Under the pieces are notes generated by a model that made no database searches, was not told where the DNA came from, and was given only the letters and a program-made list of their open reading frames with translations. DNA of 62,662 nt, from the NCBI GenBank assembly GCA_947259075.1, contig CAMYKQ010000021.1, positions 1 through 62,662 on the forward strand. Reading direction: 5' to 3'. The translations under genes were made by a program, and so were the position numbers. This DNA is from an uncultured Gammaproteobacteria bacterium (GTDB lineage: Bacteria; Pseudomonadota; Gammaproteobacteria; DRLM01). This document shows, in pieces, positions 1-62,662 of this stretch (the stretch's first letter is position 1; each line of letters starts with the position of its first letter).

Positions 1-773
1 GCGCCAGCGCGCGGCACAAGCCGGCGGCCCCGGTCACGCCGCGCTGGCAAGGGGCCGCCGGCGCGTTGCGCGCCTTGTTAATCATGGCGGCGGGTTTGGT
101 GCTGGCCGGTGCCTTGGGCTGGTCGTGGGCGGCGCTGTCCGATTCGCGCACCTTGCCTTTGAAAACGCTGGAAGTTGAAGGGCGCTTCGAGCACGTGGAC
201 GCCGCCGCGGTGCGCGCCGCCGCCGCGCCTTATCTCGGCGCGAATTTTTTCACGGTGGATGTGGCGCGGGTGCAGGCGGCGGTGGAGGCCTTGCCGTGGG
301 TGCGCGCCGCGCAAGTGCGGCGGGTGTGGCCGGCCGCATTGCACATCGTCGTGCAGGAACAGCGCGCCTTGTCCACTTGGGGCGAGGCGGCCTTGTTGAA
401 TGAGGCCGGTGATGTCTTCGCGCCGTCTCCCGCGACCTATCCCGCGGCCTTGCCCGCCCTGCGCGGGCCGGACGGCGCGGGGCCGGTGGTGGCGGGGGCA
501 TACCGCGATATGAGCAAGATGCTCGCGCCATTGCAAGTGAGTATCGCGCGTTTGAATTTAGATGAACGCCGCGCCTGGCAGTTGGAATTGAACAATGGCA
601 TGCAGTTGATGCTGGGGCGCGGTGAGCCCTATGCGCGGCTGTTGCGCTTCGTGCGGTTTTACCGCCGTGCCTTGCAGGGGCAGGAGGCGGCGGTGGAGCG
701 GGTGGATTTGCGTTACAGCAATGGGTTCGCGGTGCGTTGGAAGCGCACGGATAAAGGCAATAAGGACGCCTAA
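1..773 (+). CDS. ftsQ: Cell division protein FtsQ (5' partial)
   Basis: FtsQ is a bitopic inner-membrane protein that links FtsA/FtsZ-dependent early divisome assembly to FtsL/FtsB and the septal synthases. The frame is open to the window edge (first full codon at base 3), so the cytoplasmic N-terminus is probably cut off. Visible are a membrane segment (LLIMAAGLVLAGALGWSWAA), then a POTRA-like domain beginning LKTLEVEGRFEHVD with the typical LPWVRAAQVRRVWP strand, and the C-terminal beta region. The gene lies 28 nt upstream of ftsA in the expected dcw order ftsQ-ftsA-ftsZ. A TTG at 66 is only the first start codon inside the window. Identification rests on domain layout and neighbours. Confidence 0.93.
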   Translation, partial: ASARHKPAAPVTPRWQGAAGALRALLIMAAGLVLAGALGWSWAALSDSRTLPLKTLEVEGRFEHVDAAAVRAAAAPYLGANFFTVDVARVQAAVEALPWVRAAQVRRVWPAALHIVVQEQRALSTWGEAALLNEAGDVFAPSPATYPAALPALRGPDGAGPVVAGAYRDMSKMLAPLQVSIARLNLDERRAWQLELNNGMQLMLGRGEPYARLLRFVRFYRRALQGQEAAVERVDLRYSNGFAVRWKRTDKGNKDA

Positions 774-801
774 TAACTATAGGCTGGGAGAGACGAGCGA
801 G

Positions 802-2037
802 ATGTCGAAAAAAGGCGAAAAAGATTTAATCGTGGGTTTGGACATCGGCACCTCCAAGGTGGTGGCGATCGTCGGCGAGATAAAGCCCGACGGCGCCATC
901 AACGTGGTGGGTTTGGGTTCGCACCCCTCGCGCGGCTTGAAGAAGGGCGTGGTGGTGAATATCGAGTCCACGGTGCAATCGATTCAGCGCGCGATAGAAG
1001 AGGCGGAGCTGATGGCGGGCTGCCAGATTCACTCGGTGTTCGCGGGCATTGCCGGCAGTCACATCCGCAGTCTCAATTCCCACGGCATCGTCGCCATCCG
1101 CGATCACGAGGTCATGCCGACCGACGTCGAGCGCGTGCTGGACGCGGCGCGCGCGGTGGCGATTCCCGCCGATCAAAAAATTCTGCACGTGCTGGCGCAG
1201 GAATTCGTCATCGATAATCAAGAAGGCATACGCGAACCGGTGGGTATGTCCGGCGTGCGCCTCGAAGCGAAGGTGCATCTGGTGACCGGCGCGGTGAGCG
1301 CGGCGCAGAACATTATTAAATGCGTGCGCCGCTGCGGTCTCGAAGTGGACGATATTATTTTGGAACAGCTCGCCTCGAGTTATTCGGTGCTCACTGAAGA
1401 TGAAAAAGATTTGGGTGTGTGTCTGGTCGACATCGGCGGCGGCACCACCGATATCGCCATCTTCACCGACGGTTCGATACGCCACACCGCGGTGATTCCC
1501 ATCGCCGGCGATCAGGTGACCAATGACATCGCGGTGGCGTTGCGCACGCCGACGCAACACGCGGAAGAAATTAAATTGAAGTATGCCTGCGCGTTGACGC
1601 AATTGGCGATGGCCGACGAGACCATCGAGGTGCCGAGCGTGGGCGACCGCCCGTCACGGCGGCTGGCGCGGCAGACCCTGGCCGAGGTGGTTGAGCCGCG
1701 TTACGAGGAGTTGTTGAGTCTGGTGCACGCGGAGCTGCGCCGCAGCGGCTTCGAGGATTTGATCGCGGCGGGCGTGGTGCTCACTGGCGGCAGCTCGAAG
1801 ATGGAGGGCGTGATCGAGCTGGCGGAAGAAATTTTTCACATGCCGGTGCGCCTGGGTTCGCCGCAACACGTCACCGGTTTGGTGGACGTGGTGCGTAATC
1901 CGATTTACGCCACCGGCGTGGGCTTGTTGTTGTTCGGGCGCAAGCACCGCAGCGATCAGTCGTCGCCGGTGAAGGTGGGGGGCGGGGTGAAGTCGATCTG
2001 GGGGCGGATGAAGAGTTGGTTCAAGGGCAGTTTGTAA
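802..2037 (+). CDS. ftsA: Cell division protein FtsA
   Basis: FtsA is an actin-like ATPase that tethers FtsZ filaments to the inner membrane and recruits later divisome proteins. The 411-residue product starts MSKKGEKDLIVGLDIGTSKV, with the phosphate-1 motif DIGTSK and a phosphate-2 motif DIGGGTTDIAIF near residue 210. It ends in the amphipathic membrane-targeting helix IWGRMKSWFKGSL. The frame is open further upstream into ftsQ, but the ATG at 802 follows a purine-rich stretch (GAGAGACGAGCGAG) and matches family length. It is flanked by ftsQ and ftsZ, probably co-transcribed. Confidence 0.98.
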   Translation: MSKKGEKDLIVGLDIGTSKVVAIVGEIKPDGAINVVGLGSHPSRGLKKGVVVNIESTVQSIQRAIEEAELMAGCQIHSVFAGIAGSHIRSLNSHGIVAIRDHEVMPTDVERVLDAARAVAIPADQKILHVLAQEFVIDNQEGIREPVGMSGVRLEAKVHLVTGAVSAAQNIIKCVRRCGLEVDDIILEQLASSYSVLTEDEKDLGVCLVDIGGGTTDIAIFTDGSIRHTAVIPIAGDQVTNDIAVALRTPTQHAEEIKLKYACALTQLAMADETIEVPSVGDRPSRRLARQTLAEVVEPRYEELLSLVHAELRRSGFEDLIAAGVVLTGGSSKMEGVIELAEEIFHMPVRLGSPQHVTGLVDVVRNPIYATGVGLLLFGRKHRSDQSSPVKVGGGVKSIWGRMKSWFKGSL

Positions 2038-2082
2038 TGGGGCGTGATCGAGGTTTTTTAGCAAAGTATTTTGGGAACACAC

Positions 2083-2088
2083 AGGAGG
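2083..2088 (+). promoter_or_regulatory. Strong ribosome-binding site of ftsZ
   Basis: A perfect AGGAGG lies 6 nt before the ATG at 2095. It fixes the ftsZ start there rather than at the in-frame alternative at 2071, which would precede it. A stronger site than that of ftsA fits the known excess of FtsZ over FtsA. Confidence 0.8.
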
Positions 2089-2094
2089 CTTACT

Positions 2095-3240
2095 ATGTTT
2101 GAATTGATGGATACATGTCCGCAAAACGCCGTGATTAAAGTGATCGGTGTCGGCGGTGGCGGCGGCAACGCCGTGGAGCATATGGTGAAGGGTAATATCG
2201 AGGGCGTGGAATTCGTCTGCGCCAACACCGATGCGCAGGCGCTGAAGAATTGCTCGACGCGTACCGTGCTGCAATTGGGCGCGAGCATCACCAAGGGGCT
2301 GGGCGCCGGCGCCAACCCCGATGTCGGCCGCCAAGCGGCGATGGAAGATCGTGAGCGCATCTTGGAGGTAATCGAAGGCGCTGATATGTTGTTCATCACC
2401 GCGGGTATGGGTGGCGGCACCGGTACCGGCGGCGCGCCCATCGTCGCGCAAGCGGCGCGGGAGCTGGGCATCCTCACCGTGGCGGTGGTGACCAAGCCTT
2501 TTCCCTTCGAAGGCAAAAAGCGCACGCAAGTGGCGGAGCAGGGCATCATCGAGTTGTCGCAATACGTCGACTCGCTGATTACCATTCCCAACGAAAAGCT
2601 GCTGTCGGTGCTGGGGAAGAGCGTGACCTTGCTGGACGCGTTCAAGGCCGCGAACAATGTGCTGCAAGGCGCGGTGCAGGGTATCGCTGAATTGATTACC
2701 CGCCCGGGTTTGATCAACGTCGACTTCGCCGACGTGCGCACGGTGATGAGCGAGATGGGGATGGCGATGATGGGTTCGGGCCGCGCCACCGGCCAGGACC
2801 GCGCCCGCAAGGCGGCCGAAGCCGCGGTGAACAGCCCGCTGCTGGAAGACATCAACCTGCTCGGCGCCAAGGGTATTTTGGTGAACGTGACCGCCGGTCT
2901 CGATATGGCCATCGGTGAGTTCGAGGAAGTGGGTAACACTATTAAAGAGTTCGCCTCCGATAACGCCACGGTGGTCGTGGGTACGGTGATTGATCCCTCC
3001 ATGTCCGATGAGCTGCGGGTGACCGTGGTGGCGACCGGTCTGGGGCGCGGGGAACAGGCGCAGGAGCAACCGGTTAAGCTCGCCTATAAAAATTCGGGCG
3101 AGGTCGACTACGGTAAGCTGGAGCGCCCTACAGTGATACGCCATCAAGCCGCGGCCAGTGGTGGCCGGCAGAATGCGGCGTTGGCGCAGGATTTGGAATA
3201 CTTGGATATTCCGGCTTTTTTGCGCCGCCAAGCTGACTGA
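2095..3240 (+). CDS. ftsZ: Cell division protein FtsZ
   Basis: FtsZ is the tubulin-like GTPase that polymerises into the Z ring. The 381-residue product has the N-terminal GVGGGGGNAVEHM nucleotide-binding loop, the tubulin signature GGGTGTGGAP near residue 105, and the T7-type NVDFADVR segment. After a short linker it ends in the conserved tail DIPAFLRRQAD, the docking site for FtsA, ZipA and MinC. The start is set by AGGAGG at 2083-2088. It lies 57 nt after ftsA. Length and motifs are typical. Confidence 0.99.
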   Translation: MFELMDTCPQNAVIKVIGVGGGGGNAVEHMVKGNIEGVEFVCANTDAQALKNCSTRTVLQLGASITKGLGAGANPDVGRQAAMEDRERILEVIEGADMLFITAGMGGGTGTGGAPIVAQAARELGILTVAVVTKPFPFEGKKRTQVAEQGIIELSQYVDSLITIPNEKLLSVLGKSVTLLDAFKAANNVLQGAVQGIAELITRPGLINVDFADVRTVMSEMGMAMMGSGRATGQDRARKAAEAAVNSPLLEDINLLGAKGILVNVTAGLDMAIGEFEEVGNTIKEFASDNATVVVGTVIDPSMSDELRVTVVATGLGRGEQAQEQPVKLAYKNSGEVDYGKLERPTVIRHQAAASGGRQNAALAQDLEYLDIPAFLRRQAD

Positions 3241-3307
3241 AGGCGGGGGCGGGGGTTGGGCGGCCGCCCTCGACGGCCGTCTTGCGCTGTGCTAGGCATT
3301 TAGCCGG

Positions 3308-3322
3308 GCGCTGTGCTAACAT
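3308..3322 (+). promoter_or_regulatory. Candidate extended -10 promoter of lpxC
   Basis: The ftsZ-lpxC gap contains TGCTAACAT (TG at 3314-3315, -10 hexamer TAACAT at 3317-3322), an extended -10 arrangement about 50 nt before lpxC. The 11-mer GCGCTGTGCTA that includes it also occurs at 3284-3294. No convincing -35 box is present at the right spacing. A separate lpxC promoter inside the dcw cluster is known in other Gammaproteobacteria; the assignment here is inference. Confidence 0.4.
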
Positions 3323-3373
3323 CCCGCCAAACTCGGGGTTTGGCGCCCGTTTGCGAGCTGGAATGAGGATGGA

Positions 3374-4288
3374 ATGATTAGGCAAAGAACGCTGAAAAAC
3401 GTTATACGCGCGACGGGCGTTGGCCTCCATACCGGGGAAAAGGTGTATCTCACCTTGCGCCCGGCGGCGGTTGATTCCGGCATCATATTTCGACGGGTGG
3501 ATCTCGATCCGCCGGTGGATATCCGTGCCCGCGCGGAGAATGTCGGCGAGACCACTCTATCTACCTCGCTGGTGAATGGCGAGGTGCGCATTGCTACGGT
3601 GGAGCATTTGCTGTCGGCCTTCGCCGGTCTGGGTATCGACAATGCTTATGTGGATCTCAGCGCCCCCGAAGTGCCCATCATGGACGGCAGTGCCGGCCCC
3701 TTCGTGTTCCTCATCCAATCCGCGGGCATAGAAGAGCAGAACGCGCCCAAGCGTTTTATCCGCATTAAAAAGCCCATCAAGGTGGCGGATGGCGACAAGT
3801 GGGCGCGCTTCGATCCCTTCGAGGGCTTCAAGGTTTCCTTCGCCATCGATTTCAATCACCCGGTGTTCAAGAGCCGCAGCCAAGAGGCGATGATGGATTT
3901 TTCCACCACCTCCTTTGTAAAAGAGGTGAGCCGTGCCCGTACCTTCGGCTTCGCGCGTGATATCGAGTTGCTGCGGGAGAAGCATTTGGCGCTGGGCGGC
4001 AGTCTGGATAATGCAGTGGTGGTGGACGATTACCGCGTGCTCAACGAGGACGGCCTGCGTTATGACGATGAATTCGTTAAACACAAGGTGCTGGACGCCA
4101 TCGGTGACCTGTATCTCCTCGGCCGCAGTCTGATCGGCGCCTTCAGCGGCTATAAATCCGGCCATGCCTTGAATAACCGCCTGTTACGCGAGCTGATGGC
4201 GGACGAGGCCGCGTGGGAGTTGGTGACCTTCGAGGAAGACAGCAGCCGCGCGCCCATTTCGTTCATGCAGCCGATGTCCGCGAACTAA
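3374..4288 (+). CDS. lpxC: UDP-3-O-acyl-N-acetylglucosamine deacetylase LpxC
   Basis: LpxC is the zinc enzyme that removes acetyl from UDP-3-O-acyl-GlcNAc, the committed step of lipid A synthesis. The 304-residue length is standard. The start [20 protein letters not shown] is the classic N-terminus. Zinc ligands are seen in [16 protein letters not shown] (first His) and in [17 protein letters not shown] (His and Asp of HxxxD, near residue 237). It follows ftsZ as usual at the end of the dcw cluster. Confidence 0.98.
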
Positions 4289-4400
4289 GGGCGGGACGTC
4301 CCCTCCCTTTCTTCAAGTTGCGATAGAGTCCACATACATTGCGCCGGCCGATAAAGTATTCTGCCGGTAGTCTCGATAGTTATTTAGATCAAGCGCCGTG

Positions 4401-4859
4401 CTAGGGCTGTTTCTTATTACCGTGGCGCGCGAGGCGCCGTAAGGCCGCCTGAAGCTTGGGGTCGGTGGTATTATCCGCCACGTGACGGATTACCCCGGCA
4501 GCTTCCGGGGAAATGGTTTGACGGCGGACAACGGGCGCAGGACGCGCTTGATCGGCCGGTTGAATACGAATACGCAGCCGTTCTATAGGTGGTAAATCGC
4601 CGCGGTTTTGCAGTTGGGCCAACAGGGACGTCACTTGATAGCGTAATTTGGCCGCCCAGGCGGGCGAATCGACACTGATGACCAGGGTGGTGCCATCCAG
4701 ATTCGCCGCCCGGCAGTGTTCCGCCAAAGATCCGGTTAAGTGCGCGCGCAAGATATTACTGAGACGGCCTAACAGCCGCACATGGTCAAGCAGGGGGCTA
4801 AGTTGCTCGGAGGGTGTGAGCAGCCACTTGGTCAGCGTTTTGGTTTTTGAACGGCTCAT
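4401..4859 (-). CDS. dciA: DciA-like protein (DUF721)
   Basis: This 152-residue protein belongs to the DUF721 family. Its founding characterised members, DciA, recruit or load the replicative helicase DnaB in bacteria lacking DnaC. The DUF721 core is seen in LLGRLSNILRAHLTGSLAEH and the hydrophobic strand TTLVISVDSPAWAAKLRYQ near residues 55-75, followed by a basic, probably flexible tail. A DUF721 gene between lpxC and secA, read on the opposite strand, is a common gammaproteobacterial arrangement. It is divergent from the M23 peptidase gene, with about 50 nt between the starts. Confidence 0.82.
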   Translation of the reverse strand: MSRSKTKTLTKWLLTPSEQLSPLLDHVRLLGRLSNILRAHLTGSLAEHCRAANLDGTTLVISVDSPAWAAKLRYQVTSLLAQLQNRGDLPPIERLRIRIQPADQARPAPVVRRQTISPEAAGVIRHVADNTTDPKLQAALRRLARHGNKKQP

Positions 4860-4910
4860 AATCGCTTTGAAAGGGTTCGCCCGCTAAAGGTGAGAGGGAC
4901 CACGGTAAAC

Positions 4911-5831
4911 ATGATGAACATCATTTTACTCGTTAAGAACATGCCGCGCCCGGTGAAAATTCACCTTACCCGCTTGCGGATGCTTGGCCTCGCCACGGCC
5001 TTGGCGGCGCCCGTGGTTTTTGCCGCGTACTTGGGATTTTACTGGGGCGATCAGTCCGCGCGCGGCGAGCTGCTGGCGGAAGCCGGCGCGCCGGCGGGCG
5101 CCCCAGCGCAGGAAAACAAACTCACGCGCGAAATGCGCGAGCATCTCAATGCCTTGGTCGCCCGTTTGGGCAGCTTGCAGGCTCATGTGATCCGCCTCGA
5201 TGCCATGGGGCGGCGCTTGGTCGGCATCGCCGGTTTGGATGAAGGGGAGTTTGATTTTGAGAACCCGCCGGCGCAGGGCGGGCCGGAACCCCTGCCGCTG
5301 TTCGAGGAGTCCGTGGTCAAGCTTCCCGGTTTGATGGAGTCGGTGGATGCGCTCGACAAACAATTGGAAGACCGGACGCAGCAGTTCAGCGTGCTCGAAT
5401 CCATGTTCATGAATCGTAATCTGCTGGACTCGGTGCTGCCGGCCGGCCGCCCGGTGCAGGACGGCTGGGTGTCGTCTTATTTTGGCTTTCGCGCCGACCC
5501 TTTCACTGGCCGTCGCGCGCATCACGATGGGGTGGATATCGCCGGTAAAAAAGGCGACTCCATCGAGGTGGTGGGCTCCGGCGTGGTGACCTTCTCCGGC
5601 GCGCGTTCCGGTTACGGTAATCTGGTCGAGATCAATCACGGTAACGGATACGTGACCCGTTATGGGCATAATCAAATCAATTTGGTGAAGGAGGGGGACA
5701 AAGTGAACAAGGGCCAGGCAGTCGCATTGATGGGCTCGACGGGGCGTTCTACGGGGCCGCACGTCCACTTTGAAGTCTTGCGCAACGGCAAGGTCGTCAA
5801 CCCGATAAAATATCTCAGCGACGCGCGTTAG
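4911..5831 (+). CDS. M23 family metallopeptidase (LytM-type), membrane anchored
   Basis: A murein endopeptidase-like protein of 306 residues. An N-terminal membrane segment (residues ~22-45) precedes a coiled-coil linker and a C-terminal LytM/M23 domain (~190-300). The zinc-site motifs look intact: HHDGVDIAGKKGD (HxxxD), RYGHNQINLV, and the HxH of TGPHVHFEV. It should therefore cleave peptidoglycan cross-bridges in the periplasm. The ATG at 4911 was chosen over an upstream GTG at 4890 because GAGAGGG lies just before it. An M23 gene directly upstream of secA is common in Gammaproteobacteria; no SecM-like leader is seen. Confidence 0.9.
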   Translation: MMNIILLVKNMPRPVKIHLTRLRMLGLATALAAPVVFAAYLGFYWGDQSARGELLAEAGAPAGAPAQENKLTREMREHLNALVARLGSLQAHVIRLDAMGRRLVGIAGLDEGEFDFENPPAQGGPEPLPLFEESVVKLPGLMESVDALDKQLEDRTQQFSVLESMFMNRNLLDSVLPAGRPVQDGWVSSYFGFRADPFTGRRAHHDGVDIAGKKGDSIEVVGSGVVTFSGARSGYGNLVEINHGNGYVTRYGHNQINLVKEGDKVNKGQAVALMGSTGRSTGPHVHFEVLRNGKVVNPIKYLSDAR

Positions 5832-5897
5832 TGGCCGTCCGTGCCGCCGCCGCGTTACAATAAATCCTGATTTTTAACTCCCGCCTGAAGAGTTCGC

Positions 5898-8612
5898 ATG
5901 ATTTCAAAATTGTTGAGTAAGGTTTTTGGCAGCCGTAATGAGCGTTTATTAAAGCGCATGTATGCCAGCGTCCAAAGCATCAACGCCTTGGAAGCGGAGC
6001 TGGAAAAGCTCAGCGACGCTGAATTGCGCGCCAAGACCGATGAATTCCGCCAGCGTGTCGCCGACGGCGCGAGCCTCGACAGCTTGTTGCCCGAGGCCTT
6101 CGCGGTTACCCGCGAGGCCGGTAAGCGCGCGCTGGGCATGCGGCACTTCGATGTGCAGCTCATCGGCGGCATGGTGCTGCATCAAGGCAAGATCGCCGAG
6201 ATGCGCACTGGTGAAGGTAAAACTTTGGTGGCGACCTTGCCCGTGTACCTCAACGCCCTGGCCGGTAAAGGCGTGCATGTGGTTACGGTGAACGATTATC
6301 TCGCCAGCCGCGACGCGGCCTGGATGGGTAAGCTCTACAACTTTCTGGGTATGAGCACCGGCGTGATCGTTTCCGGGCAGGGTTCCGAGGAGAAGCGCGC
6401 GGCCTATGCCTGCGACATCACCTATGGCACTAACAACGAATACGGCTTCGACTATCTGCGCGACAACATGGCCTTCAGCGTGGCGGACCGGGTGCAGCGC
6501 GGCACCCATTATGCCGTGGTCGACGAAGTCGACTCCATTCTGATCGACGAGGCGCGCACGCCGCTCATCATCTCGGGCCCCAGTGACGACAGCTCCGAGC
6601 TGTACATGAAGATCAATGCGCTGATACCCAAGTTGACGAAGCAGGAAGAAGAGGGGCAGCCCGGTGATTTCTCGGTGGATGAAAAGAGCCGCCAAGTATT
6701 TCTTACCGAGGACGGCCACCAGAAGGTCGAGGATATGTTGACCGAGGCCGGTCTGCTGGAAGAAGGCGCCAGTCTCTACGACGCCGCCAACATCAGTTTG
6801 ATGCATCACCTCAATGCCGGTTTGCGTGCCCATGCCTTGTTTCACCGCGACGTGGAGTACATCGTCAAGGACAAGCAAATCGTCATCGTCGATGAGTTCA
6901 CCGGGCGTACCTTGCCCGGGCGGCGCTGGTCGGAAGGCTTGCATCAGGCGGTGGAAGCGAAGGAAGGCGTGCCGATTCAAAACGAGAATCAAACCCTCGC
7001 CTCCATCACCTTCCAAAATTATTTCCGCTTGTATAAAAAACTCGCCGGCATGACCGGCACCGCGGATACCGAGGCCTTCGAGTTTCAGACTATCTACTCG
7101 TTGGAAGTGGTGGTGATCCCCACGCACCGGCCCATGACCCGTAAAGACCACGGCGATCTGGTTTATTTGTCGGCGAAGGAAAAATTCGACGCGATCGTCG
7201 AAGACATCAAGGAATGCAGCGCGCGCGCGCAACCCGTCTTGGTCGGCACCACCTCGATTGAGACCTCGGAATATTTGGCGGGCTTGCTGGATAAAGGTGG
7301 TATCAAGCACCGCGTGCTCAATGCCAAACAACATGAGCGCGAGGCGCAGATCGTCGCCGAAGCGGGGCGTCCCGGTTCGGTGACCATCGCCACCAATATG
7401 GCCGGCCGTGGTACCGACATCGTGCTCGGCGGCAGTCTCGAAGCGGATATCGCCGCCTTGGGTGAGCAGCCCGATGCGGCGGCGGTGCAGGTTGTCAAAG
7501 AAGAATGGCAGCGCCGCCACGAGCAAGTATTGGCCGCTGGCGGCTTGCATGTGATCGGTACCGAGCGTCACGAATCGCGGCGCGTCGATAATCAGTTGCG
7601 CGGCCGCTCCGGGCGTCAAGGCGACGCGGGTTCAACCCGCTTTTACCTGTCGCTGGAAGACAATTTGATGCGCATCTTCGCCTCCGATAAGGTGAAGGTG
7701 CTGATGCAGAAACTCGGCATGCAGGCCGGCGAGGCCATCGAACACCCGTGGGTGTCGCGCGCCATCGAAAACGCGCAACGCAAGGTGGAAGGTCACAACT
7801 TCGATATTCGCAAGCAATTGCTCGATTACGACGACGTGGCCAACGATCAGCGTAAAGTCATTTACGAGCAGCGAAATGAGATCATGGGCGCGGACGATGT
7901 CTCCGACACCATCGACACCATTCGCGCCGACGTGGTCAATGGCCTCATCGACACCTATGTACCGCCGCAAAGTCTCGAGGATCAATGGGATATTCCCGGT
8001 CTGGAAGAGGCATTGGAGCAGTTCGGTTTGCCATTACAGGTGAAGACGTGGCTGGAAGAAGACCATGACTTGCACGAAGAGACCTTGCGCCAACGCATCT
8101 TGGAAGCGGCGGAGCAATCTTACGCGGAAAAAGAGGCGCATGCCGGCGCCGCGGTAATGCGCCACTTCGAAAAGGCGGTGATGCTGCAGGTGCTCGACTC
8201 GATGTGGAAGGACCATCTCGCGGCGATGGATCACTTGCGTCAAGGCATCGGCCTGCGCGGTTACGCGCAAAAGAATCCGATACAGGAATACAAGCGTGAT
8301 GCCTTCGAGATGTTTGGCCAGTTGCTGGACAAGATCAAACACGAGGTTATCAGCGTGCTCACCCGGGTCAAGGTGCGTGCCGAAGAAGACGTGCAGGCGG
8401 TGGAAGAACAGCGCCGCGCGCACGCGCCGATGCAGTTTGAGCACGCCCAAGCGTCCGCCATGACGGCGGGCGGCGCTGGCGCGGAGGCGCCGGCCGATGC
8501 GGAAGAGGCGCACACCCCCTTCGTGCGCGATGGCCGCAAGGTCGGCCGCAACGAACCCTGCCCCTGCGGCTCGGGTAAAAAATACAAACAATGCCACGGC
8601 CAAGTGAGTTGA
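5898..8612 (+). CDS. secA: Preprotein translocase ATPase SecA
   Basis: SecA is the motor that pushes unfolded preproteins through SecYEG. The 904-residue length is usual. Visible are the Walker A region [14 protein letters not shown], the DEAD-type Walker B box in [17 protein letters not shown], motif [15 protein letters not shown], and the helicase motif [19 protein letters not shown]. The C-terminal zinc finger [14 protein letters not shown], which binds SecB and lipids, is complete. The ATG at 5898 gives the canonical N-terminus [20 protein letters not shown]. argJ follows after 50 nt. Confidence 0.99.
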
Positions 8613-8662
8613 TGCGGGTCGCCGTGGTCTCCCTTCTCCTTTTAAATTAGAGAGCGCCTCCC

Positions 8663-9883
8663 ATGGCCGTCGGATTGAATGACCTGCCCGTGCTCCATCC
8701 GGTGCCGGGCCTGCGCTTGGGTGTCGCGTGCGCGGGCATTAAAAAACCCGGGCGGCGTGATGTGGTCTTGATCGAAACACCGCAAGACGCGCAGTGCGCC
8801 GCGGTGTTTACCCGCAATGCTTTTTGCGCCGCGCCGGTGACCTTGGCGAAACGCCATCTCGCCGCGGCCGTGCCGCGCTATTTGCTGATTAACACCGGCA
8901 ATGCCAATGCGGGTACCGGCGAACAAGGTCTGCGCGATGCGGCGGCGTGTTGCGAGGCGGTGGCCGCGGCGGCCGGGGTGCAGGCCGCTCAGGTGTTGCC
9001 GTTTTCCACGGGGGTGATCGGCGAGCCTTTGCCGGTGAGTAAAATCACCGCCGGGGTGCCCGCCGCCTTCGCTGCGCTGAGTGACGCGGCTTGGGTGGAC
9101 GCCGCCCACGGCATCATGACCACCGATACCGTGGCCAAGGGCGCTTCGCGTCAAGTGGAGATTGACGGACATTCCGTGACGGTGACCGGCATCGCCAAGG
9201 GCGCGGGGATGATACGCCCGGATATGGCGACCATGCTGGCCTACATCGCGACCGACGCGGCGGTGGCACCTGCGCTGCTGCAGACGTGTTTGGCGGCGGC
9301 GGTACAAAGCTCGTTCAATGCCATCACTATCGACGGTGACACCTCCACCAATGATGCCTGTGTCTTGATCGCGACCGGATGCAGTTCCCTGCCGCGGCTG
9401 ACCTCGGCGCAGGCGCCGGCTTATGCCGCGTTTGCGCGAGCGGTGCAAGAGGTGTGTGACACGCTGGCGCAGGCCATTGTCCGCGACGGCGAGGGGGCCA
9501 CGAAATTCATTACTGTTGAAATTGAGGGCGGCGCCGATGCAGAGGAATGCCGCCAAGTGGCCTATGCCATCGCCCACTCGCCCTTGGTGAAAACCGCGTT
9601 TTTTGCCAGTGACCCCAACTGGGGGCGGATTTTGGCGGCGGTGGGCCGGGCCGGCGTGGCTGGGCTGGATGTCAGCCGTATTGATATTTATTTGGATGAA
9701 GTCTGCATCGTCCAGGGCGGCGGCCGTGCCCCGGCGTATCAAGAGGCGCTAGGTCAGGCGGTGATGCGGCGGGAGGAGATCACCGTGCGGGTGCAATTGG
9801 GCCGCGGCGATCAAGCCGCCCGGGTATGGACTTGTGATTTTTCATACGATTACGTGCGTATCAATGCGGAGTATCGCACCTGA
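8663..9883 (+). CDS. argJ: Bifunctional glutamate N-acetyltransferase / amino-acid acetyltransferase ArgJ
   Basis: ArgJ moves acetyl from N-acetylornithine to glutamate, recycling the acetyl group in arginine synthesis. The bifunctional form can also use acetyl-CoA. The 406-residue proenzyme is expected to cleave itself before the Thr of [13 protein letters not shown] (residue ~190) into alpha and beta chains. The upstream KGAGMIRPD and downstream [12 protein letters not shown] motifs are present, and the C-terminus [13 protein letters not shown] is typical. It follows secA. The window also carries argB and a classical argA. Confidence 0.96.
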
Positions 9884-9931
9884 GACTTGAATTCGCCGGT
9901 GTCCGCCCATAAACCTATGAGCATTGTGGGA

Positions 9932-9961
9932 TTGGACGGGCGCCTGATTTCAGGCTATGCT
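9932..9961 (+). promoter_or_regulatory. Promoter with embedded palindrome upstream of the desaturase
   Basis: TTGGAC (9932-9937) and TATGCT (9956-9961) are separated by 18 bp and form a good sigma-70-like promoter about 60 nt before the desaturase start. The spacer holds a perfect palindrome, GCCTGATTTCAGGC (9942-9955; 6-bp arms, 2-bp centre). That is a typical position for a repressor operator. Lipid desaturase genes are often repressor-controlled (for example DesT, FabR), but the cognate regulator here is unknown. Confidence 0.5.
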
Positions 9962-10022
9962 TGTGCAATCTCTGAACTGTAACTTTAGGCTTTTAATCAA
10001 CTATCTGCGGGGTTGTTGCCAC

Positions 10023-11213
10023 ATGCTGAACGGATTATTGGATATGCCATGGTGGGGTTATGTCGTGGTGGCTTTGGTATTTACGCACATCACCATCGCC
10101 GCCGTTACTATTTTTCTTCACCGCCACCAAGCCCATCGGGCCTTGGAGCTTCACCCAATTGTGAGCCATTTTTTCCGTTTTTGGTTGTGGCTGAGCACGG
10201 GCATGGTCACCAAGGAGTGGACGGCGGTGCATCGCAAGCATCACGCTCGCTGCGAAACCGAGGAAGATCCTCATAGCCCGCAGATCTTTGGTCTGCGTAA
10301 ATTACTGCTGGAAGGCGCCGAACTCTATCGTAAGGAGTCAGCCAATCCGGAAACCCTGGAAAAATATGGCCGTGGCACGCCTGACGATTGGTTGGAACGC
10401 CATGTCTACACCGGCAGGAGCAAGCTGGGCATTGGTGTAATGCTGGCCACGAACCTGGTTTTGTTCGGACCCATAGGCCTGACGATCTGGGCGGTGCAAA
10501 TGCTGTGGATCCCGATTTTTGCCGCGGGCATCGTCAACGGTATTGGCCATTTTTGGGGTTACCGTAATTATGAGAGCCCGGATGCCTCCACCAATATATC
10601 GCCCTGGGGCATTATCATCGGTGGTGAAGAATTGCATAACAATCACCATGCCTTTCCCAGCTCAGCCAAGCTGTCTTCCAAACCATGGGAGTTCGATATC
10701 GGTTGGTTGTACATTCGTACCTTCGAGATACTTGGCCTGGCCAAGGTGAAGAAGGTGGCGCCCGAACCCGTCATTAACCTCGCTAAACACGCGGTGGACA
10801 TGGAGACGGTGAAGGCTATTTTGGTCAACCGTCTGCATGTGCTGTCCCATTACGCTAAAGATGTGGTGGTGCCGGTGCTGCGCGAAGAGGCGCATAAGGC
10901 CGATGAGGGTTGCCGTAGTCTGCTCAAGCGGGCGAAAACCACCTTGGTGCGCGGCGATGCCGTGATGCGCGAGGCCGATAAGACTCAGTTGCAGGCCGCG
11001 ATGAGCCGCAGCCAAACCTTGGCCACGGTCTATGAATACAAGACCCGGCTGCAGGATTTGTGGCAGCGTACCCACACCTCGCAAGACAGCTTGCTGCACG
11101 CCTTGCAAGAGTGGTGCAAGCAGGCCGAGGAGACCCGCATCAAGGTGCTGCAAGACTTTGCCCGCTCCTTGCGCGGTTATACCCTGCCCTTGCAGCATCC
11201 GGCCGCCGCATAA
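10023..11213 (+). CDS. Membrane fatty acid desaturase (acyl-CoA delta-9 type) with helical C-terminal tail
   Basis: A 396-residue di-iron membrane desaturase that should introduce a double bond into acyl chains to tune membrane fluidity. The histidine boxes are HRHQAHR (residues ~37-43), HRKHHA (~74) and HNNHHAF (~210). Hydrophobic segments near 11-30 and 140-175 flank them. Residues ~265-396 form a long charged, Ala/Gln-rich helical extension with no histidine boxes, absent from minimal desaturases. The frame is open to 9957, but that region overlaps the candidate promoter, so the ATG at 10023 is preferred. The gene is monocistronic and ends just before a strong terminator. Confidence 0.88.
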   Translation: MLNGLLDMPWWGYVVVALVFTHITIAAVTIFLHRHQAHRALELHPIVSHFFRFWLWLSTGMVTKEWTAVHRKHHARCETEEDPHSPQIFGLRKLLLEGAELYRKESANPETLEKYGRGTPDDWLERHVYTGRSKLGIGVMLATNLVLFGPIGLTIWAVQMLWIPIFAAGIVNGIGHFWGYRNYESPDASTNISPWGIIIGGEELHNNHHAFPSSAKLSSKPWEFDIGWLYIRTFEILGLAKVKKVAPEPVINLAKHAVDMETVKAILVNRLHVLSHYAKDVVVPVLREEAHKADEGCRSLLKRAKTTLVRGDAVMREADKTQLQAAMSRSQTLATVYEYKTRLQDLWQRTHTSQDSLLHALQEWCKQAEETRIKVLQDFARSLRGYTLPLQHPAAA

Positions 11214-11267
11214 GCGGTCATGGCGATGTGGTTTCGCGGCCCATTCATTTGGGCCGCGGCCAGCCAT

Positions 11268-11296
11268 AAAAAAACCCGCCAGTGGCGGGTTTTTTT
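11268..11296. terminator. Bidirectional rho-independent terminator
   Basis: A hairpin CCCGCC-AGT-GGCGGG is flanked by seven A on the left and seven T on the right, so it can act on both strands. It serves the desaturase gene (+) and rpmB-rpmG (-), which converge here. Confidence 0.9.
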
Positions 11297-11317
11297 ATGG
11301 GGCTTCGCAAGTTCGTA

Positions 11318-11473
11318 TTATTTGATCTTGCTTTCTTTGTAAGCAACGTGCTTACGCACCACCGGGTCATATTTCTTCATTTCCATCTTGTCCGGCGTGT
11401 TGCGCTTGTTTTTGATGGTGGTGTAGAAATGGCCGGTACCGGCGCTGGAAACGAGTTTGATTTTTTCACGCAT
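11318..11473 (-). CDS. rpmG: 50S ribosomal protein L33
   Basis: A 51-residue basic protein beginning [19 protein letters not shown] and ending [11 protein letters not shown], diagnostic of bacterial L33. It has no CxxC zinc motifs, so it is the zinc-independent form. L33 binds 23S rRNA near the E site. It lies 20 nt downstream of rpmB in the usual rpmB-rpmG operon and ends about 20 nt before a terminator. Confidence 0.97.
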
Positions 11474-11493
11474 GGCGCGGACTCCTTGAAACC

Positions 11494-11730
11494 TTAGACC
11501 TTGTCGCCGCGTTCGCGGATGTCGACCAGTATCGCGTCAATGCCGCGTTTGTCGATGATACGCATGCCTTTACTGGACACGCGCAGGCGCACGAAGCGAT
11601 TCTCACTCTCCACCCAAAAGCGATGGGTGTGGAGATTGGGCAGAAAGCGACGTCTGGTCCTGTTGTTAGCGTGGGAAACATTGTTTCCCGTAATGGGCCG
11701 CTTGCCCGTAATCTGGCACACTTTGGCCAT
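11494..11730 (-). CDS. rpmB: 50S ribosomal protein L28
   Basis: A 78-residue protein starting [20 protein letters not shown] and containing [18 protein letters not shown], the L28 signature. The frame extends further upstream, but AGGAGG sits 9 nt before the ATG at 11730, which gives the standard family length. It is the first gene of rpmB-rpmG and has its own strong promoter. Confidence 0.98.
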
Positions 11731-11783
11731 GGTGTTGAACCTCCTGAAATACCCAGCCGCTGCTGGCGGCGGCAAAGCGCGAA

Positions 11784-11812
11784 TTTATACCAGTCTCGGC
11801 CTCGTATTGCAA
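11784..11812 (-). promoter_or_regulatory. Promoter of rpmB-rpmG
   Basis: On the minus strand TTGCAA (11807-11812) and TATAAA (11784-11789) are separated by exactly 17 bp, a near-consensus sigma-70 promoter about 55 nt upstream of the rpmB start. Confidence 0.8.
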
Positions 11813-11834
11813 GGGCGCGGGGGTTGAATCGGGC

Positions 11835-12509
11835 TTAAAACGCCCCGCGTTCGGCCAGGGAGACGCTTTGGCCGTCGCCGATCACGATGTGGTCCAGTAC
11901 GCGGATATCCACCAAACCCAGGGCATCACGCAGGCGCCGGGTCAGATGGACGTCGGCCTCGCTGGGTTCGGCCACGCCGGAGGGGTGGTTGTGGGCCAGG
12001 ATCACCGCCGCCGCGTTGAGGGCGAGGGCGCGCCGCACGACTTCGCGGGGGTGGACGCTGGTGCCGTCGATGGTGCCGCGGAACATCTCGTGAAATTCAA
12101 TGACCCGGTGGCGGTTGTCGAGAAACAGGCAGGCGAACACTTCGTAGGGGTAGTGGCGCAGCTGCGCCTGTAAAAAGCGCCGGGTGTCGTCCGGGTTGCC
12201 CAGGGCCTCGCCGCGCTTGAGGGTGTCGAACAGGTGGCGGCGGCCCATTTCCAGCACGGCTTGTAATTGCACGAATTTAGCCTCGCCCAGACCTTTGCCT
12301 TGGCAGAAGCGCGACTGGCCCGCCTCTAGCAAGGCGCGCAGCCCGCCGTATTCGCCGAGCAGCTCGCGGGCGAGGTCCACCGCGGTTTTGCCGCGCACGC
12401 CGGTACGGAGGAATATCGCCAGCAGCTCGGCGTCCGACAGGGCTTGGGGGCCGCGTTGCAGCAATTTCTCCCGCGGACGTTCTTCGATGGGCCAATCGGT
12501 GATGGCCAT
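11835..12509 (-). CDS. radC: RadC/YicR family JAB domain protein
   Basis: A 224-residue protein of the RadC family. An N-terminal helix-hairpin-helix-like region ([20 protein letters not shown], then [16 protein letters not shown]) precedes a JAMM metalloprotease-like domain with the zinc motif LAHNHPSG and a downstream Asp in [12 protein letters not shown]. Despite the name, a DNA-repair role is not established for the family, and biochemical function is uncertain. The frame runs on upstream as an antisense shadow of coaBC. The ATG at 12509 is preceded by a purine-rich GGAGGAAGC and gives the normal length. The radC/coaBC divergent pair is common in proteobacteria. Confidence 0.93.
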
Positions 12510-12612
12510 GGCGCTTCCTCCCTGGCGTGTTTCGCCCTCGCGTATGGGATGGCCGATGGCAATAGAGGTGGCGAATCTGTTATTTTTATCGCCCTTTCGA
12601 CCGGACATCAGA

Positions 12613-13815
12613 ATGCAGCGCATGGGGCACTTGGTCAATAAGCGGATCGTGGTCGGCATCACCGGCGGCATCGCGGCGTATAAAGCGGCCGAGCTGGTAC
12701 GCCGCCTCAAAGATGCCGGTGCCGAGGTGCGGGTGGTGATGACCCCGGCGGCGACGGAGTTCATCACCCCGCTCACCCTGCAAGCCCTGTCCGGGCGGCC
12801 GGTGCATGTGCATCTTTTGGACGCCAGCGAGGAAAGCGCGATGGGCCACATCGCCTTGGCGCGCTGGGCCGACGCGGTGGTGGTGGCGCCGGCCACCGCG
12901 GATTTCATGGCCAAGCTGGCCCATGGCCGCGCCGACGATCTGCTGAGCACGCTGTGTCTGGCCAGCCGCGCGCCGCTGTTACTCGCCCCGGCGATGAATA
13001 CCGTGATGTGGGAGCACCCCGCGACCCAGGCCAATGCCCGCCTCTTGCGCGAGCGCGGCCTGCGTTTGCTCGGCCCCGCCGAGGGTGAGCAGGCCTGCGG
13101 CGAGACCGGCCCCGGACGCATGGTCGAGCCGCCCCTCATCGCCGAGACGGTGGCGGGCCTGTTCGTCAGCGGCGTCCTGCAAGGCAAAACGGTGCTGGTG
13201 ACGGCGGGGCCGACCCGCGAGGCGCTCGACCCGGTGCGCTATATCAGCAATCGCAGTTCCGGCAAGATGGGCTACGCCGTGGCCGAGGCCGCGATGGAGG
13301 CCGGGGCGCGGGTGCTGCTGGTGAGCGGCCCCACCGCCTTGACGCCGCCGCCGCGGGTCGAGTGCGTGACGGTGGAAAGCGCGGCCGAGATGCATGAGGC
13401 GGTGCTGGCGCGGTTGGCGGCGGTGGATATCTTTATTGGCGCGGCGGCGGTGGCCGATTACACTAGCGCCGCCGCGCCGCAGAAGATCAAAAAGAATGAC
13501 GCGCGCGTGGCATTGGAACTGACGCGGACCCTGGATATAGTCGCGGTGGTCGCGGCCCATAAGCCCCGCCCCTACACGGTAGCCTTCGCGGCGGAGACCG
13601 AGAATTTACTGGCCAACGCGCAGCACAAACTGGAGGCGAAAAACCTGGATTTGGTCGCCGCCAATTGGGTGGGCCGCCCCGGCTTGGGCTTTGACGGCGA
13701 CGACAATGCCCTGACCGTGTTGTGGCGCGGCGGCCAGGCGGAATGGCCCGCCGCGAGCAAGCGCGCCTTGGCCCGCCAACTGATTTCACTCATAGCCGAG
13801 CAATATCATGCGTAA
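12613..13815 (+). CDS. coaBC: Bifunctional phosphopantothenoylcysteine decarboxylase / synthetase CoaBC
   Basis: CoaBC joins cysteine to phosphopantothenate (CoaB) and decarboxylates the product (CoaC), two steps of coenzyme A synthesis. The 400-residue protein has the flavin-binding CoaC domain first: [14 protein letters not shown], then [17 protein letters not shown] and [10 protein letters not shown] with the proton-donor Cys. The CoaB domain begins at about residue 190 ([18 protein letters not shown]) and contains the KIKKND lysine motif. Start options are ATG at 12613 or 12622; neither has a clear ribosome-binding site. The 3' end overlaps dut by 8 nt, indicating co-translation. Confidence 0.96.
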
Positions 13816-14263
13816 TATTCAAGTTAAGATTCTCGACGCCCGCATTGGCAAGGAGTTTCCTTTGCCGCATTACGCCACCGAGGGGGCGGCGGGCATGGAT
13901 TTACGGGCCTGTCTCAGCGCGCCGCTGGAGTTGCAGCCGGGCGAGACCCAGTTGATCCCCACTGGAATCGCCCTGCATTTAGCCGATAAAGGGATGGCGG
14001 CGGTGCTGTTGCCGCGCTCTGGCTTGGGTCATAAACATGGTATCGTGTTGGGTAATTTGGTCGGATTGATCGACTCTGATTATCAAGGCCAGTTGTTTGT
14101 TTCATGTTGGAACCGCGGTACGGACGCGTTTGTGATTAATGTCGGGGAGCGCATTGCGCAAATGGTGTTTGTGCCCGTGATCCAAGCCGCGTTTGAAGTA
14201 GTGCAGGAGTTTGACGCCAGCCGGCGTGGCGAAGGCGGATTCGGCCACTCCGGCCGCCATTGA
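13808..14263 (+). CDS. dut: dUTP diphosphatase
   Basis: Dut hydrolyses dUTP to dUMP, keeping uracil out of DNA and feeding dTMP synthesis. The 151-residue trimeric-type enzyme shows its motifs in order: AAGMDLRA (1), [12 protein letters not shown] (2), [13 protein letters not shown] (3), [12 protein letters not shown] (4) and the C-terminal [12 protein letters not shown] (5, closes over the substrate). The start lies inside the coaBC 3' end. algC follows, as in pseudomonads. Confidence 0.98.
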
Positions 14264-14369
14264 TGATGATTTAGAAACCGGATGGCGGGTGTTGTGATGC
14301 AATGCCGGTCAGCCGCTAGCGGGTTTAATGAGCTGTAAGGATAAATTCTAAGAAGGGCGCAGCGTTTTC

Positions 14370-16913
14370 ATGGCCTACCAAGAGTCAGAGGGGCTACTAG
14401 AAGAGCACGAGCCGCGTTCCAAACGCGCGCCACGCGTGCTGAGTCTCGCCCGCTTGAGCGTGGCCGGTCTGGTGTGCGCGGGCGTGGTGCTGGGCGTGGC
14501 TGGCCTGCTGGTCTATAAAATTTACAATACGACGGCGCAGCGTTTTCTAGAGCAGCGCGTGCAGACCTTGACCAGCGAGGTCAATTACGCGCTGGCCATC
14601 GCCATTCAAACCGCCGCCACCGATGTCGAGAGCGCGGCGCGGGATGCCCTTGTGGCGCAAGCCTTGCGCAGCGGTGACCCGGTGCAGCTGGCCAATGCCG
14701 AGCTGCGGATCGGCAAGCGTTTTCGTGACGCGCTGCGGGTGCGGGTATTGCGTCCCGGCGCCAGTGGTGCCGAGGTAGGGGCGTTTCCCCGTTTGGGTTA
14801 TGCCGATCTCGATATGGTGCATATGGCGGAAGCCAGCGGCGATTCACCCTTGGTGGAGGCGCACCTCTTTGGGACCGAAGAGGCGCATATCGATATGATG
14901 CGGCCGGTGCGCGGCGATGGTGAAACACCTTTGCTCGGGCATGTGCTCGTAAGTTTCAGCGCGGACATGGTGCGCCATGCCATAGACAATATCTCGGTGC
15001 CAGTCGGGTATCTCGAAGTGCGTCAGCGCACCGACGATCAGGGCGCAACGGTGGTTTTGGCCTCTAAGGGCGACGCCCAGTTGGTGTCGCGGACGCCCGC
15101 GCGCTTGGCGAATCTCCCGGGCACGCGCTGGCAGATAGCGTTCGCGCCTTCACCCGCGGAGGCGGAGGCCTTGGTTTGGCGCGGCGCCTTGTTATGGGGG
15201 GTATTCGCGGGCGCGCTGGCTTTGTTGATGCTGATCGCCTACGGCATCCACCGTATCTTGCTGCGTTCGGTGCAGGCCGATTTGGAGACGCTGATCGATG
15301 TGGTGCGCGACGCGCGCGCCGGCCGGCCGCAGCGCTTGGACTATCCTTTGCGGCTGGAAGATTTTCGCGGCACTGTCGAGGTTTTGAGCACTGCTACGGT
15401 CGATGCGGAAGAAGCGCCGCCGCCTCTGCCAGTGGACATGATGGAGCCTAGTCACGCTACGCCGCAGTTCACCGCCGATCAGTTTCCGCTGGAGGCATTC
15501 AGTCAGCCGGTTCAAGCAACGAAGAATGAGAGCGCAGTGAATTTACCGACATCGATTTTTCGCGCTTATGATATCCGCGGCGTGGTGGGCGAGACGCTCA
15601 CCGAAGAAATCGTCTACGAGATTGGCCGTGCCCTCGGCAGCGAGGCCTTCGCCCGTGGTCAGCAAACCGTGGTGGTGGCGCGCGACGGCCGCTTGTCCGG
15701 CCCGACCTTGAGCGAGGCCTTGGGTAACGGTTTGCGCGCGGCGGGGCGCGATGTCATCGACATTGGCCGCGTGCCCACGCCGGTGCTGTACTTCGCCACG
15801 CATTACCTCAATACCGGCTCTGGCGTCATGCTCACCGGCAGCCACAATCCGCCCGATTACAACGGACTGAAAATGGTGCTCAAGGGCGATACCTTGGCCG
15901 AAGGCGATATCCAAGCCTTGCGGCGGCGCATCGAAAAGAGTGATTACTCCAGCGGCTCCGGCAGCTACCGGCGGCAAGAGATCTTGGCCGATTACATTCA
16001 AACCATCACCCAAGACGTGCGTCTGAAACGGCCGTTGAAGGTCGTGGTCGATTGCGGCAACGGCGTGGCGGGTGATTCCGCGCCAAAACTGCTGCGGGCC
16101 TTGGGTTGTGATGTGGTCGAGTTGTATTGCTGCGAGGTGGACGGACATTTCCCCAATCACCACCCCGATCCCAGTCAGCCGGAAAACCTGCAAGACTTGA
16201 TCGCCGCCGTGCCGCGCCATCAAGCGGATTTGGGTTTGGCCTTCGACGGTGACGGTGACCGCGTGGCCTTGGTGGACGCCAAGGGCGGTATCATTTGGCC
16301 GGATCGCCAGCTGATGCTCTACGCCAAGGATGTGTTGTCGCGCAATCCCGGCGCCACCATCATCTTCGACGTCAAATGCAGCCGCCACTTGGTCAAGTTC
16401 ATCACCAAGCACGGCGGCCAGCCGCTGATGTGGAAGACCGGCCATTCATTGATTAAACGCAAAATGAAAGAGATCGGCGCATTGCTCGCGGGTGAGATGA
16501 GCGGTCACATCTTTTTCAAGGAACGCTGGTTCGGTTTCGACGACGGTTTGTACACCGCGGCGCGTTTGCTGGAGATCCTCGCCGCCGATGAACGTCCCGT
16601 GAGTGAGATCTTCGCCGAACTGCCCGATGCCGTCAGCACGCCCGAATTGCGGGTGGATTTGCGCGAGGGCGAACAGACGGTCTTTATGCAGCGCCTATTG
16701 GAATTGGCGCAATTCAAGGGCGCGGTGCTTACCACCATCGACGGCCTGCGCGCCGATTTCGAGGATGGCTGGGGCTTGGTGCGCGCATCGAACACGACCC
16801 CTTCGTTGATTCTGCGTTTCGAGGCCAACACCGACGCGGCGCTCAAACGCATTCAAAATGATTTCCGCGCGGTGATGCACAAGACCGATCCCGCGGTGAA
16901 ACTGCCGTTTTAA
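14370..16913 (+). CDS. algC: Phosphomannomutase/phosphoglucomutase (AlgC-type) with N-terminal membrane sensor-like domain
   Basis: The C-terminal part (residues ~391-847) is a complete alpha-D-phosphohexomutase that interconverts Man-6-P/Man-1-P and Glc-6-P/Glc-1-P for polysaccharide and LPS precursors. Motifs are IFRAYDIRGVVGE at its start, the phosphoserine loop GVMLTGSHNPPDYNG, the metal site FDGDGDRVAL and the sugar-binding GEMSGHIF. The N-terminal ~390 residues are unusual for the enzyme: a membrane helix (~29-50), a presumably periplasmic region, a second helix (~272-296) and a linker. This long form is known in pseudomonads and relatives, with N-terminal function unclear. Position dut-algC-argB is the conserved one. 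Confidence 0.92.
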   Translation: MAYQESEGLLEEHEPRSKRAPRVLSLARLSVAGLVCAGVVLGVAGLLVYKIYNTTAQRFLEQRVQTLTSEVNYALAIAIQTAATDVESAARDALVAQALRSGDPVQLANAELRIGKRFRDALRVRVLRPGASGAEVGAFPRLGYADLDMVHMAEASGDSPLVEAHLFGTEEAHIDMMRPVRGDGETPLLGHVLVSFSADMVRHAIDNISVPVGYLEVRQRTDDQGATVVLASKGDAQLVSRTPARLANLPGTRWQIAFAPSPAEAEALVWRGALLWGVFAGALALLMLIAYGIHRILLRSVQADLETLIDVVRDARAGRPQRLDYPLRLEDFRGTVEVLSTATVDAEEAPPPLPVDMMEPSHATPQFTADQFPLEAFSQPVQATKNESAVNLPTSIFRAYDIRGVVGETLTEEIVYEIGRALGSEAFARGQQTVVVARDGRLSGPTLSEALGNGLRAAGRDVIDIGRVPTPVLYFATHYLNTGSGVMLTGSHNPPDYNGLKMVLKGDTLAEGDIQALRRRIEKSDYSSGSGSYRRQEILADYIQTITQDVRLKRPLKVVVDCGNGVAGDSAPKLLRALGCDVVELYCCEVDGHFPNHHPDPSQPENLQDLIAAVPRHQADLGLAFDGDGDRVALVDAKGGIIWPDRQLMLYAKDVLSRNPGATIIFDVKCSRHLVKFITKHGGQPLMWKTGHSLIKRKMKEIGALLAGEMSGHIFFKERWFGFDDGLYTAARLLEILAADERPVSEIFAELPDAVSTPELRVDLREGEQTVFMQRLLELAQFKGAVLTTIDGLRADFEDGWGLVRASNTTPSLILRFEANTDAALKRIQNDFRAVMHKTDPAVKLPF

Positions 16914-16945
16914 CGGCGGACGCAAACGCATAATTCTAAGGTTGA

Positions 16946-17845
<900 letters not shown>

Positions 17846-17868
17846 ATTACCGGCCTTGGCAAGATTGC

Positions 17869-18516
17869 TTATTGCTGCGCCTGTTGCGCCGCCTTTAATT
17901 CTTTGTAGCGCGCCAGATCGGCGGCGAATTTTTCGCGTATTTGGGTCTGCTGGGCGCGCTGGCTGCGGATGAAACTTAACTCCCGTTCTGTCTGGGTTTG
18001 TACGGCCTTGATGTCATCGCGCAGTTCATCGGGCACGGGATTGCCTTGGCGTTCCAAATGGGCGGCGCTTTTGGTGAGCTTTTGTTGTTCTTCGTTGAGG
18101 TTGGACAGCTTGTGCTGCGAAACATCGATGAGCCCCTCAATGGTGGCGATGTGGCGGTCGCGGGTCTCGATCAGATGCTGATCGCTGGGGTAGGTGTCGA
18201 GCAGAATCCGGTCATGCAGCGCGTGTTCCCGCGCAAGGCGCGCCGCCTCCTCCGCTTGCGCCATGCGGCGCTGTTCCTCGGCGAGCTGTTCCGGGGTCTT
18301 GGTTTTTTCCACGCTTTTAACCGTGATGCCCTGCGGATTGATGACGGAGTAGGCGCGGTTTTTTTCCGAGGCGGGCATCTGATCGCTGTAATGAACACGG
18401 CCGTTTTCATCCACCCAGCGGTAGGTGCCGGCGAACGCCGTGCCGCCCGCCTGCGCGGCAAATGCCGCGATGACGCTTAAGATGCAGAATGTGGGGGCCC
18501 GTTTACGCATAGTCAT
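17869..18516 (-). CDS. DUF4124 domain-containing exported coiled-coil protein
   Basis: A 215-residue protein with a Sec signal peptide (hydrophobic stretch ILSVIAAFAAQAGGTAFA), then a DUF4124 domain recognisable by TYRWVDENGRVHYSDQMP. The rest is Glu/Gln/Arg-rich, predicted long coiled coil (residues ~70-215). Such proteins are periplasmic and of unknown function. Two start codons six bases apart (18516 and 18510) are equally possible. It converges with argB. Confidence 0.8.
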   Translation of the reverse strand: MTMRKRAPTFCILSVIAAFAAQAGGTAFAGTYRWVDENGRVHYSDQMPASEKNRAYSVINPQGITVKSVEKTKTPEQLAEEQRRMAQAEEAARLAREHALHDRILLDTYPSDQHLIETRDRHIATIEGLIDVSQHKLSNLNEEQQKLTKSAAHLERQGNPVPDELRDDIKAVQTQTERELSFIRSQRAQQTQIREKFAADLARYKELKAAQQAQQ

Positions 18517-18599
18517 TGACTGCCATGATATTACCGTTGCGCGGCTAATACACGCTAAGGGAAGATAAGCCGCTAATTATCCCGCGAGCACGGCTGGCC

Positions 18600-19355
18600 A
18601 TGGACTGGGAAATACAACTTCTTCTCTTCATCATTTCCTTGGCGGCCAACCTGTTTTCCGCCTTCGCGGGGGGTGGCGCTGGGTTGATCCAACTGCCGGC
18701 ACTCATCTTTCTCGGGCTTCCTTTCAGTGTGGCGCTGGCCACGCACAAAGTCGCCAGCGTCGCATTGGGTATCGGCGCGACGGCAAGACACTTAAGGGAG
18801 CGCAGCCTCGATGTGCCCTTTGCCCTGTTCATGCTGGCCAGCGGCATACCCGGCGTGGTGCTGGGCGCTAGTCTGATTTTACAAGTGCCCGATCAAGCCG
18901 CCCGCATCGCATTAGGCATTCTGACCATCAGTCTTGGAATTTATTCCCGGCTGCGCCCGCAACTGGGCTTGCTGGAGGCGCCGCGTCATCGCACGCCGCG
19001 CGGTTACCTTGCGGGCGGCGCGGGTTTGTTCATTATCGGGGTGCTCAACGGGTCGCTCACCTCCGGCACCGGTTTGTTCGTGACGATCTGGCTGGTGTTG
19101 TGGTTCGGTTTCGATTACCGCCGGGCCGTCGCCTTCACCTTGGTATTGGTCGGTATTTTTTGGAACGGCGGCGGGGCGCTGACCTTGGGCCTGCTGGGCG
19201 AGATCCGCTGGTCGTGGCTGCCGGCGCTGGTGCTGGGCTCTTTGCTGGGCGGCTATGCCGGCGCGCACTTGGCGATAGTGAAGGGCAGCCGCTGGATCAA
19301 GCTCGCCTATGAGGCGATCGCGGTGCTGGTAGGTCTGAGCCTGATTTTCTTCTGA
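18600..19355 (+). CDS. TauE/SafE family anion permease
   Basis: A 251-residue polytopic membrane protein of the TauE/SafE (TSUP) family, proposed exporters of sulfite, sulfonates and other small anions. Visible are about eight hydrophobic helices and the repeated glycine-rich half motifs GGGAGLIQLPALIFLGLP (N-half) and NGSLTSGTGLFVTIW (C-half). The substrate cannot be told from sequence. It is divergent from the DUF4124 gene and convergent with pyrE. Confidence 0.83.
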   Translation: MDWEIQLLLFIISLAANLFSAFAGGGAGLIQLPALIFLGLPFSVALATHKVASVALGIGATARHLRERSLDVPFALFMLASGIPGVVLGASLILQVPDQAARIALGILTISLGIYSRLRPQLGLLEAPRHRTPRGYLAGGAGLFIIGVLNGSLTSGTGLFVTIWLVLWFGFDYRRAVAFTLVLVGIFWNGGGALTLGLLGEIRWSWLPALVLGSLLGGYAGAHLAIVKGSRWIKLAYEAIAVLVGLSLIFF

Positions 19356-19382
19356 GCGTGGCAGCAACGGCACCGCAGCCGT

Positions 19383-20024
19383 TCAAACGCCATATCGCGC
19401 GCGGTAAGCGCGAATCGCCGCGAGTGAGTTCGCCATATCGGGCATCGCGTCCAGGCAGGTGATGATGTCGTCCAGCCGGAGGATGCTGAGGACGGGAATG
19501 TTGTGGCGCTGTTCCACTTCTTGGATGGCCGAGAGTGCGCCTTGGCTGCGTTCTTGGCGATCCAGCGCCACGACCACCGCCGCCGGTTCGGCGCCCGCGG
19601 CGCGGATCAGGGCGATGGATTCACCCACCGATAAACCCGCGGAGATCACATCGTCGACGATCAGCACCTTGCCCGCGAGCGCGGCGCCTACGGTCATGCC
19701 GCCTTCACCGTGGTCCTTGGCCTCTTTACGATTGAAGGCGTATGGCAGATCACGCCCGTGTTGTTCCGCCAGCGCGATGGCGGTGGCCACCGCCAATGGC
19801 ACGCCTTTGTAGGCCGGACCGAACACCATGTCGAAGGCTATGCCAGCGCGGGTCACGGTCTCGGCGTAATAACGCCCCAGCCGGGCGATGCTGGCGCCGC
19901 TGTTGAACAGGCCGGTGTTGAAAAAATAGGGGCTGAGCCGTCCGGATTTGAGGGTGAATTCGCCGAAGCGCAGCACTTGATGGCCGATGGCGAAATCGAT
20001 GAATTCTTTTTGGTAGGGATGCAT
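19383..20024 (-). CDS. pyrE: Orotate phosphoribosyltransferase
   Basis: PyrE makes orotidine 5'-phosphate from orotate and PRPP, step five of UMP synthesis. The 213-residue protein has the N-terminus [20 protein letters not shown], the flexible loop region [12 protein letters not shown], and the PRPP signature [15 protein letters not shown] near residue 120. pyrE divergent from an exonuclease III gene is a frequent gammaproteobacterial arrangement and occurs here. Confidence 0.97.
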
Positions 20025-20125
20025 GGCGCTATTGTAACGGTTGCGCCGCGCGCTGGGAACGCGTGAACTCGTGCCGCTTTAATTTTTGTTAAACTTGTCG
20101 GCTTTGCCGTACCTGGAATATTGCC

Positions 20126-20899
20126 ATGAAGATCATCAGCGCTAATCTCAACGGCATCCGCTCCGCCGCCAGCAAGGGCTTTTTCGAGTGGATGCTCGGG
20201 CAAAACGCCGATGTGGTGTGCCTGCAAGAGACCAAGGCGCAAGAACACCAGCTTAGTGCCGAGGTGTTGCGCCCGCGGGGTTATTACAGTTATTTCCACG
20301 ACGCGGAGAAAAAAGGCTACAGCGGCGTGGCAGTGTATTGCCGCCGCGAGCCCGATCGCGTGCGCTACGGACTCGGCTGGCCGGATATGGATGCGGAGGG
20401 GCGTTATCTGCAAGTGGACTTCGATAATCTCAGCGTGATCTCTTTGTATCTGCCCTCGGGTTCCAGCAGCCCGGAGCGGCAAGCGGTGAAGTTCGATTTT
20501 TTGGCGCGCTTTCTGCCGGTGTTGCAAGCCCTGCAACTTGAGGGGCGTGACTACATCATCTGCGGCGATTGGAACATCGCCCACAAGCCCATCGATTTGA
20601 AGAACTGGCGCGCGAATCAAAAGAACTCCGGTTTTTTACCGGAAGAACGGGCTTGGCTCGATCAGGTTTTCGATGAGCTGGGCTGGATCGATGGCTTTCG
20701 CGCCGTTAACAGCGAGGCTGAGCAATATACCTGGTGGTCGAATCGCGGCCGCGCGCGGGAAAATAACGTGGGATGGCGCATTGATTATCAAATCGTGCAT
20801 CCGCGTCTCAAAGACAAGATCGTCTCGGCGGCTATTTATAAGGAACAGCGCTTCTCCGATCACGCGCCGTTGGTCATGGAATATGCCGGGGAAATTTGA
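20126..20899 (+). CDS. xth: Exodeoxyribonuclease III (AP endonuclease family)
   Basis: A 257-residue member of the ExoIII/APE family that nicks DNA at abasic sites and trims 3' ends in base excision repair. Motifs: ISANLNGIRSAASKG at the N-terminus, VCLQETKAQ with the metal-binding Glu (~34), CGDWNIAHKPIDLKN (~150), WWSNRGRARENNVGWRIDY, and the catalytic SDHAPLVMEY at the end. It is closer to the ExoA/Crc-like group than to E. coli XthA by length. It is divergent from pyrE. Confidence 0.93.
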   Translation: MKIISANLNGIRSAASKGFFEWMLGQNADVVCLQETKAQEHQLSAEVLRPRGYYSYFHDAEKKGYSGVAVYCRREPDRVRYGLGWPDMDAEGRYLQVDFDNLSVISLYLPSGSSSPERQAVKFDFLARFLPVLQALQLEGRDYIICGDWNIAHKPIDLKNWRANQKNSGFLPEERAWLDQVFDELGWIDGFRAVNSEAEQYTWWSNRGRARENNVGWRIDYQIVHPRLKDKIVSAAIYKEQRFSDHAPLVMEYAGEI

Positions 20900-20916
20900 T
20901 GCGCGTGGCAGTGAGC

Positions 20917-22932
20917 TCAACTCGCCGCGCGCGAGGCGATCGCATCGTGGGTTTCCGTTGCTTGAGGGGCCGTGGGCAAGGGGGTGTGCAGGCGTTCGAT
21001 AATGCGGCTGAGGGTGTCGCGTTCGCGTTCGAGTAGATTGCAGCGTTTTTCCAATTCACGGGTTTTATTATCCAAGGCGTCGCGCGATTCGTTGATCTTG
21101 CACAGTGTTTCCAGGTGCTGATCGAGCTGCTGCTTATTCTCATTCACCTGTTTGACCAAGGGGATCAGGATGCCTTTGAGCCAGGCATCGGTCTCGCGAT
21201 TGGCCTTCATGAATAAGTGCCGTACGTGACTCACCAGGGAGATGAAAAATTTCTTGATGACGAAATGCTGTTCGGTCATGGTGGTGATCGGGCTGTCGCG
21301 GAAGGTCTCGGCCTCTTCGTAGAGCCGCTCCAGCTCGATGCGGTATTTCTTGATCGAGTAAGGTTTGAGTTCGCCGATGGGCAGGTTGTGTTCTTCGTGG
21401 AATTTGCGGTAAATCGCCTGTACTACGTTCTGCGTTTGTTCGGCGAGGGTGCTGACGTGCTGCATGGTATCGCGCGCGCCGTCGAAGAAGGTTTTCATGC
21501 CGCCCTTCATGCCGCCGGTGGTCCAGCTGCCTTCCATGTCTTTACGGGTTTTCGTCACGAGATCATCCACGGCCTTGATGCTGAGGGCGTCGAGCATGGA
21601 TTTTGAATGTTGCATCAAGATGCGGCGGCTGGCTTGAAAGCTTTCCATGTTTTTATTGTACGAGGCTTGGCGCTCGCGGGTCTTGCGCATCAGTCCGGTG
21701 ATGACGTCGGCGTTGCGTCCGCTCAAGGAGTGTAATTCGTTCAGTTGATTTTTCGCCGCCTCCAGGCGTTGAATGACCATTTGCCGTGAGGCACTGATGA
21801 GCTGGTCGATGGAGCCGACGATGGTGTCGCGCACGATAACTTGCTTGGCGGGCAGAATTTTGTCCGCGAGATACGCCTCCAAATCCAATAAACGGCTTTT
21901 AACGAGCAGCTCGTTGTCCTTGCGGATCTTGCCGACCAGGGCCTTTTGCGCCGAGACGGGAAACACGCTGCCGGGGTCGATGCCCAAGAGGCGCGCGGTT
22001 TCCGCGCATTGGTGGCGCACCGATTCGTCCACCTCTTCGGGTTTTTTCATCTCGTCCCACAGGGTGTCGATCTTGTTCAGCGCCGCCACCAGGCCTTTGT
22101 GGCCATTTTTACGATAGGTCTTGATGTGGAACTGCCACATGTCCATATCACTGCGGGTGACGCCGGTGTCGGCGGCCAGCACGAACAGGACCGCATGGGC
22201 ATTGGGTAACATGCTCAGGGTCAATTCGGGTTCACTGCCCAGGGCGTTGAGGCCGGGGGTGTCGAGAATGGACAGGCCTTGCTGCAATAGCGGATGCGGG
22301 AAACTTATCAGAGCGTGGCGCCACATGGGGATGTCGATATGCGTCGCGGGCTCGTCGTCATCCTTGAGGTGCTGGTGCAGTTCTTCGCTGTACAGGCCGA
22401 GTTTTTTGGCATCGTCCAAACTGACGCGCTTGACCTTGACCACTTCGCGCAGTGATTCGGCCATTTGATCCGGCGAGTTCACGTCGAGGGGTATGGTGGT
22501 CCAGCGTTCAGGCTGTAGCTTGAGCTCGGAGATGCTGGTGTCTTCCAGCCGGGTTTCGATGGGCAGCAGACGGATATAGGCTTCGTCGCTTTCCTGATCG
22601 TAAAACAGCTCGGTGGGACACATGGTGGTGCGGCCCGCGTCGGAGGGTAACAGACGGCGCTGATAGTCGGAGAAGAAAATGGCGTTGATCAGCTCGGTCT
22701 TGCCGCGTGAGAATTCAGCGACAAAGGCGATGACTAAGCGATCACCACGCAGGCTTTCAATGCCGTCGTGTATGCGCAGTTCGATTTCCGGGGTCCCCAT
22801 GCGGTGGTCTTCCAACCACTGCTTGTATTCATCGATAGCATGCGCGACCTCGGCCTTCCACCTGTCGAAGGCGCGCATCTGATCCTTGAAATGGCCCTGT
22901 TTTTCCGCCTCGTTATCCACCCTTGAGAGCAT
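20917..22932 (-). CDS. Dynamin-like large GTPase
   Basis: A 671-residue protein with a dynamin-type GTPase domain in the N-terminal third: P-loop VAEFSRGKTELINAIFF (~60), switch Thr region GRTTMCPTE (~100), G3 LSILDTPGLNALGS (~215) and G4 NKID (~290). The C-terminal half is helical and coiled-coil, and residues ~525-580 include a moderately hydrophobic patch. Bacterial dynamin-like proteins remodel or protect membranes; the role here is not known. The ATG at 22932 was chosen because GGAGAA precedes it by a suitable gap. It converges with xth. Confidence 0.85.
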   Translation of the reverse strand: MLSRVDNEAEKQGHFKDQMRAFDRWKAEVAHAIDEYKQWLEDHRMGTPEIELRIHDGIESLRGDRLVIAFVAEFSRGKTELINAIFFSDYQRRLLPSDAGRTTMCPTELFYDQESDEAYIRLLPIETRLEDTSISELKLQPERWTTIPLDVNSPDQMAESLREVVKVKRVSLDDAKKLGLYSEELHQHLKDDDEPATHIDIPMWRHALISFPHPLLQQGLSILDTPGLNALGSEPELTLSMLPNAHAVLFVLAADTGVTRSDMDMWQFHIKTYRKNGHKGLVAALNKIDTLWDEMKKPEEVDESVRHQCAETARLLGIDPGSVFPVSAQKALVGKIRKDNELLVKSRLLDLEAYLADKILPAKQVIVRDTIVGSIDQLISASRQMVIQRLEAAKNQLNELHSLSGRNADVITGLMRKTRERQASYNKNMESFQASRRILMQHSKSMLDALSIKAVDDLVTKTRKDMEGSWTTGGMKGGMKTFFDGARDTMQHVSTLAEQTQNVVQAIYRKFHEEHNLPIGELKPYSIKKYRIELERLYEEAETFRDSPITTMTEQHFVIKKFFISLVSHVRHLFMKANRETDAWLKGILIPLVKQVNENKQQLDQHLETLCKINESRDALDNKTRELEKRCNLLERERDTLSRIIERLHTPLPTAPQATETHDAIASRAAS

Positions 22933-23127
22933 ATTTGTCTTCTCCAAGACGACACCATGGGATGCAAATCCCTACTGGAGTATCGGTCGTTCCTCACTGG
23001 CCTTTAGTGCGTGTACCCGCGCCGCGCTCGAAAGTTAAGCTATAACGAGGTGCTGCGCCGGGGTTATTGGTTCAAGGGTTTGTATCGGCCGCAAGGCCGG
23101 GGGCATTAAGTCTAATTCGGCTTTATT

Positions 23128-23424
23128 TTAGGGTGATGATGGTGATACGCCGGGCGGCAGGCGGCGGGGGGCTTGTATGCGCAGGGATTTTTCCCGGCCG
23201 GTGCTGCCGTTGATGAGGCTGATTTGTGACTTTGCCACCCCGCACAAGGCGCTCACGAAGGCGATGACCGCTTCATTGGCCTTGCCGTCGACCGGCGGGG
23301 CGGTGATGCGCAGTTTGAGTCGGTCGCCGTGCGGGCCGGCGAGCTCGGTCCTCGCCGCCCGTGGTTGCACATGCAGCCGGAGAATCAAATCATTCCCCTC
23401 CCAGCGATACCAGGGCGCGCTCAC
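23128..23424 (-). CDS. yggU: DUF167 family protein (YggU)
   Basis: A 98-residue DUF167/YggU protein: WEGNDLILRLHVQPRAART, then LKLRITAPPVDGKANEAV, the diagnostic stretch. Members are small cytoplasmic proteins of unknown function. It sits 3 nt downstream of yggT in the conserved yggS-proC-yggT-yggU order. Confidence 0.92.
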   Translation of the reverse strand: MSAPWYRWEGNDLILRLHVQPRAARTELAGPHGDRLKLRITAPPVDGKANEAVIAFVSALCGVAKSQISLINGSTGREKSLRIQAPRRLPPGVSPSSP

Positions 23425-23427
23425 GGA

Positions 23428-24003
23428 TTAAATAAGATGGTGGCCGAAATTCACCAGCGGGGCGATGACCAGCATCTTCATGAGTTGCAGCACGACCAGC
23501 GCCAGTAAAGGTGACAGGTCGATGCCGGAAATGGGCGGGATGATGCGCCGCGCCGGGGCCAGCACCGGTTCGGTGATGCGTTGCAGCAAGGCGGTAGCGG
23601 GGTTGTGCGTGGCGGGCGCCACCCAGCTCAATACCACTTGAATCAAGATGCCGATGACGAAGATATTCAGTACGAGATTGAGCAGTTCACCGATCGCCGT
23701 GACGAATAAACCGCCGATGGGCATCGCGCGGCCCAACGCCATATTCGCCAAGAATAACTCCAGCATTTGCAGTGCGATCAACAAGACGATGGACGCGAGG
23801 TCGACGCCGCCCCAGCCGGGGATGATGCGCCGCAGCGGCCGTAATGGCGGATTGGTGATCTTCACCAGAAACTGCGAAATGGGGTTGTAAAAATCCGCGC
23901 GCACCCATTGCAGGATGAGCCGCAGCATCACGGCGAATAAATACAAACCGAATACGGTATTAATTAAAAAGAGCGCGGAGGCCGCGAAGTATTGGTTTTC
24001 CAT
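23428..24003 (-). CDS. yggT: YggT family membrane protein
   Basis: A 191-residue protein with two copies of the YGGT repeat, each a helix pair joined by PLRPLRRIIPGWGGVDLASI (first) or PVLAPARRIIPPISGIDLSP (second). YggT proteins have been linked to osmotic tolerance and, in other lineages, to cell division or photosystem assembly, but the mechanism is unclear. The ATG directly abuts the proC stop codon, so translational coupling is likely. Confidence 0.93.
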   Translation of the reverse strand: MENQYFAASALFLINTVFGLYLFAVMLRLILQWVRADFYNPISQFLVKITNPPLRPLRRIIPGWGGVDLASIVLLIALQMLELFLANMALGRAMPIGGLFVTAIGELLNLVLNIFVIGILIQVVLSWVAPATHNPATALLQRITEPVLAPARRIIPPISGIDLSPLLALVVLQLMKMLVIAPLVNFGHHLI

Positions 24004-24837
24004 TTATTGTTTGTCCCCGCCGAACATCTCGGCCAATTCCACGGAGCGCCGCTGGGCGGCACGCAGGGCTTGCTCGAAACTCGCGGCGAGCCCGTGCTCT
24101 TCCAGCACTTTAATCGCCTGTTCGGTGGTGCCGCCCGGTGAGGTGACGCGGCGGCGCAGCGCGGCGAGTTCCTCGGTGCTCTCCAGCGCCATTTTCGCGG
24201 CGCCGAAGGCGGTTTGCAGGGTGAGCAGACGCGCGGTGGTCTGCGGCAGGCCGAGGGCGCGGCCGGCCTGTTCCATCGCCTCCATCACCAAAAAGAAATA
24301 GGCCGGGCCGCTGCCGGACAGGGCGGTGACCGCGTCCATCAAGCCTTCATCATCCACCCACAAGGTCATGCCCACCGCGCGCAGTATGGATTCCGCCAGG
24401 TCTTTTTGCTCGCGCGTGACCTTGGCATTGGCGAACAGCGCGGTGGCGCCGCTGCCTACCAGCGCCGGGGTGTTGGGCATGCAGCGCACGATGGCGGTCT
24501 GTTCACCCAGCCAGGCCCGCAGGTGTTGTTCGCGAATCCCCGCCGCCACGGAAATGAGCAACGCGGGCCGCGCGCTGAACGCCTGCGCCACGCTGGCGGC
24601 GGCGGCCTTGGCGGCTTGGGGCTTCACCGCCAGCACGATGACCTGCGCCCGGCTCGCCGCCTCGTGGTTGTCGCTGATGCCATGGACGCCGAAATGGGTT
24701 TCATGTCCGCGCAGGGTGGCGGGGTCGGGATCCGCGACCCAGATGCGCTGAGGTTCGACGCCGTCGGCGATGAGGCCGCCGATCAAGCTGCGCGCCATAT
24801 TGCCGCCGCCGATAAAGGCGATGTCTACGTTCTTCAT
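24004..24837 (-). CDS. proC: Pyrroline-5-carboxylate reductase
   Basis: ProC reduces pyrroline-5-carboxylate to proline with NAD(P)H. The 277-residue protein opens with the Rossmann fold IAFIGGGNMARSLIGGL, has VLAVKPQAAKAA and RCMPNTPALVGSGATAL, and the family signature ALSGSGPAYFFLVMEAM near residue 175, then TVTSPGGTTEQ-like VTSPGGTTEQAI. It lies between yggS and yggT on the minus strand, the classical arrangement. Confidence 0.97.
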   Translation of the reverse strand: MKNVDIAFIGGGNMARSLIGGLIADGVEPQRIWVADPDPATLRGHETHFGVHGISDNHEAASRAQVIVLAVKPQAAKAAAASVAQAFSARPALLISVAAGIREQHLRAWLGEQTAIVRCMPNTPALVGSGATALFANAKVTREQKDLAESILRAVGMTLWVDDEGLMDAVTALSGSGPAYFFLVMEAMEQAGRALGLPQTTARLLTLQTAFGAAKMALESTEELAALRRRVTSPGGTTEQAIKVLEEHGLAASFEQALRAAQRRSVELAEMFGGDKQ

Positions 24838-24915
24838 GGCCGGTGCGTTCTCTTCAAGGTGATTGCAGTGCGTTAATGCGAGAAGGTTATCACAAGTGTA
24901 GCCGCTGATAACGCT

Positions 24916-25632
24916 TCAAGCCGGGCCGGGCCGCGCACCGAACAGCGCGGTGCCCACGCGTACCAGGGTGGCGCCTTCGGCGATGGCCGCCTCCAAGTCT
25001 TGCGACATGCCCATCGATAAGGTGTCTAGCGCCAAGCCCTGTTCGTTTAAGGCAGCGAAGGCCTCGCGCAGGGCGCGGAAATGACGGCGCTGCGTGGCGA
25101 AATCATCCGACGCCGGGGGCAGGGTCATCAGGCCGCGCAGACGCAGGCGCGGCAGCGCGGCGACGGCGCGGGCCAAGTCCGGCAGCCGCGCCGGTTCCAC
25201 CCCCGCCTTTTGCGGCTCGCGTCCCACATTAACTTGAATGCAGACATTGAGCGCGGGCAGATGTCCGGGCCGCTGCGCGCTAAGGCGCTCGGCGATTTTC
25301 AGCCGGTCGATGCCGTGCACCCAGGCGAAGGAGTGGGCGACGGCGAGGGTTTTGTTCGCTTGCAGCACCCCGGTGAAATGCCAAGTAATGCCGGCGTCCG
25401 CCAAGGCCGCGAGTTTGGGCAGGGCCTCTTGCAAATAACTTTCGCCGAAGTCCCGCTGGCCGGTGGTGATGGCGGCGGCAATGCGCTCGACGGGCTGCGT
25501 CTTGCTGACGGCGACCAGCGTCACCGTGCCGGGCGTGCGGGCGTAGCGCAGTTCCGCGGCGGCGATGCGCGCGCGCACGGCGGCGAAGCGCGCCGCGGTG
25601 TGAGTTTTGATGTTGTCCGTGCCGTCGTTCAT
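24916..25632 (-). CDS. yggS: Pyridoxal phosphate homeostasis protein (YggS/PLPBP)
   Basis: A 238-residue PLP-binding protein of the COG0325 family, which buffers free pyridoxal phosphate and affects amino acid pools rather than acting as an enzyme. The PLP lysine lies in LVAVSKTQPVERI (~45). Other family motifs are FGESYLQEALPKL, WHFTGVLQANK, LMTLPP and SMGMSQDLEAAIAEGATLVR. It is the first gene of the yggS-proC-yggT-yggU cluster and divergent from pilT, as in many Gammaproteobacteria. Confidence 0.96.
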   Translation of the reverse strand: MNDGTDNIKTHTAARFAAVRARIAAAELRYARTPGTVTLVAVSKTQPVERIAAAITTGQRDFGESYLQEALPKLAALADAGITWHFTGVLQANKTLAVAHSFAWVHGIDRLKIAERLSAQRPGHLPALNVCIQVNVGREPQKAGVEPARLPDLARAVAALPRLRLRGLMTLPPASDDFATQRRHFRALREAFAALNEQGLALDTLSMGMSQDLEAAIAEGATLVRVGTALFGARPGPA

Positions 25633-25669
25633 GAAGTTGAGTGCGCCAAGGCGGGCGGGCGCCGCCGTG

Positions 25670-25684
25670 GCGCTGTGCTATGGT
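25670..25684 (+). promoter_or_regulatory. Candidate extended -10 promoter upstream of pilT
   Basis: GCGCTGTGCTATGGT contains TGCTATGGT (TG at 25676-25677, hexamer TATGGT at 25679-25684), an extended -10 element about 100 nt before pilT. The same 11-mer GCGCTGTGCTA occurs twice upstream of lpxC. No consensus -35 is evident. Confidence 0.4.
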
Positions 25685-25781
25685 ATCAAGAACACGGTGC
25701 CGCTGCCGCTAAGGATGCAAGAGTTTATTGTTCGCTAACGGTTTAGTTGATTTTAAAGAACCAGCGTGAGGGAGATCAGCG

Positions 25782-26819
25782 ATGGATATTGCCGAGTTAC
25801 TCGCTTTCAGTGTCAAGAACGCGGCTTCTGACTTGCACTTGTCGGCGGGCCTGCCGCCGATGATCCGTGTCGATGGTGATGTGCGCCGCATCAACGTGCC
25901 GCCACTGGACAACAAGGCGGTGCATGCCATGTTGTACGACATCATGAACGACAAGCAGCGTAAGGATTTCGAGGAATTCCTCGAGACCGACTTCTCCTTC
26001 GAGATTCCCGGCCTGGCGCGCTTCCGCGTCAATGCCTTCAATCACAATCGCGGCGTCGGCGGGGTGTTCCGTACCATTCCTTCCAATATTTTGTCGTTGG
26101 AGGAATTAGGCGCGCCGCAGGTGTTCAAAACAATCGCCGACAATCCGCGCGGCCTGGTGCTGGTCACCGGTCCCACCGGCTCGGGCAAGTCCACCACCCT
26201 CGCGGCGATGATCGATTACAAGAACAACACCGAGTTCGGCCACATCCTCACCATCGAGGACCCCATCGAATTCGTCCATACTAGTAAGAAGTGCCTGGTC
26301 AACCAGCGCGAGGTGCATCGCGATACCCTCGGTTTCAACGAGTCGCTGCGTTCCGCTTTGCGTGAAGATCCCGACATCATTCTGGTGGGCGAAATGCGCG
26401 ACCCGGAGACCATTCGCTTGGCGCTCACCGCCGCCGAGACCGGCCACTTGGTGTTCGGCACCTTGCACACCAGCTCCGCCGCCAAGACCATCGACCGTAT
26501 CGTCGACGTGTTCCCCGCCGCGGAAAAGGAGATGACCCGATCGATGTTGTCCGAATCGCTGCGCGCGGTGATTTCACAAACGCTGTTGAAGAAGACCGGC
26601 GGCGGCCGCGCCGCGGCACATGAAATCATGATCGGCACCCCCGCCATCCGTAACTTGATACGCGAGGCGAAGATTCCGCAGATGTATTCGGCGATTCAAA
26701 CCGGACAGAACGTCGGCATGCAGACCCTCGATCAATGTTTGCAGGACATGGTGCGCCGCGGCGTGGTGAGCAAACAAGAAGCCGCGATGAAGGCCGCCAA
26801 CAAGGACACCTTCCAATAA
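25782..26819 (+). CDS. pilT: Type IV pilus retraction ATPase PilT
   Basis: PilT is the hexameric ATPase that depolymerises type IV pili and powers twitching motility and DNA uptake. The 345-residue protein shows LLAFSVKNAASDLHLSAGLP at the N-terminus, Walker A TGPTGSGKSTTLAAM (~135), the Asp box, Walker B DIILVGEMRDPETI, the His box TGHLVFGTLHTSSAAKTIDR, and the PilT-specific AIRNLIREAK (~290). The ribosome-binding site GAGGGAG precedes the ATG. pilU is not adjacent; an ABC transporter cluster follows convergently. Confidence 0.98.
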   Translation: MDIAELLAFSVKNAASDLHLSAGLPPMIRVDGDVRRINVPPLDNKAVHAMLYDIMNDKQRKDFEEFLETDFSFEIPGLARFRVNAFNHNRGVGGVFRTIPSNILSLEELGAPQVFKTIADNPRGLVLVTGPTGSGKSTTLAAMIDYKNNTEFGHILTIEDPIEFVHTSKKCLVNQREVHRDTLGFNESLRSALREDPDIILVGEMRDPETIRLALTAAETGHLVFGTLHTSSAAKTIDRIVDVFPAAEKEMTRSMLSESLRAVISQTLLKKTGGGRAAAHEIMIGTPAIRNLIREAKIPQMYSAIQTGQNVGMQTLDQCLQDMVRRGVVSKQEAAMKAANKDTFQ

Positions 26820-26840
26820 CTTTTTGCGGCGACGCCGCCT

Positions 26841-27620
26841 TTATGGCGGCATCGCCGGCACCCAGGCATCGCCGTCGGGGCCGCGCAGGCGGTGCAGACG
26901 ATGACCGTAGAGCCCTTGCAAATTTTCCTCGTTCAATAATTCCGCCGCCGCGCCGGCGCGTGTCGCGCCGTTGCCGTAAATCAACAAGACGTGATCGCAG
27001 TAACGCGCCGCGGCGGTGAGATCGTGCAACACCATCACCAAGGCGCGCGCGGCTTGCCGCGTTTGCGCGGCGAACAAGGCCATCACCGCGGTTTGATGAT
27101 GCAGATCGAGATGATTGGTCGGCTCGTCCAAGGCGAACAGCGCCGGGTTTTGGCACAGCACCGCGGCCAAGGCCACCCGCCGCCGCTCACCGCCGGAGAG
27201 GGTGCCGATGAGGCGGGTTTCAAAGCCCGCCAAATCCACCGCCGCCAGCGCCGCCGTCGCCTGGCGGTAATCGGCCTCGCCCTCCCATTGCCAGCGGCCG
27301 AGGTGAGGGTGGCGGCCGATCATGACCGTTTCCAGCACGGTGCTGGGAAAGGGGTCGTCCTGGTTTTGCAGCAGGGTGCCGAGCACGCGCGCCAACTCTT
27401 TTGGTTTCCACGTGGCGAGCGGCTGGCCTTTAATTAGGATTGCGCCGCCCTCCGCCGGACGCAGGCCGGTGAGGGTGTGCAGCAGCGTGGTCTTGCCCGC
27501 GCCGTTGGGGCCGAGCAGCGCCCAGCGTTGCCCGGCGGCGATGACGAGATCGAGACCGCGGCACACCGTCTTGCCAGCGATGCTGACGGACAACCCCCGC
27601 GTTTCCAGTAGCACGCTCAT
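26841..27620 (-). CDS. ABC transporter ATP-binding protein (FecE/BtuD type)
   Basis: A 259-residue ATPase of the iron-siderophore/cobalamin importer class. It has Walker A LLGPNGAGKTTLLHTL (~35), a Q-loop LLQNQDDPFP, signature TLSGGERRRVALAAVL, Walker B ALFALDEPTNHLD and the H-loop VMVLHDLTAAARYCDH. Its ATG overlaps the permease stop by 4 nt, so they form one operon. The metal chelate carried cannot be determined; cobalamin, haem and siderophores are all possible. Confidence 0.88.
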   Translation of the reverse strand: MSVLLETRGLSVSIAGKTVCRGLDLVIAAGQRWALLGPNGAGKTTLLHTLTGLRPAEGGAILIKGQPLATWKPKELARVLGTLLQNQDDPFPSTVLETVMIGRHPHLGRWQWEGEADYRQATAALAAVDLAGFETRLIGTLSGGERRRVALAAVLCQNPALFALDEPTNHLDLHHQTAVMALFAAQTRQAARALVMVLHDLTAAARYCDHVLLIYGNGATRAGAAAELLNEENLQGLYGHRLHRLRGPDGDAWVPAMPP

Positions 27621-28588
27621 CCGCCTCTCCGGTTGAGCAGGTAGAGAAACACCGGCACGCCGAGCAGGGCGGTGAGGACCCCCACCGGCAGTTGTTGCGG
27701 CGCCAGCAGCGTGCGCGCCAGGGTGTCGGCGGCGGTGAGGAGGCTGCCGCCCAGCAACACGGCGCCGGGCAGTAGTATGCGGTGATCGCCGCCCGCCACC
27801 AGCCGCAGCAGATGGGGCACGATGAGTCCGACGAAGCCCACGGCGCCCGCCAGGGTGACGGCCGCGGCGGTGAGCAATGAGGCGATGACGTACAGCAAAG
27901 GAAACAGCGCGGCCACCGGCACGCCGAGGGCGCGGGCCTGCAGATCACCGCGGGAGAGCACATTGAGATCGCGGGCCAGGGTGAGTGCCACGGCCAGCCC
28001 CAGCGCCAGCACCCCCCAGGCCTCGGCGGGGTTTGCCGCGAATTCCAAGTCACCCATTAGCCAAAACAGCATGCCGCGCAGCGTGGTGTCGGGGCTGATC
28101 GCCAAAATAAAACCGATCAGCGCCGCCCAGCCGGAGGAGATCACCACCCCGGTGAGCAGCAAGCGTACCGGGGTCCAGCTGCCGCGCCGCCGCGCGAGGG
28201 CGAAGACCAGCAGCATGGTGAATAAGGCGCCGCCGAAAGCCGCGCCGCTGAGCACGGCGCCGCTGAGGCCCAAGAGCATGGCACTGAGCGTGGCCACCGC
28301 CGCGCCGCCGGAGACCCCGAGGATGTAGGGATCCGCCAGCGGGTTGCGCAGCAGTACCTGCATCAGCGCGCCGGCGAGGGCCAGCAGCCCGCCCACGGCG
28401 AAGGCGCTGAGGGCGCGGGGCAGGCGCAGTTCGAAGAACACGGTTTGTTGCAGGGTGTCACCGCCGCCAAGCATGAGTGCCCACAAGGTGGCCGGGCTGA
28501 TATTGACGCTGCCGCTGATCAGCGCGGCGCCGAGACAGGTGCCACTGAGCAGCGTCAGGCCGGCGAGCAGCGCGGGGGGGCGGATCAT
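27617..28588 (-). CDS. FecCD family ABC transporter permease
   Basis: A 323-residue, roughly ten-helix permease of the FecCD/BtuC family. Diagnostic pieces are LRLPRALSAFAVGGLLALAG, NPLADPYILGVSGGAAVA and the cytoplasmic coupling segment GAVGFVGLIVPHLLRLV. It would import a metal chelate or vitamin B12 together with the downstream ATPase. No periplasmic binding-protein or TonB receptor gene is adjacent. It overlaps the upstream HAD gene by 4 nt. Confidence 0.9.
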   Translation of the reverse strand: MIRPPALLAGLTLLSGTCLGAALISGSVNISPATLWALMLGGGDTLQQTVFFELRLPRALSAFAVGGLLALAGALMQVLLRNPLADPYILGVSGGAAVATLSAMLLGLSGAVLSGAAFGGALFTMLLVFALARRRGSWTPVRLLLTGVVISSGWAALIGFILAISPDTTLRGMLFWLMGDLEFAANPAEAWGVLALGLAVALTLARDLNVLSRGDLQARALGVPVAALFPLLYVIASLLTAAAVTLAGAVGFVGLIVPHLLRLVAGGDHRILLPGAVLLGGSLLTAADTLARTLLAPQQLPVGVLTALLGVPVFLYLLNRRGG

Positions 28589-29238
28589 CGCAGGCTGATG
28601 ACGGGCCAGCCCTTGGCCTCGGCATGGGCGCGCAGGGTGTCATCCGGGTCGACGGCGACGGGGCGGGGGACCAAGTCGAGCAGGGGCAGGTCATTGTGCG
28701 AGTCGCTGTAAAACCAAGCGTCCGCCAGATTGTGGCCGGTTTCGTTCAGCCAGGCATGGAGCCGCTGTACCTTGCCCTCGCGGAAGGTCGGGATGCCGGC
28801 GACGCGGCCGGTGTAGCGGCCGTCGATCATCTCCGGGTCGGTGGCCAGCATATCGTCCACGCCTAAGGCGGCGGCGATGGGCTCGGTGACGAAGCGGTTG
28901 GTGGCGGTAATGATGAGTAAATGATGGCCTTGGCGCCGGTGCCGTTCCACCAGATTGCGCGCGGCAGGGAGGATGATGGGCGCGATTTTCTCCGCCATGA
29001 AGCGCTCGCGCAGGGCCAGCAGCCGCGGGGCGGGGGTCTCCGCCAGCGGGCGCAGCGAGAAGGTGAGAAACTCGAAGATGTCGAGGGTGCCAGCGCGGTA
29101 TTCGTCGTAGAACCGCTGGTTTTCCCGTTCGTAGTAGGCGCCATCGACGAGGCCGTTTGCTACCAGATAGTTACCCCAAAGATAGTCGCTGTCCCCGCCC
29201 AGCAGGGTGTTGTCCAAATCGAAAATGGCTAAAGTCAC
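28585..29238 (-). CDS. HAD-superfamily hydrolase, subfamily IB (SerB-like)
   Basis: A 217-residue phosphatase with the HAD motifs AIFDLDNTLLGGDSDYLW (nucleophile Asp near residue 6), LLIITATNRF, and WFYSDSHNDLPLLDLV. The helical cap lies between them. Members dephosphorylate small phosphoesters, and a physiological substrate cannot be assigned. The frame is open to 29388, but the GTG at 29238 is preceded by GAGAGCAGG and gives the family-typical N-terminus MTLAIFDLDNT. Its 3' end overlaps the permease start. It is divergent from rppH, a pairing frequent in Gammaproteobacteria. Confidence 0.88.
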   Translation of the reverse strand: MTLAIFDLDNTLLGGDSDYLWGNYLVANGLVDGAYYERENQRFYDEYRAGTLDIFEFLTFSLRPLAETPAPRLLALRERFMAEKIAPIILPAARNLVERHRRQGHHLLIITATNRFVTEPIAAALGVDDMLATDPEMIDGRYTGRVAGIPTFREGKVQRLHAWLNETGHNLADAWFYSDSHNDLPLLDLVPRPVAVDPDDTLRAHAEAKGWPVISLR

Positions 29239-29412
29239 GGCACCTGCTCTCTTAAAAATTGGGTACAAAAGGTGGCAAGCATAGAAGCTGCGCCGGTAAA
29301 GGTAAATTCTCTCGCGGTTACGGCGTAACCGGGCGGATGTTTTTTCAATTTGCAGGAAGTGATTGTTTTGTGAAAGAATTGAAACCATTCAAATCTGAGA
29401 TTGCCTTCCCAA

Positions 29413-29943
29413 GTGATTGACGCGGATGGATATAGACCTAATGTCGGGATCATTTTAAGTAATGATCGCGGCCGCCTTTTGTGGGCCCGGCGCATCGGTC
29501 AGGATGCCTGGCAGTTCCCGCAAGGCGGTATCCGCAGCGAGGAGACCCCCGAGGAGGCGCTGTTTCGCGAGCTGAACGAGGAACTCGGCCTGTTGCCGGA
29601 GCACGTGGAAGTCATCGGCAACACCCGCGGCTGGTTGCGTTACCGTCTCCCCAGCCGCTTGATCCGCCATCACGATAAGCCGGTGTGTATCGGTCAAAAG
29701 CAAGTGTGGTATTTGCTGCGCTTGGCCGCTGACGACAGCGATGTCTGTTTGCATCTCAGTGAGCGGCCGGAGTTCGATCACTGGCGCTGGGTGAGTTACT
29801 GGTATCCGGTGCGCAACGTCGTGCCCTTCAAACGCCGGGTGTACACCCGCGCCTTGCGCGAAATGGCGCCTTTGCTGCAGCGCCATATCCACACGGCGCC
29901 CGGGCCGGCGGCGGGTGCTGCTTATGACGCGCTGCCGCGCTGA
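29413..29943 (+). CDS. rppH: RNA pyrophosphohydrolase RppH
   Basis: RppH removes pyrophosphate from mRNA 5' ends and so triggers decay by RNase E. The 176-residue Nudix enzyme begins [15 protein letters not shown] when read from the GTG at 29413, closely matching the E. coli start. A TTG at 29401 would add four residues. The Nudix box is [20 protein letters not shown] followed by [14 protein letters not shown] and [14 protein letters not shown] are RppH-typical. ptsP follows after 25 nt, the conserved rppH-ptsP operon. Confidence 0.96.
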
Positions 29944-29968
29944 TTCTTTTTTACAGGACTGATCCACC

Positions 29969-32242
29969 GTGCTCGAGGTGCTGCGTCGCATAGTTCAAGA
30001 AGTGGCCGGCGCCCGCGATCTGGAGCAGGCCCTCGCCATTATCGTCAAGCGCGTCAAGCAGGCCATGGCCGCCGACGTCTGTTCTGTTTATCTCGCCGAT
30101 TATGCCCAGCGCCGCCATGTGTTAATGGCCACTGACGGCTTGAATCCCGCCGCGGTGGGCCAAGTCTCACTCGCCATGGGCGAGGGTGTGGTGAGCGTGG
30201 TGGCCGAGGCGGCCGAGCCGCTCAATATCGGCAACGCCCCCGATCACCCGCGTTACCGCTTCGTCGCCGAGACCGGCGAAGAGTTTTACCACGGCTTTCT
30301 CGGCGTGCCCATCATCCATCATCGCAAGGTGCTGGGGGTGTTGGTGGTGCGCCAGCGCGAGCGGCGTAAATTCGCCGAGGACGAGGTGGCGTTTTTGGTG
30401 ACCATGGCGGCGCAACTGGCGGGCGCCATCGCTCACGCCGAGGCCAGCGGCGGCATCAGCCGCATGAATGGCGAAGGCGCCACGCGGCTCGACGGCAGCG
30501 TGATCGATGGCTTGGCCGGCGCGCCGGGCGTGGGTATCGGCACCGCGATGGTGATTTACCCGCCGGCGGATTTGGACGCGGTGCCCGACCGCAAAGTCAC
30601 CGATGTCGATGCCGAGATCATCGCCTTCAAAACCGCGGTGGCCACGGTGCAGGGTGAAATTCAAACCTGGGGTGAACGGCTCAGCGTGCATTTGAGCGCC
30701 GAGGAACAGGCCTTGTTCGACGCCTACGGTTTAATGCTCAGCAGCAGCAGTTTAGTGGACAAAGTGATCGCGCATATCCGCGCGGGCAACTGGGCCTCGG
30801 GCGCGCTGCGCGACACCATTCATGAGCACGCGCGGGTGTTCGAGGACATGGACGAGCCTTATTTGCGCGAGCGCGCCGAGGACATCCGCGACCTCGGCCG
30901 CCGCGTGCTGGTGTGTTTACAGAGCGCGGGGCGGCGCAAAAAGCCGCCCTATCCCGAGCGCACCGTGCTGGTGGGTGAAGAGATCACCGCCACCATGCTG
31001 GCGGAGGTGCCGCGCGAGCGTTTGGTGGCGGTGGTCTCCGCCAGCGGTTCGCGTTCCTCGCACGTGGCCATCTTGGCGCGCGCCATGGGTGTGCCGGCGC
31101 TGGTGGGCGCCCATGATCTGCCGGTGGGGCGCATGGAGGGCCGGGCGCTGATCGTCGACGGTTACCGCGGCCGCGTGTACATGAATCCCTCCGAGGCGGT
31201 GCGCGCCGAATACACCCGCCTGGCGCGTGAAGAAGCCGAACTCATGGCCGGTTTGCAGGGCTTGCGCGACCTGCCCGCCGAGACCCCCGACGGCACGCGC
31301 CTGCCGCTGTACGTCAATTCCGGTTTGATCTCCGACGTCTCGCCCTCACTGGAGAACGGCGCCGAAGGCATCGGCCTGTACCGCACCGAGTTTCCCTTCA
31401 TGATCCGCGACCGCTTCCCCGGCGAACAGGAACAGCGGCGCATTTACCGGCAAGTGCTGGAGGCCTTCGCGCCGCGGCCGGTGGTGCTGCGCACCTTGGA
31501 CGTGGGCGGCGACAAGCCGCTGTCGTATTTTCCCATCAAGGAAGACAACCCCTTCCTCGGCTGGCGCGGCATCCGCATCACCCTCGATCATCCTGAAATA
31601 TTTCTGGTGCAATTGCGCGCCATGCTGCGCGCCAGCGCCGGGCTGGACAATCTGCGGCTGTTGCTGCCCATGGTCAGTCAGCTCGCCGAGGTGGACGAGG
31701 CCAAACGGCTGGTCGAGCGGGCTTACCGTGAATTAGTCGATGCGAGCGAACAGATCGCCAAGCCCTTGCTCGGGGTGATGGTGGAAGTGCCCTCGGCGGT
31801 CTATCAAGCCGCGGCCATCGCGCAGCGGGTGGATTTTCTCTCCATCGGCAGCAATGACCTCACTCAATATTTGTTGGCGGTGGACCGCAATAACGCCCGC
31901 GTCGCGGCCTTGTACGACGCCCTCCACCCCGCCGTGCTGCAGGCCATTCAGCAAGTGGTGGATGCCGCGCACGCGCAAGGCAAGCCGGTGGGCGTGTGCG
32001 GTGAAATGGCGGGTGACCCGGTGGCGGCGGTGGCCTTGCTGGGTATGGGGGTGGACAATCTCAGCATGAGCGTGGCCAGTCTGCCGCGGGTCAAATGGGT
32101 GATCCGTAATTTCACGCAAGCGCAGGCGCGCGCGTTACTGGCGACGGTGTTGCGCTGCGACGGCGCCGACGCCGTGCGCCAGCATCTCGAACAGGCCTTG
32201 ATCGCGGCGGGTTTGGGTAGTTTAGTGCGCGCGGGTAATTAA
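29969..32242 (+). CDS. ptsP: Phosphoenolpyruvate-protein phosphotransferase PtsP (enzyme I-Ntr)
   Basis: PtsP starts the nitrogen-related phosphotransferase chain (PtsP-NPr-EIIA-Ntr), which regulates nitrogen, potassium and envelope functions. The 757-residue protein has an N-terminal GAF domain (~1-160; DVCSVYLADYAQRRHVLMA, FLGVPIIHHRKVLGVLVVRQ), an enzyme I N-domain, and the phospho-His swivel SGSRSSHVAILARAMGVPAL (~360). The C-terminal PEP-binding barrel includes LRTLDVGGDKPLSYF and FLSIGSNDLTQYLLAVDRNN. The GTG start at 29969 follows ACAGGA and aligns with E. coli PtsP. Confidence 0.97.
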   Translation: MLEVLRRIVQEVAGARDLEQALAIIVKRVKQAMAADVCSVYLADYAQRRHVLMATDGLNPAAVGQVSLAMGEGVVSVVAEAAEPLNIGNAPDHPRYRFVAETGEEFYHGFLGVPIIHHRKVLGVLVVRQRERRKFAEDEVAFLVTMAAQLAGAIAHAEASGGISRMNGEGATRLDGSVIDGLAGAPGVGIGTAMVIYPPADLDAVPDRKVTDVDAEIIAFKTAVATVQGEIQTWGERLSVHLSAEEQALFDAYGLMLSSSSLVDKVIAHIRAGNWASGALRDTIHEHARVFEDMDEPYLRERAEDIRDLGRRVLVCLQSAGRRKKPPYPERTVLVGEEITATMLAEVPRERLVAVVSASGSRSSHVAILARAMGVPALVGAHDLPVGRMEGRALIVDGYRGRVYMNPSEAVRAEYTRLAREEAELMAGLQGLRDLPAETPDGTRLPLYVNSGLISDVSPSLENGAEGIGLYRTEFPFMIRDRFPGEQEQRRIYRQVLEAFAPRPVVLRTLDVGGDKPLSYFPIKEDNPFLGWRGIRITLDHPEIFLVQLRAMLRASAGLDNLRLLLPMVSQLAEVDEAKRLVERAYRELVDASEQIAKPLLGVMVEVPSAVYQAAAIAQRVDFLSIGSNDLTQYLLAVDRNNARVAALYDALHPAVLQAIQQVVDAAHAQGKPVGVCGEMAGDPVAAVALLGMGVDNLSMSVASLPRVKWVIRNFTQAQARALLATVLRCDGADAVRQHLEQALIAAGLGSLVRAGN

Positions 32243-32304
32243 TGCCGCCGCTTGCTGAGTGTTTCCCCGGCCTTGACCCGCGGCCCATCCTCTACTAAAC
32301 CTTA

Positions 32305-32582
32305 AACGACACCCCACGGCGAGGCGCTGTGGGTAGGATGTCGTTGTTCGCATACCTTTTCATCAGCAAAAGGAGGGCGTTAAAAGCGGGCAGCCGCTAC
32401 CCTCGGCAAACCAGGGCAGTCCGGCCGCTGTGCCGGTAATGCGGGATGCTTGCGAAACTAAACCATGGGATACATCGGACCTGAGGGTCCATGCAAACAG
32501 TCTCATCCACGGGATGAGTAAATCGGAGTGCCCCCACCCGGGGTACAAAGAGGGGCCAGTGCGAGATGCCTGGCCCCTTTTT
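32305..32582 (+). ncRNA. Candidate structured non-coding RNA, class unknown
   Basis: No protein-like frame exists between ptsP and argA. The stretch is dense in perfect local hairpins: AACGACA/TGTCGTT enclosing CCCAC/GTGGG (32305-32345), CCTTTT/AAAAGG (32355-32373), AGCGG/CCGCT (32385-32398), GGACC/GGTCC (32477-32490), CTCATCC/GGATGAG (32502-32518). It ends in a canonical terminator (32551-32582). Several GGA motifs occur (GCGGGATG, ATGGGATA, ACGGGATG). I could not match it to RNase P, tmRNA, 6S, SRP, or to cobalamin (no GCCACTGG box) or c-di-GMP riboswitch consensus. The strand follows the terminator T-run. The element is read from sequence; its being a transcribed RNA is inference. Confidence 0.5.
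32551..32582 (+). terminator. Rho-independent terminator at the end of the structured intergenic element
   Basis: AGGGGCCA (32551-32558) pairs with TGGCCCCT (32571-32578) and is followed by T at 32578-32582. It could end either a free-standing RNA or read-through from ptsP, 310 nt upstream. A second hairpin without a T-run (CGGCGG-ATGAAA-CCGCCG, around 32619-32637) lies between it and the argA stop. Confidence 0.85.
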
Positions 32583-32670
32583 CATGGTGCGGGAGATGCG
32601 GACCGGACAAACCCCCGCCCGGCGGATGAAACCGCCGGATAGCAACGGCCTCCTGTTTTTTCATCATCCG

Positions 32671-33990
32671 TTACAGATTTTTAACGTAGACCTTGGAATT
32701 GCGCTGGTAGTTGTACAGCCGCCGCCGCGCCACGGGCAGGTCTTTTAGCGTGCCCGGGGTGAAGCCGCGCTCGCGGAACCAATGCGAGGTGCGGGTGGTG
32801 AGCACGAACACACGGGTGATATTCAGCAGTTGCGCCTCGGTTTCCAGTTGTTCGAGCAGGGCCGAGCCGTAACCCATGTCTTGATAATCGGGGTGCACCA
32901 CGAAGCAGGCGATCTCCGCCGCCTTTTTTTCCGGGAAGGCATAAAAGCCGGCGCAGGCGATGACGGTGCCGTCGCGTTCCACCACGGTGAAGTGCTCGAT
33001 CTCGATTTCCAAGCGTTCGCGTGAACGCGGCACGAGAATACCCGCGGCTTCCAAGGGTGCGATGAGTTCCAGCAGGCCGCCGATGTCGTCGATGCTGGCG
33101 CGGCGCGTCCCTTCGTAAATGTCGGCGGTAATCATGGTGCCGATGCCGTCGCGGGTGAACAATTCCAGCAGCAGACCGCCGTCGATGCGGCGGTCGAGCA
33201 GATGGGCGCGGCGCACGCCATTGTGGCAGGCCTGCAGCGCGCTGTGTAACTGCTGCCGCATGTCCTCGGCGAGCGCCCCCGGCTGGGCGATTACCCGTTT
33301 CGCCTCGGGCAGGGTGAGCTGGCGCAGCAACCGTTTGCGGGCGCCGGCCGCGGGCGTCTCGGTGAGCATGATGAGTTTATCCGCCTTCAGCGCCACCGCG
33401 GTGGCGGTGGCCACTTCGGCGGCGCTGAGATTGAAGATTTCCCCCGTGGGCGAATACCCCAGCGGTGACAGCAGCACGATGGCGCCGTCGTGGAGTTGCT
33501 GGCGTATCGCCTCGGCGTCGATGCGGCGCACCTCACCGGTGTGGCAGTAATCCACGCCCTCGCGTATGCCCACCGGTTTGGCGGTGACCACGTTGCCGGA
33601 GCTGACGCGGATGCGCGCGCCGGCCATGGGCGAATTGGCCAGGCCCATCGAGAGCAGGGCCTCGATCTCCACCCGCAAGGTGCCGGCGGCCTCTTTCACG
33701 CAGGCGAGGGCCGTGGCGTCGGTGACGCGCAGGCCATTGACGTAACGGATTTCGGCGCCGCGCGCGCTGAGGCGTTCCTCGATCTGCGGCCGCGCGCCAT
33801 GCACCAGCACCAGACGCACGCCCAGGCTGTTGAGCAGGGCGATGTCGTGTATCAGGCTGGCGAAACCGGCGTCGGCCACCGCCTCGCCGCCAAAGGTGAT
33901 GACGAAGGTGCGGCCGCGAAAGGCGTTGATGTATGGCGATGAATGACGAAACCAGTTAACGAACTGCTTATCTTTTTTGGCGTCTGGCAA
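32671..33990 (-). CDS. argA: Amino-acid N-acetyltransferase ArgA
   Basis: ArgA acetylates glutamate with acetyl-CoA, the first committed step of arginine synthesis and classically arginine-inhibited. The 439-residue protein has an amino-acid-kinase-like domain (FRHSSPYINAFRGRTFVITF, VLVHGARPQIEERL) and a C-terminal GNAT domain from ~295 (ACFVVHPDYQDMGYGSALLE). The frame is open further upstream, but a TTG at 33990 preceded by GGGGGAG at ideal spacing gives MPDAKKDKQFVNWFRHS, close to the E. coli length of 443. It is on the strand opposite ptsP. Confidence 0.96.
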   Translation of the reverse strand: MPDAKKDKQFVNWFRHSSPYINAFRGRTFVITFGGEAVADAGFASLIHDIALLNSLGVRLVLVHGARPQIEERLSARGAEIRYVNGLRVTDATALACVKEAAGTLRVEIEALLSMGLANSPMAGARIRVSSGNVVTAKPVGIREGVDYCHTGEVRRIDAEAIRQQLHDGAIVLLSPLGYSPTGEIFNLSAAEVATATAVALKADKLIMLTETPAAGARKRLLRQLTLPEAKRVIAQPGALAEDMRQQLHSALQACHNGVRRAHLLDRRIDGGLLLELFTRDGIGTMITADIYEGTRRASIDDIGGLLELIAPLEAAGILVPRSRERLEIEIEHFTVVERDGTVIACAGFYAFPEKKAAEIACFVVHPDYQDMGYGSALLEQLETEAQLLNITRVFVLTTRTSHWFRERGFTPGTLKDLPVARRRLYNYQRNSKVYVKNL

Positions 33991-34095
33991 CGGCGGCTCC
34001 CCCGCGATGTTGGCGAAACATTGGCTGGGATGTATACGCGTTTTACCCGGTGCTCGCAAGATCGCGCGCGGCGGCGCGGCCGAGTGGCGCCGCGT

Positions 34096-34941
34096 TTAGC
34101 GGTACGAGGTCTTCGCCGCGGGCGCGATTCCGCTCTCGTCCCCATTTTCCCGCGCCGGCTCGGTGATGCGCTGCCGCTCCAGCTCTTTAAAGTTCCAATG
34201 GCGCTTGTCCATGAGCTGGCTGGGTTGCAGGCTTTGCAGCGCGTGCAACATATTGCTGGGGATTTTCGGGTTTTCCAGCGCCAGCTCGGCGATGAGGCGT
34301 TTGATGCGTTTGCGCGCGAGATTTTCCTGCGAGCCGCAGAGATTGCAGGGGATGATGGGGAATTGCTGCAGCGCGGCGTACGCGGCGATGTCCTCTTCCT
34401 GGCAATACACCAGCGGCCGGATGACGATGTGCCGTTTGTCGTCGGTGAGCAGCTTGGGCGGCATGGAGCGGATCTCGCCGTTGTACATGATGGCCATCAA
34501 CAGGCTTTGAATCAGGTCGTCGCGATGATGGCCGAGGGCGATCTTGCCGTGGCCGTGGTGCGCGGCGTAGCCGTAAATCGTGCCGCGCCGCAGGCGCGAA
34601 CACAGCGAGCAATAGGTCTTGCCCTCGGGTACTTTATCCACCACCACCGAATAAGTGTCCTTGCTGGCGATCTCGTAGGGGTAGCCGCGCGCCTCCAACC
34701 AGGCGCGCAAGGCCGCATCGTCCCAGCCCGGTTGCTTCTGGTCCAGGGTGTAGGAGAACACCTCGAATTTACCCGGGCTGCGCCGCCGCAACAGATGCAG
34801 CAAGTGCAGCAGCGTGAAGGAATCCTTGCCCGCCGAGAGGCACACCATCACCCGGTCGCCGGTCTGGATCATATTGAAATCGGCGATGGCCTTGCCGGTG
34901 TAGTGCAGCAATTTCTTTTCGAGTTGTTCCAGTTTGGCCAT
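34096..34941 (-). CDS. ttcA: tRNA 2-thiocytidine(32) synthetase TtcA
   Basis: TtcA thiolates C32 of certain tRNAs using ATP and an iron-sulfur cluster. The 281-residue protein has the PP-loop [16 protein letters not shown] (~35; the usual SGGKDS reads SAGKDS), CSLC (~120) and [18 protein letters not shown] (~205), which supply the cluster cysteines. Longer starts exist in frame, but the next ATG (34989) lies inside a perfect -10 hexamer at 34988-34993, so ATG 34941 is preferred. Confidence 0.95.
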
Positions 34942-34987
34942 GGGTGCGCGGCTCGGGACGGTGATGAATAAGGCGTTGTGCCGCGGC

Positions 34988-34993
34988 ATTATA
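34988..34993 (-). promoter_or_regulatory. Candidate -10 box of ttcA
   Basis: On the minus strand a perfect TATAAT lies 47 nt upstream of the ttcA ATG. No -35 at 17 bp is obvious. It supports the shorter ttcA start. Confidence 0.45.
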
Positions 34994-35032
34994 CAGAATG
35001 TGCCAGTGATAATGCTCCGCGAGCGGGGCGGC

Positions 35033-35065
35033 TTGTCATATTTCTGACAAATACCTGTCATATTT
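35033..35065 (+). promoter_or_regulatory. Candidate PhoB box (three 11-bp repeats) upstream of the DUF3562 gene
   Basis: Three directly adjoining 11-mers are present: TTGTCATATTT, CTGACAAATAC, CTGTCATATTT. They match the PhoB half-site pattern CTGTCAT plus four mostly A/T bases, phased at 11 bp. Possible -10 hexamers GATAGT (35070-35075) or TTTATC (35075-35080) follow. PhoB boxes substitute for the -35 in phosphate-starvation promoters. The site also lies upstream of ttcA on the other strand. Confidence 0.6.
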
Positions 35066-35103
35066 TTTTGATAGTTTATCTGGGGAGACGGGGCTGGTCG
35101 CGG

Positions 35104-35394
35104 ATGAGGTCTCTCCGTCATTTCCCTCGTTTGCTGGCCAGGATGGGTCGTGTTGTGTCAATTCAATATCCTACGGACAAAGAGCGCAAGCTCCACGGAA
35201 GCGTGATCCATTCCCTCGCGGATCATTATCACCTCGACGAGCGCATGATTCGCGAGGTGTACGAGAGCGAACTCGAAAGCCTCATGGACGGCGCGCGCGT
35301 GCGCAGCTATCTGCCCTTATTGGCGGAGCGCCATGTGAGAAATCTGCTTCATCAGCAAGTGTTCGGCGGTGTCTACTCGGATCATCTCCACTGA
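35104..35394 (+). CDS. DUF3562 domain-containing small protein
   Basis: A small, probably cytoplasmic protein of up to 96 residues. The recognisable part is [23 protein letters not shown]-like sequence followed by [20 protein letters not shown], which fits the DUF3562 family of unknown function. The start is uncertain: ATG 35104 gives 96 residues and ATG 35143 gives 83; neither has a strong ribosome-binding site. A longer frame would run across the candidate PhoB box at 35033-35065. The box and the polyphosphate genes downstream suggest phosphate-starvation control. Confidence 0.65.
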
Positions 35395-35556
35395 GTGCAG
35401 TGCTGTACGCCTGGCCATACCCCATGTCTGCCCGCGATCCCCGCGCCAGCTGCACGGTGATGGTAACGGCTGTGGGTAAACGGATAACCATGCAGGCGCC
35501 TCATGGAAAAAACGTCTAAGATGAGGGCGTCCCCGCCACGGCGAGCCGGCACAGTG

Positions 35557-36069
35557 ATGCGTACCCTGATTTTACTTCGTCATGCCAAGTCGGATCGCGA
35601 CTCGGGTGTCGCGGAAGATTACGCCCGGCCCTTGAACAAGCGTGGCCGAGACGCCGCATTGAATGTCGGGCAGTGGCTGGAGCGGCAGCACCTGCGGCCG
35701 GAATGGGTGATTTGTTCACCCGCGGTGCGTACCCGTGAAACCCTGGCCTTGCTGCGCAGCCATGCATTGATCCCCGACACCCTCGTCGACTTCGATGAGC
35801 GGATGTATCTCGCCGATCTCAACACGCTCTTGGCAGCCTTGGCGCGTTGTCCTCAGGACCTCAGTCACGTCCTCATGGTCGGTCATAACCCGGGTATGGA
35901 GCAGTTGCTGTTGTATCTATGTGGCGACAAACTGCCCTTGTCCGAAAAGGGCAAACTCATGCCCACCGCCGCCTTGGCCCAGATTGGCTTGCCCGATGAT
36001 TGGCGGAGTCTGTCCGCGCGCGCGGGCAAGCTGATTCACTTGGTGCGTCCGCAGGACATGACCGGCTGA
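35557..36069 (+). CDS. sixA: SixA-like histidine phosphatase
   Basis: A 170-residue member of the histidine phosphatase superfamily. The catalytic motif LLRHAKSDRDSG sits at the N-terminus, followed by RPLNKRGRDAALNVGQWL, VICSPAVRTRETL and the second His motif VLMVGHNPGMEQLLLYL (~110). SixA of E. coli dephosphorylates phosphohistidine proteins such as NPr of the nitrogen phosphotransferase chain, interesting given ptsP 3 kb upstream; the substrate here is unproven. The ATG at 35557 gives the family N-terminus MRTLILLRHAKS; an upstream in-frame ATG at 35503 would add 18 non-conserved residues. Confidence 0.88.
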   Translation: MRTLILLRHAKSDRDSGVAEDYARPLNKRGRDAALNVGQWLERQHLRPEWVICSPAVRTRETLALLRSHALIPDTLVDFDERMYLADLNTLLAALARCPQDLSHVLMVGHNPGMEQLLLYLCGDKLPLSEKGKLMPTAALAQIGLPDDWRSLSARAGKLIHLVRPQDMTG

Positions 36070-36350
36070 AGCGCGCGCGGAAACAGTGGAATGACGCCTA
36101 GCCGTCAGCGGGAAGTGAGCGTGACGACCCGACGCCACCGCGCGCGACACGACCTATTATCTGTAGATCGTTACGCATGGCGGTGTCGAGGTCGCCTGAA
36201 ATCACCCGCCGGTGGATTCGCGCAGGGAGGTGCGAAGCATTTCCCGAGGGCCGCGACTCATCGCATGAGGGTCGGACTCATCGTCGTCTCGACCCGCTCG
36301 CGCCGCGGCTTGCCGTGCTCGGTGTCACGCTATCTTCTGTGAGTAGGGCG
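36070..36350. other. Gene-free stretch between sixA and the CHAD gene
   Basis: I see no convincing coding region here; the short frames are Arg/Ser-rich and lack any family motif. No terminator or clear repeat was found. The stretch leads into the PhoB-box promoter of the CHAD gene. Confidence 0.5.
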
Positions 36351-36395
36351 CTGTCATCAAACTGTCACATAGTGGGGCGGTCCCGCAGATATAAT
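36351..36395 (+). promoter_or_regulatory. Candidate PhoB box and -10 of the CHAD gene
   Basis: Two adjoining 11-mers, CTGTCATCAAA (36351-36361) and CTGTCACATAG (36362-36372), form an almost ideal PhoB box. A perfect TATAAT follows at 36390-36395. The transcript would start about 25 nt before the CHAD ATG. Confidence 0.68.
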
Positions 36396-36424
36396 CCGCT
36401 GTAGACCTTGCGGTGTCCTTCGCC

Positions 36425-37981
36425 ATGAAAGCGCTCTGCTTCCTGCTCGATAGCGCCGCCCCGCATCGCACCGCCAAGGCGATGTTGGGCGGCGAATGGC
36501 ATTGCCGGCGCGCGAGCGCCCCGCGGCGATTTCGCCGCTATTATCTCGACAGCCTGGATTGGCGATTATTGAAAGGCGCGCGCTCGCTGGTCGCCAACGA
36601 AATGGACGGCGGTTTTCAGTTGCGACTGATCGACCTGCGCAGCAACGAGGTGCTTGTAGACGCGCATGCCATGCATCGGCCAGTCTTCGTGCCATGGCCG
36701 CCCTCGGCAGCCTTGAGCGCCGCCCTGTCACCCCTGCTTGGCCGCCGGGCGCTTGTGTCTCACATCCAATTGACGGTGACACGCCACGCCCTGAGCGTAC
36801 ATGACTCACAAGGGCGCGCCCTTGCGAGATTGGTATTGGATCTCAGCGAGGCATCGCGCACGGACGGGGACGCGGCGCGTGGGCGCGACAGGCGCTTGTG
36901 CATGACGCCGCTCGCGGGTCATGGCAAACAGCATAGCGCTCTCATCAATACCCTCAGTCAGCAGGGCCAGCCCGTGCAGGGCGAAGTTGCGCCGGTCGCT
37001 GGGCTGGTCACCACTTTGGGTATCGATGCCGCTCGCTTTAATGCCAAGCCTGAGTTGCTGCATCATGCTAAGGCGCGCGCTGATATTGCCGTCAAGCGGC
37101 TGCTGGGCTTTTTTTTGTCGGTGATCGAGGCCCATCGCGAGGCCGTCATCGCGGATGTCGATAGCGATTGCCTGCACGATCTGCGCGTGGCGGCGCGGCG
37201 TAGCCGCTCTCTGCTCAGGCAGGCGCGGCATGTGCTGCCCGCGCGGCGCACGGAGCAGGCGCGGACATTTTTCACGCGCCTCGGTCAAGCGACGAATCGC
37301 CAGCGCGATCTGGATGTCATGCTACTGAACTTCGATCTCTACCGCGCGCGCTTGCCAGTCCCCGCGCGGGGACGGCTCGATATTCTTTACGCATGGATCG
37401 TCGAGCAGCGCCGCCTCGCCCTGGAGGACAGCACGGCCTTCTTGCGTTCGGCCGACTGCGCGCGCTTCATGGTGGACTGGCGGGCTTACCTGGCGACGCC
37501 GCCACCGCGCCGCTCGGTGTTGGTCCGCGCCGCCTGGTCCGTCGAGCGCCTGGCCGCCGCGCGGATCTGGAAGGCCTACAAGCGGGTGCTCGCCGAGGGA
37601 GCCGCCATCGATGAGTCCTCACCGCCACAGGCGCTGCATGAGTTGAGGAAAAGGTGTAAAACCCTGCGTTATCTCATCGAGTGTTTCGCCTCCCTGTATC
37701 CCGCCGGCAAGATTGAGCGCGCCTTGAAAATACTCAAGCGGCTGCAAGACATTCTGGGCGAGTATCAGGATCTGCACGCGCACGTCCTCTTGCTTTGCGA
37801 GGCGCGCGCGCTCATGGACGCGCGTGGCCTGCTCAGTCCGGAGCTGAACGCGGCGATCGGACGGATTACACGGGCCTTGACCGCGCAGGCCGACAAGCAC
37901 CGAAGCCGTTTTGGCGGGCGTTTCGCGATCTTCGGCGACGCGAAATGGCGGCGTCTCTTCAGGCAATTATTTAAATCGTGA
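36425..37981 (+). CDS. CHAD domain protein with degenerate CYTH-like N-terminus
   Basis: A 518-residue basic protein. The C-terminal part (~215-518) is a CHAD domain: conserved histidine/arginine helices DCLHDLRVAARRSRSLLRQ, LHELRKRCKTLRYLIE and LQDILGEYQDLHAHVLLL. CHAD domains bind inorganic polyphosphate and localise to polyphosphate granules in studied bacteria. The N-terminal region keeps a CYTH-like RRYYLDSLDWRLLKGA strand but shows no ExExK triphosphate motif, so catalytic CYTH activity is unlikely. It lies between sixA and a pyruvate kinase, close to ppx and ppk, with PhoB-like boxes on both sides. The ATG at 36425 is preferred over GTG 36413. Confidence 0.87.
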   Translation: MKALCFLLDSAAPHRTAKAMLGGEWHCRRASAPRRFRRYYLDSLDWRLLKGARSLVANEMDGGFQLRLIDLRSNEVLVDAHAMHRPVFVPWPPSAALSAALSPLLGRRALVSHIQLTVTRHALSVHDSQGRALARLVLDLSEASRTDGDAARGRDRRLCMTPLAGHGKQHSALINTLSQQGQPVQGEVAPVAGLVTTLGIDAARFNAKPELLHHAKARADIAVKRLLGFFLSVIEAHREAVIADVDSDCLHDLRVAARRSRSLLRQARHVLPARRTEQARTFFTRLGQATNRQRDLDVMLLNFDLYRARLPVPARGRLDILYAWIVEQRRLALEDSTAFLRSADCARFMVDWRAYLATPPPRRSVLVRAAWSVERLAAARIWKAYKRVLAEGAAIDESSPPQALHELRKRCKTLRYLIECFASLYPAGKIERALKILKRLQDILGEYQDLHAHVLLLCEARALMDARGLLSPELNAAIGRITRALTAQADKHRSRFGGRFAIFGDAKWRRLFRQLFKS

Positions 37982-37990
37982 GTCTGCCGC

Positions 37991-38023
37991 CTGTCACACT
38001 GTTGTCATGCCCTTGTCATCTGG
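37991..38023 (+). promoter_or_regulatory. Candidate PhoB box (three 11-bp repeats) upstream of the pyruvate kinase gene
   Basis: CTGTCACACTG (37991-38001), TTGTCATGCCC (38002-38012) and TTGTCATCTGG (38013-38023) adjoin in 11-bp phase, 9 nt after the CHAD stop codon. GATAAG at 38028-38033 may be the -10. A 160-nt leader to the next gene holds one small inverted repeat (ATGATC/GATCAT, 38102-38122). Confidence 0.65.
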
Positions 38024-38193
38024 GCCAGATAAGCTACGTGAGGTTTTAGTTTGAAGGCTAGGCAAGATATGCATCTCGTCGCCAGTTACGGCAATGAGTG
38101 GATGATCATGCCATGCGATCATCTATTGTTTCGTCCATGAAAACCCAGGGACGAGAATGGTGAGATTCTGCCGCAATTGCATATACATCGCTC

Positions 38194-40029
38194 ATGGATG
38201 ATGTCATGAATCACTCGCTCGAGCTCCCCTCCTTGAGTCTGCCTGCCCGGCTCACCGCCTTGCGCGCCGAGATTCAGGCCGAGGCCCAGTCGATCCTCGC
38301 GCAATACATGGGCGAGTGCAGCCCAATAGAGTTGGCGGCCCATCCCAGCGCGATAAATCTTGCCCATTATTTAGCGTTGCGCCGCCGCGACCTGCGCTCG
38401 CTGCAGGAGGATTTGGCCGAGGCGGGCGTCTCTTCCCTCGGACGTTGTGAATCCCACGTGATGGCCACCCTCGACCAGGTGATTGCGATACTTCAGCACG
38501 GTTATCGCCCGCCCCTGCGCGGCAGCGATGTACGGTATCCTAGCTATCGGGAAGGTAAGTCGCTGCTCGAACACAACACCCGGCGCCTTTTCGGTCCGAG
38601 TGATCGCGAGCGGACGGCGCGCATCATGGTGACGCTGCCGACGGAGGCGGCCTTCGACCCCGCCCTGATCGAGGAGTTGATGGCCAAGGGTATGAATTGC
38701 GCGCGCATCAATTGCGCCCATGACGACCGCGTCACGTGGCGGGCGATGGTCGATAACATTATTCATGCGCGACAGGCCACGGGTAAGAAATGCGCGATTT
38801 TGATGGACCTGGCCGGTCAAAAGATCCGCACCCGAATGCCGGCCGCCCAAGGCGCGGGACTCAAACTCAAGGTGACACGCAACGGCCAGGCCGTCGAACC
38901 TGCGCTGCTTGCCTTGGTGCGCGCGGAGGCGAACGACCCCGTGGATGCGCGCGCGTGGTTGGCCGTGTCCGCCGCCGTGCATGGGCGCATGGCAATCGGC
39001 GATCGGCTTGTTTTCACCGATGCCCGGGGCAAGCCCCGCCAGATCGATATCGTCGCGCAGGGCGAGGATGGCGAGTGGATCGGCGCCTGCGCCCAGAACG
39101 CCGTGATCAATGCCGATACGCGTTGCGTGGTGCAGCGCCGTGACGCGCTGGCGCAATTTTCGCCCGTGTGTGAATTGAGCGTGGCGCGCCTTCCGGCGCG
39201 GACCCGGCCGCGGCGGCTCTTCGTGGGTGATCGGCTGCTGTTGTGTCGCGAGCTGGACCCCCAAGACAACGGCCCGCCGCGTGTCGGCTGCACCCATCCC
39301 CGGGTACTGGAGCAATTGCGCCCCGGTCATGCGGTGTGGTTCGACGATGGCAAGCTCGGCACGGTGGTGGAACATGTCGACGCGCAATGCGCCGCCTTGC
39401 GCGTGGTGCAGGGGCGCCCTGCGGGCGTCAAGCTGCGCGATGACAAGGGGATCAACTTCCCCGATCTCCACCTGCACGTGCCTTGTCTGACCGATAAGGA
39501 CCTCGACGACCTCGACTTCGTTTGTGAACATGCCGACATGGTGGGCTTTTCCTTCGTCCAGTCCGGCCGTGACATGAAGGCGTTGATCAAGGCCCTGGCC
39601 GAACGCGGGGCCGGACATTTGAGTGTCATCGCCAAGATCGAGACCCAGGTGGCGGTGAGGAACCTGCCCGAGATCATTCTGACAACCTTGCCCCATCACT
39701 GCTTCGGGGTCATGATTGCCCGCGGTGATCTCGCCGTCGAACTCGGCGGTGAACGTCTTGCGGAGATTCAAGAAGAGCTCATGTGGCTGTGCGAGGCGGC
39801 GCATGTGCCGGTGATCTGGGCCACGCAGGTGTTGGAAGGTCTCACCAAACAAGGTGTCTCTAGCCGTCCGGAACTGACCGATGCCGCCATGTCGGGGCGC
39901 GCCGAGTGTGTCATGCTCAACAAGGGGGCCTATCTGCCCCGCGCCGTGAATGTCTTGGATTCCATCCTCACCCGCATGCAAGACCACCAACATAAGAAGG
40001 TCTCGCGCATGCGGGCCTTGCATTGGTAG
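38194..40029 (+). CDS. Divergent pyruvate kinase-like protein
   Basis: A 611-residue protein. The pyruvate kinase barrel is split: RTARIMVTLPTEAAFDPALI and MNCARINCAHDD (~130-190), then a long B-domain-like insert (~210-410), then the catalytic half with LSVIAKIETQVAV (general acid/base Lys), MIARGDLAVELGGERL, and VIWATQVLEGL. Several normally invariant positions differ: DTKGPEIR reads DLAGQKIR and MLSGETA reads MLNKGAY. The C-terminal regulatory domain is missing, and ~130 N-terminal residues are extra. It would make ATP and pyruvate from PEP if active; activity is uncertain. The PhoB-like site upstream and ppx downstream tie it to phosphate metabolism. Confidence 0.8.
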   Translation: MDDVMNHSLELPSLSLPARLTALRAEIQAEAQSILAQYMGECSPIELAAHPSAINLAHYLALRRRDLRSLQEDLAEAGVSSLGRCESHVMATLDQVIAILQHGYRPPLRGSDVRYPSYREGKSLLEHNTRRLFGPSDRERTARIMVTLPTEAAFDPALIEELMAKGMNCARINCAHDDRVTWRAMVDNIIHARQATGKKCAILMDLAGQKIRTRMPAAQGAGLKLKVTRNGQAVEPALLALVRAEANDPVDARAWLAVSAAVHGRMAIGDRLVFTDARGKPRQIDIVAQGEDGEWIGACAQNAVINADTRCVVQRRDALAQFSPVCELSVARLPARTRPRRLFVGDRLLLCRELDPQDNGPPRVGCTHPRVLEQLRPGHAVWFDDGKLGTVVEHVDAQCAALRVVQGRPAGVKLRDDKGINFPDLHLHVPCLTDKDLDDLDFVCEHADMVGFSFVQSGRDMKALIKALAERGAGHLSVIAKIETQVAVRNLPEIILTTLPHHCFGVMIARGDLAVELGGERLAEIQEELMWLCEAAHVPVIWATQVLEGLTKQGVSSRPELTDAAMSGRAECVMLNKGAYLPRAVNVLDSILTRMQDHQHKKVSRMRALHW

Positions 40030-40131
40030 TCCGCGCCGTTCTCGCGCATGCGTGGTTTACTGAGCCGCGTCAATCCGGCTACACTTCAAAGACGCGCTCC
40101 GCGTGTATGCATAAGGACGTCGAGACGCACA

Positions 40132-41628
40132 GTGCCAAAGAAGTCATATGATTTTGCCGCGGCCCTCGATCTCGGTTCCAACAGTTTTCACATGATCGTG
40201 GCGCGCCTGCAAAATGGCCAGCCCGTGATCATTGATCGCATCCGCGAGATGGTGCGTCTGGCCGAGGGCACGGATCACGACGGCGCCATCCAGGTTTCGG
40301 CGCAGAAACGCGCGCTCGATTGCCTTAAGCGCCTCGGTCAGCGTCTCGCGGGTTTCCCCGCTGGTAGCGTGCGGGTGGTGGGTACCAATACCTTGCGTAA
40401 TGCCGTGAATGCCGGACCCTTCCTCGCGGAGGCGGAGCGGGTGCTGGGGCACCCCATCGACATCATCTCCGGCGTGGAGGAGGCGCGCCTGATCTATATC
40501 GGCGTCGCCCACAGCCTGGCCGGCAATGAGCAGCAGCGCCTCGTCATGGACATCGGCGGCAGTAGCACGGAGATCATCGTCGGCACCGGTCACGAGCCCC
40601 GTTACATGGAAAGCATGGAGATGGGCTGCGTCACCCTGACCCAGCATTATTTCCCCGACGGCAATATCACGTCTCGGCGGATCGAGAAGGCGCGCATCTT
40701 CGCCCACACCGAACTCAAACCCCATATCAGCACGTTCCGGCGCCTGGGCTGGCAGGAGGCGATCGGCACCTCGGGGACGATCCGTGCGGTGAAGAAGGTC
40801 GTTACCGCCGCCGGCTGGACCGGCGGCAAGATCACCTCCGAGTCGCTCAGACGGCTGTTGGCCGTACTCGCTGAGCGGCAACAGATCGCCAATATCGAAT
40901 TAGAAGGCTTGAGCGCGGAGCGCGCGCCGGTGTTTATCGGTGGCTTGATCATTTTATTGGCGAGCTTCGAGGCCTTGGACATCCAGTCGATGGCGGTTTC
41001 CGACGGGGCCTTGCGCGAGGGTTTATTGTACGACCTCATGGGACGTATACAGGACGAGGATACCCGCGGCCGCAGCATCGCCCATCTGGCGCAACGTTAT
41101 CATGCCGATGTGGCGCAGGCGCAACGCGTCACCCAATCGACCCTGCATGCCCTGAAGCAAGTCTCGGCGAACTGGGGGCTGGACCCGGACGAGGCCGGCC
41201 ATTGGCTGAGCTGGGCCGCGCAGTTGCACGAGATCGGCCTGGATATCGCTCATAGCCGTTATCACCATCACGGCGCCTACATCATCGAGAATTGTGATCT
41301 GGCGGGTTTCTCCCAGCAGGAACAGCGTCTGCTGGCGGCCTTGGTGCGCAGCCATCGCCGCAAATTGCCCTTGAAGTCGTATAAAGATCTGCCTAAACGT
41401 GCCGCCAATCTGCTGCCCAAGCTCGCGGTGCTGCTGCGCTTGGGCGTGATACTCAATCGCGGCCACGGTCCGCAGGCCCCTTGCAACTTCGTGCTCCAGG
41501 TCAACGATAAACGCATTAAATTGAAATTTCCCTCGGGCTGTTTGAAAGAGCAGCCCCTCACCCGCGCCGACCTTGAACTAGAGGCGGAATATCTTTACGC
41601 GGCCGGTTTCGCCCTCGAGGTGGCTTGA
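40132..41628 (+). CDS. ppx: Exopolyphosphatase Ppx (Ppx/GppA family)
   Basis: Ppx releases phosphate from the ends of polyphosphate; the family also includes pppGpp phosphatases. The 498-residue protein has DLGSNSFHMIVARL (phosphate-1), VVGTNTLRNAVNAGPFL, the catalytic Glu region GVEEARLIYIGVAH, VMDIGGSSTEIIVGTG (phosphate-2) and a C-terminal HD-like domain (~310-498). The length fits Ppx better than a short GppA. The frame is open to 40048; GTG 40132, with GAGA at good spacing, gives an E. coli-like N-terminus. It is 102 nt after the kinase-like gene and convergent with ppk. Confidence 0.92.
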   Translation: MPKKSYDFAAALDLGSNSFHMIVARLQNGQPVIIDRIREMVRLAEGTDHDGAIQVSAQKRALDCLKRLGQRLAGFPAGSVRVVGTNTLRNAVNAGPFLAEAERVLGHPIDIISGVEEARLIYIGVAHSLAGNEQQRLVMDIGGSSTEIIVGTGHEPRYMESMEMGCVTLTQHYFPDGNITSRRIEKARIFAHTELKPHISTFRRLGWQEAIGTSGTIRAVKKVVTAAGWTGGKITSESLRRLLAVLAERQQIANIELEGLSAERAPVFIGGLIILLASFEALDIQSMAVSDGALREGLLYDLMGRIQDEDTRGRSIAHLAQRYHADVAQAQRVTQSTLHALKQVSANWGLDPDEAGHWLSWAAQLHEIGLDIAHSRYHHHGAYIIENCDLAGFSQQEQRLLAALVRSHRRKLPLKSYKDLPKRAANLLPKLAVLLRLGVILNRGHGPQAPCNFVLQVNDKRIKLKFPSGCLKEQPLTRADLELEAEYLYAAGFALEVA

Positions 41629-41664
41629 GTCGCGCCCGGTGCCGCTGGCCGCGTCGCGCGCGGT

Positions 41665-43764
41665 TTACTGCCCATCCCCGGCCGGGGCGTCACCCGTGAA
41701 GAGGGCAAGCAGGGCTTCTTGCGCGGAGAACGCGGCTTGTTTCTCCTTTGGCGAACTGAGGTGATAGGTGCCGTCGGCGGACAATAACCACGCCTGGCAG
41801 TTGTCACGCAGATACCATTGCAGATCCTCGATTATGCGCCGGCGCAGGCCTTTATTCTCCACGGGGAAGCACAGCTCCACGCGGCGGAACATATTGCGCT
41901 CCATCCAATCGGCGCTGGAGCCATAGACCTGCTCGTCGCCATTGTTAAGGAAATAGAAGACACGGGTATGTTCCAAAAAGCGGCCGATGATGGAGCGCAC
42001 GCGGATCCGCTGCGAGACGCCGGCCACGCCGGGCCGCAGCGCGCACATGCCGCGTACGATGAGATCGATTTCCACGCCGGCGCGCGAGGCCTGATAGAGG
42101 GCCTGGATCAATTGTGGTTCGATCAAGGCGTTGACCTTGATGATGATGCGGGCCGGCCGGCCGGTGGCGGCGTGCTCGGCCTCGCGCGCGATTTTGCGTA
42201 GCAGGCCCTGGTGCAGGGTGAAAGGTGAATGCAGCAGGCGATTGAGCTTGGCCACCTTACCGAGACTGGTGAGCTGGTTGAAGACCTTGTGCACATCATC
42301 GCCGAGGTATTTCCTGCAACTCAACAGGCCGTAATCCGTGTAGAGCCGCGCGGTGCGCGGATGATAATTGCCGGTTGCCAGGTGCACGTAATGGCGCAGG
42401 CGTTTGCCTTCGCGCCGCACCACCAGGATCATCTTCGCGTGGGTCTTGTAACCGACCACGCCGTAGGTGACATGCGCGCCGGCCCGCTGCAAGCGGGTCG
42501 CCACGGCGACGTTTGCCTCCTCATCGAAGCGGGCGCGCAGCTCGATGATCACGGTGATCTCTTTGCCCGCCTGCGCCGCCTTGACTAGTGCCTCGACGAT
42601 GGCCGAGTCGGGCCCGCTGCGGTACAGCGTCTGTTTGATTGCCAGGACATGAGGGTCGGCCGCCGCCTGGCGCACGAAGTCGATGACGGGCAAAAAGGAG
42701 GCGAAAGGGTGGTGCAGCAGGATATCGTGTTTGGCAATGGCTTTAAACAAATCCTCGTTCAGCAATTGCTTGGGTATCGCCGGGCTGAAGGCGGGGTATT
42801 TCAACTCGGGACGGTCGCAGAGTTCGTAGATGCCCTGCAGCCGGCTGAGGTTCACCGGCCCTGCCACTTGATAGACGTCGCCTTGTTCGATGTTGAGCTG
42901 TTCGCGCAGATAGGCGATCACCTCCGGCGGGCAGTTGTGCGCCACCTCCAGGCGCACCGACTCGCCATAATGACGCGTCAAGAGCTCACCCTCCACCGCA
43001 CGCAACAGGTCGTCGATCTCCTCCTCGTCGACGAACAGGTCGCTGTTGCGCGTGACGCGGAATTGATAAAAACCCGCCATGTTCATGCCATGAAAGAGGT
43101 CGTCGGCATGGGCGTGTATGGTGGAGGATAGAAAGACGAAATCGTGGGGGCCGCCGCGGGTCTCTTCCGGTGGCAGTTGTATCACGCGTGGCAGGGCGCG
43201 CGGCGCCGAGAGCATGGCCAGGCCGCTGTTACGTCCGAAGGCGTCCTTGCCGGCCAGGCTGACCATGAAGTTGAGGCTTTTGTTGAGGATGCGGGGAAAT
43301 GGGTGCGCCGGGTCCAGGCCCAGGGGGCTGAGCACCGGTTGCAGCGCCTCTTTGAAATATTTACGCAGCCACGCTTCTTGTTTCTTGTTCCAATCGCCGC
43401 GGCGGATGAAGCGTATGCCTTCGGCCGCTAGCGCGGGCAGCAGCAGTTCGTTCAAGGTGCGGTATTGCTCGTCGACCAGCGCATGGGCGCGGGCTTCGAT
43501 CACCTTGAGGACCTCGGCGGCCGTCATGGCGTCCGGCCCGGTTTCGGTGGCGCCCAGCTTGGCCTTTTGCTTGAGGGCCGCCACGCGGATTTCGAAAAAC
43601 TCGTCGAGGTTGCTGCTGGCGATGCACAAGAAACGCAGGCGTTCCAGCAAAGGCACGCGTACATCCTGCGCCTGCGCCAGCACCCTGCGGTTGAATTCGA
43701 GCAGGCTGAGGTCGCGGTTGAGGTAGAGTTCGGGGTGTTTGAGATCGACGGCATTCATGCGCAT
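41665..43764 (-). CDS. ppk: Polyphosphate kinase 1
   Basis: Ppk1 polymerises the terminal phosphate of ATP into polyphosphate. The 699-residue protein has the N-domain YLNRDLSLLEFNRRVL and ASSNLDEFFEIRVA, then the two PLD-like catalytic halves: GYKTHAKMILVVRREG carries the autophosphorylated His, and GRFLEHTRVFYFLNNG the second His. LATGNYHPRTARLYTDYG and YGSSADWMERNM are also typical. ATG 43764 follows CAGG and lies just downstream of a PhoB-box promoter; the 43782 start would overlap the -10. It converges with ppx. Confidence 0.97.
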   Translation of the reverse strand: MRMNAVDLKHPELYLNRDLSLLEFNRRVLAQAQDVRVPLLERLRFLCIASSNLDEFFEIRVAALKQKAKLGATETGPDAMTAAEVLKVIEARAHALVDEQYRTLNELLLPALAAEGIRFIRRGDWNKKQEAWLRKYFKEALQPVLSPLGLDPAHPFPRILNKSLNFMVSLAGKDAFGRNSGLAMLSAPRALPRVIQLPPEETRGGPHDFVFLSSTIHAHADDLFHGMNMAGFYQFRVTRNSDLFVDEEEIDDLLRAVEGELLTRHYGESVRLEVAHNCPPEVIAYLREQLNIEQGDVYQVAGPVNLSRLQGIYELCDRPELKYPAFSPAIPKQLLNEDLFKAIAKHDILLHHPFASFLPVIDFVRQAAADPHVLAIKQTLYRSGPDSAIVEALVKAAQAGKEITVIIELRARFDEEANVAVATRLQRAGAHVTYGVVGYKTHAKMILVVRREGKRLRHYVHLATGNYHPRTARLYTDYGLLSCRKYLGDDVHKVFNQLTSLGKVAKLNRLLHSPFTLHQGLLRKIAREAEHAATGRPARIIIKVNALIEPQLIQALYQASRAGVEIDLIVRGMCALRPGVAGVSQRIRVRSIIGRFLEHTRVFYFLNNGDEQVYGSSADWMERNMFRRVELCFPVENKGLRRRIIEDLQWYLRDNCQAWLLSADGTYHLSSPKEKQAAFSAQEALLALFTGDAPAGDGQ

Positions 43765-43781
43765 GGTTACCTGCCCGGGCA

Positions 43782-43815
43782 ATGATACCCCGGCATTGTG
43801 AAGCTTCCGTGACAG
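43782..43815 (-). promoter_or_regulatory. Candidate PhoB box and -10 of ppk
   Basis: Read on the minus strand: CTGTCACGGAA (43815-43805), GCTTCACAATG (43804-43794), six bases, then TATCAT (43787-43782). The box-to-hexamer gap resembles known PhoB-dependent promoters. The second half-site is weak. The leader to the ATG would be only about 10 nt. Confidence 0.5.
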
Positions 43816-44005
43816 GCTGGCGTCGTTGCGCCGCCATGACGCGTTGTCGCAGTTCGAGGTGTGGTTTAAGTCAAAATGTGATTCCGCCGCCGGTACGACT
43901 TGTACTCGGGTGGCCCTGCTGATTGCTGTACCCCCCGCCCTCGGCCAGCTGCAATGAGTCCGACAGGCTCCTGGGTGGGGGTGATAGCTTCGACTTTACT
44001 ATTAG

Positions 44006-44140
44006 GGGCACAATTTTGACTTCGATCCCTGCCTTATCGGTGCACTCATGCTTGCCCAAGTGCCTGAACCCACCACCTTGGCGCTCATGGGCCTGGGTTT
44101 GCTGGGTTTCGGTTTCAGCAGACGGAATAAGTCCCACTGA
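44006..44140 (+). pseudogene. 3' remnant of a PEP-CTERM protein gene
   Basis: The last ~30 codons encode VPEPTTLALMGLGLLG followed by FGFSRRNKSH and a stop: the PEP motif, hydrophobic helix and basic tail that exosortase recognises. The frame is closed by a stop at 44003 and has no signal peptide or body, so this looks like the tail of a lost gene. A terminator follows directly. The rest of 43816-44381 holds no gene I can support. Confidence 0.7.
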
Positions 44141-44160
44141 CCGATCCGGATCGGTTGTAA

Positions 44161-44191
44161 AAAAAGCCCGGCCATTCGCCGGGTTTTTTTT
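44161..44191 (+). terminator. Rho-independent terminator
   Basis: CCCGGC (44167-44172), loop CATTC, GCCGGG (44178-44183), followed by eight T. It lies 20 nt after the PEP-CTERM remnant and was presumably its terminator. An A-run precedes it, so it could act on both strands. Confidence 0.88.
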
Positions 44192-44381
44192 ATTCCAGAT
44201 TGGCCCGGACAGGTCCCTGCCAAGTACATCTGTCCGGTTATTGTTGCTATATCTATCTAGGTAGTTGTACCCGTGCTGCGCCTCTTAGAGCCATGATCAA
44301 TATATTATTATTAAAGTTTTTCTATCACGTTGCCGAAGTGTAAATCGAGCGAAGTCGAAGACACATTAAGGGAGCCCAATC

Positions 44382-45077
44382 ATGATCAAGAAAATAGTAC
44401 TTTTGGTTTGTATGACCGTTGTCCTTCCCGCGCAAGCCGCCCTGGATGAACAGACGGCAAAGGAATTGTCCGCCGATTTTGCTGCGGCTGTGAGTGCCGC
44501 TACGGGCGTGATTAGTGGTTTACAGCAGGAAATCAGTTCCGGCGCCTTGGCTGAGGAAAAGGTCGAGAAGAATGCATTTCTTAACGCCTTCCAAGATAAG
44601 TTTAAGTCAGCAACCGGAAAAACCTATGATACTCAGGTGCCTGGAATTATGGGCGAATATCGGACAAATCTGCAGACGGCCATTGCTCAGGTTATCAGTG
44701 AATTCCGCAAAGATATGCTGAAAGGCGGGCAGGACGCCTTCGTCCCCGCCTTTTTTCGCGCACAAATGCTCAGCCGATTCAATCGCACTATGGGCGGTAA
44801 GCTGAGTGGGCATGTGACTAACTCCGATGACATGTTGATCAACACGGACTCTGCAGTCGATTTTGTATTGGAAGGCTCGCCACTTAAGGAGGCCGTTGCG
44901 GATTTATTGAAGCAAAAAAGTGTCACCGGTGTAGACAAGGTGATCAAGGGACATTACATGAGTTTCCGTCCCATGAAACTGCAAGAATCCTGTGTCGCCT
45001 GTCATGGTCGTAACGGGGTGCAACAGCAAGTTGGTGAGTTTGGCGGTGCGCTAGTAGTTGATGTCCCCTTGCTATAA
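44382..45077 (+). CDS. Periplasmic DUF3365 (Tll0287-like) haem-binding protein
   Basis: A 231-residue exported protein with a signal peptide (MIKKIVLLVCMTVVLPAQAA), a helical domain, and a C-terminal c-type haem motif CVACHG near residue 207. The stretch GHYMSFRPMKLQESC is typical of DUF3365, a haem domain related to Tll0287 and to sensor domains, for which redox sensing has been proposed. The ribosome-binding site AAGGGAG precedes the ATG. A chemotaxis receptor gene follows within 56 nt, so a sensory partnership is possible (inference). Confidence 0.85.
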   Translation: MIKKIVLLVCMTVVLPAQAALDEQTAKELSADFAAAVSAATGVISGLQQEISSGALAEEKVEKNAFLNAFQDKFKSATGKTYDTQVPGIMGEYRTNLQTAIAQVISEFRKDMLKGGQDAFVPAFFRAQMLSRFNRTMGGKLSGHVTNSDDMLINTDSAVDFVLEGSPLKEAVADLLKQKSVTGVDKVIKGHYMSFRPMKLQESCVACHGRNGVQQQVGEFGGALVVDVPLL

Positions 45078-45132
45078 ATATTGAGGGAAGACCGGGTGTC
45101 GGAACCGTATATCAGCGTTGATAGGTTGTGGG

Positions 45133-46758
45133 ATGGCCATGTCCTTTAAAGCACGCCTATATTGCCTAAGCGGATTACTCTTGCTGTTATCAGCCATCAA
45201 TATTTCATACCTGGCCAGTAAGTCGTGGGAATCAGAAAAGCTGTTGAAAAAACAAGTCGTAGTGCTCAAGAAGTTTGAGGTGCTGCAAGTACTCCTCTTG
45301 CGCGTCAGTGAGTTCAAGTCTTCATCGCTTGCCTGGGCGCTGACGCGTCGCAGTAATGAAGAACAAGTATTCGCCCAAGCAAAAGAGGGTGCCTTGGCGG
45401 TGGCGAATTCCTTGGAGCAGGCGGGTTATGGCGGGGTCGCGGAAGAATTGAATGGCCAAATCATACGCTATGCCGAGTTGATGGATGAGGTGCGGGTTGG
45501 ATTGCGCAGTCCGAACCGTAATCCTGCTATCGCGGTTTATTATAACGAGGCCGAACCCTTGAGCGAGAATATCAAGCAGACGGTATCGAGCTTGAATCAA
45601 AATATTAATAAGCAAGCCGCCACCCTTGATCAGCAGATCAGGAGGAACAATCAAAGTATAATTAACTCCGCAGCATTCCTGCTTATCGTATCCATTGCGC
45701 TAGGCGCCACGTTATCTATCGTGTTCGTGCGCTCGCTCGTCACGCCTATCAACCGCCTGCGTGCAACAATAGAGCAAGCAGAAAGGGATTCTAACCTCAT
45801 GCTGCGTTGTGATGTTCACGCCAAGCATGAAGTCGGCACTATCGCCAGATCATTAAATAGAATGCTGGAGAAATTTAATCGGGCACTGGTCGAATCAACT
45901 GCGTCAGCTACGCAAGTGGCGTCCGCCTCTCATGAAGTAAGCGTTGTGGCGGATCAAGCGCAAATTAGTTTGCAGTCTCAGAGGGCGAAGTTAAGTGATA
46001 TTGCTTTGGCCATATCCGAGCTGTCATCTCATGCCGGAGATGTGGTTGAAAAAGTTGCGCACGCGACAGAATCGGCTGCTGAGGCTAATGACTTGGTGAA
46101 ACAAAGTCAGTCGGTGGTTAATGCTACTGTAATATCAGTGGAAGATGTCGCCCGTAAGTTGGATGTCGCGGTGCATGTTATAGATCAGTTCGACGACGCC
46201 AGCAAGAAAATTGGTTCTGTTATTAAGGCCATTGAAGACATCGCCAATCAAACTAATTTATTAGCACTTAATGCTTCGATTGAGGCGGCGCGCGCAGGGG
46301 CTGAGGGTAGAGGATTTGCGGTGGTAGCTACAGAGGTGCGTGAATTGGCAGGTAAGGTTCAACTCTCGGTTGGAGACATTCGCGCCAGCGTACAGTTATT
46401 GCAGGAAAGCGCGGCCAGCGCTATCGACGTGATGCGTCAGGGTGATGACACGGCCAAAACCGCGACAAAACAGGCCTTATTAACCAAGGAAGCCCTAAGC
46501 AAAATCATGGTGGCCATCGAGGCCATAAGCGGAATGAATACGCAGGTATTACATACCGTCAATGAGCAGGCCCACATTGCCAGTGATATAGACGCAATGC
46601 TGGCTAAGGTCAGTACTGAATCAGAAGAAACTTCAGTTGGCTCAATGCAGATAGCGTCTGCCGCCAGTGAGTTGGCGGAATTATCCAGTCAGATGTTGCG
46701 GTCGGTGAGGGAATTCAAGATTGACGATCAACTACCTAAAACAGGCTCAATGGGCTAA
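45133..46758 (+). CDS. Methyl-accepting chemotaxis protein
   Basis: A 541-residue chemoreceptor. A membrane segment at ~8-26 ([15 protein letters not shown]), a helical-bundle periplasmic domain (~27-185), a second membrane segment (~187-207) and a HAMP domain beginning [17 protein letters not shown] lead into the cytoplasmic coiled coil. The signalling tip is seen in [20 protein letters not shown] and [16 protein letters not shown]. No C-terminal pentapeptide for CheR/CheB docking is seen. Start candidates are ATG 45133 and 45139. It is likely co-transcribed with the DUF3365 haem gene. Confidence 0.93.
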
Positions 46759-46976
46759 GCATAGTTGTAATTCTTGGCTCTCCTTCCGATAAGGTGGAGC
46801 CGGGTATGCGAGCCATGCATGATGGCACATTGTAGCGATATCTAAGATGTGGATGAGGGCCGATAAAAAGTGTTGTTCTGCGTCGGTCCGCCTCCTGTGT
46901 CAGGGTGTTCATTGCCGTGTTTGCTGGCTGTTGGGCATGGAGGCTTCGATAGTGTGGGATGGAAGTTTGTGCGCGG

Positions 46977-47402
46977 CTAATTGCTGAGGAATAAGGCCCC
47001 AATGCCAAACAGGGCAGCGGCCAGTCCCGCGGCGAATATCAGCCAATCGTCGCGTCCGGCACTTTTATCGAGTGTCATATTTTCGGGCTGGGCCGGATCG
47101 CAATAGACCGGCACCGTCGTATCCGCGGGAAATTTCTCGAGATGGGCCTGAACGAATTCCTGGCCCGGCGGCGTGCCCTCCGCCATTTTTATTTCGTGAC
47201 GGTAGGTCTTGCCGTTGATCACGTAATTGCAGAACACCCGTAGAGTCGGATCCTCGCCCTCATGTGCGTGTTCAATACTGGCCATGGTGGCCGGCCAGTT
47301 GCGCCGCAGCCGCGCCTTGTGTAGCAGAAACAAACCGCATAGGGCGGTGATGAGGCCTGTGAGGGTGAACAGGCTCAGGATGATGACATAGGGGTTAAAC
47401 AT
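46977..47402 (-). CDS. DUF3592 domain-containing membrane protein
   Basis: A 141-residue protein with membrane helices at both ends (IILSLFTLTGLITALCGLFLL and the LIFAAGLAAALFGIGALFL region). Between them lies a beta-rich domain, VFCNYVINGKTYRHE and VPVYCDPAQPENMTL, characteristic of DUF3592. Function is unknown. It stands alone, convergent with the chemoreceptor gene; the 218 nt between them hold no gene I can support. Confidence 0.8.
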   Translation of the reverse strand: MFNPYVIILSLFTLTGLITALCGLFLLHKARLRRNWPATMASIEHAHEGEDPTLRVFCNYVINGKTYRHEIKMAEGTPPGQEFVQAHLEKFPADTTVPVYCDPAQPENMTLDKSAGRDDWLIFAAGLAAALFGIGALFLSN

Positions 47403-47470
47403 GCTACGGCTTTCGCGGAAGAAGGTGTGGGCAGTATAACCTGGCGCGGACTCCGGCTAGTAAAGCAGAC

Positions 47471-48973
47471 CTAGTTTTTGTTCGGACGAGTATAGCGATG
47501 CTTCACGCCCACCGGGAACCAGTCCGGGTCACCCGAGGATTTAAGTGTGATGCGCGGTGTTTGGTATTCGTTGGGCACATAATGGGCGAACTCGCTATTG
47601 AGTCGCCGCAGCTGCGCTAATATTGTCTCGCCGATGCGTTCGCTTTTGGATTCATCGGCGCCGACACCGGGCAACAACTCCACCAAGATGCACAATGCCT
47701 CGTTGCGGTCCTCGGTTTCGATGACTTGCAGTACGAATTTACCGCTGACCCAGTCGCGCAGCTCCGCTTGGTCCAAGCCCACGCTGATATTCTCCGGATA
47801 AATATTGGCGCCGAAATACGAGACGGTGAAATCGGCGCGGCCGAAGAGATAGACGAAGGGTAGCGGCGGGGCGTCGTTGCCCTCAAGTTCATCGAAGGCG
47901 GGGCAAGCCGCCTTGCGCGCGATGGCGCGCATTTCATCGTAGGTGATGAGTCCGCCCTTATCGGCGATGTGGTAGCGCAGCAGCGGCACGCCGTTGTCGC
48001 CGCTCACCACCAGCGTGTTGTCGTCGTGCAGTTCGAAATAGCGGCTGCGCGGGTCGTATTGCACCAGGGTCGGCAGGCGCGATTCACCGAAGACCTCGCG
48101 CGCCAGCGCCGGTCGCGCCGCGAAGAATTGTCGCAGCGCGATGCTGAGCGGGGTTTCATTGCCGAGCACGCCGCCGTCGGCGGTGCCGTACAGCGAGGCG
48201 CTGGCGTAACGCGGGTCGCTGGCGCCGATGCGTTCGCACACGAGGTCGCGCCACTCTTCACTGAAAACCTCGCCGGCAAACACCAGCTTGGCTTGGTAAC
48301 GCGGCCAATCGATATCCTGCGCGCGGCCGGAGTCGATCACGTCTTTGATGAAGGGCGGATAACCCAGCAACACAATCTGCTCGAATTGCGGCCCCAGTTC
48401 CCGCACGGCGCGGAAGATCTCGTCTTTTTTATTGCCCGGCGTCACCACGGTGAGGGGGTAGCCCTTCAGCGCGAGATAGCGGCAACAGGCGGCGGTGAAC
48501 ATGCCGCCCACCCAGGTGCCGAGCGCGAAACACACCACCGCGAGCGTGCTGCGTTCTTGCGCGCGGAAGGCGTTGAACACCTGCTCGAAGCGAAAGGCGA
48601 TGTCGAGTTCCTGCGCCATCGTGCGCGGCCACACCGTGGGCGCGCCGGTGGAGCCGGACGACACCGCGAGCATATCGTTGTTGTCGAGACGGCCGCCGCG
48701 GCAACGCTGCGCCAGCGGGTAGGCGCGCATGTAATTTTGTTTGGTCATCAACGGCAGGTTTTGAAAATCGGTGAGGTGCCGCACGCTGCCCGCATCCGCG
48801 CCCTGCGCCGCGAGAAAAGCAGGGTAGGCGGGCACGTCCTTGACGGTGTCATTAAACAGCGTCAGCAGGCTTTCCGCGGCGCCCTGGTCCAGCTCGCCAT
48901 GCAGGTGCGCCGTTAAGGGTGTATCAAGAAAAGATTGCAGCGCCTTGAGGCTGTGTTGCGCGCGTTCGTGCAT
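47471..48973 (-). CDS. CapK/PaaK-like adenylate-forming enzyme
   Basis: A 500-residue protein related to phenylacetate-CoA ligase and the CapK/F390-synthetase group. The ATP phosphate-binding loop is AVSSGSTGAPTVWPRT (~105); later motifs are SASLYGTADGGVLGNE and the Tyr/Asp hinge LFGRADFTVSYFGANIYPEN (~375). It should activate an unknown carboxylate as an acyl-adenylate. No polyketide, capsule or phenylacetate genes are adjacent, so the substrate cannot be inferred. Confidence 0.78.
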   Translation of the reverse strand: MHERAQHSLKALQSFLDTPLTAHLHGELDQGAAESLLTLFNDTVKDVPAYPAFLAAQGADAGSVRHLTDFQNLPLMTKQNYMRAYPLAQRCRGGRLDNNDMLAVSSGSTGAPTVWPRTMAQELDIAFRFEQVFNAFRAQERSTLAVVCFALGTWVGGMFTAACCRYLALKGYPLTVVTPGNKKDEIFRAVRELGPQFEQIVLLGYPPFIKDVIDSGRAQDIDWPRYQAKLVFAGEVFSEEWRDLVCERIGASDPRYASASLYGTADGGVLGNETPLSIALRQFFAARPALAREVFGESRLPTLVQYDPRSRYFELHDDNTLVVSGDNGVPLLRYHIADKGGLITYDEMRAIARKAACPAFDELEGNDAPPLPFVYLFGRADFTVSYFGANIYPENISVGLDQAELRDWVSGKFVLQVIETEDRNEALCILVELLPGVGADESKSERIGETILAQLRRLNSEFAHYVPNEYQTPRITLKSSGDPDWFPVGVKHRYTRPNKN

Positions 48974-49110
48974 GCTTACTCCGCAGAGGGTGATGATCGC
49001 GGTACTACTTTAGCAGAGACGTAAGTCCGCCGGGACGGCGCGGGACTGCTATCTTTAAAGTGACGAATGAGGGGGTTTTCACAAGGGCGGCAGACCGAAG
49101 GGGGAAGAGC

Positions 49111-49284
49111 ATGGACAAGGGGCTGGAAGACTGGGTGCATGCCAATGCGCACAATGTTTTGCTGGGCATCGAGGTAATGTGGGTCGGTGGATTCCTGGGG
49201 ATCTTCGTCTTGTATTTTTTTATCAAGCGCTGGGTGAAAAAGCAGCCCAAGCAGCCGGATGAGGTCAAGAAACACCCGGATTAG
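49111..49284 (+). CDS. Small single-pass membrane protein, unknown function
   Basis: A 57-residue protein with one membrane helix (VMWVGGFLGIFVLYFFI) and a basic, Lys/Pro-rich C-terminus (KRWVKKQPKQPDEVKKHPD). It is preceded by a good ribosome-binding site, GGGGAAG, which makes expression plausible. I do not recognise a family. It lies 91 nt upstream of ilvD. Confidence 0.55.
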   Translation: MDKGLEDWVHANAHNVLLGIEVMWVGGFLGIFVLYFFIKRWVKKQPKQPDEVKKHPD

Positions 49285-49375
49285 GACGCGCCGCAGCTGC
49301 CCGCGCCGAGTGCTTTCACGTCGGCATTTTGTTATTGTTATGGCCCCTTTGCAGTGAATTCATATCGAGACAGCC

Positions 49376-51229
49376 ATGCCCCAATACCGCTCCCGCACCA
49401 CCACTCACGGCCGCAATATGGCGGGCGCCCGCGCCCTGTGGCGCGCCACCGGCATGAAGAATGACGACTTCGGCAAGCCCATCATCGCCATCGCCAATTC
49501 CTTCACTCAATTCGTGCCCGGTCATGTCCACCTGAAGGACATGGGCCAATTGGTGGCGCGCGAGATCGAGCGCGCCGGCGGGGTGGCCAAGGAATTCAAC
49601 ACCATCGCCGTCGATGACGGCATCGCCATGGGCCACGGCGGCATGTTGTACTCGCTGCCCTCGCGCGAGCTGATCTCCGATGCGGTGGAATACATGGTCA
49701 ACGCCCATTGCGCCGATGCGCTGGTGTGCATCTCCAATTGCGACAAGATCACCCCCGGTATGTTGAACGCCGCGCTACGCTTGAACATCCCCGTGGTCTT
49801 CGTCTCCGGCGGACCCATGGAGGCCGGCAAGGCGCGGGTGCAGGGCAAGATGGTGAGTCTGGACTTGGTGGATGCGATGGTGGCGGCCGCTGATGACAAA
49901 TACAGCGATGAGGAGATCGCCTCCATCGAGCGCTCGGCCTGCCCCACCTGCGGTTCCTGCTCGGGCATGTTCACCGCCAATTCCATGAACTGCCTCACCG
50001 AGGCCCTGGGCCTGAGCCTGCCCGGCAACGGCAGCCTGCTGGCGACCCACGCCGACCGCAAGGAATTATTCCTGGAAGCGGGCCGCGTCGTGGTGCAATT
50101 GGCCAAGCGTTATTACGAGCAAGACGATGAATCGGCCCTGCCGCGCAGCATTGCCAGTTTTGCCGCCTTTGAAAATGCCATGGCGCTGGACATCGCCATG
50201 GGCGGTTCCACCAACACCGTGCTGCACCTGCTCGCCGCCGCGGAAGAGGCCGGCGTCAACTTCACTATGCATGACATGGATAGACTCTCGCGCAAGGTGC
50301 GCCATCTGTGCAAGGTGGCGCCCAGCAGTCAGCAATACCATATGGAAGACGTGCATCGCGCCGGTGGCGTCATTGGCATTCTCGCCGAACTCGACCGCGC
50401 CGGTTTGATCCATCGCGATCTGCCCACGGTGCACAGCGCGACCATGGGCGAGGCGCTGGCGCAATGGGATGTGATGCAAAGCGATAGTTCCAAGGTGCGC
50501 GATTTTTACCGGGCCGCGCCCGGCGGTGTGCCCACCACCCAGGCCTTTAGCCAGAATAAACGCTACGTCGACCTGGATGTCGATCGCGAGAAAGGCTGCA
50601 TCCGCGATTACGACCATGCCTACAGCCAAGAAGGCGGCCTCGCCGTGCTGCACGGCAACATCGCCGAGGACGGCTGCATCGTCAAAACCGCGGGCGTGGA
50701 TGAAAGCATCCTGAAATTCGCCGGCCCCGCGCGCATCTTCGAAAGCCAGGACGCGGCTGTTGAAGCCATACTCGGCAATCACATCAACAAGGGCGACGTG
50801 CTCGTCATCCGCTACGAAGGCCCGCGCGGCGGCCCCGGCATGCAAGAAATGTTGTACCCCACCAGTTATCTCAAATCCAAGGGCCTGGGCAAGGCCTGCG
50901 CCCTGGTCACCGACGGCCGCTTCTCCGGCGGCACCTCGGGCCTGTCCATCGGTCACGCCTCACCCGAGGCCGCCGAAGGCGGCGCCATCGGCCTGGTGCA
51001 GGAAGGCGACAGCATCGAGATCGACATCCCCGCCCGCACGATTCGCGTTGCGCTGAGCGATGACGAACTTGCCGCGCGCCGCGCCGCGATGGAATCAAAA
51101 GGCGCCGCCGCGTGGAAGCCGGTGAACCGTCAACGCGAAGTCTCCGCCGCGCTCAAAGCCTACGCGGCAATGACCACCAGCGCCGCGCGCGGCGCGGTGA
51201 GGGATGTGGGGCAGTTGGAGAGAAAGTGA
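49376..51229 (+). CDS. ilvD: Dihydroxy-acid dehydratase
   Basis: IlvD dehydrates dihydroxy acids to the keto precursors of valine, leucine and isoleucine, using an iron-sulfur cluster. The 617-residue length is that of the E. coli-type enzyme. Cluster cysteines lie in [14 protein letters not shown] (~122) and [17 protein letters not shown] (~192). [20 protein letters not shown] near residue 520 is the C-terminal signature. No attenuator-like leader peptide is seen in the short upstream gap. Confidence 0.98.
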
Positions 51230-51399
51230 CGAGTTGCGAGTTAGGAGGTATGTTGCGTTTTCACAGCGCACACTGCTGGGCTTAGTGCTTGATTCGGTTG
51301 AATACCAATGACGTTTCTTACTCATTCAGATACCTCTCTGGCGATAACTTTCGCCTGTGGAGAGTCTGATTTCATTAGGCCACTACATGCGCATATTGT

Positions 51400-52941
51400 T
51401 TAACCTTGTTGAAATTCTATTTTAAGCTCAAATCCATCTACTGGTTGTAGTTCGACCTTAATTAGATCTCCAGCACATACCTCTCCTTTACTCTTCATTA
51501 TCGGAATAGCTGATTTAATGGTGACGCTTTTCTGTGGTAGGTCAATTGAATGGCCAAAAATAATTATTTTTTCTGCATCGTGGAGTATAACTATGTCGGT
51601 TGGGTTTCTGTCGCGTATCCATGCTTCGAAACTCTTGGGATCGTGAACCACTAATTCGAAGGATGGGTTTGAGCGTAACTGGCTTTGAGTGTAGCTGCAT
51701 TTACCTTCTAGAATGTCGACGATTTCGATCAGCTTCTTGTGGTCTTCAGCTGTATAAGAAAAACCAGGGACAAATTTTACAGGTAGATTGAAATGGCTGC
51801 AGAGAGTGGCGGCTTTATCAATATAATGAAGCGCTGAGTGAATATCTTTTACTAAGCCCGCATCGCTAATGTCTATGCCTTTGCTATTAACAATTGTATT
51901 GCCATCAACCTCCAAGGACATATGAAGTTCCCACCCGTATGCAAGTTTTTCGAATAGAGATAGTAGTTTCTTGAGGTATGGGAGACGCATAACTTCGTTA
52001 TGTTCCCATTTTTCGAAATTAACACCCAGGTCAATTTTTGCCTCCATTTCCCCCATGAATTTGCGGTAACTTAATGCGAATAGCTGATCGCAGCATTCAC
52101 CTTGAAATCTGAAAGATTTGCTTCCGTAGATTAAAGTGCCCTTTATATCGTCAAATGTTTCTATAACAGATGTTTCTTTATTGACGAGCCAAATCTTTTG
52201 CGTTCCTTTTCTCTCATATGTGCCTATAGTTAATTTTCCATCGTTAAGGATGGAGGATATCTCCGTTAATAGATTTGACCCTTCAAAATGAACTGCGCTT
52301 GTGTGTATTTCGAGTTCTTCGCCGTGCTCAATTAGGCGTTGATGCTTTTCTAAGAATTCTTTGGCGTAATCTCCTAGAATATTCATTGTAAAATTTACAT
52401 CCTCTTTAGCGTGTATTCCGAATATTGTTTCGCCATCATTATGGGAGGATTTAATAAGAAATCGTGGATCTAACACTTCCAAACTTTTTTCCGAAGCTTG
52501 GTGAGTATTGGATATTGCATCCACAATAAATTTCTTTGGAAACCCCGTAAGCGCAGTCGTAAGTGTGTCGATCGTATCGTTTTTGTTGGGAGGTCTTTTC
52601 CCTAGTTCTTGCCGAGCCAGTTCTTCTGCTTCCACTTTCCATTTTTTTAAGATATCTACCGTGAATCGGATGGCGTCTCTATCTATTTGAATAGAGCAGC
52701 CTGAACAAAGCCAGATTGCATTATCAATTGACTTTCTTTCCTTTCGGGTCATTTCTGGTAAATATCTAGGTCCTCCGATGGAGGCGGCGTTTATGTGAGC
52801 TGCTATTCCAATGTTATTTACCTTATCGTTCTTGCTAGACGCAGCGGTTGTGGGAACTCTGCAATCGGGCTTGGAACACCTATTTGCCACCCTGGATTGA
52901 AGTATATTGATTACCGATTTTGGAAAATTATCCCTTGCCAT
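51400..52941 (-). CDS. HNH-type nuclease domain protein, AT-rich orphan
   Basis: A 513-residue protein whose first ~110 residues form an HNH/ββα-metal fold: RCSKPDCRVPTT, GIAAHINAASIGGPRYLP with the first His, and NAIWLCSGCSIQIDRD. The last His of the classic motif is Ser here; the same N-terminal style occurs in defence-associated and orphan HNH proteins. Residues ~140-513 are unrecognised, with no membrane segment. Base composition is clearly AT-richer than neighbours and codon use differs, pointing to transfer. It stands alone between ilvD and a repeat cluster. A role in phage or plasmid defence is possible but unproven. Confidence 0.65.
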   Translation of the reverse strand: MARDNFPKSVINILQSRVANRCSKPDCRVPTTAASSKNDKVNNIGIAAHINAASIGGPRYLPEMTRKERKSIDNAIWLCSGCSIQIDRDAIRFTVDILKKWKVEAEELARQELGKRPPNKNDTIDTLTTALTGFPKKFIVDAISNTHQASEKSLEVLDPRFLIKSSHNDGETIFGIHAKEDVNFTMNILGDYAKEFLEKHQRLIEHGEELEIHTSAVHFEGSNLLTEISSILNDGKLTIGTYERKGTQKIWLVNKETSVIETFDDIKGTLIYGSKSFRFQGECCDQLFALSYRKFMGEMEAKIDLGVNFEKWEHNEVMRLPYLKKLLSLFEKLAYGWELHMSLEVDGNTIVNSKGIDISDAGLVKDIHSALHYIDKAATLCSHFNLPVKFVPGFSYTAEDHKKLIEIVDILEGKCSYTQSQLRSNPSFELVVHDPKSFEAWIRDRNPTDIVILHDAEKIIIFGHSIDLPQKSVTIKSAIPIMKSKGEVCAGDLIKVELQPVDGFELKIEFQQG

Positions 52942-53027
52942 ACCTTAGTTATCCTGGTTTTCAAGCCGTCATTAAGCCAATGTGCTGACCCTATTATCTT
53001 CCATTATCAAGAGGTAATGTCTAGCCG

Positions 53028-53270
53028 GTAGGCGCTGTGCGCACACGGTCACACACCAAATTTATCATAACCGCCTTCGGCCCCAATGGTTTCGCCGCCG
53101 ACTCAACCGATAGTGCACATTTCCAGTCAGGGTGCGCTATGCGCACGCAGTCTCCGGCGTATCCGCCACAACCGCTTTCGGACTTCATGGCTTCACCGTC
53201 CCCAATCGATAGGGTATAGCCGTATGCGGCGATGGAATATCGAGTTATGCGTGCGCATAGCGCACCCTAC
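53028..53270. repeat. Composite repeat: two tandem ~100-bp units plus an inverted 19-bp arm
   Basis: Two diverged units lie in tandem. Unit 1 has GCGCTGTGCGCACAC (53032), AACCGCCTTCGG (53069), CGATAG (53108). Unit 2 has GCGCTATGCGCACGC (53134), AACCGCTTTCGG (53170), CGATAG (53207). The 19-mer GGGTGCGCTATGCGCACGC (53130-53148) recurs perfectly inverted at 53249-53267, enclosing 100 bp, like a small non-autonomous element with terminal inverted repeats. No gene is supported in 52942-53554. Confidence 0.65.
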
Positions 53271-53339
53271 ATTGGGTAATTATGGGTGTGGTTAAACGGC
53301 GTTACACCGTGGCAATGCGTCACGCATTTTTCCAGGACC

Positions 53340-53456
53340 GTAGGGCGGATGCGTGTAACGCGATCCGCCGCATGTGACCGCCGCTAGCGCTGTACATTTA
53401 CTGAATTTTACACAAACTATGCGGCGGAACGTCCTTTGGTGATTCCGCTCTGCCGC
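53340..53456. repeat. MITE-like repeat, copy A
   Basis: Begins GTAGGGCGGATGCGTGTAAC, continues CGCGATCCGCCGCATG and ends with GCGGCGGAACGTCC and TTCCGCTCTGCCGC, an overall imperfect palindrome. It matches copies B (56557-56669) and C (57529-57652) in order and spacing of these blocks. Repeats of this GTAGGGCGGA style are common in proteobacterial intergenic DNA. Confidence 0.7.
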
Positions 53457-53554
53457 ATCGAGCTAAACTATGACGGATTTGAATAGACCAAAGAAGCAAT
53501 CCATGGCGTGGGAGATACGATGCAAGCAACCCCTGCTTGCTGTTGGATCGAGTC

Positions 53555-54241
53555 CTAATTCAGTTTGCTCTTAATGCCCGCGAAGGCACTAAATACCAGC
53601 CACTTCGAAACACTGCGCGTCAGTCGTGACAGGCCGCTGATGTGCAAGGCGCCGCCGGTTTGTGCTGTTGCAAGACTGATGTCGCCCACCCACAGTTGGG
53701 TCAGGGTTCGAAGGTCGCTCTCAAAGCGCACATCGGTATCGAAGCCCGGGTCATCGACACAAAGATCAACCTCGTTATTTTCAATCAGCATCCACCAGTT
53801 GCTATAGGCTTTCTTCAGGTCCGTGAACTCAAAGTGCAGCACCGTGCGGCCTTGCGGCAGGGCGGACGTATCGATGGTGCGGCGCATGTCCCACATTAAT
53901 AATTCGACGCTCAGGTCATCCTTCGACATCTGGCTGCGCACCCAGCGGGCGCCCCATTTGCCGAGATCCATTACAATGGATTCGAGTTCAACTCCCGCCT
54001 GGGTGAGGTGGTACTCCCAGCTTTTTTGATCCTTGGAACGCCTGCGCTCGACCAGACCGCGCGCCTGCAGGCTGTTGAGGCGTTGTGATAGCACGGTGGG
54101 GGAAATCAGCGGCAGGCCGCGCTTGAAATCGTTATAGCGACGGCTGCCGCATAGCAGCTCACGAATCAGCAGCAGCGTCCAGCGCTCACCCAGCGCCTCG
54201 CTGGCCTTGGCGATGGGGCAAAACTGTCCGTAAGCTTTCAT
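53555..54241 (-). CDS. HxlR family transcriptional regulator
   Basis: A 228-residue regulator. The N-terminal winged helix is HxlR-type: FCPIAKASEALGERWTLLLI, RYNDFKRGLPLISPTVLSQR and GLVERRRSKDQKSWEYHLT. The C-terminal ~110 residues resemble a sterol-carrier-like fold seen in some HxlR proteins (tentative). HxlR regulators respond to aldehydes or electrophiles in known cases. The ATG at 54241 starts MKAYGQFCPIAKASE; longer frames would cross the operators. It is divergent from the GFA/nitrilase genes, which it probably controls. Confidence 0.85.
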   Translation of the reverse strand: MKAYGQFCPIAKASEALGERWTLLLIRELLCGSRRYNDFKRGLPLISPTVLSQRLNSLQARGLVERRRSKDQKSWEYHLTQAGVELESIVMDLGKWGARWVRSQMSKDDLSVELLMWDMRRTIDTSALPQGRTVLHFEFTDLKKAYSNWWMLIENNEVDLCVDDPGFDTDVRFESDLRTLTQLWVGDISLATAQTGGALHISGLSRLTRSVSKWLVFSAFAGIKSKLN

Positions 54242-54277
54242 GCTGGGAGTATCCCTTTGTCGCTGGCATAGGTCAAC

Positions 54278-54316
54278 GCTACGTATTATGTAGCTTAAAG
54301 TACGTATTTCGTACTT
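54278..54316. promoter_or_regulatory. Tandem palindromic operators between hxlR-like gene and GFA/nitrilase genes
   Basis: Two similar palindromes lie 21 bp apart: GCTACGTATTATGTAGC (54278-54294) and AAGTACGTATTTCGTACTT (54298-54316). They share the 13-mer TACGTATTNNGTA. The spacing of two helical turns suggests cooperative binding by a dimeric winged-helix regulator, most likely the adjacent HxlR protein. Confidence 0.6.
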
Positions 54317-54377
54317 AACAGCACGAATCGGGTTTGTTTTACTCCTGTACACAGCCCATTAACTGAGGACGTGTATT

Positions 54378-54812
54378 ATGAGCGATGAAAAAATGTATCA
54401 GGGCAACTGCTTTTGCGGGGCGGTTAAATTTACGGTAAGCAATGAGCCGGCTCTCATGGCGTATTGTCATTGCGACTCGTGCCGGCATTGGTCCGCGAGT
54501 CCAGTCAGCGCCTTCACCTTATGGAAGCCTGACAGCGTGAAGGTCACGCAAGGGGTGGACAATATCGGCAGCTATAATAAAACGCCGGGGAGCGCCCGCA
54601 AGTGGTGTAAGACCTGCGGTGGCCACCTCTTCACCGAGCATCCAGGCATGAACTTGACGGATGTGTCTGCCGCCATCATTCCGGATTATCACTTCGAGCC
54701 TGTGCTACATGTGAACTACCAGGAAACTGTGTTGCGGATGAAAGACGGATTACCGAAGCTGAAGGACCTGCCAGCAGCGGCCGGTGGCTCGGGCCTTGAG
54801 CTGCCCGAGTGA
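54378..54812 (+). CDS. GFA family zinc protein
   Basis: A 144-residue protein of the GFA (glutathione-dependent formaldehyde-activating enzyme-like, DUF636) family. Zinc-binding cysteines are seen in GNCFCGAVKFTV, YCHCDSCRHWSAS and WCKTCGGHLF. Formaldehyde chemistry is shown only for some relatives, so the role is open. It is the first gene of a probable two-gene unit with the nitrilase. Confidence 0.85.
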   Translation: MSDEKMYQGNCFCGAVKFTVSNEPALMAYCHCDSCRHWSASPVSAFTLWKPDSVKVTQGVDNIGSYNKTPGSARKWCKTCGGHLFTEHPGMNLTDVSAAIIPDYHFEPVLHVNYQETVLRMKDGLPKLKDLPAAAGGSGLELPE

Positions 54813-54874
54813 TGCGGTGTGTTCGTCATATGGCCGCGCTTGCTGAAAAAAAGAATAACTGAGGAAAATTAAAT

Positions 54875-55810
54875 ATGACCAAGCTGGCTATTGTGCAAAA
54901 GGCACCTGTATTCCTCGACAAAGAGAGGACCATAACACGCGCTGTGAGTTTGGTGGCTGAGGCGGCCCAGAGCGGCGCTGAGCTTGTGATTTTTACCGAG
55001 GCCTTTATTCCCGGTTACCCTGCCTGGATATGGCGTTTGAGGCCGGGTGGTGATTACGGTTTGTCATCAGAAATTCATAACCGCTTATTGAAAAACGCGG
55101 TGAATCTTGAGAGTGATGATTTGAAGCCGCTTTATGATGCGGCGAAACAGCACGAGGTCACCATCGTCTGTGGCATGGATGAAAGGGAAAGCCAGCTAAG
55201 CCGGGCAACGCTTTACAATACCGTGGTGGTCATTGGCCCTGATGGCACCTTAGTAAACCGGCATCGCAAACTGATGCCGACGAACCCAGAGCGCATGGTA
55301 TGGGGGTTTGGTGATGCCACCGGCCTGAAGGTCGTGGATACCCCTGCCGGTCGTATAGGCACGCTGTTATGCTGGGAGAATTACATGCCCCTGGCAAGGT
55401 ACGCTTTATATGCGCAGGGCGTGGAGATCTACATCGCGCCCACCTATGACAGTGGTGATGGCTGGATAGGTAGCTTGCAGCATATTGCGCGCGAAGGCTG
55501 CTGCTGGGTGGTGGGCAGCGGCAATATTATTAAGGCGGGTGACATTCCTGATGATTTTCCCGAGAAGACCCGCTTGTATCCAGACAGCGATGAGTGGGTT
55601 AACCAGGGTGACTCTGTTGTTATCGCCCCGGGCGGGGCGATCGTCGCGGGTCCGATGCGAAAGGAAGAAGGCCTGCTGTATTGTGATATTGATTGCGCGC
55701 GTGTCGCCGAGTCAAAACGTGCGTTTGATGTGGCTGGTCATTATGCCCGGCCAGATATTTTTACACTGCATGTAAACACGAAAATGCAGACACCGGTAAG
55801 ATTCGATTAG
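54875..55810 (+). CDS. Carbon-nitrogen hydrolase, nitrilase branch
   Basis: A 311-residue nitrilase-superfamily enzyme that should hydrolyse a nitrile or amide. The catalytic triad is visible: Glu in VIFTEAFIPGYPAWIW (~48), Lys in RHRKLMPTNPERMVWGFGD (~130) and Cys in TLLCWENYMPLARYAL (~165). PTYDSGDGWIGSLQHIA is typical of true nitrilases. The protein is shorter at the C-terminus than spiral-forming nitrilases of ~340-360 residues. It lies 62 nt after the GFA gene. Confidence 0.88.
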   Translation: MTKLAIVQKAPVFLDKERTITRAVSLVAEAAQSGAELVIFTEAFIPGYPAWIWRLRPGGDYGLSSEIHNRLLKNAVNLESDDLKPLYDAAKQHEVTIVCGMDERESQLSRATLYNTVVVIGPDGTLVNRHRKLMPTNPERMVWGFGDATGLKVVDTPAGRIGTLLCWENYMPLARYALYAQGVEIYIAPTYDSGDGWIGSLQHIAREGCCWVVGSGNIIKAGDIPDDFPEKTRLYPDSDEWVNQGDSVVIAPGGAIVAGPMRKEEGLLYCDIDCARVAESKRAFDVAGHYARPDIFTLHVNTKMQTPVRFD

Positions 55811-55924
55811 GCCTTGCGCCTTGGGCGGAACTGGTTCGCATCGCGGTGTGGATGCAATATTGTTCTACGTACCGTATTGTCAAATTGGCGCAGCAAAAGC
55901 TGCCGGCCGCGAGGGTTCTATGCG

Positions 55925-55959
55925 GCGGCCGACGGGCATGGAATGTTCCCGTCGGCCGC
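55925..55959. terminator. Perfect 12-bp hairpin, possible terminator
   Basis: GCGGCCGACGGG (55925-55936) and CCCGTCGGCCGC (55948-55959) are fully complementary with an 11-nt loop. There is no T-run on either side, so intrinsic termination is not assured. It lies between the converging nitrilase gene and the PEP-CTERM remnant. Confidence 0.4.
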
Positions 55960-56004
55960 TCATTCATTTCACAGGGTTTTTGTCGATCTTTCGCCGTCCG
56001 CGAT

Positions 56005-56556
56005 CTATGCAGAGGCTTGCAGTGGTGTGCGCTCATGGCGCTTGCCGCGGCGTATCACCGCCAGTCCCAGCAGGCTGAGACTCAGCAGCGCCAGGGTGCC
56101 TGGCTCAGGAATAACGGCGGCATTCAACGACAAAACGCTCCCGCTGAGAAAGGCGAGGCCGAAACCCACGGCTGAGCCGTCGGCGACAAAGACATCACCC
56201 GGATCCGTGCCTGCGGGAAGCAGGCCGAGGCTGCCGCCGAAATCGGAGGTGAAGCTGCCGATGATGGTGCCCAAGAGGCCGTCTGTGGACCAGTCGTAAC
56301 TGAAGATGTCGCTGATCTCGTCGGTGCTGCCGGGGATGAGGAAATAAATCGTTCGGCTACCTGCGCCGGACAGGCCAAGGTCTATCCAGCTCCCAGTAAA
56401 GGAAATGGGTCCGCCTGATTCGGGAAAAACCATGCTGCCGCCGGCGCCGACACCGCAGGCGCCATAGGCCGTGCCATTGACTGAAAACCCACCTTCGAAA
56501 TCGCAGGCGCTCACGGTGATTGTGTCGTCCGGGGCGGTGTTGTCGATGGTGAGCCC
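56005..56556 (-). pseudogene. PEP-CTERM sorted exported protein, 5'-truncated
   Basis: About 183 codons of a secreted protein remain: VSACDFEGGFSVNG, SWIDLGLSGAGSRTIYF and a low-complexity Gly/Ser/Asp-rich body, ending in the exosortase signal IPEPGTLALLSLSLLG followed by a basic tail. The frame continues into repeat copy B at 56557 and then into antisense of the next gene, with no signal peptide, so the real 5' end has been lost at the repeat. Confidence 0.75.
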
Positions 56557-56669
56557 GTAGGGCGGATGCGTGCAACGCGATCCGCCGGATGTAACTTTCG
56601 GTGCTGCTGTACACCTACCTAGGTTGCCAAAAATCATGCGGCGGAACGCCCGTTGGGCTTCCGCCCTAC
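56557..56669. repeat. MITE-like repeat, copy B, at a junction of two truncated genes
   Basis: Has 9-bp perfect terminal inverted repeats: GTAGGGCGG at the left end and CCGCCCTAC at the right. Internal blocks CAACGCGATCCGCCGGATG and ATGCGGCGGAACGCC are shared with copies A and C. It separates the 5'-truncated PEP-CTERM gene (left, minus strand) from the 5'-truncated DUF2326 gene (right, plus strand). Confidence 0.78.
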
Positions 56670-57519
56670 CGCGTTGCAAACGATCTATCAGGAGGCGGGT
56701 GTCGCGCTCCCCGGCTTGGTGAAGCGGCGCTATGAGGACGTGAAGAGCTTTCACGAATCGGTGGTGCGCAATCGGAAGGACTATCTGTCCAGCGAACTTG
56801 AAGCGGCAAAGCTGCGCATCGACATTCGCGATGGAAAGAAAGCCCAGCTCGACCAGCGGCGCGCCGAAATCATGGGCATCCTCAAGAGCCATGGCGCACT
56901 GGACCAATTCCTCAAGCTACAGGCGGAATTGGGACGGTTTAAGTCCGAGGTGGAATCCGTGCGGCAGCGCTTCGAAGCCGCCGAGCAGTTGGAGGGCACG
57001 AAAAACGAATTGGAGATTGAGCGCAACCGGCTCACGATCCGGCTGCGGCGTGACTTTGCTGAGCAGAAAGACCGGCTGTCGGAAGCGATCGTCGCTTTCG
57101 AGGAAACGTCGCAGCGGCTCTACGAGGCGGCTGGCAGCATGACGATCGACGAAACATCTAACGGGCCTTCATTCAAGTTTCAGATGCAGGGCCAGCGCAG
57201 CAAGGGCATCAAGAACATGCAGATATTCTGCTTCGACATGATGCTCATGCGCTTGTGCGCCAAGCGTCAGATGGGACCTGGATTCCTGATCCATGACAGC
57301 CACCTGTTCGATGGCGTTGACGGTCGGCAGGTGATCAGCGCGCTGCGCCTCGGTGCGGAGATTTCGAAGGAACTGGGCTTCCAATATATCGTGACGATGA
57401 ACGAAGACGATGCTTTCAAGGAAACAATCGAGGGCTTCGACCTCAACGACTACGTGCTTCCCACGCGCCTGACCGATGCCACCGAGGATGGAGGACTGTT
57501 TGGTATTCGGTTTGGCTGA
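56670..57519 (+). pseudogene. DUF2326 ATPase (ABC-three-component type), C-terminal fragment
   Basis: The ~280 remaining codons encode a coiled coil (LDQRRAEIMGILKSHG and following, ~50-150) and a complete C-terminal domain: FKFQMQGQRSKGIKNMQIF, FDMMLMRLCAKRQMGPGFL, IHDSHLFDGVDGRQVISAL and GLFGIRFG. This fits the DUF2326 family, SMC/RecN-like ATPases of ABC-three-component systems, predicted to act in conflict with mobile DNA. Complete members are roughly twice as long; the N-terminal Walker A half is missing and the frame simply opens inside repeat copy B. No partner genes are present. Confidence 0.7.
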
Positions 57520-57528
57520 ACCAGGGCC

Positions 57529-57652
57529 GTAGCCCGTAAAGCGAATGCCTACAACGCGATCCGCCGAATGAGAACGCCGCTAGTGTTGCGCATCAACCCG
57601 GTTCGCTAAAAACGCATGCGGCGTAACGCCCTTTAGGTTTTCGTCCTGCCGC
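57529..57652. repeat. MITE-like repeat, copy C
   Basis: Starts GTAGCCCGTAAAGCGAATGC, shares ACGCGATCCGCC and GCATGCGGCGTAACGCC with copies A and B, and ends TCCTGCCGC. It begins only 9 nt after the stop codon of the DUF2326 fragment, so copies B and C bracket that fragment exactly. Confidence 0.68.
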
Positions 57653-57724
57653 GCCCAGTGATGCGCGGACATCGGCGCCGGATGTATCATCTGCCGGATA
57701 GTGGGTTTGGGCGAGGGGGCGGGG

Positions 57725-58321
57725 ATGAGCGTCGTAAGTGCCATAGCGGAGATGGACCCAGCGGATAAGATTGCCTTGGTGACCGCGAGCCTCACCTTGG
57801 CGCTGGTGTGCGCGACCGTTGTTTATGTGTGGGTGACGTGGCGCATTCAGAAGGCGACGGAGCGGCAGGCGGCGATTCAGGCCGAGGCGCTGGAGATGCA
57901 GAATCAATTGCTGAAGGCGCAATTGCTGGCGCAGCGTTTCGATATGTATTGGAAGGCGCGCGAGCCCGTGACCGCGGAGCAGCTTGCTGATGCGGACCTC
58001 ATTCCCGATGATTACATGGATCCGCGCGTGTATGAGCGGCACTACAAACAGGATCCGCGTGCCTTAAGCCGTTATCTCCGCCTGGCCAGCTGTTATGAAT
58101 ATCTGGCCTTCGCGCACACGATGAAGTTGCAGCAGCTGCCTGACCCGCTAGGTTATGAATGGACCGAGGCTTGGGCCAGGGACTTGGCGAGTCATCCCGA
58201 GTTTCTTCAGGTGAATGACTGGTACGCGGACTACTACCCCGAGTTTTCGCAGTATGTCCGCGCGGTGGCGCCGGAGCGGCAAACCGCTCAGCGCGCGCAT
58301 GCGGGAGAGGTGCGCGGGTAG
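57725..58321 (+). CDS. Hypothetical membrane protein
   Basis: A 198-residue protein with one N-terminal membrane helix (ALVTASLTLALVCATVVYVW), then a coiled-coil stretch (KATERQAAIQAEALEMQNQL) and a helical, Tyr/Trp-rich C-terminal domain (HYKQDPRALSRYLRLASCYE). I do not recognise a family. GAGGGGGCGGGG immediately before the ATG at 57725 favours that start over GTG 57701. It converges with the SH3 protein gene. Confidence 0.65.
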   Translation: MSVVSAIAEMDPADKIALVTASLTLALVCATVVYVWVTWRIQKATERQAAIQAEALEMQNQLLKAQLLAQRFDMYWKAREPVTAEQLADADLIPDDYMDPRVYERHYKQDPRALSRYLRLASCYEYLAFAHTMKLQQLPDPLGYEWTEAWARDLASHPEFLQVNDWYADYYPEFSQYVRAVAPERQTAQRAHAGEVRG

Positions 58322-58405
58322 TTTGCGTTTGTGAGTGGCTGCCGCCGGTGATCGGCGCGCGGGCATTTTAGTGAAGACGCCGGGAAGCGGTTGCGGGCGC
58401 GGGCG

Positions 58406-59092
58406 CTACAACGAATCCCAGCTCGATTTCTTGCGCAGCTTGAGGCGCGGCACGATGAGGCCGATGAGGATGCCGGCGATGATGACGCCAGCGCCGCGCA
58501 TGAACCACTCGCGGTCGCTGCGGTCCTTGAGCGCGGCGTTTTCCTGTTGCACGGTTTGCAGTTCGGTTTGCTGGCTGAGCACTTGTTGCTTCAGGCGATT
58601 ATTGTCGCTCTCCAGCGCCAGGGCGCTGCCGGCGGTTTTGCGGATTTGCGCCAGGTCTTGTTCCAGTTGACGGTTGCTGTCTTCCAGGCTTTTCTGTTGC
58701 TGGCTGACGCTTTGGTGTTGTTGCTTGAGGCTGCCGCTCTGTTCCTTGAGTTGTTTGTTTTCGATTTCGAGCGCGGCGACTTTGCGCTGCAGATCGTCGA
58801 GCTGTTCGCGGGCGCCGGGCGTGCTCATCAGGTAGCGGCTCAAGACCCAGCCTTCGACGCCGTCGGCGCTGCGCACTTTGCTGTAGCCCTTGTCCGCATC
58901 GGTTTCCAGCACGGTGACCGCACTGCCGCTTTTGAGCATGCGCAGGATATTGTGGGTGGTGCTTTGTCCCGAGCGCAGGGTGATTTCCAGTTGATCGCTG
59001 ACGTAGCGGGTTTCCGCCAACGCGCTGGTGCAGAGTGTCAGCGCGAGGACCGCGCCGGTGAGCAGCCGGGTGATGTAATTCGTCTTAGCCAT
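58406..59092 (-). CDS. SH3 domain protein with coiled coil and C-terminal anchor (YgiM-like)
   Basis: A 228-residue protein. A signal peptide (LLTGAVLALTLCTSALA) is followed by a bacterial SH3 domain (~25-88; RYVSDQLEITLRSGQ, GYSKVRSADGVEGWVLSRYL), a long Gln-rich coiled coil (~95-190) and a C-terminal membrane helix (GAGVIIAGILIGLIVP). This is the TIGR04211/YgiM layout, a periplasmic cell-envelope protein of unknown role. ATG 59092 gives MAKTNYITRL; the upstream extension is Arg-rich and not signal-like. Confidence 0.88.
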   Translation of the reverse strand: MAKTNYITRLLTGAVLALTLCTSALAETRYVSDQLEITLRSGQSTTHNILRMLKSGSAVTVLETDADKGYSKVRSADGVEGWVLSRYLMSTPGAREQLDDLQRKVAALEIENKQLKEQSGSLKQQHQSVSQQQKSLEDSNRQLEQDLAQIRKTAGSALALESDNNRLKQQVLSQQTELQTVQQENAALKDRSDREWFMRGAGVIIAGILIGLIVPRLKLRKKSSWDSL

Positions 59093-59170
59093 GATCGGCC
59101 TGCATTGTAGTCGAAGGTGGGGGCGCGCGCGCAAGGTTTAATTGCCCGGCAGCGCGCATTAGTGTGTCGG

Positions 59171-60148
59171 CTAGAGGCGACGCTCCCACGCCAAGGCGTG
59201 CGTGACGATCTCGCGCAAATCATTGTGGCGCGGGCTCCAGCCGAGCAGCACGCGGATGCGTTCGGCCCGGGCGATGAGCGCGGGCGGGTCGCCGGCGCGG
59301 CGCGGCACGTCGCGGATGTCGAGCTTGGCGCCGCTCACTTGCTGCACCATGTCCAATACCTCGCGCACGCTGTAGCCGTGGCCGTAACCGCAGTTGGCGG
59401 TGAAGGAGGGCGCGCCGCCGCGCAGATGATCGAGTGCGAGTATGTGCGCGTGCGCGAGGTCTTCGATGTGAATGTAATCGCGGATACAGGTACCGTCCGG
59501 CGTGGGGTAGTCGGTGCCGAAGATGTCGATGTGATCGCGTTTGCCCACCACGGCTTCGCAGGCCACCTTAATAAGGTGCGTGGCCTTGGGCGTGGATTGG
59601 CCGATGCGGCCGCCGGGGTCGGCGCCGGCGACGTTGAAATAACGCAGCACGCCGTAGCGCAGATGGCTGGCCGCCGCTAAATCTTGCAGCATCCATTCGC
59701 TCATGAGTTTGGAGCGGCCGTAGGGGTTGATGGGGGCTAGCGGGCTGTCTTCCGCGCATTCCATGTTTGGCGGTATGCCGTAGACCGCGGCGGTGGAAGA
59801 GAAAATGAAGTGCTTTACGCCCGCCGCGGCGCAGGCGGCGAGCAGATTGCGAGTGTTGCAGGTGTTGTTGCCGTAGTACTTGAGCGGGTCGCTCACCGAC
59901 TCGGGCACGACGATGTGGGCGGCGAAGTGCAGCACCGATTCGATGTCGTGCTCGCGCAGCAGCTGGGTGATGAAGGGGCGGTCGCCGGTATCGCCTTCCA
60001 TCAGCTCGCCGTGCAGCACGGCTTCGCGAAAGCCGGTGCTGAGGTTGTCGAGCACGATGATGTGATGACCGGCTTCGCCCAGCTGGCGCACGACGTGGCT
60101 GCCGATGTAACCGGCGCCGCCGGTGACCAAAATGGTTTTCTTGCGCAT
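59171..60148 (-). CDS. galE: UDP-glucose 4-epimerase
   Basis: GalE interconverts UDP-glucose and UDP-galactose, feeding LPS and exopolysaccharide synthesis. The 325-residue extended-SDR enzyme has the NAD loop LVTGGAGYIGSHVVRQL, HFAAHIVVPESVSDPLKYY, the catalytic Ser/Tyr region FSSTAAVYGIP and PINPYGRSKLMSE, and GTCIRDYIHIEDLAHAH. ATG 60148 starts MRKKTILVTGGAGYIGS; the longer frame would run into the divergent promoter region of the sulfate gene. Confidence 0.96.
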   Translation of the reverse strand: MRKKTILVTGGAGYIGSHVVRQLGEAGHHIIVLDNLSTGFREAVLHGELMEGDTGDRPFITQLLREHDIESVLHFAAHIVVPESVSDPLKYYGNNTCNTRNLLAACAAAGVKHFIFSSTAAVYGIPPNMECAEDSPLAPINPYGRSKLMSEWMLQDLAAASHLRYGVLRYFNVAGADPGGRIGQSTPKATHLIKVACEAVVGKRDHIDIFGTDYPTPDGTCIRDYIHIEDLAHAHILALDHLRGGAPSFTANCGYGHGYSVREVLDMVQQVSGAKLDIRDVPRRAGDPPALIARAERIRVLLGWSPRHNDLREIVTHALAWERRL

Positions 60149-60255
60149 AAGATCCGTCTCGTTGGTGTTGCGAAAAGAGACACAGGATACCACCGGCCTC
60201 GGGAATATTATCCCCTCGCGCTCGCGCGGGTCTGGCCTGCCGCGGCCCGCGGGCC

Positions 60256-60261
60256 TACAAT
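60256..60261 (+). promoter_or_regulatory. Candidate -10 box upstream of the Sat-like/CysC gene
   Basis: TACAAT lies 39 nt before the ATG, with a weak -35 candidate (TGGCCT, 60233-60238) at 17 bp. Confidence 0.4.
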
Positions 60262-60299
60262 AGCCCCACTTTTTTGACTCAGCAGAAAGCAGCCCTCCA

Positions 60300-61970
60300 A
60301 TGAAACAGCTCATTCCCGCTCACGGCGGCCAATTGCAGGTTTTGATGGCCGATGCGGCGCGCGCCGCCGAACTCAAACAAGAGGCCTTGGCGCTGCCGTC
60401 CTTGGATCTCGAATTACGGCAGCAGGCGGAGCTGGCGCTGTTGATGAATGGCGCCTATTCGCCGCTGGCGGGTTTCATGACGCAAGCCGACTATCAAGCG
60501 GTGTTGCGGGAGATGACTCTGGCCGATGGCACGCTGTGGCCGCTGCCGGTGGTGCTGGACGTGAACGAGGCGCTGGCGGCGCAGCTGGCGCCGGGAAAGT
60601 CCCTGGCCCTGCGTGATTTGGAGGGCGTGCTGCTGGCGGTGTTGCGCGTGGACGAGGTGTGGCGGCCGGACCGCGCCGCCGAGGCCCGCGCCCTTTACGG
60701 CGAGGCGGGCGCCGAGCATCCGGGCGTCGAGCGCGTGCTCAACAAAACCCAAGCTTATTATGCGGGCGGGCGTGTCGAAGGCGTGGAGGCGCCGAGTTAC
60801 CACAGCTTTAACGCCTTGCGGCACAGCCCTACGGAGTTGCGCGCCCAATTCGCCAAACGTGGCTGGGCGCAGGTCGCGGCCTATCACAGTATCGCGCCCA
60901 TGCATGTGGCGCAGGCCAAGTTCAGTGCGCGCGCCGCCCGCGAATTGGGCGCGGAATTGTTGCTACACCCCGTGGTGGAAGAGGGTGAAGACTATTACTA
61001 CCGTGTGCGTTGTTACCGCGCGGCTTTGGGCCATTTTCCGGCGCAGACCACCATGCTCAGTCTGCTGAATCTGCCCGCGCGCGGGGGCGGTTGGCGTGAG
61101 GTGTTGCTGCACGCCATTGTCCGCCAAAACTGCGGTTGCGGCGCCATGGTGTGGGAGGTGAGCACCTACGGCATGACGCCGCGCGAGGTGGCCGAGGCCC
61201 AGCAGCGTTTGGGCGAGCGGCTCGCTATCCGGTTGCTGGCCTGCGAGACCATGGTGTACGTGGAGGAGCGCGCGGATTATTTGTCGCCCGCCGAGGTGCC
61301 GGCCGGCGCGCGCGTGCGCGAATTCGGCGCCGAGGAATTGCAGCGCCGTCTGCGCGAGGGCTTGGAGATTCCCGAGTGGTTCACTTTCCCCGAGGTCGCC
61401 GCCGAGTTGCGCGCCCGTTTCCCCGCGCGCGCCAAGCAGGGGTTTACTCTATTCTTTACTGGTTTGTCCGGTTCCGGGAAATCCACGGTGGCCAAGGCGG
61501 TGCTGGCCAAGCTGCTGGAGCTGGGCGGCCGCCCGGTGAGCGTGCTCGATGGCGACGTGGTACGTAAAAACCTATCCAGCGAGCTGGGTTTTTCCAAGGA
61601 GCATCGCAATATCAATATCCGCCGTATCGGTTATGTCGCCAGCGAAATCACCAAAAACGGCGGCATTGCCATCTGCGCGCCTATCGCGCCCTACACCGCG
61701 CTGCGGCGCGAGGTGCGGCAGATGATCGCCCAATATGGCGCCTTCATCGAGATTCACGTCGCTACGCCATTGGAGGTGTGCGAGGGCCGTGACCGCAAAG
61801 GGCTCTACGCCAAGGCCCGCGCCGGGGTGCTAAAGGAATTTACCGGCATTAGTGATCCCTACGAGGCCCCGGAAAATCCGGAGTTGCGCCTCGACACCAG
61901 CCAGCTCACGGTGGATGAAGCGGCGCAGCAGGTGTTTCTCTATCTCGAACAGCAGGGCTATATCGCCTGA
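60300..61970 (+). CDS. Fusion of degenerate sulfate adenylyltransferase domain and APS kinase
   Basis: A 556-residue fusion. The C-terminal part (~378-556) is a complete adenylylsulfate kinase: FFTGLSGSGKSTVAKAVL, VLDGDVVRKNLSSELGFS, NINIRRIGYVASEI and KEFTGISDPYEAPENPELRL. It should make PAPS from APS. The N-terminal ~375 residues align in order with ATP sulfurylase (MNGAYSPLAGFMTQADY, LADGTLWPLPVVLDV, EHPGVERVL), but both signature motifs are lost: QTRNPxHxxH reads HSIAPMHVAQ, and GRDHAG reads WEVSTYG. Sulfurylase activity is therefore doubtful. It is divergent from galE; no cysD, cysN or cysH is nearby. Confidence 0.88.
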   Translation: MKQLIPAHGGQLQVLMADAARAAELKQEALALPSLDLELRQQAELALLMNGAYSPLAGFMTQADYQAVLREMTLADGTLWPLPVVLDVNEALAAQLAPGKSLALRDLEGVLLAVLRVDEVWRPDRAAEARALYGEAGAEHPGVERVLNKTQAYYAGGRVEGVEAPSYHSFNALRHSPTELRAQFAKRGWAQVAAYHSIAPMHVAQAKFSARAARELGAELLLHPVVEEGEDYYYRVRCYRAALGHFPAQTTMLSLLNLPARGGGWREVLLHAIVRQNCGCGAMVWEVSTYGMTPREVAEAQQRLGERLAIRLLACETMVYVEERADYLSPAEVPAGARVREFGAEELQRRLREGLEIPEWFTFPEVAAELRARFPARAKQGFTLFFTGLSGSGKSTVAKAVLAKLLELGGRPVSVLDGDVVRKNLSSELGFSKEHRNINIRRIGYVASEITKNGGIAICAPIAPYTALRREVRQMIAQYGAFIEIHVATPLEVCEGRDRKGLYAKARAGVLKEFTGISDPYEAPENPELRLDTSQLTVDEAAQQVFLYLEQQGYIA

Positions 61971-62001
61971 TGGCCTTGTTCGTTCAGGCGCTCGGATAGC
62001 G

Positions 62002-62030
62002 TTGACACGCGGACAATCATCTAGCAAAAT
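62002..62030 (+). promoter_or_regulatory. Promoter of the tRNA-tuf operon
   Basis: A consensus TTGACA (62002-62007), a 17-bp spacer and CAAAAT (62025-62030) precede tRNA-Tyr by about 20 nt. The G+C-rich stretch after the -10 (ACGCCGC) is what stringently controlled stable-RNA promoters show. Confidence 0.78.
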
Positions 62031-62049
62031 ACGCCGCTTATTGTCTCGA

Positions 62050-62134
62050 GGAGGGGTTCCCGAGCGGCCAAAGGGATCAGACTGTAAATCTGACGGTTCT
62101 ACCTTCGGAGGTTCGAATCCTCCCCCCTCCACCA
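62050..62134 (+). tRNA. tRNA-Tyr (anticodon GTA)
   Basis: An 85-nt class II tRNA. Acceptor GGAGGGG pairs with CCCCTCC, the anticodon loop is CTGTAAA, a long variable arm follows, GGTTCGAATCC forms the T arm, and CCA is encoded at 62132-62134. First gene of the Tyr-Gly-Thr-tuf operon. Confidence 0.98.
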
Positions 62135-62193
62135 ATGATTTGCCGATGGTGGAGCTGCTTGTTGGGGGTGTCATCCTTCAGGTTTTGTGAGAA

Positions 62194-62267
<74 letters not shown>

Positions 62268-62305
62268 AACGCGGTGATTGCGGTTGGTTTGACTGAGTAA
62301 AAGCG

Positions 62306-62381
<76 letters not shown>

Positions 62382-62534
62382 TAAGTTTTTTGGGTGGCGC
62401 GCTCGGCGCGGAAGCTAAGAGCGACGTGCGAAATGGTCTGGATCTGGCCCCTCGCGCCGTGTGCCCGCCCGGGGTTGCTGTACAGATAAATGTGTTGGGT
62501 GATGGCCTTCCATCTGCTTTGAGGAGACTTTGCG

Positions 62535-62662
62535 ATGTCCAAGGGAAAATTTGAGCGAAAGAAGCCGCACGTCAATGTAGGAACGATTGGTCACGTTGAC
62601 CATGGCAAGACGACCCTGACGGCCGCGCTGACCAAAGTGCTGGCGGAAAAGTTTGGTGGCGA
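62535..62662 (+). CDS. tuf: Elongation factor Tu (3' partial)
   Basis: The first 42 codons of EF-Tu, the GTPase that delivers aminoacyl-tRNA to the ribosome: [20 protein letters not shown], then the P-loop [18 protein letters not shown] precedes the ATG. The gene runs off the window. The order tRNA-Tyr, -Gly, -Thr, tuf matches the tufB operon of E. coli, so secE-nusG may follow outside the window. Confidence 0.99.

Follow-up and report, generated by a model that had tools for sequence, protein, structure and literature searches.

The 428-nt gap between ptsP and argA in the DNA analysed here (the window, 62.7 kb in all, taken from genome G000 of 3.1 Mb in 65 contigs) contains a segment, at about 32305-32585 on the plus strand, that behaves like a non-coding RNA gene. 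We consider it likely that the gap holds the gene of a non-coding RNA of about 280 nt, having its own promoter behind ptsP and an intrinsic terminator at 32582-32585, with a predicted mode of action that involves Hfq and base pairing. Comparison of the sequences shows the conserved structure, the promoter-like element, the terminator and the non-coding status of this segment; its transcription and its action are predicted.

Results

Genomic Context and Promoter-Like Element

The ptsP gene (29969-32242, plus strand) encodes a product with PEP-utiliser and GAF domains, and argA (32671-34059, minus strand) encodes a product with amino-acid kinase and GNAT domains. The argA gene is convergent to the element, in agreement with the first-pass annotation, which had stated that no gene lies downstream on the element's strand. 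The nearest ArgA records beyond the genus belong to uncultured gammaproteobacterial MAGs, at 75% (the record of G003 itself) and then 69%, and the nearest named records belong to Thiohalomonas and Thiohalophilus at 62-64% identity. A second amino-acid-kinase gene, probably argB, is present on the same contig at 16988-17845 and is about 33% identical to the kinase part of ArgA.

A promoter-like element begins directly after the ptsP stop in all three species of the genus that were compared (G000, G001, and G002). In G000 it lies at 32273-32301 on the plus strand and consists of a -35 sequence TTGACC at 32273-32278, a 17-nt spacer and a weak -10-like TAAACC at 32296-32301, with a conserved TACTA inside it at 32293-32297. 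The sequences CTTGACC and TACTA are identical across the three species, and TTGACA occurs at the equivalent place in two further genera. TTGACC and TACTA are kept in the three species, but the -10 is weak and a strict sigma-70 scan made no promoter call at 32273-32301. The start of the RNA is predicted at about 32305-32309. The stretch from ptsP to the promoter-like element showed no terminator, and the RNA might therefore also be produced as the 3′ end of a ptsP transcript.

Conservation and Predicted Structure Within the Genus

The element was found in the same ptsP-argA gap of the two other species of the genus, G001 and G002, with pairwise identities among the three species of 58, 62, and 77%. 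From the promoter-like element through the terminator the three-way identity per 30 nt amounts to 0.33-0.73; it drops to 0.10-0.13 over the 60 nt past the terminator and climbs again at argA.

In the 5′ half, all features of which are on the plus strand, hairpin H1 (32305-32345) stands where the RNA is predicted to begin and folds at -22.4 kcal/mol (z -4.17); a 5′ hairpin is predicted in G001 too and is less clear in G002. Hairpin H2 (32355-32373) has a 6-bp stem CCTTTT/AAAAGG, the equivalent of which is UCCUU/AAGGA in G002 and is weak in G001. In the three species, conservation within the 5′ half is highest in the Shine-Dalgarno-like box AAGGAGG(G/A)CGTTNNAAGCGG (32370-32389), which is strictly kept as AAGGAGGrCGTTnnAAGCGG and is, apart from the terminator, the best conserved internal feature of the element. 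The long arm H3 (32386-32453) has the outer helix GCGGGCA/UGCUUGC (G001 and G002 retain an outer GCGG helix) and an interior that is poorly alignable among the three species. All three species have some version of the 5′ hairpin and of this long middle arm, but with sequences that have diverged too far to yield a clean consensus.

The 3′ domain, likewise on the plus strand, comprises hairpins H4 to H6 and the terminator. Hairpin H4 GGACC/GGUCC (32477-32490) is conserved in the three species with invariant pairs, and hence allows no covariation test; hairpin H5 CUCAUCC/GGAUGAG (32502-32518, 7 bp) is conserved, with a one-sided change in one pair (UA to UG) and a two-sided change in another; and hairpin H6 GUGCCCC/GGGGUAC (32528-32546, 7 bp) has three pairs changed on both sides with pairing kept in all. 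The blocks strictly kept in this part are the GGAC/GUCC and CUCAUC/GAUGrG hairpins and the terminator GGGCCAGTGCnnGATGCCTGGCCC. The terminator (32547-32585, z -6.18), an intrinsic one with a U tail and the loop UGCGAGAUGC, is near-identical in the three species; its hairpin at 32547-32582 has 13-nt arms that are complementary at 12 of 13 positions, a 10-nt loop and a TTTTT end, so that a conserved hairpin followed by U5, as expected of a Rho-independent terminator, is present. A strict pattern scan missed it because of the 10-nt loop, and a relaxed scan permitting longer loops gave six such sites on the plus strand of the window, this terminator among them. The at least five hairpins and the terminator that the first-pass annotation had placed in 32305-32582 were recovered cleanly on the plus strand as H1-H6 and the structure just described.

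On the minus strand, too, the terminator stem in G000 is flanked by a short T-rich stretch (relaxed-scan match at 32552, minus), and since this flank is present the terminator at 32547-32585 may end argA transcripts as well in G000. The flank is absent from G001 and G002.

An alignment of the gap from related genomes had been proposed as a check in the first-pass annotation, and when the 3′ domain was aligned with MAFFT, 85 of 86 pair cells were standard (98.8%) versus 30-45% for slid-partner controls, and four pairs, three of them in H6, had changed on both sides. In a letter-shuffle control of the 3′ domain with the three sequences, the covariation score was matched in 35 of 500 shuffles and the number of paired cells in 65 of 500. 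Secondary structure thus appears conserved in the 3′ domain, as judged from three sequences with a poorly alignable middle arm; the pairing and the double changes, coming from only three orthologues, are supportive of this structure and not conclusive.

The 291-nt element folds at -123 kcal/mol (z -3.98), and none of 200 dinucleotide shuffles was as stable. The full 428-nt gap gave z values of -2.75 on the plus strand and -3.24 on the minus strand, so that folding energy alone does not pick the strand. With kept G-U pairs, 85 of the 86 pair cells are standard when read on the plus strand and 77 when read on the minus strand. The U tail, the promoter-like element and the kept G-U pairs all point to the plus strand, which we therefore favour as the strand of the predicted RNA. 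The orthologues in G001 and G002 are no more stable than their shuffles (z -0.42 and -1.20, respectively). This result and the confinement of the element to one genus are what would be expected of GC-rich intergenic sequence that has decayed or arisen by chance and whose hairpins are accidental, a reading that we consider highly unlikely in view of the sharp edges of conservation, the retention of the promoter-like element and the terminator, and the compensatory changes.

A further question is whether the element is a long structured 3′ untranslated region, together with the terminator, of an rppH-ptsP transcript, acting in cis on mRNA stability or the end of transcription with no separate RNA acting in trans. 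The element directly follows ptsP on the same strand and its best conserved part is the terminator; against this, the conserved promoter-like element parts ptsP from the structured region, and the conserved box and hairpins reach up to 200 nt before the terminator, where they would be superfluous for termination alone. We regard this explanation as rather unlikely and prefer that of an RNA gene with its own promoter.

Coding Potential

Open stretches are present in the element, for example one of 70 aa at 32430-32642 on the plus strand, and the earlier statement that there is no coding frame has to be qualified to that extent; what stands of it is that none of these stretches is conserved. None of the 27 indels (counted pairwise) between the three species has a length divisible by three, and the species have no open frames in common; the element is therefore non-coding. 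A strong Shine-Dalgarno-like sequence, AAGGAGGGCGTT at 32370-32381, is kept in the three species without a conserved start codon behind it.

The conserved box could in principle serve as the ribosome binding site on an mRNA of a small protein, and the corresponding slot of G005 carries a plausible 49-aa membrane-protein frame. This explanation is extremely unlikely, as a conserved start codon is missing after the box, the open frames differ by species, the G005 frame is without a Pfam match, and the failure of all 27 indels to keep frame already largely refutes it. We also think it highly improbable that the box without a start codon is itself the working part, i.e., a mimic of a ribosome binding site that titrates the 30S subunit or CsrA in a non-canonical design; if true, this way of regulating would be peculiar to the genus.

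Known RNA Families and the CsrA Question

Searches of the element and its orthologues against Rfam, at gathering and at relaxed thresholds, returned chance matches only and no family that fits; the first-pass annotation, too, had been unable to assign the element to a known family. 6S RNA (RF00013) was rejected as an identity, the 6S RNA of this genome being at G000:C41 with 96 bits and no match being obtained at the element. A sub-threshold RsmY match at G000:C11 was also rejected, since it depends on a terminator hairpin, read on the other strand, behind an apparent PEP-CTERM gene, and no RsmZ was found elsewhere in G000 above the cut-off. All six family genomes, G000 included, have genes for both CsrA and Hfq.

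The first-pass annotation had noted recurring single-stranded GGA segments and had suggested binding to CsrA/RsmA. The segments are not, as a rule, single-stranded, and the analysis lends the suggested binding no support. Of the four cited sites, only TCGGAGTG is open in the predicted fold; ATGGGATA is open in part and GCGGGATG paired in part, and ACGGGATG lies within a perfect stem. GGA occurs 7, 10, and 9 times in G000, G001, and G002, compared with shuffle means of 5.8, 7.8, and 6.1 (p 0.33, 0.20, and 0.07, respectively). A GGA in the terminator loop is fully open in G001 and G002 and reads GAGA in G000, and no conserved set of hairpins with GGA in the loop was found in the three species. 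An RNA that sequesters CsrA/RsmA in the manner of CsrB, RsmY, or RsmZ would fit the presence of CsrA throughout the family, the 7-10 GGA per copy with the open terminator-loop GGA of two species, and the lack of RsmY and RsmZ above cut-off elsewhere in G000. Given that GGA is not significantly more frequent than in shuffles and is mostly paired or unconserved, that the terminator-loop motif is GAGA in G000, and that Rfam gives no match, such a function is in our opinion very unlikely.

Distribution Outside the Genus

The range of the element was assessed with two models, R1, a covariance model built on the 3′ domain, and R2, a sequence model for the 5′ half, and over 369 gammaproteobacterial genomes neither yielded a credible copy beyond the genus. 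Four extra weak R1 matches in other genera were rejected as terminator-driven, three of them being terminators behind a tRNA or coding genes; the fourth, in G086, falls within a non-coding stretch and owes most of its strength to a terminator-like hairpin. As judged by these models in the genomes covered, the element is confined to the genus.

The corresponding gap of G003, from the next genus, contains TTGACA together with several hairpins and a terminator; R1 scored 23.4 bits there, the level of spurious matches, and R2 gave no match. The homology of the G003 element is uncertain and is argued from position and layout alone, since the R1 score is that of spurious matches. The ptsP-argA gap of G005 (minus strand after argA) has a TTGACA promoter-like element, a terminator, and the 49-aa frame mentioned above, which is preceded by a Shine-Dalgarno sequence and has a membrane-like segment at its C-terminus (MAETTPMGG...LLGAAMA) and no Pfam match. 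G004 has only a short gap between the two genes. As argA adjoins ptsP in only a few of 80 named relatives, the gap can be compared no more widely.

Discussion

The element is most likely a real, uncatalogued small regulatory RNA that is specific to this genus and of a general kind well known among bacterial RNAs. The original proposal of a small RNA outside Rfam, either free-standing or formed at the 3′ end of ptsP, agrees with the conservation from promoter to terminator, the indels of non-coding type, the compensatory changes and the result of the Rfam searches. In the model that we favour, an RNA of about 280 nt would start at its own promoter just behind ptsP and end at 32582-32585; Hfq, which the genome encodes, would bind the U-tailed terminator hairpin, and unpaired conserved segments would base-pair in trans with target mRNAs. 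The predicted RNA probably acts by base pairing with the help of Hfq.

Among the papers searched, none joins ptsP, argA, intergenic and small RNA. What is new is a well-delimited, uncatalogued small-RNA candidate beside ptsP, a nitrogen phosphotransferase gene, in a lineage of uncultured Gammaproteobacteria, and its exact boundaries and orthologues make a targeted test easy. The general understanding of bacterial RNA regulation is unchanged, and the novelty is modest, that of a new family within a known kind.

Among known systems, 6S RNA (RF00013) is likewise structured, non-coding and of comparable size; unlike it, the element has no Rfam match. The element resembles CsrB, RsmY, and RsmZ in its free-standing, hairpin-rich layout, its terminator, some GGA motifs and the presence of CsrA, and differs from them in that GGA is neither enriched nor systematically in loops, that its positions are unconserved and that an Rfam match is lacking. 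Small RNAs derived from mRNA 3′ ends form a recognised class (PMC9438474). Compared with the Hfq-dependent small RNAs from mRNA 3′ ends or intergenic regions of Gammaproteobacteria, a class that PMC9438474 reviews, the element, which is a candidate only, is longer than most and has no Rfam relationship to catalogued members; it is like them in directly following a coding gene of the same orientation, in its promoter-like element and U-tailed intrinsic terminator, and in the presence of Hfq in the genome.
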